Assembly (NCBI GenBank): GCA_003566635.1
Contig: PXCK01000103.1
Span: forward strand, 1-40,845
DNA from: Balneolia bacterium
GTDB taxonomy: Bacteria > Bacteroidota > Rhodothermia > Balneolales > Cyclonatronaceae
DNA: 40,845 nucleotides
Direction of reading: 5' to 3'
Below are positions 1 through 40,845 of the stretch, in pieces; within the stretch, counting starts at the first letter, position 1; every line of letters begins with the position of its first letter. The position numbers and the translations under genes were made by a program. The notes below the pieces were generated by a model. That model did no database searches, was not told the origin of the DNA, and saw only the letters and a list, made by a program, of their open reading frames with translations.

Positions 1-101
1 CAGCAACGTTCGATGGCACAGCACTTGCCAGTGGAGTTTACCTGGTGAGAATGCAATTAGGCAACCAGGTTTACACTCATAAAATGCTGCTGGTGAAGTA
101 A
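1..101 (+). CDS. C-terminal end of a T9SS-sorted secreted protein (5' truncated)
   Basis: The window opens inside a reading frame (codons in phase from base 3) that ends at TAA 99-101. The 32 visible residues include ALASGVYLVRM and end in HKMLLVK. This is the pattern of the end of the Por/type A type IX secretion C-terminal sorting domain: a G-V-Y strand followed by a final strand ending in K-M-L-L-x-K. The end of the protein at 33500-37003 (ASGVYIYRL … RKMMLLK) is the same type. In this family the domain carries cargo through the outer membrane and is then cleaved. Nothing can be said about the functional domain, which lies outside the window. A clear terminator follows 28 bases downstream, which fits a true gene end. 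Confidence 0.8.
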   Translation, partial: ATFDGTALASGVYLVRMQLGNQVYTHKMLLVK

Positions 102-129
102 GAAACTATTTAAAACCCAAATTCATGAA

Positions 130-160
130 AGCCCGCAGTAAAAACTGTGGGCTTTTGTGG
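130..160 (+). terminator. Rho-independent terminator of the T9SS protein gene
   Basis: A 10-bp stem (130-139 with 144-153, one G-U pair) closes on an AAAA loop and is followed by a T-rich run (TTTTGTGGTTTT). It lies 28 bases after the stop codon at 101. Confidence 0.8.
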
Positions 161-284
161 TTTTAAAAAGGCTGTGGATTTCATACTCATAGTAGGTAGA
201 AAATGCTGTCCTTCAGAGTGCACGATTTTGTTACAGCAACAGTATTATGAAACTTACAATAAATACGCTATGGTATCTTTGCAC

Positions 285-372
285 GAAGAATCTCGTTGAA
301 AAATGCAATACCTTGGAGGTCTCGAAGACCTCCAAGGTTTGTTTGAAGTAAATCGCTTCGACGAGATTCTTC
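285..372. repeat. Nested (double-arm) palindromic element
   Basis: Outer arms GAAGAATCTCGT (285-296) and ACGAGATTCTTC (361-372) are perfect reverse complements and extend to 16 bp (285-300 with 357-372) with one wobble. Inside them sits a second perfect hairpin: CCTTGGAGGTCT (311-322), loop CGA, AGACCTCCAAGG (326-337). The whole folds into a long two-stage hairpin with an asymmetric internal loop of 10 and 19 bases. It has no poly-T tail, so it is not a typical terminator. Compact nested palindromes like this are commonly dispersed intergenic elements (REP/RAYT-type or MITE-like). No second copy is present in this window. Confidence 0.75.
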
Positions 373-530
373 CGCCATACTTTAGAATGGTTAGAATATA
401 AATTGATGGTCAGTCAAAAAGTGGTCGTGAGTTCTTGGCGTCTTAAAGACAAATTAATAGATTAACCTTAACCAACCACTCCAAAATAAAATCCATTACT
501 CATTATTTTGTTGAAATGCATCTAAATTGT

Positions 531-540
531 TGCTATTTTA
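531..540 (+). promoter_or_regulatory. Promoter-like box TGCTATTTTA upstream of secG
   Basis: TGCTATTTTA ends 32 bases before the preferred secG ATG at 572. The same box occurs at nearly the same distance before dapA (4259-4268) and, as TGCTATTTTT, before hemB (32378-32387). It resembles an extended -10 element (TGn-TATTTT). The promoter role is inferred from this repetition. Confidence 0.45.
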
Positions 541-571
541 CTTAACTACAATTCAAAACAGTTTTTCTATT

Positions 572-946
572 ATGTTATATATTTTAACTATGGTTCTCAT
601 CTCGATCATCTGCTTAGTTTTGATCGTGATAATTTTACTCCAAAGTGGTCAAGGTGGCGGTTTGTCCGGCGGTATTGCAGGTAATGCCGGTGGTGGCAGT
701 GGAATGGTTGGTGCGCGTAGAACTGCCGACTTTCTTTCAAAATCTACCTCTGTATTAGGTGCCGTGTTTCTTGCACTTTGTGTTCTTGCCAATTTCTTTA
801 TCGATGGTTCAACTCAGGAACAAAGTACAATACAACGTACCGGTGTTGAAGTTCCACTTCAGCCGAGTGAATTAGAACTACCGGCTCAGCAACAACCTGC
901 TATTCCACAGCAGCCTCCTGTTGAGAACAACGATAATGATGAGTAA
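572..946 (+). CDS. secG: SecG, preprotein translocase subunit
   Basis: SecG is the small accessory subunit of the SecYEG channel in the inner membrane and assists SecA-driven export. The product (124 residues from this start) has two membrane segments, MLYILTMVLISIICLVLIVI and later STSVLGAVFLALCVLANFFI. Between them lies the glycine-rich loop with LLQSGQGGGLSGG, which is typical of the family. A Q/P-rich hydrophilic tail ends in an acidic run (ENNDNDE). The open frame extends upstream to a TTG at 527, but I chose ATG 572 because SecG proteins start directly at the first membrane segment and the extra 15 residues look like leader sequence. A terminator follows the stop, so it is probably monocistronic. 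Confidence 0.92.
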   Translation: MLYILTMVLISIICLVLIVIILLQSGQGGGLSGGIAGNAGGGSGMVGARRTADFLSKSTSVLGAVFLALCVLANFFIDGSTQEQSTIQRTGVEVPLQPSELELPAQQQPAIPQQPPVENNDNDE

Positions 947-968
947 TCATATCTGAGTTTCGATTTTA

Positions 969-995
969 AACCCTGCCCCGAGCAGGGTTTTTTGT
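969..995 (+). terminator. Terminator of secG
   Basis: An 8-bp stem, AACCCTGC (969-976) with GCAGGGTT (982-989), has a 5-base loop and is followed by a T-run, 22 bases past the secG stop. Confidence 0.85.
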
Positions 996-1095
996 TTAAA
1001 GGAAACTCAGTAAAACTTTTATTTTAAAGTGGTATTGAATACGACAAGAACCTTGGTTTTTCAAAACCTTCTAATACCAATCTTTTGTGTTATAT

Positions 1096-1327
1096 TAACC
1101 CGGATTATTCACGAAAAAATGAAATTTAAATCTTATACTATTAAAAATATTGTATTTAGAAAAATACTACACACACTCAAATTTGGGTGTGGTTTAAATG
1201 CTGCAAAATTTCCATGTTAGCTTCGTTGAAGTTGAAAAAGTCATGCCAGGGTACTAAGGTACCCTTCCGCTGATTTTCCACCTTCGCCTTGCTACCAAGA
1301 AAATTTTTTGGTGAATAATCCGGGTTA
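1096..1327 (+). repeat. MITE-like element, copy A1 (intact, perfect TIRs)
   Basis: A 232-bp non-coding unit is bounded by perfect 17-bp terminal inverted repeats: TAACCCGGATTATTCAC at 1096-1112 and its exact reverse complement at 1311-1327. Allowing one mismatch the arms extend to 25 bp (1096-1120 with 1303-1327). The outermost TA on each side could be a TA target duplication around ACCCGG…CCGGGT, as in Tc1/IS630-type elements. The interior has a short hairpin (GGGTAC-TAAG-GTACCC). Two related copies lie at 7874-8042 (inverted, truncated) and 31867-32122. It carries no transposase, so movement would have to be in trans. Confidence 0.8.
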
Positions 1328-1375
1328 CCCGCTTAGTGTTATGAACGGGAACAGATAAAAATAAATGAGGAAACT

Positions 1376-4177
1376 ATGAGTGCAGTCTGGAAAGGCATAG
1401 ACGTTAAAGCCGAAGGTGAAGGTATAACCGCATCCTTAAGTGAACAGGTAAATTTACTTGGAGAATTATTAGGGCATGCTGTTCAGGAACAAGCCGGAGA
1501 TGAAATCTTTAAACTGGTTGATTCACTTCGGGAAAACTGTAAGAAGGCATACAAAAGTGACGACACCGTGCATAGGGATGCTGCCCAAAAGACAATTGAG
1601 TCCTTAAGTACTTACGAAATAGATTGGTTATTACGAGCCTATACAGCTTTTTTTCACATGGTGAATAAGGCCGAGCAGCAGGAGATTACCAGAATTAATC
1701 GGGAGCGTGAGTTAAAGGCATCTGTACAAAACCCAAGGGCAGAATCAATTTTTGATGCTGTTTCTCATCTCAAAAGCCAAAATTACACGTATGAAGAAGT
1801 ACTGGAGATCGTTAATTCTATCGATATTCAGCCAACGCTCACGGCTCACCCAACGGAAGCTCGTCGAAGAACTGTGCTACATATACAAAGCAGAATAGCT
1901 CAAGCACTCTCAGTTTTAGGTAACGAAGAGCTGACCGCACGTGAACGTGAAGATCAAATCGTAGATTTGTACCGCCAGATTAAACTTGTTTTAAATACCG
2001 ATGACGTTCGCAGTTCCAAGTTAAGTGTAGAAGATGAAATCAAAAATGGATTGTACTTTTTTGCCAATACCATCTTTCATGTATTGCCTCGCATTTATGA
2101 TGATTTATCTACAGCTCTGGAAAGTTACTATGGGCAAAAGCCCGAACTCCCGGCCTTTTTAAGGTACAGGTCATGGATTGGGGGCGACCGAGATGGAAAC
2201 CCAAATGTTACTCCCGCTGTAACAGAGAAAGCTCTTAAGATGCAGCAAGAAGCCATTGTGGGTTTGTATCTGGAATCGTTGGAAGAATTGAGACGTGAGT
2301 TGAGTATCTCAAACAGGCAGATTGCAACGCCTAAAGTTATGGCAGATTCCATACAGAGAGACAAAGAGTTTGTGGAACTTTCGGAAGAGAAGAAAACGAA
2401 TTACAAGCACGAACCTTACAGATATAGAATTGTTCAGATAAAGCTTAAACTACAAAAAGCGTTTCTGAACGATAATCCTACTGCTTTAAATCTTCAATCC
2501 GATTTCCATTACTCTGCCGATGATTTCCTTCAGGATGTTGTCGAAATTCGGGATAGTTTGATTGAGCAAGGTTTTCACCAACTGGCAAAAGAAGGAAATC
2601 TTGCCAAACTGCTCACTCAAATTCGTTCTTTCGGACTGTCGTTTGCGGCTTTAGATATACGTCAACATAGTGCTGTGTTTGAGCGAACAGTTACAGAAAT
2701 GTTCAACCATGCTGCAATAGTTGATGATTATTCCCAACTTACAGAAGAAGAAAAAATAAGAGTCATCTGTGAAGAATTGGAAAATCCCAGACCAATGCTT
2801 CCTACAGGAACAGCCTTATCTGAACCTGCTGAAAATTTAATTCAGGTTTTTACCATCATTCGGAAAGCGTTAAAGATTGACAAGTTGTCAATTGGTAGTT
2901 TGATCGTAAGTATGACCCACAGCATCAGCGATTTGCTCGAAGTATTAGTAATTGCGAAAGAAGCGGGATTGTGGAAGCTTAAAAATGGTACTGTTGATTC
3001 CAAAGTTGATGTGGTGCCACTTTTTGAAACTATCGAAGACCTTGAAAAGAGTCATTTGCTCATGCAGCAATTATTTGATAATCCTGTATATCGCCTTCAA
3101 TTGGAAGCGCGCGGTATGTTTCAGGAAATTATGCTTGGTTACTCCGATAGTAACAAAGACGGAGGATACATCATGGCAAATTGGGCGCTTCAAAAAGCTC
3201 AGGAAAAACTCTCAAAAACCTGTCGGGATAATGAAGTTGATTTCCGGTTGTTTCATGGTCGGGGTGGTTCGGTTGGTCGTGGAGGGGGACGAGCAAATCA
3301 GGCTATGCTTGCTTTGCCGGCTGTGTGTCATAGCGGAAAAGTTCGCTTCACCGAGCAAGGAGAGGTTATTTCATTCAGATATGCAAACCGTAATATTGCG
3401 CACAGGCATTTGGAGCAAATTGCGAACGCTATGTTACGCGCGACTGCACTTGGTTATAAGTACAAGGAAAATCAACCCGAAAAAAGCGATGCAAAGCAGT
3501 TTGAGTTAATGCAGAAAATGGCCGAAAGTTCTATGAATACCTACAGGCAACTGATAGACGATCCGGAGTTTTGGCCCTGGTATGCAACGGTAACACCCAT
3601 CGAACATATATCCCGATTGCCAATTGCATCACGGCCGGTTTCCCGCGCAAACGGGAAAGAAGTCGATTTCGACAGTTTACGAGCGATTCCATGGGTATTT
3701 GCCTGGACACAAATTCGCTATAATATACCCGGTTGGTACGGATGCGGAACCGCACTTGATGATGCCATCAACAACGGAAATCTCGAACTCTTTCAAAAAT
3801 GGTATAAAAGCTGGCCGTTTTTCAAAGTATTGATTGAAAACGCACAAAGAGAAATGGCGCGGAGCAATTTAATTATTACGCCTTACTATAACGATCATCA
3901 ATCCGAATCTAAAATTCCCGGACTGATAGAAACCGAGTTTCAAAAGGCGGAAAAGGCAATACTTGCCATAACGGGGCAGAAAAATCTGCTTGATATGAAT
4001 CCGGTTATTCAAAAATCCATCCGTTTGCGAAATCCGTACACCGATGTGTTAAACCTCATGCAAGCGGAACTCATGCATCGCTGGAAAGTTCAGGATAGAG
4101 AATTACAACCGGAATTAAGGTCACTCTTATTCAGCAGCATTAATGGACTTGCAGCGGCCATGCAAAGTACGGGATGA
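1376..4177 (+). CDS. ppc: Phosphoenolpyruvate carboxylase
   Basis: PEP carboxylase converts PEP and bicarbonate to oxaloacetate and phosphate, replenishing the TCA cycle in the cytoplasm. At 933 residues it is slightly longer than the E. coli enzyme (883). The family signatures are present: LTAHPTEARRR with catalytic His158, GGDRDGNPNVT, LGYSDSNKDGG with Lys594, and the flexible glycine-rich loop FHGRGGSVGRGGG starting at Phe626. The C-terminus is MQSTG where many family members end QNTG, a tail involved in the active site and in allosteric inhibition; the N-to-S change is conservative but notable. The start ATG is preceded by GAGG at a suitable distance. The MITE-like element ends 48 bases upstream. 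It is followed by dapA after 124 bases, with a promoter-like box between, so the two are probably transcribed separately. Confidence 0.97.
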   Translation: MSAVWKGIDVKAEGEGITASLSEQVNLLGELLGHAVQEQAGDEIFKLVDSLRENCKKAYKSDDTVHRDAAQKTIESLSTYEIDWLLRAYTAFFHMVNKAEQQEITRINRERELKASVQNPRAESIFDAVSHLKSQNYTYEEVLEIVNSIDIQPTLTAHPTEARRRTVLHIQSRIAQALSVLGNEELTAREREDQIVDLYRQIKLVLNTDDVRSSKLSVEDEIKNGLYFFANTIFHVLPRIYDDLSTALESYYGQKPELPAFLRYRSWIGGDRDGNPNVTPAVTEKALKMQQEAIVGLYLESLEELRRELSISNRQIATPKVMADSIQRDKEFVELSEEKKTNYKHEPYRYRIVQIKLKLQKAFLNDNPTALNLQSDFHYSADDFLQDVVEIRDSLIEQGFHQLAKEGNLAKLLTQIRSFGLSFAALDIRQHSAVFERTVTEMFNHAAIVDDYSQLTEEEKIRVICEELENPRPMLPTGTALSEPAENLIQVFTIIRKALKIDKLSIGSLIVSMTHSISDLLEVLVIAKEAGLWKLKNGTVDSKVDVVPLFETIEDLEKSHLLMQQLFDNPVYRLQLEARGMFQEIMLGYSDSNKDGGYIMANWALQKAQEKLSKTCRDNEVDFRLFHGRGGSVGRGGGRANQAMLALPAVCHSGKVRFTEQGEVISFRYANRNIAHRHLEQIANAMLRATALGYKYKENQPEKSDAKQFELMQKMAESSMNTYRQLIDDPEFWPWYATVTPIEHISRLPIASRPVSRANGKEVDFDSLRAIPWVFAWTQIRYNIPGWYGCGTALDDAINNGNLELFQKWYKSWPFFKVLIENAQREMARSNLIITPYYNDHQSESKIPGLIETEFQKAEKAILAITGQKNLLDMNPVIQKSIRLRNPYTDVLNLMQAELMHRWKVQDRELQPELRSLLFSSINGLAAAMQSTG

Positions 4178-4258
4178 TGGTTGGTATCTAAATGTAAATT
4201 TGAAGGTATCACCTCAACCAATCTTTACATTACTCCTTACTCATGATTTGTTAAAAAC

Positions 4259-4268
4259 TGCTATTTTA
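4259..4268 (+). promoter_or_regulatory. Promoter-like box TGCTATTTTA upstream of dapA
   Basis: It is identical in sequence to the box before secG and ends 34 bases before the dapA ATG. It is preceded by TTTGTTAAAAAC, which is too close to be a classical -35. The role is inferred. Confidence 0.45.
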
Positions 4269-4301
4269 GAACAAAATAGTGATTTTTAATAGTATTAATT
4301 T

Positions 4302-5186
4302 ATGAACCAATTTCAAGCTTTTAGAGGAACCTACACGGCAATAGTCACGCCATTCAACAGAGAAGGCAATCTGGATGTTGAGGCATTCAAAAAGCTGGTT
4401 GAATTACAAGTGAAAGGTGGAGTAAGTGGCATTGTTATCTGCGGGACAACAGGAGAGGGGCCGACGGTTACAGAAAAAGAGTTTATGCAGTTGATTAAAA
4501 CTGCAAGGGAGACTACAAACGATAAGATTCAAATTATTGCAGGAACCGGAACAAATAATACGTCGGAAGTAATCCGTAAATCACTGATTGCCAAAGATAC
4601 GGGCGCACACGGATTGCTTATTTCTGCACCATATTATAACAAACCGACCCAAGCAGGTTTGGTGGCGCATTACACCGCTATTGCCGATTCGGTTGATTTA
4701 CCAATAATGGTGTACAATGTCCCCGGAAGAAGCGCAGTTAATATTCTGCCGCAAACCATCGCACAACTTGCTAAGCATCCGAATATCGTATCGGTAAAAG
4801 AAGCCAGTGGCGATATCAACCAAATAATGGATGTAATTCAGGCAGTTCCTTCCGATTTTTCTGTTTTAGCCGGGGATGACATGATGGCTTTACCTGCTAT
4901 TGCGGCCGGTGCCGAAGGGGTAGTATCGGTAATATCGAATGAATTTCCTTCACTAATGAGTAGTATGACTGCCAGTTGTTTATCGGGTGATTTTGAAGCT
5001 GCTAAAGAATTGCACTATAAGTTATTACCGATGATGAAAGCTAATTTCCGCGAAAGTAATCCTATTGTTGCAAAAGCAGTGTTGGCTCATTTTGGATTGA
5101 TTGAGAATGTATTGCGGTTACCATTGGTTCCCATGAGTGAGTCATTGGAATCTGAAATTTTTGCTCTGGCAGATTCTCTAAAATAG
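4302..5186 (+). CDS. dapA: 4-hydroxy-tetrahydrodipicolinate synthase
   Basis: DapA condenses pyruvate with aspartate semialdehyde, the first committed step of lysine and diaminopimelate synthesis. It is a TIM-barrel class I aldolase-type enzyme. The 294-residue product has the normal family length. Visible key residues are the Schiff-base Lys166 in VSVKEASGD, Tyr138 in YNVPGR with the substrate-binding Arg143, and the GTTGEG motif (48-53) containing the catalytic Thr. No Shine-Dalgarno is evident, as is common in this group. It lies 24 bases upstream of the M14 peptidase on the same strand, so the two may be co-transcribed, although the functional link is not obvious. Confidence 0.96.
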   Translation: MNQFQAFRGTYTAIVTPFNREGNLDVEAFKKLVELQVKGGVSGIVICGTTGEGPTVTEKEFMQLIKTARETTNDKIQIIAGTGTNNTSEVIRKSLIAKDTGAHGLLISAPYYNKPTQAGLVAHYTAIADSVDLPIMVYNVPGRSAVNILPQTIAQLAKHPNIVSVKEASGDINQIMDVIQAVPSDFSVLAGDDMMALPAIAAGAEGVVSVISNEFPSLMSSMTASCLSGDFEAAKELHYKLLPMMKANFRESNPIVAKAVLAHFGLIENVLRLPLVPMSESLESEIFALADSLK

Positions 5187-5210
5187 TTTTATAAACCTAA
5201 CTTACTTTTT

Positions 5211-7712
5211 ATGAAAAAATCTCTGGCAATTTTTGGATTGCTCCTATTTTCATTTTTTTGGAATGATGCGATTTCTCAGGTAAAATCACCGGCCGATTTT
5301 CTTGGATACTCTTTAGGAGACAGGCTAACGCCTCACCACAGAGTTGTGGATTATTTTACACACGTTGCTGAAAACAGCGACCTCGTTTCCCTGGAAAAGT
5401 ATGGGTATACTTACGGACAACGTGCATTAATTATGGCATTTGTTACGAGTGAGGCCAATCATCAAAACTTAGAAGATATTCGACTGGACAACCTTCGTCG
5501 TACCGGGCTTGAATCGGGAACCATGAGCGGCGTTGGAGATAAAGCTATCGTTTGGTTGAGCTACAATGTGCACGGAAATGAAATTTCGAGCACGGAAGCA
5601 TCCATGCAAACCATTTATGAGCTTGTAACTGAAAGAAGTGAATGGCTTGAGGATACGGTTGTGATTATCGACCCGCTTTTGAATCCGGATGGGCGCGAGC
5701 GCTACGTGAATTTTTACCATCAGGTTGCCGGAAGAATTGCCGACCCGTACCCGAACAGCAGGGAACATAATGAGCCCTGGCCGGGTGGAAGAACTAATCA
5801 CTATTATTTCGATTTGAACAGAGATTGGGCGTGGCAATCACAAATTGAGACTCAAAAAAGAATGGTCGTTTACCATAAGTGGATGCCACATGTTCATGCC
5901 GATTTCCACGAAATGGGTTTCAACAGTCCCTATTATTTTGCACCGGCTGCCGAACCCTTTCACGAGGCTATAACCGATTGGCAGAGACAATTTCAGACAG
6001 AAATTGGTCGAAATCATGCCAATTATTTTGATGCAAATTTCCGCCTTTATTACACCAGAGAAAACTTCGACTTATTCTATCCGAGTTACGGAGATACCTA
6101 TCCTACTTACAATGGAGCCATTGGCATGACCTACGAGCAAGCCGGTCACTCAAGAGGCGGTTTGGCTGTTGTTACAGCTTTGGGTGATACGCTCACATTT
6201 GACCGCAGGGTGTTGAACCAGCATGTTGTTGGGATGAGTACAGTTGAAATTACAGCTCAACATGCACAACGAGTGGCTAATGAATTTCAAAACTTTTTTA
6301 GGGAGACATCCCAAAATCCGTATAGTGATTATAAAACATATATCATCAGAGGCGATCAAAACCGTGATAAACTTGCCCGTTTAGTTGAAAGTTTAGATGG
6401 TTGGGATATTCGTTTTGGAGCTGCACCTCAAACCCGCTCGGTGAGAGCTTATAATTACAAAACCGGGCAAACCGAATCCATTAGTTTAAGCAACAGAGAT
6501 ATTATCATTAGTGCATATCAACCAAAATCTGTACTTACAAATGTTTTGTTTGAGCCGAGAACAACGATTATCGATTCGTTGACATACGACATCACGGCTT
6601 GGTCGGTACCATACGCAATGGGACTTCAGGCTTTTGCTTCAACAGAGCGAATTAACCCATCCGGAACGTGGACGCTACCTGAAGTAGAAGCACCCGAAAT
6701 TACAGCAGACACGCCTTATTCCTACCTATTAAGATGGCAAAGTGAAGAGGATGCAAAATTTTTGAGCTATCTTCTTAAAAATGACATTCGGGTACGGTTC
6801 ACAAAACAACCTTTTAGAATTGATGATACCGATTTCGAACGTGGTACGTTGGTAATTGTACGTCGGGGTAATGAGCATTTAGGCGCTAGGTTTGATAAGA
6901 CCATTCAACGGGCAGCTCAAACTTTTGACAGAGCGTTGTTTGCTACGCAAACGGGTATGGTAGAAACCGGTGTAGATTTTGGCTCGAATGATGTTAGTAT
7001 AATTGAGCGCCCTCGAATAGCGCTAATTGGTGGAAGCGGCTTCAATGGAAATAATTTTGGTGAAATTTGGCACTTTCTTGACAGAAGGCTGGAATACCCG
7101 ATTTCCACTTTTGAAGCGAATCAATTCAATGCTACTGACCTTAGCTCTTTCAGTGTGATTATTTTACCTGAAGGTAATAGCGGGTCATTCATGAACAGAT
7201 TAGGGAGTGAGTTTTCTACATGGCTGAGTCGTGGCGGTAAAGTAATTGCATTTGGCAGTGCCATGAATGGATTTGCTTCGTCTGATACGCCCGGTTCGGT
7301 TTCTTTCAAAAGCAGAGACACCGATGATGAACCTAACTTGACTACCTTCAGTGAGCGAAGAAGAGAAGCCATTCAAAACAGTATATCAGGTAGTATTTAT
7401 AAAATATATATGGATAATACGCATCCATTGGCGTTTGGCTATCCAAATTATTATTACACGATTAAAAGAGGTGCAAATGTGCCGGAGTTTCTTACTTCAG
7501 GCTGGAATGTCGGGCGATTAGAAGAAGGTGCTCATCGTGCCGGTTTTGAAGGCCATTTAGTTAGAGAACATATTGTTGACAGCATGGTGTTTGGTGTTGA
7601 GCAATCGGGTAGAGGAAGTATTGTTTATCTTGCTGATAATCCTTTGTTCAGAGCTTTTTGGCATAATGGTCACCTGTTGTTTGCTAATGCTGTATTTTTT
7701 GTAGGGAATTGA
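5211..7712 (+). CDS. Secreted M14-family zinc carboxypeptidase-like protein
   Basis: This 833-residue exported protein has a clear signal peptide (MKKSLAIFGLLLFSFFWNDA, cleavage likely after IS). The M14 catalytic domain covers about residues 35-345: zinc ligands in HGNE (His121, Glu124), a third His in HVHADFHEMG (His233 most likely), the NPDGRERY and FDLNRDW segments that bind substrate in the family, and a candidate catalytic Glu309 in TYEQAGHS. After a linker, residues about 600-690 (RIALIGGSGFNG … VIILPEGNSG … GGKVIAFG) look like a class I glutamine-amidotransferase-like flavodoxin fold, as in other large M14-like proteins of this group. It probably trims peptides outside the inner membrane; exact specificity cannot be read. 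It is likely co-transcribed with dapA. There is no T9SS tail, so a periplasmic or outer-membrane-exposed location is more likely. Confidence 0.88.
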   Translation: MKKSLAIFGLLLFSFFWNDAISQVKSPADFLGYSLGDRLTPHHRVVDYFTHVAENSDLVSLEKYGYTYGQRALIMAFVTSEANHQNLEDIRLDNLRRTGLESGTMSGVGDKAIVWLSYNVHGNEISSTEASMQTIYELVTERSEWLEDTVVIIDPLLNPDGRERYVNFYHQVAGRIADPYPNSREHNEPWPGGRTNHYYFDLNRDWAWQSQIETQKRMVVYHKWMPHVHADFHEMGFNSPYYFAPAAEPFHEAITDWQRQFQTEIGRNHANYFDANFRLYYTRENFDLFYPSYGDTYPTYNGAIGMTYEQAGHSRGGLAVVTALGDTLTFDRRVLNQHVVGMSTVEITAQHAQRVANEFQNFFRETSQNPYSDYKTYIIRGDQNRDKLARLVESLDGWDIRFGAAPQTRSVRAYNYKTGQTESISLSNRDIIISAYQPKSVLTNVLFEPRTTIIDSLTYDITAWSVPYAMGLQAFASTERINPSGTWTLPEVEAPEITADTPYSYLLRWQSEEDAKFLSYLLKNDIRVRFTKQPFRIDDTDFERGTLVIVRRGNEHLGARFDKTIQRAAQTFDRALFATQTGMVETGVDFGSNDVSIIERPRIALIGGSGFNGNNFGEIWHFLDRRLEYPISTFEANQFNATDLSSFSVIILPEGNSGSFMNRLGSEFSTWLSRGGKVIAFGSAMNGFASSDTPGSVSFKSRDTDDEPNLTTFSERRREAIQNSISGSIYKIYMDNTHPLAFGYPNYYYTIKRGANVPEFLTSGWNVGRLEEGAHRAGFEGHLVREHIVDSMVFGVEQSGRGSIVYLADNPLFRAFWHNGHLLFANAVFFVGN

Positions 7713-7780
7713 GAAATGTTCACAGGAAGATCAAATTTAAGGTATAAACCTAAGTTCGATTATTAACAATTTTTTTTTAT

Positions 7781-7824
7781 CACAGAGGTCACTGAGTAAA
7801 GCGCGGAGTTACACAGAGCTTGCC
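7781..7824 (+). repeat. 44-bp dispersed repeat, copy B1
   Basis: The sequence starts CACAGAGGTCACTGAG and ends ACACAGAGCTTGCC. It matches 32208-32251 (opposite strand) at 43 of 44 positions and 17411-17454 at 35 of 44. Its GAG/GGAG triplets recur about every 9-12 bases. Related flank with 32273-32289 (CCTAAGTTCGAT at 7749-7760) suggests the duplicated unit is longer than 44 bp. Confidence 0.8.
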
Positions 7825-7873
7825 TAACTCCCTGCAGGCTTTATGATTCAAATCTCTACTAGACCTTATGTTT

Positions 7874-8042
7874 TTTTTCATCTTCAACGCAGCTAACGGG
7901 GAATAGCACTTCGTGGGAATCGCTTCACTCGGTGCGCAGTATTTGGTACACCCAAATTTGAGTGAGTGTGGTATTTCTCTATTTACAATATTTTTAAACA
8001 TATAAGATTTAAATTTCATGATTTCGTAAATAATCCGGGTTA
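7874..8042 (-). repeat. MITE-like element, copy A2 (inverted, truncated)
   Basis: On the minus strand it begins TAACCCGGATTATTTACG, one base off the 17-bp terminal repeat of copy A1, and follows copies A1 and A3 through the motif GCTGCGTTGAAGATGAAAAA. Homology then stops at about 7874, so the far terminal repeat is missing. Repeat B1 lies 50 bases beyond the break. Confidence 0.75.
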
Positions 8043-8100
8043 ATAACTTTGTGAAGAATTCGATGTAAATGTGTTGCTTGCTCGTAAGTCCTTTGGCATT

Positions 8101-8144
8101 TTACCACTGATTGAGCAGATTTTCACAGATTACCGCAGATTAAT
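8101..8144 (+). repeat. 10-bp-periodic repeat, copy C1 (three units)
   Basis: After TTACCACTGATTGA come three successive decamers built on CAGAT: GCAGATTTTC, ACAGATTACC and GCAGATTAAT. The related copy C2 at 17153-17186 has only two units, the middle one being absent. Confidence 0.65.
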
Positions 8145-8403
8145 TTCTCCAAAGTTAAGAAGTCTATTATCAAGAAGTAGGTAGGCATCGGATGTTTACA
8201 TAGTAGTAGTATCCATAATAGCTAAGCAATTAGTACAATTCAAATTAATTGGTAAAATGAATCAGCAATAATAGTTTGGCATCTAAAAAAATCCTGACTT
8301 CCGAACTTATTTATGTGACTGTTCTTCTTATATTTAATATCTATATGTTAGATTTCTAAAGATGTATTAATTGGGTGTTAATACGATAAACTCACGAAAA
8401 AAT

Positions 8404-8434
8404 AAAAAAAGCCGGTAATCAGCCGGCTTTTTTT
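8404..8434 (-). terminator. Terminator of the ABC exporter operon
   Basis: A symmetric 12-bp stem (seven A plus GCCGG at 8404-8415; CCGGC plus seven T at 8423-8434) encloses a 7-base loop. The minus-strand ABC permease gene ends 55 bases away. The symmetry means it could act on both strands. Confidence 0.85.
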
Positions 8435-8489
8435 ATTTGAGTTATGTGGATAAACCTTTATACGTTTTTAACTGTCTTTCCTCTGAAAA

Positions 8490-9776
8490 CTAGCGGTAAC
8501 GAATCCACTTAATAAGCTCCTTTACAGAGGCACTTTTACCGTACATTAAAATTCCAACACGATAAATTCGTGCGCTCACCCACATCAAACCTAAAAAGGT
8601 AAAGAATAGAAGCCCTACCGATAAAGCGAGTTCCCAAAATGGCACATTCATTATTGCGGCACGAACGGGCATCAAGATAGGACTGAAAAACGGTACAAGA
8701 GACAATACAACCGACAAGGTTGAATCAGGGTCAGATGAAATTGCACCTAAAAAGAAAATAGGTATGATGATTGGCAAAGATACCAACAAGGTTAACTGCT
8801 GGTTTTCGGTTTCTGATTCTAAAGCAGAACCAACGGCAGCAAACAGGGCGCTATAAAGTAAATATCCTAAAAGGAAGAATATCAAAAAGATGATAATTAA
8901 ATCAGCGCCTATGGTTGGAATGGTAAATGGTAAATCTGCTTCGGCAGCAGCGACAGCATCGGCAGAAGAACCGCCAAACCCACCAAAGAACATAAGAATG
9001 GAACCACTTGCCAGGCTTATAAGTCCTATAGCCGAACCCCAAACAAAAACCTGTGTTAGTGCCAACGCACCTACTCCTAAAACCTTGCCAAGCAAAAGCT
9101 CAAACGGCCTTACGGAAGAAACAATCACTTCAATAATACGACTGGTTTTTTCCTCAATAACGCCACGCATAACAATACCACCATAGGCAAACATAGCTCC
9201 ATATATAATGAAACCGAGAATAAACCCAAGGAATACAAGTGCACCGGTATCTTGTTCTTCTTCGCCTGCTTCGGTAATTATTCTCGTGCTTACTTGCGTG
9301 CGCATGGCGAGTATATCGCGAATTTCATCGGTGATTTGAGCACGTTCGAGGCGCTCTTCCCGTGTGGTGTTTCGTATGTCACTTCGGACACGTTCTACAA
9401 AAGTTACGCCACCGGAGCTCCCATAAACGAACTCGGCAGCTTTTGAGCCTTCGAGAACTTCATCATCAATAAAAATTAATCCGTTAAATTCTCTGGCTGC
9501 CACTAATTGGCGGGTACTTTCGATACCTTCTTCAGATTTGTCGAAATAAAAGGTAGAGTCAATTTCTACGAGTCGTTGAACAATTGAATTAGTCTCATCC
9601 ACAACAGCTACCGTTCTAACTGTACTTGGCGAAAGAATGGTGATAATGGCAGGTAACAAGAAAATTGCCAGGAAAATTACCGGAGCTAAAATGGTGGTAA
9701 GTATGTAGGCCTTGCTTTTAACACGGGTTAAATATTCCCGCTTAAACACGATAAATAGTTTGTCGTAATGAATCAT
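8490..9776 (-). CDS. ABC-2 type exporter permease (NatB/YhaP-like)
   Basis: This 428-residue membrane protein forms the channel half of an ABC exporter. One N-terminal membrane segment (about 24-49) is followed by a large extracytoplasmic domain of roughly 125 residues (about 50-175) and then about six C-terminal segments, including LVFLGFILGFIIYGAMFAYG and LTLLVSLPIIIPIFFLGAIS. This 1+6 layout with a big loop after the first segment is that of ABC-2 permeases such as NatB and YhaP. MRGVIEEKTSRIIEVIVSSV is the typical cytoplasmic coupling segment (E-E-K-x-x-R). It starts 2 bases after the ATPase gene ends, so the two form an operon closed by the terminator at 8404-8434. NatAB exports sodium in Bacillus; the substrate here cannot be decided from sequence. 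Confidence 0.88.
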   Translation of the reverse strand: MIHYDKLFIVFKREYLTRVKSKAYILTTILAPVIFLAIFLLPAIITILSPSTVRTVAVVDETNSIVQRLVEIDSTFYFDKSEEGIESTRQLVAAREFNGLIFIDDEVLEGSKAAEFVYGSSGGVTFVERVRSDIRNTTREERLERAQITDEIRDILAMRTQVSTRIITEAGEEEQDTGALVFLGFILGFIIYGAMFAYGGIVMRGVIEEKTSRIIEVIVSSVRPFELLLGKVLGVGALALTQVFVWGSAIGLISLASGSILMFFGGFGGSSADAVAAAEADLPFTIPTIGADLIIIFLIFFLLGYLLYSALFAAVGSALESETENQQLTLLVSLPIIIPIFFLGAISSDPDSTLSVVLSLVPFFSPILMPVRAAIMNVPFWELALSVGLLFFTFLGLMWVSARIYRVGILMYGKSASVKELIKWIRYR

Positions 9777-9778
9777 AA

Positions 9779-10702
9779 TTAAGATGCCTTAGCAGGTGAA
9801 GAGTTAGAATCTTTGTTTACGGTTGAAATAAATATTTCATTTAAAGAGGGTTGAACAAACTCGAAATGGGTTACGGTTACATGTTTCATGGCTGTACCCA
9901 AAATATCTTGTTCAAGTCCGTCTTCAAGAATTCTTATTTCGGCGAAGTTTGATGACCGGTTATTTATACGCACATTTTTTAGCTCATCAATAAAAGACCC
10001 GTCACCCGAAAAATTAATTTTCACCGTGTTATTCCCAAATGAACGTTTGATCTCTGACAGGTCACCCTTGAGAATAACTTTCCCATTATTGAACAGGCAA
10101 ATGTCATCGCACATTTGTTCTACCTGCTCCATTCTATGGGTTGCAAAGAGAATGGTTTTGCCTTTTTGGTTGAGTTCGATGATTACCTCTCGCAACAGTT
10201 CACTGTTAATAGGGTCGAGGCCGCTAAAGGGTTCATCAAAAATGCAGATTTCAGGATCGTGAGCAATTGTGGAAATAAACTGTACTTTCTGTTGCTGCCC
10301 TTTTGAAAGTTCACCAAGGTTTTTCTTCGTCCAATCAGAAGCTTTGAATCGATCCAGCCAGTATCGTAAAGAATTGCGAGCATCCTTATCGGTCATTCCT
10401 TTTAATCTTGCAAGGTATAGGAGCTGTTCCCCAACCTTCATTTTTTTATATAGCCCGCGTTCTTCCGGCAGATAACCAATTTTCTTTTGACTTTCCGGGC
10501 TGGCAGGTTCATCATTTATTAAAACACTACCGGAATCCGGAATGGTGATGTAATTAATCATTCTTATGGTTGTGGTTTTCCCGGCTCCGTTTGGACCCAG
10601 TAAACCAAAGATTCGTCCTTTTTCAATTTCGAAAGAAATATCATTTACAGCTACGAAAGAGCCAAACTGCTTTCGTATTTTTTCGACTTTTATTACAGAC
10701 AT
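9779..10702 (-). CDS. ABC exporter ATP-binding protein (NatA/YhaQ-like)
   Basis: This 307-residue protein is the ATPase partner of the permease encoded next to it. It shows Walker A GPNGAGKT (36-43), signature LSKGQ (132-136, with K where LSGGQ is usual), Walker B ICIFDE (152-157) and the D-loop SGLDP. The Q-loop position carries Glu in YLPEERGLY, which is usual for NatA/YhaQ- and DrrA-type exporters. Residues about 215-305 form a C-terminal extension like the DUF4162 domain of YhaQ-type proteins, and the total length matches YhaQ better than NatA. It is transcribed divergently from glgA across 278 bases, in which I see no clear operator. Confidence 0.9.
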   Translation of the reverse strand: MSVIKVEKIRKQFGSFVAVNDISFEIEKGRIFGLLGPNGAGKTTTIRMINYITIPDSGSVLINDEPASPESQKKIGYLPEERGLYKKMKVGEQLLYLARLKGMTDKDARNSLRYWLDRFKASDWTKKNLGELSKGQQQKVQFISTIAHDPEICIFDEPFSGLDPINSELLREVIIELNQKGKTILFATHRMEQVEQMCDDICLFNNGKVILKGDLSEIKRSFGNNTVKINFSGDGSFIDELKNVRINNRSSNFAEIRILEDGLEQDILGTAMKHVTVTHFEFVQPSLNEIFISTVNKDSNSSPAKAS

Positions 10703-10980
10703 AGGTTGATATTATTTGATAAGAGTTTGCTATTGTTAATGAAGCACTTATAGTAAGTAGTATTTAGTTTGTCACATTTTAATAGGTTGGTACCATCAGA
10801 AATTCGGATAATTTCAAAATTTACTTTACAATTATTTAATGCAGGGAAAGTATTTTTATGAGAGATGAAATAATTAAAAAAACACCCATTTAAACCAGCT
10901 TTAGATTTCATATTTTGTTTAATATACGCTATAATAAAGAATGTAAAGAGAGAATTAATCCCTAATAAATAAATTACTAT

Positions 10981-12414
10981 ATGCATATTGTTCATCTAAG
11001 TTTTGAGTGCTATCCGGTTGCCAAAGTGGGTGGTTTAGCAGATGTTGTAGGTGCCTTGCCAAAATATCAACAGCAGTTAGGTTTAAATTCCTGGGTTGTG
11101 ATGCCACGTTTCAATAATGACTGGATTAATTCCCGTTCAATTGAAGTAGTGCATAAGGGCAGTACGTTCATGGGTTCGGAGTTGTTTCAATTTGAAATTC
11201 ATTTAGTAGAATCTAATGAGCTTGGGTTCCCGCTTTATTTAGTCCATGTTCCGGGCCGTTTAGATAGAAAAGGTGTCTATCTTGATGAACATAGTGGCTA
11301 CGGTTATTGGGATGAATTTGAGAGATATCTTAGTTTTCAATTAGCAGCGCTTCAATGGCTCAAATCATTCGAGGAAAAGCCGGATGTGCTCCATTGTCAT
11401 GATCATCACACATCATTAATTCCGTACATCGTGACGGCTTGTCCCGAATACATTACCCTTAGCCATATCCCTACGGTTTTAACCATTCACAATGGAGAAT
11501 ACCATGGGAATTACGACTGGGGAAAAACAACACTGTTACCGTTTTCAGATTTTGGCCAACACGGTTATTTAAATTGGGGTGGTCGATTTAATTCCCTTTC
11601 GGCAGGTATTAGAAAAAGTTGGATGGTAACAACGGTTTCAGAATCATATCTGGAAGAACTCCAATACTCTGCCAATGGACTGGAAATGCTGCTACAGGCA
11701 GAGAAGGGTAAATCATACGGTATCATAAATGGAATTGATACGGACGTCTGGAATCCCAAAACAGATGAAATGCTTCCTAAAAATTACGGAGCTACCAATG
11801 TTACTGCAGGGAAGAGAGCAAGTAAGGAGATATTGTGTGAACAGTTTAACTTAAACCCGGAAATTCCGATGGTTTCATTTATTGGAAGATTAGTTAAAGA
11901 AAAAGGAGCCGATATATTGCCTGATGTAATCAGATCTTTAATCTACAAAGGTTATAAAGTCGGATTTTTGATATTAGGTACAGGCGATCCCTGGCTACAA
12001 AATCAATTTAAAGAAATGCCGAGTGAACTTACCGGATATTTTGATTCGTCCATTCAATACAATGAAACATTATCTCATCAAATTTACGCAGGGTCGGATT
12101 TTATTATAATGCCATCACGAGTGGAACCCTGTGGATTAAATCAGATGTATGCACTTAAATATGGAACTGTGCCTATTGTTCGTTCTGTTGGTGGTTTAAA
12201 AGACAGTATTAAAGATCTTTCTGAAGAAAATGGCTATGGTATTCGTTTCGACAATTTTAACGTCCATGAGGCAGAAAGTGCTGTTATAAGAGCCATTGAG
12301 TTATTCAAATCCAAAAAACGAATGAACCAAATTCGTAAAAAAATTATGAAGCTCGACTTTAGCTGGGAAAACTCAGCAAAAAATTATTATCAATTATACC
12401 AAAAACTAAAATGA
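10981..12414 (+). CDS. glgA: Glycogen synthase (ADP-glucose, GT5)
   Basis: GlgA adds glucose from ADP-glucose to the non-reducing end of alpha-1,4-glucan in the cytoplasm. The 477-residue length is normal. The N-terminus carries the ADP-glucose motif KVGGLADV (Lys15), followed by the HCHDHHTSLIPY and LTIHNGEYHG segments of the N-terminal Rossmann domain. The C-terminal domain has FIGRLVKEKG and PSRVEPCGLNQMYALKYGTVPIV with the catalytic-site Glu382. The ATG lies in an A/T-rich leader with no Shine-Dalgarno. glgC starts 9 bases after the stop, so supply of ADP-glucose and its use are coupled in one operon. Branching enzyme and phosphorylase are not in the window. Confidence 0.96.
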   Translation: MHIVHLSFECYPVAKVGGLADVVGALPKYQQQLGLNSWVVMPRFNNDWINSRSIEVVHKGSTFMGSELFQFEIHLVESNELGFPLYLVHVPGRLDRKGVYLDEHSGYGYWDEFERYLSFQLAALQWLKSFEEKPDVLHCHDHHTSLIPYIVTACPEYITLSHIPTVLTIHNGEYHGNYDWGKTTLLPFSDFGQHGYLNWGGRFNSLSAGIRKSWMVTTVSESYLEELQYSANGLEMLLQAEKGKSYGIINGIDTDVWNPKTDEMLPKNYGATNVTAGKRASKEILCEQFNLNPEIPMVSFIGRLVKEKGADILPDVIRSLIYKGYKVGFLILGTGDPWLQNQFKEMPSELTGYFDSSIQYNETLSHQIYAGSDFIIMPSRVEPCGLNQMYALKYGTVPIVRSVGGLKDSIKDLSEENGYGIRFDNFNVHEAESAVIRAIELFKSKKRMNQIRKKIMKLDFSWENSAKNYYQLYQKLK

Positions 12415-12423
12415 GGATAAATT

Positions 12424-13692
12424 ATGAATAATGTATTAGGCGTCATTTTGGGTGGCGGCCAAGGTTCCCGTTTGTATCCCTTGACACAAAATCGCTCCAA
12501 GCCTGCCGTACCAATTGGGGGAAAGTATAGATTAGTTGATATACCTATTTCGAACTGTTTAAACTCGGGCGTTAGAAAAATTTATGTTCTAACCCAGTTT
12601 AATTCAGCCTCGTTAAATCGTCACGTAAAAAATGCATTTCACTTTGATGCTTTCAGTAATGGTTTTGTAGATGTACTCGCTGCAGAGCAAACTCTGAAGA
12701 GTAAAAGTTGGTATCAGGGTACGGCAGATGCCGTTCGCCAGAGTTTACATCACATGGAAAATCACGAATTTGATTATCTACTGGTTTTATCCGGCGACCA
12801 ACTGTACCAAATGGATTTCAGAGAAATGGTTGAAGCACATATTGAAAGTGGTGCAAAAATTACTATTGCAACTATTCCTGTTAATGCCAACGATGCTACG
12901 GGTTTTGGAATTTTGAAAACCGATGAAAATAGTACGATTACTTCTTTTGTCGAGAAACCATCTTTAGATGAGCTGGCCGATTGGGGATCACCCGTATCTG
13001 AAGAATTAGAATCTCAGGGCAGACACTATCTGGCTTCTATGGGAATTTATGTTTTTGATAAGCAAGCTATTTATGACTTGTTTAATGAAAGTCCAGATTC
13101 AACCGATTTTGGTAAGGAAATAATCCCGGCAGCTATAAATGGAGGACTAAAGGTAGATTCTTATGTTTATGATGGCTATTGGACTGATATTGGAACTATA
13201 AAATCGTTTTTCGAAGCTAATCTTGAGTTAACTGAGCCAATGCCGGCTTTTAACTTGTATGACAAGGATAAAATGATATATACACGTGCTCGAATGCTAC
13301 CCGCTTCTAAAGTGAGCGGTACAACTATGGAGCGTTCTATTGTTGCGGAGGGATGTATTATTGAAGCAAGTAGAATCGAGCATACATTGATTGGTATTCG
13401 ATCAAGAATTGGTAGAGGAACTACTATTACAGATTGTATAATGATGGGTTCTGATACATTTACGGATTACGCTGAGTTTAATCCACGTAATCCGGACCGT
13501 CCGCCCATTGGTGTAGGAGAGCGTTGTTACATCCACAATTGTATTATTGATAAGAACGTGCGAATTGGTAACGATGTTCGTATTAATGGAGGGTCCCACC
13601 TTGAGAATGGGGAATATGGCAACTATGTTGTTATAGATGGAATTGTAGTAATTCCCAAAGGCTCTGTAATTAAAGATGGAACCAACATTTAA
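12424..13692 (+). CDS. glgC: Glucose-1-phosphate adenylyltransferase (ADP-glucose pyrophosphorylase)
   Basis: GlgC makes ADP-glucose from glucose-1-phosphate and ATP, the controlling step of glycogen synthesis. Visible features are the nucleotidyltransferase signature GGGQGSRLYPLTQNRSKPAVP near residue 10, Asp125 in SGDQLYQMD for the metal, Lys178 in FVEKPS for glucose-1-phosphate, and YWTDIGTI. The C-terminal third is a left-handed beta-helix of hexapeptide-like repeats ending in VVIPKGSVIKDGT. That ending resembles cyanobacterial and plant enzymes, which respond to 3-phosphoglycerate, more than E. coli GlgC; the regulatory inference is tentative. GAGG precedes the ATG. The gene ends 26 bases from the convergent exonuclease gene, and I see no clear terminator between them. 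Confidence 0.96.
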   Translation: MNNVLGVILGGGQGSRLYPLTQNRSKPAVPIGGKYRLVDIPISNCLNSGVRKIYVLTQFNSASLNRHVKNAFHFDAFSNGFVDVLAAEQTLKSKSWYQGTADAVRQSLHHMENHEFDYLLVLSGDQLYQMDFREMVEAHIESGAKITIATIPVNANDATGFGILKTDENSTITSFVEKPSLDELADWGSPVSEELESQGRHYLASMGIYVFDKQAIYDLFNESPDSTDFGKEIIPAAINGGLKVDSYVYDGYWTDIGTIKSFFEANLELTEPMPAFNLYDKDKMIYTRARMLPASKVSGTTMERSIVAEGCIIEASRIEHTLIGIRSRIGRGTTITDCIMMGSDTFTDYAEFNPRNPDRPPIGVGERCYIHNCIIDKNVRIGNDVRINGGSHLENGEYGNYVVIDGIVVIPKGSVIKDGTNI

Positions 13693-13718
13693 CCCGAATT
13701 CTGAATTACTGAATAAAA

Positions 13719-14441
13719 TTAGTCTGTTTTGGGGTCGGTACTCTGAATTTCCAAAAGCTTGGAAAGAGCCCGATCCCGAAGCTGATTAAATTTTATTGTA
13801 TCAATTTCTGCCATGTTGTGGCGAAGGCAAAGCCAAACTAAATACGTTGCCATAACATCTTCGTAGCAATAGTTTTCAATCTTTGCGAGTTCACCTTTTC
13901 GATACATCTCAAGAACCTGATTTCCCTCTCCGGCTTGTTTGAAAGGAATTCCCAAAAGTAGCCCGAGGTGGTTTAACTTAGGCCATGAACTAGCCCCATA
14001 ATTACTGAATTCGTCAACTAAATCCACGTTATGCTGGCTGTATCGGTATTTAATATCGTAGTGGCTCATTCGCCGGGGTTGCTGCAGGCCATGTTTTAGG
14101 CTACGATAGTTGATTAGAGGAAGATCAAACCCACGACCATTATGGTGTATCAATCCGTAGTCTTTATATTTAGACAGGGTCGAAAACAACTTTTCCAAGC
14201 CCTCTTTTTCATCAAGACCGGTCCACTCAACTTTTTCCTTTGGGTCTCCGGTGTTTGAAATCCATAAGCCAACCCACGATAGCACACGATGAAACATAGG
14301 TGGTAAAAAACCACTTTTATTCCTTGCCAACTCCTCTGAAGCCACTTCAAGTAGTGCGTCTTCTTCCAAGTCAGGTTGTTTTAAAACCGTTCGGAGGAAA
14401 TCAAAATCGGGTATGGTTTCAACATCGAATACAAAGAACAT
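13719..14441 (-). CDS. Predicted 3'-5' exonuclease, PolB-like DEDDy family
   Basis: This 240-residue protein matches the stand-alone exonuclease family related to the proofreading domain of B-family polymerases (DNA_pol_B_exo2). The three exonuclease motifs are visible: ExoI FDVET (Asp6, Glu8), ExoII HHNGRGFDLPLI in the middle, and ExoIII YCYEDVMATYL near residue 195, with the Tyr and Asp of the DEDDy subclass. No polymerase domain is attached. It begins 2 bases after the antiporter gene ends, so the two are co-transcribed, although the functional link is unclear. The substrate could be DNA or RNA; family biochemistry is limited. Confidence 0.85.
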   Translation of the reverse strand: MFFVFDVETIPDFDFLRTVLKQPDLEEDALLEVASEELARNKSGFLPPMFHRVLSWVGLWISNTGDPKEKVEWTGLDEKEGLEKLFSTLSKYKDYGLIHHNGRGFDLPLINYRSLKHGLQQPRRMSHYDIKYRYSQHNVDLVDEFSNYGASSWPKLNHLGLLLGIPFKQAGEGNQVLEMYRKGELAKIENYCYEDVMATYLVWLCLRHNMAEIDTIKFNQLRDRALSKLLEIQSTDPKTD

Positions 14442-14443
14442 AC

Positions 14444-16978
14444 TTAATAGGATTTTTTTGATTTAACTTGAGCTTCACTAAAGATCTCATCAATTTGTTT
14501 AACCGTTTTAGATTGAGCCAGTTTGTCAACAGTTTTTCTGGATGCCAGAATTCGTGCGAGATTAGCCAATATATTGAGACTCCTTTGAGTAGTTTGCCCT
14601 CTGGGGCTAATCAATACAAAAATAAGCTTCACCTTGCCTTTAACTTTTGGGTAAAACAATCCTTCCGGACTTATGCCCATAAATAGGGTAGGTTGTGTTA
14701 CTGATCGTGTTCTGGTTGTAGTTAAAACAACGCCCGGTAGCTCGCCAGAGTAGTTGTCAATATCTTTAGCTAAGATTCGTTCAACAATTTCTGATAAATG
14801 TAATGGGTTGTCACCAAATGCACGTTCTAAGATATCCTTTAAAGCATCTTCGGCCGAAATACTATCCAGGTTAAAACTAACATGCTGTGAACGAATACTT
14901 GGTATAATGGTTGAGCGTGCAAATCGAATATTTTGAATAAAACCGGAGTCGACCACAGCTTCCGAAGGATATACCGTAACAAAATTTAAATTAGGGTAAT
15001 TTTGAGCGATAATTCTTGGCAGACGCTCAAGGTTTTCATCCCAGGAAATTGTTCCTTTTCGAGTGCTCAATAACAAAAGAAGGTCTTCTTCATCGAAAGA
15101 CAATCTTTCGTCTTTAAGCAGACCGGACCATTTTTCCAGAAGTATATATTTGGATTGTACCTCAGGATCAGTTTTTTCAATTAGTTCTTTAATTATGGTT
15201 TGATTATTTCGGGTACCAACCACTTCTAAATCAGCTCCAATTTCAATAACCAGGTTTTTTATGGTTGATAATGCATTTTTGAAACCCGGTTCTCTGTCCA
15301 AGTAAGGTGGTATCATGAGGACCACCTTGGCAGTTGTGTTAATTGGATGGTCGATTTTTGATACCAGTACCATTTCATCGGTATCCTCCAACATTTGGTC
15401 GAGAATGGTACCAAATATCCGTTGGCGCGCTGAAATCAAGCCATTCCACCCAATAACAACATGGGAAATTCTAAGTTCTTTAACGGCTCGAATTATTCCG
15501 TTAGATATATTCATATCAACCCTCGTAACGGGAATTACCGGAACTTCTGCAGCTGCAGCATGAACTACGGCATGACTCAACATTTTCTCACTTTCAGCAA
15601 CTTGTTCGGCTACGTTATCACTATCCCGGGCAACTGTAAGAGGGAAGAGAGGGTCTTCGCTATTCTTCTTTTTGATGATCATGGCAATATCCATTAGAGC
15701 TTCGGCCGTAGCAGGATTTGCCAGTGGGATTAAAATTCGTTCAGGTGCATCGGCGCTACTGTATGCTCTTTTGGATTCCTCGAGTGCCACTAATTTACCA
15801 TATCGTTCTACAATGTATGGACCAATCATACAGGTAATTAAGATCATAATTACAACTGCATTAACAGAGGTTTGAGAAAACAAGCCAATCTCAAAACCGA
15901 CAAGTGTTACCGCCAGCGTAGCTGCTGCCTGTGGTATGGTTAAACCAGCAATTGCCCATCCTTCGTTAGATGTAAAGCCAAAAATCAACTGGGAGATTTT
16001 TGCAGCAATTCCTTTCCCAAAAACGACTAGAGCTGTAAATAAACCTGTCTGAATCCATACGTCCCAGCTTTCAATCATTACACCTACATCAACCAGCATT
16101 CCTACTGAAATAAGGAAAAAAGGTATGAAATAAGCATCGCCAACAAATTGTACCCTGCTCATTAGTGTGCCGGATTCGGGTACTAATCGATTAAGCAAAA
16201 GACCGGCAAGGAACGCACCGATGATTGAGGCAAGACCAACCTGTTCGGCAAGAAATGCTGTTGTAAATAAAAGTGCAATTAAAAAGACATACTGGGTATT
16301 CGATTCATTTCTCACATTTCGGAAAAACCACTTACCTAACTTTGGAATTGCAAACACAACAAGCGCCAAATAGCCTAAAGCAAAAACTACGAAAGTTACC
16401 CAGAATCCAACTCCTGTGGCATCTCCAATTGAATTTGCAACTATAGCAAGAATACTCAGAGAGAGCATGTCGGTGACTATGGTTCCACCCATTGCCATTG
16501 TAACAGCTGTATTTTTGGTTATCCCGATTCTATTAGCAATTGGATAAGCGAGTAAGGTGTGAGAACCAACGATGGAACCAAGCAGCAAAGACGACCAAAT
16601 ATCAAAATCTAAAACATACAGACCAATGGGGATAGCACTGAGCTGAGGTATAAAAAATGATATAAATCCAAAAATTAGGCTCTTATTTCTGAGTTTTTCG
16701 AACTTATTGAGATCAAGGCTTAACCCTGCCATAAACATCAGATAGAGTAAACCAACGGTGCCAAGCAGAATAATGGTTTGATCTCGCTCCAGTAAACCTA
16801 AAACACTGGGACCAACTATAGTACCTGCCAGAATGGTACCAACCAGTCCGGGAATTTTTAATCGCTTAATGACCATTGGTGCTAACAAAATGATTAGCAT
16901 CACAATAGCAAAAATCAACACCGGGTCGCTTATAGGGAGTTGAATATCAAAAAAAGCCAAGTTTTGAATTAAGTACAC
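14444..16978 (-). CDS. CPA2-family cation/proton antiporter with UspA-like and EIIA-like cytosolic domains
   Basis: An 844-residue inner-membrane protein. Residues about 15-400 form a Na+/H+ exchanger (KefB/NapA-type) domain with roughly 12 membrane segments and conserved stretches such as LAGTIVGPSVLGLL and GAFLAGLLLNRLVPESG. Residues about 410-550 resemble a universal-stress-protein fold (RILIPLANPATAEALMDIA … VVIGWNG), and 555-690 look like a second, weaker copy. Residues about 705-835 resemble a PTS EIIA-type domain (EDALKDILERAF … VKLIFVLISPRG). At the phosphorylated His of the usual G-I-A-I-P-H-A-R motif the sequence reads GVVLTTTR (749-756), so Thr754 replaces His. If the alignment holds, this domain can sense but not carry phosphate. 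No RCK domain is seen. The transported ion cannot be read. Confidence 0.85.
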   Translation of the reverse strand: MYLIQNLAFFDIQLPISDPVLIFAIVMLIILLAPMVIKRLKIPGLVGTILAGTIVGPSVLGLLERDQTIILLGTVGLLYLMFMAGLSLDLNKFEKLRNKSLIFGFISFFIPQLSAIPIGLYVLDFDIWSSLLLGSIVGSHTLLAYPIANRIGITKNTAVTMAMGGTIVTDMLSLSILAIVANSIGDATGVGFWVTFVVFALGYLALVVFAIPKLGKWFFRNVRNESNTQYVFLIALLFTTAFLAEQVGLASIIGAFLAGLLLNRLVPESGTLMSRVQFVGDAYFIPFFLISVGMLVDVGVMIESWDVWIQTGLFTALVVFGKGIAAKISQLIFGFTSNEGWAIAGLTIPQAAATLAVTLVGFEIGLFSQTSVNAVVIMILITCMIGPYIVERYGKLVALEESKRAYSSADAPERILIPLANPATAEALMDIAMIIKKKNSEDPLFPLTVARDSDNVAEQVAESEKMLSHAVVHAAAAEVPVIPVTRVDMNISNGIIRAVKELRISHVVIGWNGLISARQRIFGTILDQMLEDTDEMVLVSKIDHPINTTAKVVLMIPPYLDREPGFKNALSTIKNLVIEIGADLEVVGTRNNQTIIKELIEKTDPEVQSKYILLEKWSGLLKDERLSFDEEDLLLLLSTRKGTISWDENLERLPRIIAQNYPNLNFVTVYPSEAVVDSGFIQNIRFARSTIIPSIRSQHVSFNLDSISAEDALKDILERAFGDNPLHLSEIVERILAKDIDNYSGELPGVVLTTTRTRSVTQPTLFMGISPEGLFYPKVKGKVKLIFVLISPRGQTTQRSLNILANLARILASRKTVDKLAQSKTVKQIDEIFSEAQVKSKKSY

Positions 16979-17152
16979 GTATAAATTTTTAGAGTCAGAG
17001 ATAACTTAGAAAATAAGAAAATATGCTTTCACATTAACGATTTCATTTTTAAGCGTTGAGATTGAGAGCAGGTTAGTTAAACATGTTTGCATACTTTATA
17101 AAACAATTATTTAGAATTTTATATATCCTGAGTTCATTAACACTTTTGAAAA

Positions 17153-17186
17153 TTACCACTGATTAAGCAGATAACCGCAGATTAAT
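17153..17186 (+). repeat. 10-bp-periodic repeat, copy C2 (two units)
   Basis: TTACCACTGATTAAGCAGAT followed by a CCGCAGATTAAT end matches copy C1 at 8101-8144, except that the middle CAGAT decamer is missing. Confidence 0.65.
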
Positions 17187-17410
17187 CACTCTGAGTCGGC
17201 TGCACAGTAGGTAGACTACAGAATAGCCCTGGAGAATAATTTGTGTAGTTAATTTGGTTCAAGGTGGATTCATTTTGATAAAGGAATAACTATAATTGAA
17301 GGCTATGTAAGCAGAATTCTGTCTGATTGTGAATCAACCCGGAGGCTAGCACTTCAAAAATAGCTCCCTATGAAATTACCTGATTGTGACTTGTAACCTC
17401 TACTTTTAAA

Positions 17411-17454
17411 CACAGAGGACAACGAGTAGACCACGGAGTTCCACAGAGCCTGTC
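17411..17454 (+). repeat. 44-bp dispersed repeat, copy B2
   Basis: It matches copy B1 (7781-7824) without gaps at 35 of 44 positions, keeping CACAGAGG, GAGTA, CGGAGTT and CACAGAGC. It is the most diverged of the three copies. Confidence 0.7.
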
Positions 17455-17589
17455 AATACTAGTGCAGTTCTGCATTCTTAAAAATATTGTGCCTCTGTAT
17501 TTCTCAATTGTAAATTAATATGTGCGATGGATAAACCTCATTCTATATACAGCACTATCTAAACGGACAATAATTTCGTATCTTTACGT

Positions 17590-17595
17590 TATAAT
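17590..17595 (+). promoter_or_regulatory. Probable -10 element of ssrA
   Basis: TATAAT lies 20 bases before the mature 5' end of tmRNA, leaving room for a short leader that RNase P would remove. A weak -35 candidate (CGGACA near 17564) is about 20 bases upstream. Confidence 0.45.
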
Positions 17596-17614
17596 ATTTG
17601 TTCTTTAACATATT

Positions 17615-17983
17615 GGGGATGTAACTGGTTTCTACGGGATGCGTGGGATCTCAGATTGCATGTCGAGTTTTCCTTTGATACTCGTAAAAGAACTGAGGAA
17701 CCTTAAATTGTAAGTGACAACTCTTACTCTTACCCGATGGCTGCCTAATACGCACCATCTGTTCCGTTAGCTGCCCGCCTGTTGGCGGCTTTCCGAACAT
17801 CATCCTTTAGCAGGCTGGCATCACCTTTTGGTTGGGAAGTGTGATGCGAGATTTACCGACCTGGCTTCGGAACGCTATGCCAGCCGGCAAACTCCGAGGC
17901 AAGATTCAAACGGCTGAATAAGCATGTAGATATTTGACGGTTCGCCATTTCGGACCCGGGTTCGACTCCCGGCATCTCCACCA
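17615..17983 (+). ncRNA. ssrA: Transfer-messenger RNA (tmRNA)
   Basis: tmRNA rescues stalled ribosomes by acting as alanyl-tRNA and then as a short message that adds a degradation tag. The 5' end GGGGATGTAACTGGTTTCTACGG and 3' end (GGGTTCGACTCCCGG, CATCTCC, ACCA) form the tRNA-like domain. The acceptor stem pairs GGGGATG with CATCTCC and has the expected G-U at the third pair. The TTCGACTC T-loop is canonical. CCA is encoded. At 369 bases and as one piece it is a normal, non-permuted tmRNA. The interior is consistent with the usual pseudoknots, for example the GCCCGCC…GGCGGC stem. A terminator follows at 17997. Confidence 0.97.
17713..17748 (+). other. tmRNA tag-peptide reading frame (SDNSYSYPMAA)
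   Basis: Inside ssrA the frame AGT GAC AAC TCT TAC TCT TAC CCG ATG GCT GCC TAA encodes SDNSYSYPMAA and stops at 17746-17748. It aligns with the ADDYSYAMAA tag I recall for Chlorobi. The resume codon is set at AGT (17713) by that alignment; GTA (17710) is the alternative and would add an N-terminal Val. An in-frame TAA two codons before GTA limits the choices. Proline at the fourth position from the end is unusual. Confidence 0.8.
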
Positions 17984-17996
17984 TATAAAACAATAT

Positions 17997-18032
17997 AGCC
18001 CTTAATTCTTATTGAGTTAAGGGCTTATTTTG
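17997..18032 (+). terminator. Terminator of ssrA
   Basis: A 9-bp perfect stem, AGCCCTTAA (17997-18005) with TTAAGGGCT (18017-18025), is followed by a T-rich run. It lies between convergent ssrA and the TonB receptor gene and could serve both. Confidence 0.8.
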
Positions 18033-18061
18033 TTAATTGGGTAGTTATTTAAGTTCAAATT

Positions 18062-20437
18062 CTAACTATTGAGTCTATTGAATCTCCAAATAAAATTTAA
18101 TCGAAAGCTTCTGGTACTCCACCTGGACTCGTCTTCGCTATAAAAAAATGGTTCATCTATAATTCTTGTTCTGTTGCGTGTATTTAGTAAATCTCTACCA
18201 CTTATAGATAAAGTCGCGTTTCCATCAAACATTCTTATTGAAACACCAGAATTTACTGTATAGGATGATGCATTGCGGCCTTGTGTTGTTTGTCGAGGTC
18301 CACTGTAAGAATACGTTGTTTGAAGATTAATTTGCCGGCTTATGCGCCACTGCAACCTCACACGACCTGAAAACGCTTGTGCAGTTCGTTCAAAGATCTG
18401 ATTATTAAAAATACCCTCTGTATCTGAATAAAAATAATTAGCACTTGCTCTAAGCCTGAGGTCGTTAAATATTCGTTGACTAATGGCTAATTCTGTGCCC
18501 CAATTGGTTTGAGTTGAAAGATTAATTGGAAAACGTGTTGTAACGCCATCATCATTTAGTTGAGTAATTTGTTCAATCACACCTGTTCTGTATCTATGAT
18601 AAATACTTGCTGAAACAGATCCGCTATCCCACAATGTAAGGTAACTTAATTCATACGAATTTGAGAAAACGGGATTCAATTCTGGATTTCCTATAAAAAT
18701 ATCTCTTGAATCACGAAAATTGGAAAAGGGTAATATATTCCTGAACCGTGGGCGGGTTAATCTTCTGCTATAGCTTGCTTGAATTGAATTTCGATTATTG
18801 ATTTCGTAATTCACAAAAAAACTTGGAAATAAATTTAAATAGCGTTGTTCGGCAGTATCACCGTTAAGGGTTAATTCAGTATCAATTCTCGTTTGTTCCA
18901 ACCGTAGACCTGCTTGTGCTGAGAAATCGCCAAATTGTCCAGAGAAAATTCCATAGGTAGCATTAATATTTTGCGTATATCGAAAGTTATCATTGAAGCC
19001 ATCAAAAGGTACCCATTCATTATTTTGTAATTCTTCGACTCTGTATTGATTATCAACCCAACGAATCGAAGATCTTAAACCTGCTTCCATTTCCATAAAC
19101 TCGCCTATCGGTCTTACATAATCCACATTAAAACGTAGGTTAGTTACTTCCTCTTGGTTATCAGTTCGTTGAACTGATATGTCGGATCCGGTTAATTGAT
19201 CAAACTCTCTTAAATTTGAATTGTCCATTTCGGGTTGATAATCAACTTGAAAATCTGCGGTAAGTTTTTCATCGTTGTTGTTGGATATATTGAATTCATA
19301 TTTTAGATCAAACTCAAAATTTGTTCTTTCAGAGTCTTCTAAATCTTCTCGAAAAACTTCTCTTAGCATAGTGCCGCTTAAGTCCATATCTCTGTAAAAA
19401 GTATCAGAAGTATTACTTCGGTCACGGTATCGGAAAAAAACAGATGGTGTTAAAATTTGTTGTTCTCCTAGAAATATTTCGGCACCAACTCTAACGTCGC
19501 CACCAAATTCTTCTCTAATTCGTTCTTGATCTTGTGAGTACACGAAAGAAGTATCAGGAGAATTAAACTGCTGAAATCGGCTTCTCTCGGATGGTCTGTC
19601 TCTGTATCTAAACCCAAAATTCGTAAACCAATTTGCATTGTTGGTCATGAAGTTAAGGTTGGTCGAGAGTCGATAATCATCAGGTGTTCCAAATCTTGTA
19701 GAAATTGAACCATTTAAGCCAACAGCTCGATTTCTTTTTAACACAATGTTTATAATTCCGGCATCTCCTTGTGCGCCATATCTGGCTGATGGGTTTGTAA
19801 TTACTTCGACACGCTCAATATAATCAGAAGGAATAGCTTCAAGAGCAGAAGTTCCATCTCTGAGAAGGGGTGAAGGTCTACCATTAATGAGTACGGTTAC
19901 ATTTTCACTTCCTCTTAAACTTATGTTTCCCTCAAAATCTGTTTCAATAGAGGGAATAGTTTCCATCATATCCAAAACTGACCCACCAATTACTTCCATT
20001 TCGTTATCTGGCCTAAAAATGCGTCTGTCAAATCTCATTTCCATTACCGCAGGTTCAGATTCTACAACTACTTCATCTAATTCAGTAGTATCGGGAGATA
20101 ATGAGATTTCACCAAGATTTAGAATAGAAGCGGTTAAATCAATTTCTTTTTCAATAGTTTCGAATGAAATAAAAGATATTTCAAGAATATATGTACCTGC
20201 TTCATAAACGAATTCAAATGATCCATCCAACCCACTAGTTGTACCAGTTAGTAAGTTGCGTTCGGTAGAATAAAGAGCTATCGTAGCACCTGTAATAGGT
20301 TCGTTATCATCATCAATCAAAATACCTTTAACAGTTACATTGCTATCAAAGTGTGGTACAGATTTAGATTCAACGTTCAAAAAAAACAGAACTAATGCCG
20401 AGATAATAATTTTTGATTGTAGAATAAATACATTCAT
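18062..20437 (-). CDS. TonB-dependent outer-membrane receptor with CarboxypepD-regulatory-like domain
   Basis: This 791-residue outer-membrane protein has a signal peptide (ILQSKIIISALVLFFLNVES). Residues about 35-115 are a carboxypeptidase-regulatory-like beta-sandwich (GILIDDDNEPITGATIALYS … GTYILEISFISFE), typical of this phylum group. A TonB-box-like segment (LDEVVVESEP) leads to the plug domain (about 125-240), with SVLDMMETIPSIETDFEGNI, VLINGRPSPLL and IERVEVITNPSARYGAQGDAGIINIVLKR. The rest is a beta-barrel rich in alternating aromatic and polar residues, ending WRFNRLNS. The barrel type resembles the Bacteroidota outer-membrane beta-barrel family rather than SusC, and no SusD gene is adjacent. 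The ligand cannot be inferred. The gene stands alone on the minus strand between the ssrA terminator and the 245-base region before divergent rpiB. Confidence 0.9.
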   Translation of the reverse strand: MNVFILQSKIIISALVLFFLNVESKSVPHFDSNVTVKGILIDDDNEPITGATIALYSTERNLLTGTTSGLDGSFEFVYEAGTYILEISFISFETIEKEIDLTASILNLGEISLSPDTTELDEVVVESEPAVMEMRFDRRIFRPDNEMEVIGGSVLDMMETIPSIETDFEGNISLRGSENVTVLINGRPSPLLRDGTSALEAIPSDYIERVEVITNPSARYGAQGDAGIINIVLKRNRAVGLNGSISTRFGTPDDYRLSTNLNFMTNNANWFTNFGFRYRDRPSERSRFQQFNSPDTSFVYSQDQERIREEFGGDVRVGAEIFLGEQQILTPSVFFRYRDRSNTSDTFYRDMDLSGTMLREVFREDLEDSERTNFEFDLKYEFNISNNNDEKLTADFQVDYQPEMDNSNLREFDQLTGSDISVQRTDNQEEVTNLRFNVDYVRPIGEFMEMEAGLRSSIRWVDNQYRVEELQNNEWVPFDGFNDNFRYTQNINATYGIFSGQFGDFSAQAGLRLEQTRIDTELTLNGDTAEQRYLNLFPSFFVNYEINNRNSIQASYSRRLTRPRFRNILPFSNFRDSRDIFIGNPELNPVFSNSYELSYLTLWDSGSVSASIYHRYRTGVIEQITQLNDDGVTTRFPINLSTQTNWGTELAISQRIFNDLRLRASANYFYSDTEGIFNNQIFERTAQAFSGRVRLQWRISRQINLQTTYSYSGPRQTTQGRNASSYTVNSGVSIRMFDGNATLSISGRDLLNTRNRTRIIDEPFFYSEDESRWSTRSFRLNFIWRFNRLNS

Positions 20438-20682
20438 AATAAGTAAAACTTAAAACAGGTAAGTATCAATCCGTATTTGTCAGAATTTGAAAAACCTTTA
20501 CATAAGTAAAGCAAAACATAGATTCTCTTCATACTTAATTATGAAGCACACTCATTGTTGGCTGATTATTTCTTACACCAAAATGGGTTATTGAATCTTT
20601 GAAATGGGACTAATCACTCGTTAATTTATCGTATATTTAAACTCTTTCAATTAAACACTCGCAATTAAAATAGTTAGCTTAA

Positions 20683-21105
20683 ATGATCATACCTATTGCT
20701 TCTGACCACGCAGGATTTCCTACCAAAGAGACTGTAAAAAAGATTCTTGAAGAGCTTGGCCATATGCCTGTCGATTACGGTACACATTCCGAAGATTCGG
20801 TAGATTATCCCGATTTTGGCAAACTCGTAGCTGCTTCCGTTGCTGATAATGAATATGAAAAAGGAATTTTAGTTTGCGGCTCAGGTCAGGGAATGTGTAT
20901 GACGGCAAATAAGTTTCCATCTGTTAGAGCAGCTTTGGCCTGGACGCCTGAAATTGCCGAACTATCCGTTAAGCACAATAAATCAAATGTGTTATGTTTA
21001 CCGGGTCGTTTTTTAAATGAGGATCAAATTCGAGAAATTGTATCATCATGGATGAACAGCGAATTTGAAGGTGGCCGCCATCAAAGACGAATTGACAAAA
21101 TTTAA
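20683..21105 (+). CDS. rpiB: Ribose-5-phosphate isomerase B
   Basis: RpiB interconverts ribose-5-phosphate and ribulose-5-phosphate in the pentose-phosphate pathway. The 140-residue protein shows SDHAG near the N-terminus, the active-site Cys65 in GILVCGSGQGMCMTANK and the catalytic His98 in KHNKSNVLCLPGR. Small departures from E. coli RpiB (HNK for HND, LPGR for LGAR) are compatible with function. It is the first gene of a five-gene co-directional run (glyA, tatC, rimO and ygfA follow with gaps of 18, 32, 13 and 5 bases), so a promoter is expected in the 245 bases upstream; TATATTTA about 45 bases before the ATG is a possible -10. Confidence 0.94.
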   Translation: MIIPIASDHAGFPTKETVKKILEELGHMPVDYGTHSEDSVDYPDFGKLVAASVADNEYEKGILVCGSGQGMCMTANKFPSVRAALAWTPEIAELSVKHNKSNVLCLPGRFLNEDQIREIVSSWMNSEFEGGRHQRRIDKI

Positions 21106-21123
21106 TTATCAACCTATACAACT

Positions 21124-22428
21124 ATGATCAACAATAGATTAGCACAACAAGACCCCGAAGTTTATACACTTATTGAAAAGGAAACAGAGCGTCAAAATTT
21201 TGGAGCTGAACTCATTGCATCCGAAAATTTTGCATCACGGGCTGTAATCGAGGCATTGGGCTCTACACTCACTAATAAATATGCAGAGGGATTGCCCGGT
21301 AAAAGGTATTACGGTGGTTGTAAACATGTTGATGTTATCGAAGATTTAGCACGCGACAGGGCGAAGGAATTATTTGGTGCTGAATGGGCGAATGTTCAGC
21401 CTCACTCCGGGGCTCAGGCAAATGCAGCAGTATATCTTAAGTTTATGAAGCCGGGTGAGAAACTACTCGGGTTTGACCTTTCACATGGCGGACATTTAAC
21501 ACACGGGTCGCCGGTCAACTTTAGTGGTATGACGTATGAAGCCCATTTTTATGGAGTTGAAAAAGAAACCGGACGCCTGGATTACAACAAAATTCGTGAA
21601 AAAGCCCGTGAGGTGAAACCAAAAATGATTTCAATTGGAGCATCGGCTTACACGCGAGATTTCGATTATGAAGCTTTTCGTGATATAGCCGACGAGGTAG
21701 ATGCCCTGCTTTGGATGGATATGGCGCACACAGCAGGGTTGATTGCAGCAAAATTGTTGAACGACCCGCTTCCGTGGACGCATGTTGTAACCACAACTAC
21801 CCACAAAACCTTGAGAGGTCCGCGCGGTGGATTAATTTTGGTTGGTCGCAATACTGAGAATACCCTAGGCGAAGTTGCGCCAAAATCCGGTCGTGTAAAA
21901 AACTGGGGTGAAATTTTAGATAGTGGTGTATTCCCGGGAATTCAGGGTGGACCACTTATGCATGGTGTTGGTGCGAAAGCTGTTGCGTTTGGTGAGGCTT
22001 TACAGCCTGAATTCAAAGAATATCAAAAGCAAGTTATTAAAAATGCGAAAGCTATGGCGGCTGCTTTCGTTGAGATGGGTTATAATCTTGTGAGTGGTGG
22101 AACCGATAATCATTTGATGCTCATTGATTTACGAAATAAAGGTATAACCGGTAAAACCGCAGAACAGGCATTGGGTCAGGCAGAAATCACCGTTAATAAA
22201 AATATGGTACCCTTCGATACCGAAAGCCCATTTGTTACATCAGGAATTCGTATCGGAACCCCTGCAATGACAACACGCGGCATGAAAGAACCTGAGTTTG
22301 AATACATGGCAAAGCTGATTGATAAAGTTTTAATGAATGCAGAAAGCGAAGAAACGCATAATACCGTTGCTGCCGAAATTCGTGCACTTTGCGAGCGATT
22401 CCCGCTTTACGACTTTGCAGCACTTTAA
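21124..22428 (+). CDS. glyA: Serine hydroxymethyltransferase
   Basis: GlyA converts serine and tetrahydrofolate to glycine and 5,10-methylene-THF, the main source of one-carbon units. It is a cytosolic PLP enzyme of fold type I. The 434-residue product has ELIASENF and [14 protein letters not shown] near the N-terminus, [11 protein letters not shown] for cofactor phosphate binding, and the PLP-binding Lys228 in [28 protein letters not shown] near the C-terminus is also a family signature. It follows rpiB by 18 bases and shares a transcript with ygfA, another folate enzyme that salvages the 5-formyl-THF formed as a by-product of SHMT. That gives the operon a partial one-carbon theme. Confidence 0.97.
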
Positions 22429-22460
22429 CTCTTTTATCACACTTAAACTAAAGTCAGATT

Positions 22461-23312
22461 GTGGCTGATACGGCTCAACGAAAAATAATGGACAGGGATT
22501 TGCCGAAAGCGGAAATTCCCAAACTGAAAACCGATGAGATGGCTTTCCTCGATCACCTCGAGGAACTGCGCTGGCGCCTTATAAAAGGGTTGTTGGCTGT
22601 AGTTGGAGGCGTTGTAATTGCTTTCATTTTTTCGGATTACTTGATTGATGTTGTGCTCCTGGGCCCGGCCTATGCTGACTTTTTCGTTTATCGGTTTGTC
22701 GGAATTGATGCAGTTGATCTGGTTTTGCAGAACAGGCGCTTACCCGGTCAGTTTTTTACCTTTTGGGGAACTTTGTTGATTAGTGGTTTCATCATTGGGT
22801 CTCCCTTTTTCATATATCAATTATGGAAGTTTGTTGAGCCCGCAATGCATGCAAACGAAAAAAGCAAAACCCGATTCACTGTTTTTATGATTATAGGGCT
22901 TTTCCTGTTTGGAGTTGCATTTGGGTATATGGTATTAACACCATTTGCTATTCAATTCTTTGCTCAGTTTACCATCTCAGATGCTGTCCGCAACGATATT
23001 GATATCAACGCTTATTTTTCATCCCTTACTATGTGGGTGTTAGCTTGTGGTATCATTTTCCAGTTGCCTATGGTGAGTTATACCCTATCGAAAATTGGTC
23101 TTGTTACGCCGGAATTAATGCGTCAATATCGTAAGGTTGCCATCGTAATTTGTTTTTTACTTTCAGCATTTATCACCCCGCCTGATCCGGTTTCCCAATT
23201 TTTAATTGCCATACCACTTATTTTGCTATATCAATTCAGTATTTATGTTAGCAAGGTTGTTACACGAAAACGGAATAAAGAAATCTGGGGTAGTGAAACG
23301 CCTCCGGTCTAA
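22461..23312 (+). CDS. tatC: TatC, twin-arginine translocase subunit
   Basis: TatC is the multi-spanning core of the Tat system; it binds twin-arginine signal peptides and exports folded proteins. The 283-residue frame starts at GTG. An internal ATG at residue 10 is possible, but the GTG gives normal spacing from glyA. The family motif FLDHLEELRWRL occurs near residue 30, followed by six membrane segments. Other signatures are the FWGTLLISGFIIGSPFFIYQLWKFVEPA block with the conserved Glu, and ACGIIFQLPMVSYTLSKIGLVTPELMRQYRK. No tatA gene is adjacent, so the small subunit must be encoded elsewhere. A basic cytoplasmic tail (TRKRNKEIW) ends the protein. Confidence 0.95.
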   Translation: MADTAQRKIMDRDLPKAEIPKLKTDEMAFLDHLEELRWRLIKGLLAVVGGVVIAFIFSDYLIDVVLLGPAYADFFVYRFVGIDAVDLVLQNRRLPGQFFTFWGTLLISGFIIGSPFFIYQLWKFVEPAMHANEKSKTRFTVFMIIGLFLFGVAFGYMVLTPFAIQFFAQFTISDAVRNDIDINAYFSSLTMWVLACGIIFQLPMVSYTLSKIGLVTPELMRQYRKVAIVICFLLSAFITPPDPVSQFLIAIPLILLYQFSIYVSKVVTRKRNKEIWGSETPPV

Positions 23313-23325
23313 ACGAGTTTAGTAA

Positions 23326-24645
23326 ATGAAAACCAAACTTCCCAATATTCACGTCTATACCCTCGGTTGTTCTAAGAATCAGGTTGATTCCGAAGTTTTA
23401 TCGGCCCAGCTTAAGGCAAATCAATTTGGCTTAAGTGATGAAGCCGAAAATTCCGATGTTGTCATTATCAACACTTGCGGTTTTATAGAATCGGCAAAGC
23501 AGGAATCTATCGATCATATTTTGCAAGGTGTCAGACTTAAAGAAGAGGGTAAAATCAACAAGTTACTTGTTATGGGATGTTTATCCGAACGGTATGCCGA
23601 TGACTTAAGGTCTGAAATCCCCGAGGTTGACAACTATTTTGGTACAAATCACCTGCCTCAAATTTTAGAAGAACTTGGCGGGAAGTATAAGTATGATTTG
23701 ATAGGTGAACGCGAACTCTCGACACCGAAACATTTTGCGTACTTCAAAATTTCGGAAGGGTGTGATAATCCATGCTCATTTTGTGCGATACCCATTATGC
23801 GAGGCGGGCATCAATCCAAAAGTATGGAAGATTTGATTGCTGAGGCACAGCGTTTAAAAGCATCAGGTGTTAAAGAATTGATTTTGATTGGTCAGGATTT
23901 AACGTACTACGGCTTAGACCTATACGGCGGGCGTAAATTAGATGAACTCTTGTTGCGGTTGTCCGATATTGGTTTTGACTGGATTCGTCTTTTGTACGCT
24001 TATCCTGCAAAATTCCCGACTCAGATTTTGCCCGTCATTCGTGAACGTGAGAACATTTGCAATTATTTGGATATGCCTATCCAGCATACATCTACCAATG
24101 TGTTAAAATCGATGCGACGTGGTGTAACCGAAAACCGATTGAGAGATTTATTGGCGCAAATTCGGGATGAAGTTCCGGGAATTCGTTTGCGTACTACCTT
24201 AATAATCGGCTACCCAAATGAAACCCGTGAGGATTTCGATTCCATGAAAGAATTCCTTAATGAAGTACGCTTTCATCGTTTGGGTGTTTTTCCTTATTCA
24301 TTGGAAGATGATACCACAGCTTATCCGCTTGGAGATCCGATTTCATCCAAAGAGAAGATGAAGCGGGTTAAGGAAATCATGGACCTGCAGGAAGACATTT
24401 CTATGGATTACAATATGGAATTGATAGGGCAGGAGATGAAGGTTTTAGTTGATCGGATTGAACATGGCGTTGCTTATGGCAGAACGGAGTATGATTGTCC
24501 GGAGGTTGATAACGAATGTATAATCGATTGTGCCAGAGAAGGTTTTGATGTTCGTGATTTACGCGAAGGCGAATTCTATAATGTTGAGATTTCTGATGTG
24601 CAGCCGTTTGATTTATTTGCTGAGTTAATTGGCCCTGCAAAGTAG
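23326..24645 (+). CDS. rimO: Ribosomal protein S12 methylthiotransferase
   Basis: RimO is a radical-SAM enzyme that adds a methylthio group to the conserved Asp of ribosomal protein S12. The 439-residue product has the three-part structure of the family: an N-terminal UPF0004 domain with cluster ligands Cys15 (YTLGCSKNQVDSE), Cys51 (NTCGF) and Cys85 (MGCLSERY); the radical-SAM domain with Cys146-x3-Cys150-x2-Cys153 (EGCDNPCSFCAIP); and a C-terminal TRAM domain (about 375-439). GCSKNQVDSE rather than GCQMN distinguishes it from the tRNA enzyme MiaB. It lies 13 bases after tatC and 5 bases before ygfA. Confidence 0.95.
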   Translation: MKTKLPNIHVYTLGCSKNQVDSEVLSAQLKANQFGLSDEAENSDVVIINTCGFIESAKQESIDHILQGVRLKEEGKINKLLVMGCLSERYADDLRSEIPEVDNYFGTNHLPQILEELGGKYKYDLIGERELSTPKHFAYFKISEGCDNPCSFCAIPIMRGGHQSKSMEDLIAEAQRLKASGVKELILIGQDLTYYGLDLYGGRKLDELLLRLSDIGFDWIRLLYAYPAKFPTQILPVIRERENICNYLDMPIQHTSTNVLKSMRRGVTENRLRDLLAQIRDEVPGIRLRTTLIIGYPNETREDFDSMKEFLNEVRFHRLGVFPYSLEDDTTAYPLGDPISSKEKMKRVKEIMDLQEDISMDYNMELIGQEMKVLVDRIEHGVAYGRTEYDCPEVDNECIIDCAREGFDVRDLREGEFYNVEISDVQPFDLFAELIGPAK

Positions 24646-24650
24646 GCTTT

Positions 24651-25199
24651 ATGGTTGATAAGAACGAAATTCGCAGGAAGCTACGGGATATTCGTTCAGG
24701 ATTATCACTTGAACAGGTAAGTTTGCTATCAGCAAAAATCCAAAAGAGAGTTATTGAGACTGATGCGTTTAAGAACGCCAAAAATGTAAGTTGCTATTCC
24801 AATATCCCTAAATTTTGTGAAGTCGAAACAGATTTGTTGATTGATGCTTGTCTTAATAGTAGGAAAATTCTATCTATGCCGGTAATTCATGAGGATGGTG
24901 TTTCATTAATTCACAGAAAAGTTGATTCTACTGATTCACTCATCCAGAATAAATGGGGTGTTCGGGAGCCGGTTGATGGTGAAATAATGAATCCGGCTGA
25001 TATGGATTTGGTGATTGTACCAATGGTTGGGGCGGATTATCAAAGAAACCGAATGGGATATGGGAAAGGATTTTATGATCGTTTTTTATCCCAAACGAAG
25101 GCCATTAAAATTGGGCTTTGTTATGAGTGTTGTATGATTGATGCCTTACCAACTGAACCTCACGATATCAAAATGGATATGATTATTACAGAGGGGTAA
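24651..25199 (+). CDS. ygfA: 5-formyltetrahydrofolate cyclo-ligase
   Basis: This ATP-dependent enzyme converts 5-formyl-THF to 5,10-methenyl-THF, returning an SHMT side product to the folate pool. The 182-residue length is normal. Visible are the N-terminal basic stretch (KNEIRRKLRDIRSGLS), a central LVIVPMVGADYQRNRMGYGKGFYDRFL block, in which GYGKGFYDR is the nucleotide-site signature (usually GYGGGYYDR), and a C-terminal IKMDMIITEG close to the family ending D-x-x-v-T-e. As the last gene of the rpiB-glyA-tatC-rimO-ygfA run, its place with glyA is functionally sensible. The hairpin at 25220-25238 lies about 20 bases beyond the stop. Confidence 0.92.
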   Translation: MVDKNEIRRKLRDIRSGLSLEQVSLLSAKIQKRVIETDAFKNAKNVSCYSNIPKFCEVETDLLIDACLNSRKILSMPVIHEDGVSLIHRKVDSTDSLIQNKWGVREPVDGEIMNPADMDLVIVPMVGADYQRNRMGYGKGFYDRFLSQTKAIKIGLCYECCMIDALPTEPHDIKMDMIITEG

Positions 25200-25212
25200 G
25201 CTTGCGAGAAAC

Positions 25213-25238
25213 AAAAAAACGCCGGACAAAATCCGGCG
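25213..25238 (-). terminator. Terminator between ygfA and the convergent S9 peptidase gene
   Basis: Stem CGCCGGA (25220-25226) with TCCGGCG (25232-25238) and a 5-base loop. On the minus strand the stem is followed by seven T, so it mainly serves the minus-strand peptidase gene; on the plus strand the tail is poor. Confidence 0.8.
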
Positions 25239-25258
25239 CTTCAATAAATACAAAATAA

Positions 25259-27307
25259 TTACCTACCGCCCGGTTCGGCATAATTTTCAAACCAGCGTTG
25301 TACTTCATTATACCAGTAAATCGAATTGTTCGGCTTTAAAATCCAGTGATTTTCATCAGGATAATAAATCAAGCGAGAGTCAATTTCTTTACTTTGCAGT
25401 GTGCGGAAAAGCTCAAAAGCTTGTCCTACAGGAACACGATAATCCAACTGCCCATGAATAATTAAAGCCGGAGTATGGAAGTTTTCTGCGAAATAATGGG
25501 GAGATATTTGCTCGTAAATCTCATGCTCCCAATAATCTCCGAATCGGAGGGTATGTACCGCAAAATCTGCTGCAAGTTGACTGTACAAATTGTAAACCGG
25601 TGCATGAATTAACAAAGCATTGAACGGATGCTCCTTGCCGAGAAGAATGGAAGACAAATAACCACCGTAACTTCCACCACCGGCTACCATACGATCAGCA
25701 TCAATCCACGGTTGGTTTGCAAACCATTCGGCCGCTTTAACGGTATCCTCGTAAGGTTTAGTGATCCAATCAGGATTAATGGAATCGGTAAAATCCTGAC
25801 CAAAACCGGAGGAACCGTGGAAGTTGTGCCAGGCTGTTACATATCCCCATGATGCGAACGTTTGAGCATTCCAACGGAAGTGAAACCCATCGGTAATACC
25901 ACTATGGGGACCGCCATGAATGAGTAAAAACAAAGGATATTCTTTGGAAGAGTCGAATCCAGGCGGATAGTGAACCCACATTTGAATCTCTTGTCCGTTT
26001 GCACCCTCGTAAGTTACAGACTCATATGTGCCCAGCTCGATATCATCCATAATGTCATCATTAATCGTATCTAATCGGGTAGCTGCTCCATTGTTGGGGT
26101 CAACCATAACAACCCGCGGTGGGAAAAGAAAACTGTGGTTGAGCGACACAACTCGTCCGTTATTGGAAATTGTAACACCGGGGAAATCGGTATCACCGGT
26201 TACAGCACGAACATCTCCATCAATCGAAATATGATAAATACGAGTTGTACCGGCGTCATCAACCGAAGAGAAAAATCCGTCACTTTGGGGTGCCCAAACC
26301 ATATTGCTAATACTCCTGTCCCAATCATCAGTAATCACACGATGGGAATCGTTGGCAATGTCATAAAGGGTTAATCGAGCCCTATCTGCATAAAACCCAC
26401 GAATTCTTTGGGATGTGTAGGCAAGCGTGCGACCATCAGGACTAAAATTCGGATTCATATCGGGTGCGATATTATCAGGTGTAATGTTGCGAGCATCACT
26501 GCTACCGGGAGATACGATGAAAATATCCATTGCAGGGTCAAGGTCATCACGATTACTATCGGCTGTGAACGCAATGAGAGATTCATCCGGGCTTACGGAG
26601 TAATTACCGGCTCCTGCACCTGAGCGGGGTAGCTCCCATCCGGTAGGTTCGGTTAATGGTTCAACATTACCACCGGTTGCAGGAATTCTGAAAAGGTGAT
26701 TTTGTCTTTCCTCAGGTACCCATCTATCCCATGAAGCGAAAGGAAGAGCATTCCACTGATGAGCCGAAACGTGACTCGCACGGTCTGCATCCATTTGCTC
26801 TTTCATTTCATCCCATGTTTTTCCGGGCCAAACTGTAGAAACGAAATAAATGTGATCACCCACCCAATCAATACCGGTAGCGCCGGTTGGAACATTGGTC
26901 AGTCGCATAGCCTCACCGGGTTCGTTTATGGGAAGGATATAAACCTGAGCTGCGGAATCGTCGTCTCTGCGGCTTACAAAAGCCAGTTTATCACCATTTG
27001 GGCTAAAAACGGGCTGACCATCAGCAGAGCCGTGTCGGGTAAGGGGTCGCTCAACACTACCATCTGTTTTGAAAAGCCACAAATCTGTATGCGACTTATC
27101 GTCACTAACGGTATAACGGGTTACCGGTGCCACAACCCATTCTCCATTTGGAGAAATGATGGGGCTGCCAATACGCTTTAGTTGCCATAGAACATCAACC
27201 GTGAGGTAATTGTTGTCATCGTTATCAATTGAAACTGCCTGGGTGGGTTGCACAAAAAAGGCAATACCCAAAAGCAGAATCAACGATTGTACTAGTATTT
27301 TTTTCAT
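25259..27307 (-). CDS. Exported S9-family prolyl-oligopeptidase-type peptidase (DPP5/acylaminoacyl-peptidase-like)
   Basis: This 682-residue serine peptidase has a signal peptide (ILVQSLILLLGIAFFVQPTQA), so it acts outside the inner membrane. Residues about 35-410 form a beta-propeller with WD40-like PD40 blades (GSPIISPNGEWVV, GQPVFSPNGDKLAFVSRRD, MNPNFSPDGRTLAYTSQR). The propeller gates the active site and limits substrates to short peptides. The C-terminal alpha/beta-hydrolase domain carries the triad Ser546 (GGGSYGGYL), Asp622 (GQLDYRVP) and His654 (DENHW), with LFLLIHGGPHSG as the oxyanion region. The order and motifs fit the S9C subfamily. It stands 100 bases after the gamma-carbonic anhydrase-like gene and opposite the tricorn-type protease. 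Confidence 0.92.
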   Translation of the reverse strand: MKKILVQSLILLLGIAFFVQPTQAVSIDNDDNNYLTVDVLWQLKRIGSPIISPNGEWVVAPVTRYTVSDDKSHTDLWLFKTDGSVERPLTRHGSADGQPVFSPNGDKLAFVSRRDDDSAAQVYILPINEPGEAMRLTNVPTGATGIDWVGDHIYFVSTVWPGKTWDEMKEQMDADRASHVSAHQWNALPFASWDRWVPEERQNHLFRIPATGGNVEPLTEPTGWELPRSGAGAGNYSVSPDESLIAFTADSNRDDLDPAMDIFIVSPGSSDARNITPDNIAPDMNPNFSPDGRTLAYTSQRIRGFYADRARLTLYDIANDSHRVITDDWDRSISNMVWAPQSDGFFSSVDDAGTTRIYHISIDGDVRAVTGDTDFPGVTISNNGRVVSLNHSFLFPPRVVMVDPNNGAATRLDTINDDIMDDIELGTYESVTYEGANGQEIQMWVHYPPGFDSSKEYPLFLLIHGGPHSGITDGFHFRWNAQTFASWGYVTAWHNFHGSSGFGQDFTDSINPDWITKPYEDTVKAAEWFANQPWIDADRMVAGGGSYGGYLSSILLGKEHPFNALLIHAPVYNLYSQLAADFAVHTLRFGDYWEHEIYEQISPHYFAENFHTPALIIHGQLDYRVPVGQAFELFRTLQSKEIDSRLIYYPDENHWILKPNNSIYWYNEVQRWFENYAEPGGR

Positions 27308-27407
27308 GATCTTTTGATTGTTTACTGTTTGAAGGTTTTGAAAATCAAATATTTGGATTTGTACTATATGAAGGCTATTAAAATTGATGGTTTTGAATAG
27401 ACTTCAT

Positions 27408-27956
27408 TTAATCTATCGGTTCATAAAACGGATTCTTCTCATACTTATCCTTTTGCTGATAAGTACGGCTATACTTGATGTAATTCTCGGAGTAGGTTCT
27501 AATTGAAGCAATTTCTTCATCACTCAGCTTTCGAGCAGGTTTAGCCGGGCTTCCCATACAAAGCCATCCGGATGGCATGGTTTTGCCGGGCGCTACCAAA
27601 CTTCCGGCAGCTATCATACAATCTTCTTCAATAACAGCACCATCCAATACGGTAGCGTTGATTCCAATCAGGACTCTGTCTTTAATGGTACATCCATGAA
27701 TAACGGCTCCATGCCCAATGGTAACTTCATTCCCTATAATAGTTGGATGCGTTTTGTTGGTAACATGTATGCAACAATTATCCTGAACGTTAGACCGGTC
27801 TCCAATTCGGATGTAATTTACATCTCCCCGAATGGTAGTATTAAACCAAACACTCGATTCGCTTCCAAGAACAACATCACCAATAATATCAGCACTGGGC
27901 GCTACAAAATTTGTTTCATCGAATCGGGGAGACTTATTTAAAAAGGCGTAAATCAT
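27408..27956 (-). CDS. Gamma-carbonic anhydrase-like hexapeptide-repeat protein
   Basis: This 182-residue cytosolic protein is built of hexapeptide repeats forming a left-handed beta-helix, then a C-terminal helix (SDEEIASIRTYSENYIKYSRTY). The three metal-binding histidines of the gamma-CA/YrdA/PaaY family are present: His64 (CCIHV), His82 and His87 (IGHGAVIHG). Arg43, Asp45 and Gln58/Asp59 of the trimer-interface network also appear conserved (TIRGDV, NVQDN). Many relatives lack strong carbonic anhydrase activity, so catalysis is plausible but unproven. The 100-base gap to the S9 gene contains no clear terminator, so shared transcription is possible. Confidence 0.88.
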   Translation of the reverse strand: MIYAFLNKSPRFDETNFVAPSADIIGDVVLGSESSVWFNTTIRGDVNYIRIGDRSNVQDNCCIHVTNKTHPTIIGNEVTIGHGAVIHGCTIKDRVLIGINATVLDGAVIEEDCMIAAGSLVAPGKTMPSGWLCMGSPAKPARKLSDEEIASIRTYSENYIKYSRTYQQKDKYEKNPFYEPID

Positions 27957-28150
27957 AATGGTATTAAAAAATGTGCAATCAGATACTTAAAAGTAAATGG
28001 TTAGAATTAAAATTTTTGTGGAATTCTCAGGTAAAATGAATTATAATTGATATTTATGATGAATAAAAGTCGACATCGAAACTTTCGATAGTTTCAGAGC
28101 TGTTTAATAATGATGCTTAAATAAAAACCATTATCCTAAATTTACCTGGC

Positions 28151-28558
28151 ATGAAAAAAATTGACTTTGCTAAACTACGGAAAAAGCACAAAACTCTATT
28201 TTGGATAAGTTTACTTGGTCCTGCATATCTGGTGCCTTACACCATCTATACGTTCTATACCATACAGACTACCTGGTCTTTTATAGCGCTTATTGCAATA
28301 TTTATTTTAACGGCAGTTCTTGTAAGAGGGTATCTTATTCCACCAAGCCCTACTTTAGTTACCAAAGAAGATGATAGCTATGCATTATATTTCACCCCCT
28401 ACAAAAAAGAGAGCCTAAGTCTAAGTGAAGTTACTTCTGTTAGTTTTGTAGCCGGAAAACTCTTACTTGCTACCGAATCAAAATCCTACGAAGTATCTCT
28501 TAGCTGGCTATCCTACAAGGAAGTACAGTGGCTTAAGCAAGAATTAGCCCAAGCCTGA
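28151..28558 (+). CDS. Small two-span membrane protein of unknown function
   Basis: I do not recognise this 135-residue protein. After a basic start (MKKIDFAKLRKKHK) come two membrane segments (about 17-38 and 43-62), then a soluble C-terminal part of about 70 residues rich in short strands (DSYALYFTPYKKESLSLSEV … VSFVAGKLLLATES) and a final helix (YKEVQWLKQEL). This layout resembles small bacterial proteins with a PH-like domain behind two helices, but that is only a structural guess. It ends 38 bases before the tricorn-type protease gene on the same strand, and the two could be co-transcribed. Even codon use and a hydrophobic pattern typical of real proteins support that it is coding. Confidence 0.75.
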   Translation: MKKIDFAKLRKKHKTLFWISLLGPAYLVPYTIYTFYTIQTTWSFIALIAIFILTAVLVRGYLIPPSPTLVTKEDDSYALYFTPYKKESLSLSEVTSVSFVAGKLLLATESKSYEVSLSWLSYKEVQWLKQELAQA

Positions 28559-28596
28559 TCTTTAATTTTCAATCAAAACAACCAAACACTATTTAG

Positions 28597-31500
28597 ATGA
28601 GACACATTCTTACGGTCGTATTATTTTTAATACCCATTACAGCAATCAGCCAAATTAACCCACAATGGGTACGTCACCAATCTATATCGCCGGATGCCAA
28701 TCATATCGCATTTACCTATATGGGTAATATTTATAGGGTATCGGCTCAAGGAGGAGAAGCGAGGCAGCTCACCTTTCATGAAGCCCACGATTTTATGCCA
28801 ATCTGGAGTAACGATGGTTCAAAAATTGCTTTTGCATCAGATCGCTACGGGAATTTTAATGTATATGTGATGGATGCAATGGGCGGACCTGCCGAGCGTA
28901 TAACGTTTCATTCCAATGATGAATTTCCATATACGTTTTCAAGTGATGACTCATCGGTGATTTTTGGTGCTGTGCGACAGGATGCTGTCAATCATCGTCA
29001 ATTTCCTGCTGCTTATCTGCCTGAGCTGTATGAGGTACCGGTCGGTGGAGGTCGCGTAAATCAGGTCTTTACTATTCCCGCTGAAGCCGTTCAGGTAAAT
29101 AGCAGTGGCACACGAATGTTGTATCACGACAAAAAAGGGGGCGAAAATGAATGGCGGAAGCATCAACGATCTGCAATCGCTCGTGATATTTGGATGTATG
29201 ATGCGGATTCGGGTGAGCACACACAAATCACAAATAAAATGGTTGAGCAGCGAAACCCTGTATTCAGCAGTGATGAAACGGCTTTTTATTATCTGAGCGA
29301 AGAAAATGGCAGCTTTAACGTACACATGCGCAGTTTCGATGCTATTGAAGAATCTGTTCAGGTTACATTTTTTGAAAATTTCCCGGTTCGCTTTTTAAGT
29401 CAGGCCAATGGTGTTCTTGCCTTCGGTTGGGATGGCGAACTTTATATGATGCCCGAAGGTGGAGAACCACAAAAAGTAGATATCACCATTCGCACCCAGG
29501 ATTCTCGCAACACAGATAGATTCATAAATGTGAGTAGTGGGATACAGGAAATGGCTATTTCACCAAATGGGGAAGAAATTGCGTTTATTGCCAGAGGTGA
29601 GGTTTTTGTGACATCAACAGATGGGAACTTTACCAAGCGCATCACGAATACGCCTCAGCAGGAGCGTTTTGTTACGTTTACGCCTGAGGGTGATGGCGTT
29701 GTGTATGCAAGCGAGAGAGATGGAAAGTGGAATATCTATAAAACCATACGGGTGAGGGATGAAGAGCCGTTTTTCTATGCGTCAACATTATTGAATGAAG
29801 AAATTTTAGTAAGCGATACCGTTGATGTGTATCAGCCGAAGTTCTCTCCAGATGGAAAAAAACTGGCGTATGTTTGGGATAGAAGAACACTAAGAATTCA
29901 GGACATGGATTCAGGCTCGACCATCGACTTGCTCACTCCCGAAGATATCTTCCACATGAGAGAGGGAGACGTGTATTACCAATGGAGCCCCGACAGCAAA
30001 TGGATTGTAGTTGGATGGAGAAAACTTCTTCATAATTCGGAAGTGCTCTTACTTTCTGCTGACGGTTCAAAGCGGATGAATCTTACTGAGAGCGGATTCA
30101 TGGATTCATCACCTAAATGGATTGGAAACGGCGACCGAATTATTTGGTTAACCAATCGGGATGGTCTCCGCAGTCACGCCACAAGCGGACAAACCGAACG
30201 CGATGTATATGCCATGTTCCTTACTCAGGATGCTTGGGATAAATTCAACCTGAGCGAGAACGATTACAAGCTTATGCAGGAAATCGAAAAAGCCTTAAAA
30301 AGCGATAATGGAAACGATAACGATGACGAAAAAGAGTTGAACTACGAGTTTGATAAAGTCCGTGATCGTATGGCTCGATTAACCATTCACTCGAGCAGCT
30401 TAAGTGATGCAGTCCTTTCAAAAGATGGGGAAACGCTTTATTACCTCACAAGATTTGAGGATAACTTCAATCTTTGGGAAACCAACTTGCGCACGAGAGA
30501 TACGAAAATGACTATTCGTAATACAGGCCCCGGTAGCTTAATGTGGGACGACGACATGGACAATTTGTATTTATTAAGCCGTGGTTCAATTTCTAAGCTC
30601 AACTTATCCGGAGGGAGTATGAGTCGAATTAGTATTTCCGGAGAGATGGAATATGATGCGGTTGCCGAGCGTGAACATATGTTTGAGCATGTTTACATTC
30701 GTACAAAAAATATTTTCTATGAGCCAACATTCCATGGAAATGATTGGGGTCAGCTCTATGAAGATTATAAACGCTATTTGCCGCATATAGGAAACTCCTA
30801 TGAATTTGCTGAAATGTTATCAGAGATGATAGGTGAATTGAATGTTTCTCATGCCGGTGCCAGATATAGCAATACAATTGAAAATGCTGATGCTACAGCT
30901 TCACTTGGGATTTTTAAAGACTATAGTCACCAAGGCAATGGAATAAGAATCGCTGAAATAATCCAAGGCGGCCCACTCGATAGAGCAACCTTTAATATAA
31001 CAGACGGTATGATTATCGAGAAGATTGATGGTGAACTTATAACCCCGGATCGTGATGTTGCGTCTTTCTTAAATAGGAAAGCGAATCGTTTTGTTTTATT
31101 AGATGTGATTGATCCATCAAATAATAACCGTACTCAAATCACCATGAAACCTATTACTTTAGGGCAGGAGAGAGGGTTGCTTTATAACCGTTTTGTACGA
31201 ATGAACGAAGCCGAAGTGGAAGCATTGAGTGATGGCCGTTTGGGTTATGTACACATTCCCGGCATGAGCGATGGACCGTTTAGAAGTGTAATCCATGATA
31301 TGCTTGGGCGTTTTGCCGACCGCGAGGGTGTTATTGTAGATGCACGTTTTAATGGTGGAGGTGACCTTGTTGCGGACTTGGTTATGTTCTTTACCGGTAT
31401 AGAATTCAACCGATATGCCACTGAAGACAGGGTAGTAGGTGGTGAGCCAACATCCCGATGGACAAAGCCCACATTATCTATGTATAATGAAGCAATGTAT

Positions 31501-31785
31501 TCCGATGGTCACTGCTATGCAGCGGCTTATTCTGAATTGGAGCTTGGGTTAACTGTAGGTATGCCGGTTCCGGGTACATGTAGCTTTGCGGGTTGGTCGG
31601 TTTTACCGGATGGGACCCGTTGGGGTGTGGTTCCTGTAAGTGCTACAAATTTCCATGGAGAGTGGATGGAAAACAACCAAACCTATCCGGAGATCGAGGT
31701 TAAAAATATGCCCGGTTATATCGATCAAGGGCGTGATCAACAACTTGAACGAGCAGTGGAGGCATTTTTAGAGAGCCTGGATTAA
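28597..31785 (+). CDS. Exported tricorn-type protease (beta-propellers, PDZ, S41-like catalytic domain)
   Basis: This 1062-residue protein has the layout of archaeal tricorn. A signal peptide (ILTVVLFLIPITAIS) precedes PD40-type beta-propeller blades (about 20-610, for example FMPIWSNDGSKIAFASDR and YQPKFSPDGKKLAYVW). The C1 domain follows, with the Ser751-His752 pair in ELNVSHAGARY. Next are a PDZ domain (about 770-850) and the C2 domain with DARFNGGGD, the presumed nucleophile region MYSDGHCYA (Ser969, Asp970), and Glu1025 in WMENNQTYPEIEV. These correspond closely to tricorn Ser745/His746, Ser965/Asp966 and Glu1023, so the enzyme should be active. Unlike archaeal tricorn it is exported. 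It probably cuts peptides in the periplasm. A strong terminator follows. Confidence 0.92.
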   Translation: MRHILTVVLFLIPITAISQINPQWVRHQSISPDANHIAFTYMGNIYRVSAQGGEARQLTFHEAHDFMPIWSNDGSKIAFASDRYGNFNVYVMDAMGGPAERITFHSNDEFPYTFSSDDSSVIFGAVRQDAVNHRQFPAAYLPELYEVPVGGGRVNQVFTIPAEAVQVNSSGTRMLYHDKKGGENEWRKHQRSAIARDIWMYDADSGEHTQITNKMVEQRNPVFSSDETAFYYLSEENGSFNVHMRSFDAIEESVQVTFFENFPVRFLSQANGVLAFGWDGELYMMPEGGEPQKVDITIRTQDSRNTDRFINVSSGIQEMAISPNGEEIAFIARGEVFVTSTDGNFTKRITNTPQQERFVTFTPEGDGVVYASERDGKWNIYKTIRVRDEEPFFYASTLLNEEILVSDTVDVYQPKFSPDGKKLAYVWDRRTLRIQDMDSGSTIDLLTPEDIFHMREGDVYYQWSPDSKWIVVGWRKLLHNSEVLLLSADGSKRMNLTESGFMDSSPKWIGNGDRIIWLTNRDGLRSHATSGQTERDVYAMFLTQDAWDKFNLSENDYKLMQEIEKALKSDNGNDNDDEKELNYEFDKVRDRMARLTIHSSSLSDAVLSKDGETLYYLTRFEDNFNLWETNLRTRDTKMTIRNTGPGSLMWDDDMDNLYLLSRGSISKLNLSGGSMSRISISGEMEYDAVAEREHMFEHVYIRTKNIFYEPTFHGNDWGQLYEDYKRYLPHIGNSYEFAEMLSEMIGELNVSHAGARYSNTIENADATASLGIFKDYSHQGNGIRIAEIIQGGPLDRATFNITDGMIIEKIDGELITPDRDVASFLNRKANRFVLLDVIDPSNNNRTQITMKPITLGQERGLLYNRFVRMNEAEVEALSDGRLGYVHIPGMSDGPFRSVIHDMLGRFADREGVIVDARFNGGGDLVADLVMFFTGIEFNRYATEDRVVGGEPTSRWTKPTLSMYNEAMYSDGHCYAAAYSELELGLTVGMPVPGTCSFAGWSVLPDGTRWGVVPVSATNFHGEWMENNQTYPEIEVKNMPGYIDQGRDQQLERAVEAFLESLD

Positions 31786-31813
31786 TATTCCTCTCCCAAA
31801 AGTACTAAGACTT

Positions 31814-31850
31814 AAACGTACCCCGACTAAGCGCCGGGGTACGTTTTTTT
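31814..31850 (+). terminator. Terminator of the tricorn-type protease gene
   Basis: A perfect 12-bp stem, AAACGTACCCCG (31814-31825) with CGGGGTACGTTT (31835-31846), is followed by a continuous T-run, 28 bases after the stop. Confidence 0.92.
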
Positions 31851-31866
31851 TGTTCACAATAACTAA

Positions 31867-32122
31867 ACCCGAATTATTCACGAAAGTGTGAAATTTGAAT
31901 CTTATACTATAGAAAATATTGTATATAGAAAAATACCCCACTCACTTAATTTTGGGTGTGGTTAAAATGCTGCACTCCGAGCGAAGCGATTCCCGCGAAG
32001 CGAAATTCCATGCTAGCTGCGTTGAAGATGAAAAAGTCATGCTCAGGGTACTAAGGTACCTTTCCGCTGATTTTCCACCTTCGCCTTGTTACCAAGAAAA
32101 TTTTTTGGTGAATAATCCGGGT
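31867..32122 (+). repeat. MITE-like element, copy A3
   Basis: This 256-bp unit starts ACCCGAATTATTCAC (31867-31881) and ends GTGAATAATCCGGGT (32108-32122). These are imperfect inverted ends with one mismatch, matching those of copy A1. Internal sequence follows A1 throughout but includes about 25 extra bases around GAGCGAAGCGATTCCCGCG, which A2 also has, so A1 probably lost them. No TA duplication is visible at its ends. Confidence 0.8.
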
Positions 32123-32207
32123 GAATATGGCAGACAGGTTTCGCAGATTTTTTTTCATTTGAAATTGGTAGGCTAATTCCAACCATTCACATCCTGCCTT
32201 GTCTTTA

Positions 32208-32251
32208 GGCAAGCTCTGTGTAACTCGGCGCTTTACTCAGTGACCTCTGTG
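32208..32251 (-). repeat. 44-bp dispersed repeat, copy B3
   Basis: Read on the minus strand it equals copy B1 (7781-7824) at 43 of 44 positions. Similarity resumes in the flank (AATCGAACTCAGG, 32273-32285, versus AATCGAACTTAGG beside B1). It lies downstream of A3 in the same order and orientation as B1 relative to A2. Confidence 0.8.
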
Positions 32252-32377
32252 TTAAAAAATAGAGGTGATTAAAATCGAACTCAGGTTAAAAAACTATGAG
32301 TTTCAGTGGCTCTGCGGATCATAACTAATATCTATTGGATATTGAATTTCCATGTCTTTTCAAACAACCCAAATAAA

Positions 32378-32387
32378 TGCTATTTTT
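32378..32387 (+). promoter_or_regulatory. Promoter-like box TGCTATTTTT upstream of hemB
   Basis: It ends 34 bases before the hemB ATG, the same position as the near-identical boxes before secG and dapA. Confidence 0.45.
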
Positions 32388-32420
32388 AAATCAAAAATCA
32401 TCACAAGAAAGTAGAAAATT

Positions 32421-33434
32421 ATGAGTATAAGAATAGCAGCAACTGCATCAGGAGCCTACCCAAACGTTCGCGCACGTCGGTTAAGAGTTAACGCTTCAAT
32501 ACGGGATATGGTAACCGAGCACAGGCTTCATCCGTCCAATTTTATAGCGCCTATTTTTATTATTGAAGGGGAGCAGATTAAGGAAGAAATCTCATCCATG
32601 CCGGGGTATTTCAGGTACTCTTTGGATTTGGTCTTACCTCACGTCGCCGAACTTTTCGACTTAGGAATACGATCGGTTTTGCTTTTTGTGAAAGTACCCG
32701 ACGAACTCAAAGATAACGAAGGTACGGAAGCGTTAAACCCGGAAGGGTTGATGCAACGAAGTATTCGGGCAATAAAAGAGAAATGCCCCGAAATGTATGT
32801 AATGACGGATGTAGCCTTGGATCCGTACTCAAGCTTTGGTCACGACGGCATAGTTGAAGACGGGCAAATCGTAAACGATGAAACAGTTCGGGTTTTATCC
32901 AGAATGGCGGTTTCCCATGCGAGTGCCGGTGCCGATATGGTGGCTCCATCCGATATGATGGATGGACGCATAGGTGGAATTCGAAAAGCTTTGGAGTTCG
33001 AAGGGTTTGAACATGTTGGAATCATGGCATACAGTGCAAAATATGCGTCCTGCTATTATGGACCGTTTAGAGATGCATTGGATTCAGCTCCCGGTTTTGG
33101 GGATAAGAAAACCTACCAAATGGATCCTGCAAATGTAAGGGAAGCCATACGCGAAGCTCAGTTGGATCAACAAGAGGGAGCCGATATTGTAATGGTAAAG
33201 CCCGGATTGCCCTACCTGGATGTCGTGAGAGCAGTTAAAGAGTCGGTAGGCGTGCCGGTATCGGTATATCACGTATCAGGAGAGTATGCAATGCTAAAAG
33301 CAGCAGCAGCCAAAGGTTGGTTGAATGAAGAGCAAGCCATTATTGAAACCCTGATGTCATTTCGCAGGGCCGGTGCAGATTTGATAGCAACCTACTTCGC
33401 CGCCGATGCCGCCCGAATGTTGAATGGGAAGTAA
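32421..33434 (+). CDS. hemB: Porphobilinogen synthase (delta-aminolevulinate dehydratase), zinc-independent type
   Basis: HemB joins two 5-aminolevulinate molecules to porphobilinogen in heme and tetrapyrrole synthesis. The 337-residue TIM-barrel protein has both Schiff-base lysines: Lys207 in AYSAKYAS and Lys260 in MVKPGLPYLD. At the metal site the cysteines of zinc enzymes are replaced: DVALDPYSSFGHDG has Ala132, Asp134 and Asp142 where zinc enzymes have three Cys. This is the pattern of magnesium-type enzymes such as that of Pseudomonas aeruginosa, so no catalytic zinc is expected. Other tetrapyrrole genes are not adjacent. It converges with the large T9SS protein gene 65 bases downstream; no good terminator is visible between them. 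Confidence 0.96.
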   Translation: MSIRIAATASGAYPNVRARRLRVNASIRDMVTEHRLHPSNFIAPIFIIEGEQIKEEISSMPGYFRYSLDLVLPHVAELFDLGIRSVLLFVKVPDELKDNEGTEALNPEGLMQRSIRAIKEKCPEMYVMTDVALDPYSSFGHDGIVEDGQIVNDETVRVLSRMAVSHASAGADMVAPSDMMDGRIGGIRKALEFEGFEHVGIMAYSAKYASCYYGPFRDALDSAPGFGDKKTYQMDPANVREAIREAQLDQQEGADIVMVKPGLPYLDVVRAVKESVGVPVSVYHVSGEYAMLKAAAAKGWLNEEQAIIETLMSFRRAGADLIATYFAADAARMLNGK

Positions 33435-33499
33435 AGAGCAGGTTCAATAGTTTGAAAAAGCTTATCCGGTATAACCTGAATAAACTTTTTTTATTTAAA

Positions 33500-36400
33500 T
33501 CACTTCAGAAGCATCATCTTTCGTGTTTCAACAAAACTACCGGCGGTTAAACGATAAATGTAAACGCCACTTGCCAGTGTGTTTCCATTAAATGCTACGG
33601 TATGCCATCCTGCATTTTGTCTGTCATTTACAAGAGTGGCTACCTTTTGTCCCATGATATTATAAACTTCCAACCTTACATTTGCAGATTCAGGTAGCGC
33701 ATAGCTTATCTGTGTAACCGGATTAAACGGGTTCGGGTAATTTTGATTCAAGGCGTATGACTGTGGTAATTCACCGGGTGAAGAGTTGCTATCACTTTCA
33801 AAAAGCTCTACTATTTGAGCACTTGATTCCAGAGTAACACTTTCACCTGACTGTAAAATTACCTCGGAAATTAAGGTGTCGCCAATGTATTGTCGCATTA
33901 GCCAATTTTTGAGATTATCAGAGTTGACTTCCAAAATTGTAGGCTCTTCGGTTTGTTGTACTTTAATTACCGCAGACATACTGTCTGTACCTTTAAGATT
34001 CCCTGATATTCGTGCATCTAAGTTACCAGGAGGGGGTAGTGGAGGTAAATATATAAGTACATCATCCTGAATACCTAAATACAGAGTTTGTTTAGCATTT
34101 GCAGCCTTAAATTGTACTTCCGCTTTCTCTTCAGTTTTTTCTGAAAAAGTTAATGGTGCAGTTGCTAATGCAACGGTTTCCAAATTTAATGTTCCTGGAT
34201 TATTGGTGAGTATCCAGTAGCCAAAGCCCGGCTCAAGTTGAGTTTCAAGATTATAACCCGTATCAAAGCTAAATAAAGAGTTTGGAACTACAATACCACC
34301 GGGATCACTAACTACAGCGGTTTCAGTAATGCTTCCAATTAAATTCCATCCTTCCTCCACGTCAATAGAGAGGTTTGGAATGTCGGTACCTGCAAAGGTA
34401 GCTTCGTAAGGTGAAGGGAAATTTAGCCAATATCCCGAACCGGGCAGTAGTTGAGCTTGTGGTAAGTAGCCGGAATCGAAAGAGTATAGGGTATTATCCA
34501 AAGCTCCGGTGAAAATTTGCTGATAATTTTCATGATCTTGTGTTACCGGCAGGCTTACAAGATTCCATCCGGAAGTATAATTTGCCGTTAAGGGCTCAAG
34601 GGTTGCAGTATTAAAACAACTAGCCGGATACATCTCAACGGTTTCCAGAGCGAGTTCCTGCAATCTTTCGGCCAAGGCTTCCGAGGGTCCGTCAAAAGCG
34701 CCACCCCACATATTGAATACCTGATGCGGAAGATTTGTTGGCGGCAAGTTCAGAATCATAGCATAATGAATCAGGGATATATAATATCTGCCCATATCAT
34801 TTAAATGGATATTGTCTTCAAAAAAATCATCCATGCTTCCAATACCGGGAACTGTTCCGTCATCAACAGCATCGTACAGTCGGGCTAAGGCCTGTCCTCC
34901 GGGAATTAAACAAACCGGTGATTCGGGGTTGTAGGTATCATTCAAGTGGTCTACCACACTTTCCCACATCGGCAGGTCATCATCCAATCGTTGCCGCCAT
35001 TCGGCCGTGTCAATGTCGTGGTCGCATCCGGTAGGAGTGCCGCTTAAAATACAGTGCCAAACTTCGTAGAAGAAGATTTGAATATCGGGGTTGTGCAAGG
35101 TCGCATATTCGTAAAAAAGTTCAACATAGTCGTAGGTTTCTTCTATACCCCAGGGCGTGAGATGCCTTGGCACCGACTCGGTTAATACAAGGTGGTCGTA
35201 ATTACCGGCGGGTAAGCCAAAGATGGGATCAAAGAATCCAACAAAATGGGGTGGATTCGAATGAAAGTCGTTTTCTTCCATACGAAACCATTGCCAGCGT
35301 AAGGGTGCTCCGGGAATGGACTGGAAAGCCCAATCAAATTGAGCTGTTCCCGCTTGTTCGGTTAGGGAATGAACCATTTCGGGGAGATAGTCGGTAAGGC
35401 TGTGCCCAATAAAAAATGTTTTGGAGCTTGGTTCATCTTCTATTTCTGCACGTACGCCATTTATAAAATCAACGGTTGCCCGCCACTTGGGGGTTTCTTC
35501 ATCGGGTTGATTCCACATCTCTTTTAATCCCCAGCTTCCATACCTGCTATATCTCTCAATAGAATTGAACGGAGTCATAAGCCCGCCGGTCATAGTTTCC
35601 CAACGGGTATAGTATTCAAGGTAGATGTCATACATCAAATCATGACGATTGGCCTCCATAAACAGGTTGTCAATTGTTTCGTTGTCTCCACCACCCCAAA
35701 ATACCGATTCGCGAACAAGGTGCTGACCGGCTTCATAGGTTACAAGGTCGACACCTACACCCTCCAGATAAGCCTGTATGGGAACCTGTTGGTTCAGGTT
35801 TGAGCGCATCGAACTCTGCACCATATCCATGAGGTCTTCCATGCTGATTCCATCCAGCAGGGGCAGGTTTTCTTCGCTTCCTATACTTCCTCCAAAATAG
35901 GGGGCAATGGCATAACTATCGGTACTTTGCCAGGCATCCTGCCATTCTAATATAGTTTGAGCTATAAAAAAGTTACTGGTCCAACCACCCATAACCCGGT
36001 TCAGACGGTCTAAGCCGCCAAACACACCTTCAAAAATGTCAAAGATTTCAACCGAGCGTTGAGAGTGGAATCGTAACTGACCAATAAAGTCATCACCCTC
36101 GCCAAGGCCAAGAGCTATGCCTTGTTCCCGCGCGTAGTGCGACTGATCAAAAAGGGCGTTCCATACCTCATTCGAATATTCAATGTAAAGGGTTAAGCCG
36201 GGGTCGAGTTGGTCAAGAATCAGATGTGACAGTTCAGTAACGTAGTTGTCATCTGCCAGATGGGGAACATTAATCCAGGGATCGACCTGCAGGGTGTTTG
36301 CCAATTGAATCATTACCTCGTAGGGTACACCGTCTTTATCAATGCCGTTTCCCTGCCAGGTATAGAAGTCCGGAGTGGTTCGGTCGTCCCAGTCACTTAT

Positions 36401-37003
36401 AATATGATTATTAATTGATCCCCAATCCATAAAGCGTATAACTGAATAGGGTTCCATAAGCTCCAGAAAATGGGGGGTAAATGGTTGGTCGAGATAATCA
36501 TGCTCGTATCCGGGAGGAATGACACGCACATTACGGATGGGATTTTCGGGATTGGTGGCAATAATGCGCATCATTATACCAAAGTCGGGTAACACATCGA
36601 GTTGCATGAAACCGGCTTCAGAATGAATAACCTCGGCATCCCAGCTGAATTCCAAAGTACCCTCGCCCTCGTAAAAGACCGAATAAATCCCACCGGGATA
36701 ATTACCATCTTTCTCAATCATCATAATGGTTGCGGCTGCGCGGTCAGGTGCCAGGGAAGCAGGCCAGCCGTCTTCTCTTAAATCAAGGGGTTCATCTAAA
36801 CTCCACTCACCACCATCCATTGGCTGGTGAAACCACATCCGGGCGCTTTTCATGGCGTCTTTTAGTGGAATTTGAGTGTCGTAATCGTGCAAACCTGCAA
36901 CATTAATTCCCATTCGAGTTTGGGCGGTTGGTTCACTAAAAAAGCCAACTAAAAAAAATACAGTAGCAACTGAGAGCATTGTGAGCTTAGGAATCACTTT
37001 CAT
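33500..37003 (-). CDS. Large T9SS-secreted protein: TIM-barrel-like plus SGNH-hydrolase-like regions
   Basis: This 1167-residue exported protein has a signal peptide ([22 protein letters not shown]). Residues about 30-520 resemble putative cellulose-binding or glycosidase-like proteins ([10 protein letters not shown] … SARMW at the start). They contain [11 protein letters not shown] with Asn278-Glu279, the Asn-Glu pair typical of acid/base residues in clan GH-A TIM barrels. Residues about 525-765 look like an SGNH/GDSL hydrolase: Ser535 in [10 protein letters not shown] and Asp730-x-x-His733 in [12 protein letters not shown]. Two tandem modules follow (about 800-960), each with a GWNL … FD-x-GY … GYW pattern. 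The last 80 residues are the T9SS type A sorting domain ([16 protein letters not shown] … ASGVYIYRL … KMMLLK). A polysaccharide-active, possibly ester-cleaving role is inferred, not shown. No carbohydrate-uptake genes are adjacent. Confidence 0.82.
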
Positions 37004-37322
37004 TGTAAGATGAGGTTAAAATTGAAGGATGATAATTATATTGTAATAATTATAACTCAATAAAACAATAGTTTACATATAAGTTGTTATTACCTATGTA
37101 AAATAAGTACACAACTTTGCTCAATAAGTTTTTACAAAAAAGTATCTGTAGCTATAAAATAATGATGAAAAGTTTTTTCAATTTAATATTTATGCTAAGA
37201 TCAGGGGCATAGTTCAACATATATATCAGACCGAAGAAAATTTTCTTTAATCCATCCTTGACAATCCCAATCTTTTTTATTTACTTAACACCGTTAACCA
37301 AAAATCTAAAAGCGCTTCCAAA
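37004..37322. other. Divergent promoter region between the T9SS protein and tetR genes
   Basis: These 319 very AT-rich bases contain two TATAAT boxes on the minus strand (37049-37054 and 37035-37040), suitable for the T9SS gene, and the palindromic operator candidate (37284-37300) before tetR. No gene is visible. Confidence 0.55.
37284..37300 (+). promoter_or_regulatory. Candidate TetR operator upstream of tetR
   Basis: CTTAACACCGTTAACCA contains the perfect inverted repeat TTAAC-ACC-GTTAA (37285-37297). The same 17-mer with one C/T change stands immediately before fadN at 37953-37969. Its position 22 bases before the tetR ATG suits autorepression. The binding protein is inferred to be the adjacent TetR. 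Confidence 0.6.
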
Positions 37323-37931
37323 ATGGAACCCGTAAATGGCAGTCTTAGAAGGTCGATTCTTGATATCAGCAGAAAAATGCTGGTTGATGAGGGTTTTAAT
37401 CGGATTTCCATGCGAAAGATTGCCCAAAAGGTCGGTTGTAGTGCCACGAGCATCTATTTATACTTCAAAAACAAAGATGCTCTTTTACATTCATTGATAG
37501 AAGAAGGATTTGAAAAACTTTACGAGATTTTGTCAGCATTGAATCATCCTGACAAGTCGCCTGCACGTAAAATTGAAGACTATTGCAGGGCTTTTATTAA
37601 TTTTGGATTGAACAACCCGGAATATTACGAAATAATGTTTCAACTTCACCCTAAACACATGGAGCGTTACCCGGTTGAAAAGTTTCGAAGAGCCCGTCGT
37701 AATACGAACTTATTTATGAATGCATTGCAAGAGCTGAATGACGAACGCATGAAATCACCCGAAGATGCTCGTATTTGGGCAAATGTATTTGTTGCAAATA
37801 TTCACGGTGGTATCTCTTTACTGAATGCGGGCAGGGTAGATTCCCGCGTTGAACGAGAAAAGTTTATTGATACTCTTGTAGCCGGGATTCTTGCCGGATC
37901 AGGCGAGCTAAAATTATCTCATCAAACTTAA
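37323..37931 (+). CDS. TetR-family transcriptional regulator of the fad genes (probable)
   Basis: This 202-residue regulator has an N-terminal helix-turn-helix (about 8-55: ILDISRKMLVDEGFNRISMRKIAQKVGCSATSIYLYFKNKDALL), a textbook TetR DNA-binding domain. The all-helical C-terminal ligand domain (about 75-195) contains FGLNNPEYYEIMFQLHPKH, as in WHG/TetR_C_33-type proteins. It lies 40 bases upstream of fadN in the same direction. In Bacillus the fadNAE genes are controlled by the TetR protein FadR, which releases DNA when it binds long-chain acyl-CoA. The same logic is likely here, supported by matching palindromes before tetR and fadN. Ligand identity is inference. Confidence 0.88.
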   Translation: MEPVNGSLRRSILDISRKMLVDEGFNRISMRKIAQKVGCSATSIYLYFKNKDALLHSLIEEGFEKLYEILSALNHPDKSPARKIEDYCRAFINFGLNNPEYYEIMFQLHPKHMERYPVEKFRRARRNTNLFMNALQELNDERMKSPEDARIWANVFVANIHGGISLLNAGRVDSRVEREKFIDTLVAGILAGSGELKLSHQT

Positions 37932-37952
37932 AATTTATTTTTTTAACCACAA

Positions 37953-37969
37953 CTTAACACTGTTAACCA
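37953..37969 (+). promoter_or_regulatory. Candidate TetR operator upstream of fadN
   Basis: CTTAACACTGTTAACCA contains the perfect 13-base palindrome TTAACA-C-TGTTAA (37954-37966) and differs from the site before tetR at one base. It ends 2 bases before the fadN ATG, so a bound repressor would also cover the translation start region. Confidence 0.6.
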
Positions 37970-37971
37970 GA

Positions 37972-40347
37972 ATGAGCAGTCAAAAACCAACACAAATAAA
38001 ACCGTTTCGAAAAGCAGCCGTGCTTGGAGCCGGAGTGATGGGCTCGCAAATTGCGGCACATCTTGCGAATGCAGGGCTGGAAGTCTTTTTGCTTGATATT
38101 GCACCCAAAGAAGGTTCCAAAAACGATATCGTTAATAAAGCATTCGCAAAAATGCTCAAAATGAAACCATCACCCGTGGTTCATTCAAGGGTTAAGAACA
38201 GGATCAAAACAGGGAATTTTGATGAACACCTTGATTGGGTAAGTAAGTGCGATTGGGTAATTGAAGTAATAATTGAGCAGCTCGATGCCAAGAAATCGTT
38301 AATGGCAAAACTCGAAAAGCTAATTCAACCCGGCACGGTTGTATCTACCAATACAAGTGGATTGCCCGTTCATAAAATCATTGAAGATTGCTCAGATAAC
38401 TTCAAAAAGCACTTTTTGGGTACGCACTTTTTCAACCCGCCTCGTTATTTGAAATTGCTTGAGTTGATCCCCACAGAATATACAGACCCGGGCATAACGA
38501 ATCGTGTTGCCCACTTTGGGAGAGTTCATCTTGGCAAGGGAATAGTAACAGCAAAGGATACCCCAAACTTCATTGCAAACCGAATTGGAACTTATTCTAT
38601 GATGCTAAGCATCAATGCTCTCGACGACGGCTACACCATTGAAGAGATTGATGCACTTACAGGGTTACTAACCGGCAGACCCAAGTCGGCTACATTCAGA
38701 ACGGCCGATGTTGTTGGTCTCGATACGCTCATGTATGTATCAGAAAACCTGCATGCCGCTATACCGGAAGATGAGGAACGCGATACATTCAAAACACCTA
38801 AACTTCTGAAAAACCTGGTTCAATCAAAAAGACTTGGTAGTAAAACCCGTGCTGGTTTTTATAAAAAAGAGGGTGGTGAAATAAAATCAGTAAATGCAGA
38901 AACCCTGGAATATGAATCAGCCAAACCGTTGGATATTGGTAATCTCGAGTCAATTTCAGGTGTGAAACCTTTATCAAAACGCTGGAAAGCTCTGTTTGAA
39001 TCAAACACAAGAGCAGGCGAGTTCATCCGAAAGCATACGGCTAAACTCTTGGCCTACTCCATGAATCGTATGCCTGAAATTTCGGATTATCCGGCTGATG
39101 TGGACCATGCCATAATGTGGGGATTTGGATGGGATATGGGACCTTTTCATATCCACGACTGGATTGGAAGCGAGAACTTTTTGAAAGAAGTTAAAGCCCT
39201 TGGACTGAATGTTCCAGCTTGGTACGATTCTATGCAAAAGGATGGAAATACTTCATTCTACAAAACAGAAGAAAATGGAGAATGGGCGTATGTACCGGGA
39301 ACCGGATATAAGCAAATTGATCAACAACCCGATCAGCCATCGGTCGCTTTTTATAAAGCAACGGATGGTCGAACCGAAATTTGGAATAATGAGGAAGCCG
39401 GACTCATTGATTCGGGTGATGGTGTCCTGATTTATGAATTCCGTTCGAAATCAAATACACTGGGCGCTAAGGTTATTGCAGGATTGATGGAAGCCACCGA
39501 TATACTCGAAAAGGGCGATTATCGCGGAATGGTAATTGCCAATGATGGTAAGAATTTTTCGGTTGGAGCAAATCTTGGTGAACTGGCTTATTCAGCACAA
39601 ACAGGCGATTTCAAAACAATTGAGCGTGCTGTTTACAACTTCCAGATGGCAATTCAACGAATACGGTATGCTTCCAAACCGGTCGTTTGTGCTCTGCGTG
39701 GACGTGCACTTGGTGGCGGATGCGAAATAACGATGGGCGCAGATAATGTAGTTGCAGCTACGGAAACATACATTGGTTTAGTTGAACTTGGTGTTGGCCT
39801 CATTCCTGCCGGAACCGGTACCATGCATATGGCTGCTCGTGCAATGGAAAATGCTGCCACATTGCATGTGAGCCATATTCAACCTTTTATCCAAAAAGCT
39901 TTTGAGACCATTGCAATGGCTAAAGTTGCAACCAGCGCACATGAAGCCATTGAGCTTGGATATTTCAAACCTGATGCCATAGTTGTGATGAATGAAGACC
40001 GCAGAATTCATGCCGCCCGACAAGAGGTTATTCGTCTTTATGAACAAGGATATATACCGCCGGCGGTTCGAACGAAAATTCTCGTTACCGGAAAACCGGG
40101 TTATGCAGCCTTAAGTACTGCTGCCTGGAGTTTTAAAGAAGCCGGATACATTACCGAGTATGATGCCTATTTGGCAAAACGCTTTGCTCATGTATTAACA
40201 GGAGGAGATTTAAACAGCCCGGCCTATGTACACGAAGACTATCTGATTGACCTTGAAAGAGAAGTGATTGTTTCTCTTGCCGGCGAGAAGAAGACACAGG
40301 AGCGCATCCATAGCATTTTAACTACCAATAAACCTCTTAGAAACTGA
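37972..40347 (+). CDS. fadN: FadN-type 3-hydroxyacyl-CoA dehydrogenase/enoyl-CoA hydratase
   Basis: This 791-residue bifunctional beta-oxidation enzyme hydrates enoyl-CoA and oxidises 3-hydroxyacyl-CoA with NAD. The dehydrogenase comes first: Rossmann motif GAGVMG (Gly19, Gly21, Gly24) and catalytic His152 in GTHFFNPPRYLKLLELIP, with the C-terminal dehydrogenase domain to about residue 420. The crotonase domain follows (about 480-720): NDGKNFSVGANLGELA, GRALGGGCEITMGAD and YIGLVELGVGLIPAGTG, with both Glu of the hydratase pair present. This dehydrogenase-first order and the length match Bacillus FadN (YusL) and are the reverse of E. coli FadB. A thiolase gene starts 15 bases after the stop, forming the fadN-fadA part of a fadNAE-like operon. 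Confidence 0.93.
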   Translation: MSSQKPTQIKPFRKAAVLGAGVMGSQIAAHLANAGLEVFLLDIAPKEGSKNDIVNKAFAKMLKMKPSPVVHSRVKNRIKTGNFDEHLDWVSKCDWVIEVIIEQLDAKKSLMAKLEKLIQPGTVVSTNTSGLPVHKIIEDCSDNFKKHFLGTHFFNPPRYLKLLELIPTEYTDPGITNRVAHFGRVHLGKGIVTAKDTPNFIANRIGTYSMMLSINALDDGYTIEEIDALTGLLTGRPKSATFRTADVVGLDTLMYVSENLHAAIPEDEERDTFKTPKLLKNLVQSKRLGSKTRAGFYKKEGGEIKSVNAETLEYESAKPLDIGNLESISGVKPLSKRWKALFESNTRAGEFIRKHTAKLLAYSMNRMPEISDYPADVDHAIMWGFGWDMGPFHIHDWIGSENFLKEVKALGLNVPAWYDSMQKDGNTSFYKTEENGEWAYVPGTGYKQIDQQPDQPSVAFYKATDGRTEIWNNEEAGLIDSGDGVLIYEFRSKSNTLGAKVIAGLMEATDILEKGDYRGMVIANDGKNFSVGANLGELAYSAQTGDFKTIERAVYNFQMAIQRIRYASKPVVCALRGRALGGGCEITMGADNVVAATETYIGLVELGVGLIPAGTGTMHMAARAMENAATLHVSHIQPFIQKAFETIAMAKVATSAHEAIELGYFKPDAIVVMNEDRRIHAARQEVIRLYEQGYIPPAVRTKILVTGKPGYAALSTAAWSFKEAGYITEYDAYLAKRFAHVLTGGDLNSPAYVHEDYLIDLEREVIVSLAGEKKTQERIHSILTTNKPLRN

Positions 40348-40362
40348 GATAGGAGCAGGATA

Positions 40363-40845
40363 ATGAATAACGCATATATTGTTAGCTGTTTAAGGACAGC
40401 AGTTGGAAAAGCAAAAAAAGGTTCCCTCAGTCAAACCCGACCCGAGGCAATGGGGGCAGAGGTGGTTAAAGCCAGTGTGGAAAAGACAGGATTAGATAAA
40501 AATCTTGTGGATGATGTACTCATTGGTTGTGCCATGCCCGAAGGTGAGCAAGGCTTGAATATGGCACGGGTTATTGCTCTTCGTGCAGGCTTACCCGACA
40601 GTGTTTCGGCTGCTACTATCAATCGTTTTTGCTCATCGGGGCTTCAAACCATTGTAATGGCATCTCAGTCTATTATGGCGGGTCATGTATCAGCTGTGGT
40701 TGCCGGTGGAGCCGAGTCCATGACATTCGTCCCTATGACCGGGTTTCATTTTTCGCCCGACCCTTACATGGTAGAGCATCGTCCTGAAGTGTATATTGGC
40801 ATGGGAACAACGGCCGAAAATGTTGCACGTAAATATGGTATTTCC
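40363..40845 (+). CDS. fadA: Acetyl-CoA acyltransferase (thiolase), 3' truncated by the window
   Basis: This frame starts at ATG 40363 after a strong Shine-Dalgarno (AGGAG) and stays open to the window end, giving 161 codons. The start MNNAYIVSCLRTAVGKAKKG is typical of thiolases. The acyl-accepting Cys90 lies in NRFCSSGLQTI, followed by VAGGAESMTFVPM, which binds substrate in the family. It performs the last beta-oxidation step, releasing acetyl-CoA. The second half with the GHP and CxG catalytic motifs lies outside the window. Position directly after fadN indicates one operon under the same control. Confidence 0.95.
   Translation, partial: MNNAYIVSCLRTAVGKAKKGSLSQTRPEAMGAEVVKASVEKTGLDKNLVDDVLIGCAMPEGEQGLNMARVIALRAGLPDSVSAATINRFCSSGLQTIVMASQSIMAGHVSAVVAGGAESMTFVPMTGFHFSPDPYMVEHRPEVYIGMGTTAENVARKYGIS

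Follow-up and report, generated by a model that had tools for sequence, protein, structure and literature searches.

A probable MITE family of the Balneolales with a covarying internal hairpin

Analysis of the DNA upstream of ppc in a 40,845-nucleotide stretch from a Balneolia bacterium (the window) revealed an element that is very probably a MITE, a non-autonomous DNA transposon of the cut-and-paste type, whose family has so far been seen in the Balneolales alone. It is short and non-coding, with terminal repeats and a target-site duplication of fixed length; its copies are dispersed, and element-free sites are evident from gene order. A hairpin inside the element is kept by compensating changes across genera. 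The features discussed below are collected in Table 1.

Table 1. Features of the window, with strand and supporting evidence
Feature	Coordinates	Strand	Evidence or comment
secG, SecG domain ORF	527–946	+	PF03840, 2.4e-18
Terminator-like hairpin after secG	968–990	+	
Target-site duplication, left copy TTAA	1095–1098	.	4-bp offset agreement
MITE proper, CCCG...CGGG	1099–1324	+	226 bp; paired ends, 4-bp duplication outside
Left terminal inverted repeat CCCGGATTATTCAC	1099–1112	+	Exact reverse complement of 1311–1324
Small internal hairpin CACACTCAAATTTGGGTGTG	1172–1191	+	MFE fold; both-side changes in 2/4 alignment-level pairs
Conserved core hairpin, four stems and internal loops	1205–1307	.	Covariation; model match 1201–1324, 136 bits
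Right terminal inverted repeat GTGAATAATCCGGG	1311–1324	+	Pairs with 1099–1112
Target-site duplication, right copy TTAC	1325–1328	.	One base differs from TTAA
ppc, phosphoenolpyruvate carboxylase	1376–4177	+	PF00311, 3e-268
Second copy, truncated	7870–8039	-	Left end and part of core; model match 13 bits, weak
Third copy, 254 bp, with 28-nt module	31868–32121	+	Covariance model match 128 bits

Ends, target duplication and copies of the element

The original prediction placed 17-bp inverted repeats at 1096–1112 and 1311–1327 around a core of 232 bp. The arms are indeed exact reverse complements, and the pairing extends to 25 bp at 96%. Three of the 17 bases, however, belong to the target site, leaving a true repeat of 14 bp, and the 232 bp are not a core between the arms but the whole element together with flanking target bases. 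These boundaries, 1099–1324 with 14-bp ends, are drawn because, in 106 elements drawn from several genomes, the left flank matches the right over exactly four bases (0.85, 0.85, 0.91 and 0.86). With shuffled pairing, the outer two positions agreed at 0.51 and 0.50, and agreement remained high at the TA itself, which is nearly invariant. The duplication therefore reaches beyond the TA to which targeting had been ascribed: it is 4 bp long and of fixed length, with the form NTAN and a preference for TTAA. Since the bases outside TA are duplicated too, descent from an IS630/mariner-type element with a 2-bp TA duplication was rejected. Exact 4-bp duplications flank 39 of the 57 full-length copies in the window's genome, compared with 14.6 by shuffling and a maximum of 22 in 1000 shuffles. 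The commonest are TTAA (21), ATAA/TTAT (9) and CTAA/TTAG (5); the copy upstream of ppc has one mismatch.

Searching the window with the 17-mer at up to three mismatches gave five matches where 0.12 were expected, a number that no shuffle reached. The three copies anticipated there are present, although one is truncated and one contains an extra module. A genome-wide search with the terminal repeat bore out the prediction of a MITE-like element with many copies per genome: in the 2.85 Mb of this assembly (246 contigs), the inner 13-mer of the end occurs exactly 87 times, against zero for the reversed pattern, and the paired full-length copies number 57. Among the matches listed by BLAST with the element in the same genome, at least about 40 are copies, at 83–100% identity. 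Two other genomes hold 170 and 169 exact ends, with controls of 0. Compared with the consensus of the 57, the copy upstream of ppc ranks tenth, at 96.5% identity; the ORF list contains no frame of 100 aa or more inside its 226 bp.

Two departures from the common form were observed. In 254-bp variants from several genera, a roughly 28-nt module (CGAGCGAAGCGATTCCCGCG.., at 31974–32001 in the window and also at loci L146, L267 and L272) occupies the identical internal place. Genome G040 has at least four mini-elements of 84 bp (C5:46348–46431, C7:102370–102453, C12:1675–1758 and C14:4737–4820), which retain both MITE ends and, from the spacing of those ends, lack most of the inside. The mini-elements suggest that movement requires nothing beyond the ends.

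Distribution and the internal hairpin

Matches at the DNA level were found in 12 of 60 relatives and 9 of 27 genera, and a scan of genome contigs with the conserved right end gave Balneolaceae, Balneolales and Fodinibius records among the matches listed. A covariance model built on the right half of the element, applied to the phylum with strict filters, was positive in 14 of 297 genomes. All 14 belong to the order of the window's genome, where the family is present in several families; it was not found outside the Balneolales among these 297 genomes. Six end-pattern matches in viral contigs had neither a partner end nor MITE inner sequence and were set aside as chance. The terminal repeat differs among genomes (CCCGG/A/C-ATTATTCAC, CCTGCATTTCTCAC and others); the inner architecture stays the same.

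Beyond the terminal repeats, the right half of the element contains four nested stems, between which lie internal loops, TGCGTT/GCCTT and TGCTCA/TTCCGC, that are nearly invariant in the family. The idea that this half is the end of a transposase gene was dropped because its stems covary and it lacks a continuing long ORF. In 26 diverse copies, both sides have changed in 28 of the 52 pairs of the whole proposed structure, compared with a shuffled mean of 13.2, and cells with both-side changes number 76 compared with 22.7; neither value was reached in any of 500 shuffles, although the structure was read off one sequence and the shuffles ignore relatedness, so that the figures lean toward it. Sliding the partners by one to three columns abolishes the signal. 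Helix 4 shows the pattern most clearly: different genera have GTTAGC/GCTAAC, GCTGGC/GCCAGC, GTGAGC/GCTCAC, CTCAGC/GCTGAG and GTTGAC/GTCAAC. The hairpin is thus kept by compensating changes across genera, and we infer selection on it as a folded nucleic acid. The fold energy lies well below that of shuffles (z ~ −8.3, either strand), in part because of the terminal repeats. Cells with G-U number 27 and those with A-C 37, so that neither strand shows an enrichment of wobble pairs and there is no sign of selection on the RNA of one strand.

Covariation could also arise free of selection, through templated correction of imperfect palindromes, in which one arm is copied onto the other at replication while the element is otherwise a neutral passenger. 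We give this an appreciable, though minor, chance of being right. It fits the absence of strand asymmetry and the way in which changes restore both arms together; such correction should nevertheless erase asymmetric internal loops and leave perfect stems, whereas the loops persist across genera.

A function for the core hairpin, as an RNA or as folded DNA bound by protein, of benefit to the element or its host is also conceivable, if rather unlikely; the terminal repeats would then be merely its means of spread. The combination of compensating stem changes with constant internal loops speaks for such a function, as do the fold energy (z ~ −8 on either strand) and the single copies that the covariance model detects in other genera, in seven genomes of high quality. 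The single copies inspected, however, lie at unrelated places, the excess of wobble pairs to be expected from selection on a one-strand RNA is absent, and Rfam has no match for the element at the gathering score, a separate search giving chance-level matches only and none that is credible.

For a MITE whose core is selected as a folded nucleic acid, the simplest reading is that the transcript of either strand, or extruded DNA, would fold, which might make insertions at the 3′ ends of genes tolerable or help the element to move. More specifically, a protein might recognise the folded core, as RNA or DNA, through the conserved internal loops and so, in addition to the terminal repeats, keep the element mobile or tolerated across the order without a resident autonomous parent, a proposal that we regard as doubtful.

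Insertion context and the secG–ppc locus

Genes were called on both sides of 119 distinct elements, none of which lies inside an ORF. By simple ORF calls, 46 of them are in convergent, 59 in tandem and 14 in divergent gaps, which comprise 12.8%, 58.7% and 28.5% of the control intergenic bases, respectively (p ~1e-12 and ~1e-5). Insertions avoid genes and divergent promoters and favour convergent gaps; orientation has no clear bias (83:67 and 45:30). In 20 of 147 elements, the stop codon of a gene falls no more than 4 bp from the edge of the element. TAA and TAG both fit within NTAN, which makes the stop codon itself a frequent target, and because the duplication restores the stop, insertions of this kind are harmless; stop codons thus provide a simple route to harmless insertion.

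Empty sites in relatives, a further expectation, were supported by gene order and not base for base, both at secG–ppc and in an orthologous region that holds an element in genome G001 and is free in G000. The shared neighbourhood apparent between contigs C32 of G000 and C147 of G001 proved to be a free site, since the G000 end is false and lies inside a gene. At several other loci of G000, G001 and G007, the apparent shared neighbours are paralogues with a common C-terminal domain and not orthologues. That domain looks like a secretion sorting domain, and an assignment of these neighbours as Rhs genes was wrong.

In the window, the element sits between secG and ppc, downstream of the terminator-like hairpin, and the right arm as originally drawn ends 48 bases from the ppc ATG (1376), as predicted. 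If secG terminates at 968–990, ppc needs a promoter between ~990 and 1375. The element fills most of this interval, and no promoter-like match was found in either. A MITE lies upstream of ppc in three genera (L266, L267 and L272), in both orientations. It is found just upstream of ppc in G001 and G007, with the opposite orientation relative to ppc in G001; in G004, G006, G008 and G009, the 700 bases preceding the ppc frame show none. Each occupied site has the subfamily of its own genome and different target bases, and the copies are therefore likely, from their sequences, to be separate insertions. It is very unlikely that the copy has been selected as a putative promoter or 5′ leader for ppc: the presence of copies in this gap in three genera, in both orientations, favours the idea, but the element is absent there in four other genomes of the family, promoter-like sequence is absent from it and, on a rough count, neighbourhoods shared elsewhere are not clearly above chance. 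Because such neighbourhoods are few among the other loci, we do not claim selection at ppc.

Mobilisation and relation to known elements

From the ends and the duplication, a putative DDE transposase would act on the MITE in trans, binding and cutting its ends, which would join a target whose strands had been cut four bases apart around a central TA. An autonomous element with identical ends was sought and not found within four transposase families in draft genomes: among the matches to PF13701, PF13546, PF01609 and PF05598 (DDE_Tnp_1_4, DDE_5, DDE_Tnp_1 and DUF772) examined in 10–13 genomes, none has CCCGNATTATTCAC ends on both sides, a result that covers those matches whose loci were retrieved, in assemblies that break at repeats. 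Unpaired ends in G040 and G007 and the genome-contig loci likewise yielded no autonomous parent. At G007 loci L199 and L201, a MITE end lies near a transposase with no second end beyond it, and the two were judged chance neighbours. Mobilisation by an IS1380-family element of the window's genome (contig C2) is most improbable, for although its ends (CCCAAATCCGTCA) also start with CCC, a comparison by eye finds agreement with the MITE end at only 8 of their first 14 bases. The copies of this C2 element are cut by contig ends and did not reveal its target duplication. Derivation from the IS1380 family was rejected because the ends found there, CCCAAATCCGTCA, CCTAAATCCGTGAG and CCTAAAATCCGCAG, do not match; the C2 and MITE ends are at most distantly related.

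Several known repeats resemble the Balneolales element. ERIC/RU-1, Correia/NEMIS and RUP are also short (100–200 bp), non-coding and often intergenic, with terminal inverted repeats and long stem-loops; they have a terminal TA motif and are thought to be moved in trans, for RUP by the proposed mobiliser IS630-Spn1 (PMC2229807). Unlike these, the Balneolales element is longer, makes a 4-bp NTAN duplication and has an internal hairpin, separate from the terminal repeats, that covaries across genera. MITEAba12 shares terminal repeats, target duplications, many copies and family-wide spread, but it is 113 bp long with 9-bp duplications, a proposed parent IS (ISAba12) and weak predicted internal structure (PMC6382973). 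The Caulobacter CIR repeats are likewise dispersed and intergenic, and their RNA fold is described as conserved from one genus to another; their MITE features are partial, and sequence, host and fold are different (PMC2229807). A MITE of Porphyromonas gingivalis, also from a Bacteroidetes genome, contains a minisatellite (PMC4596501), whereas no tandem array was seen in the Balneolales element. Searches of Rfam, of plasmid and phage records and of the literature did not turn up the family. We conclude that it is a new family of a known kind, the MITEs, with an order-wide covarying core as its unusual feature. An abundant family of mobile elements is now documented in the Balneolales, and its core is a clean example from nature with which to ask why the secondary structure of a passenger transposon is retained as the sequence drifts.

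Other repeats were seen as well. In G000, at C139:4972–5112 (L120), a MITE end is followed immediately by the inserted end of an IS1380-family element, which is what old repeats would be expected to show. The window has another dispersed repeat (AGGCAAGCTCTGTGTAACTC.GCGCTTTACTCAGTGACCTCTGTG) at 7760–7827 (-) and 32205–32272 (+), near the truncated and the 254-bp MITE copies, and its two copies are 88% identical. A further short repeat, of the form ACCACTGATTAAGCAGATTTTCACAGATTA...CAGATTAATC, is present at 8091–8149 and 17143–17191.
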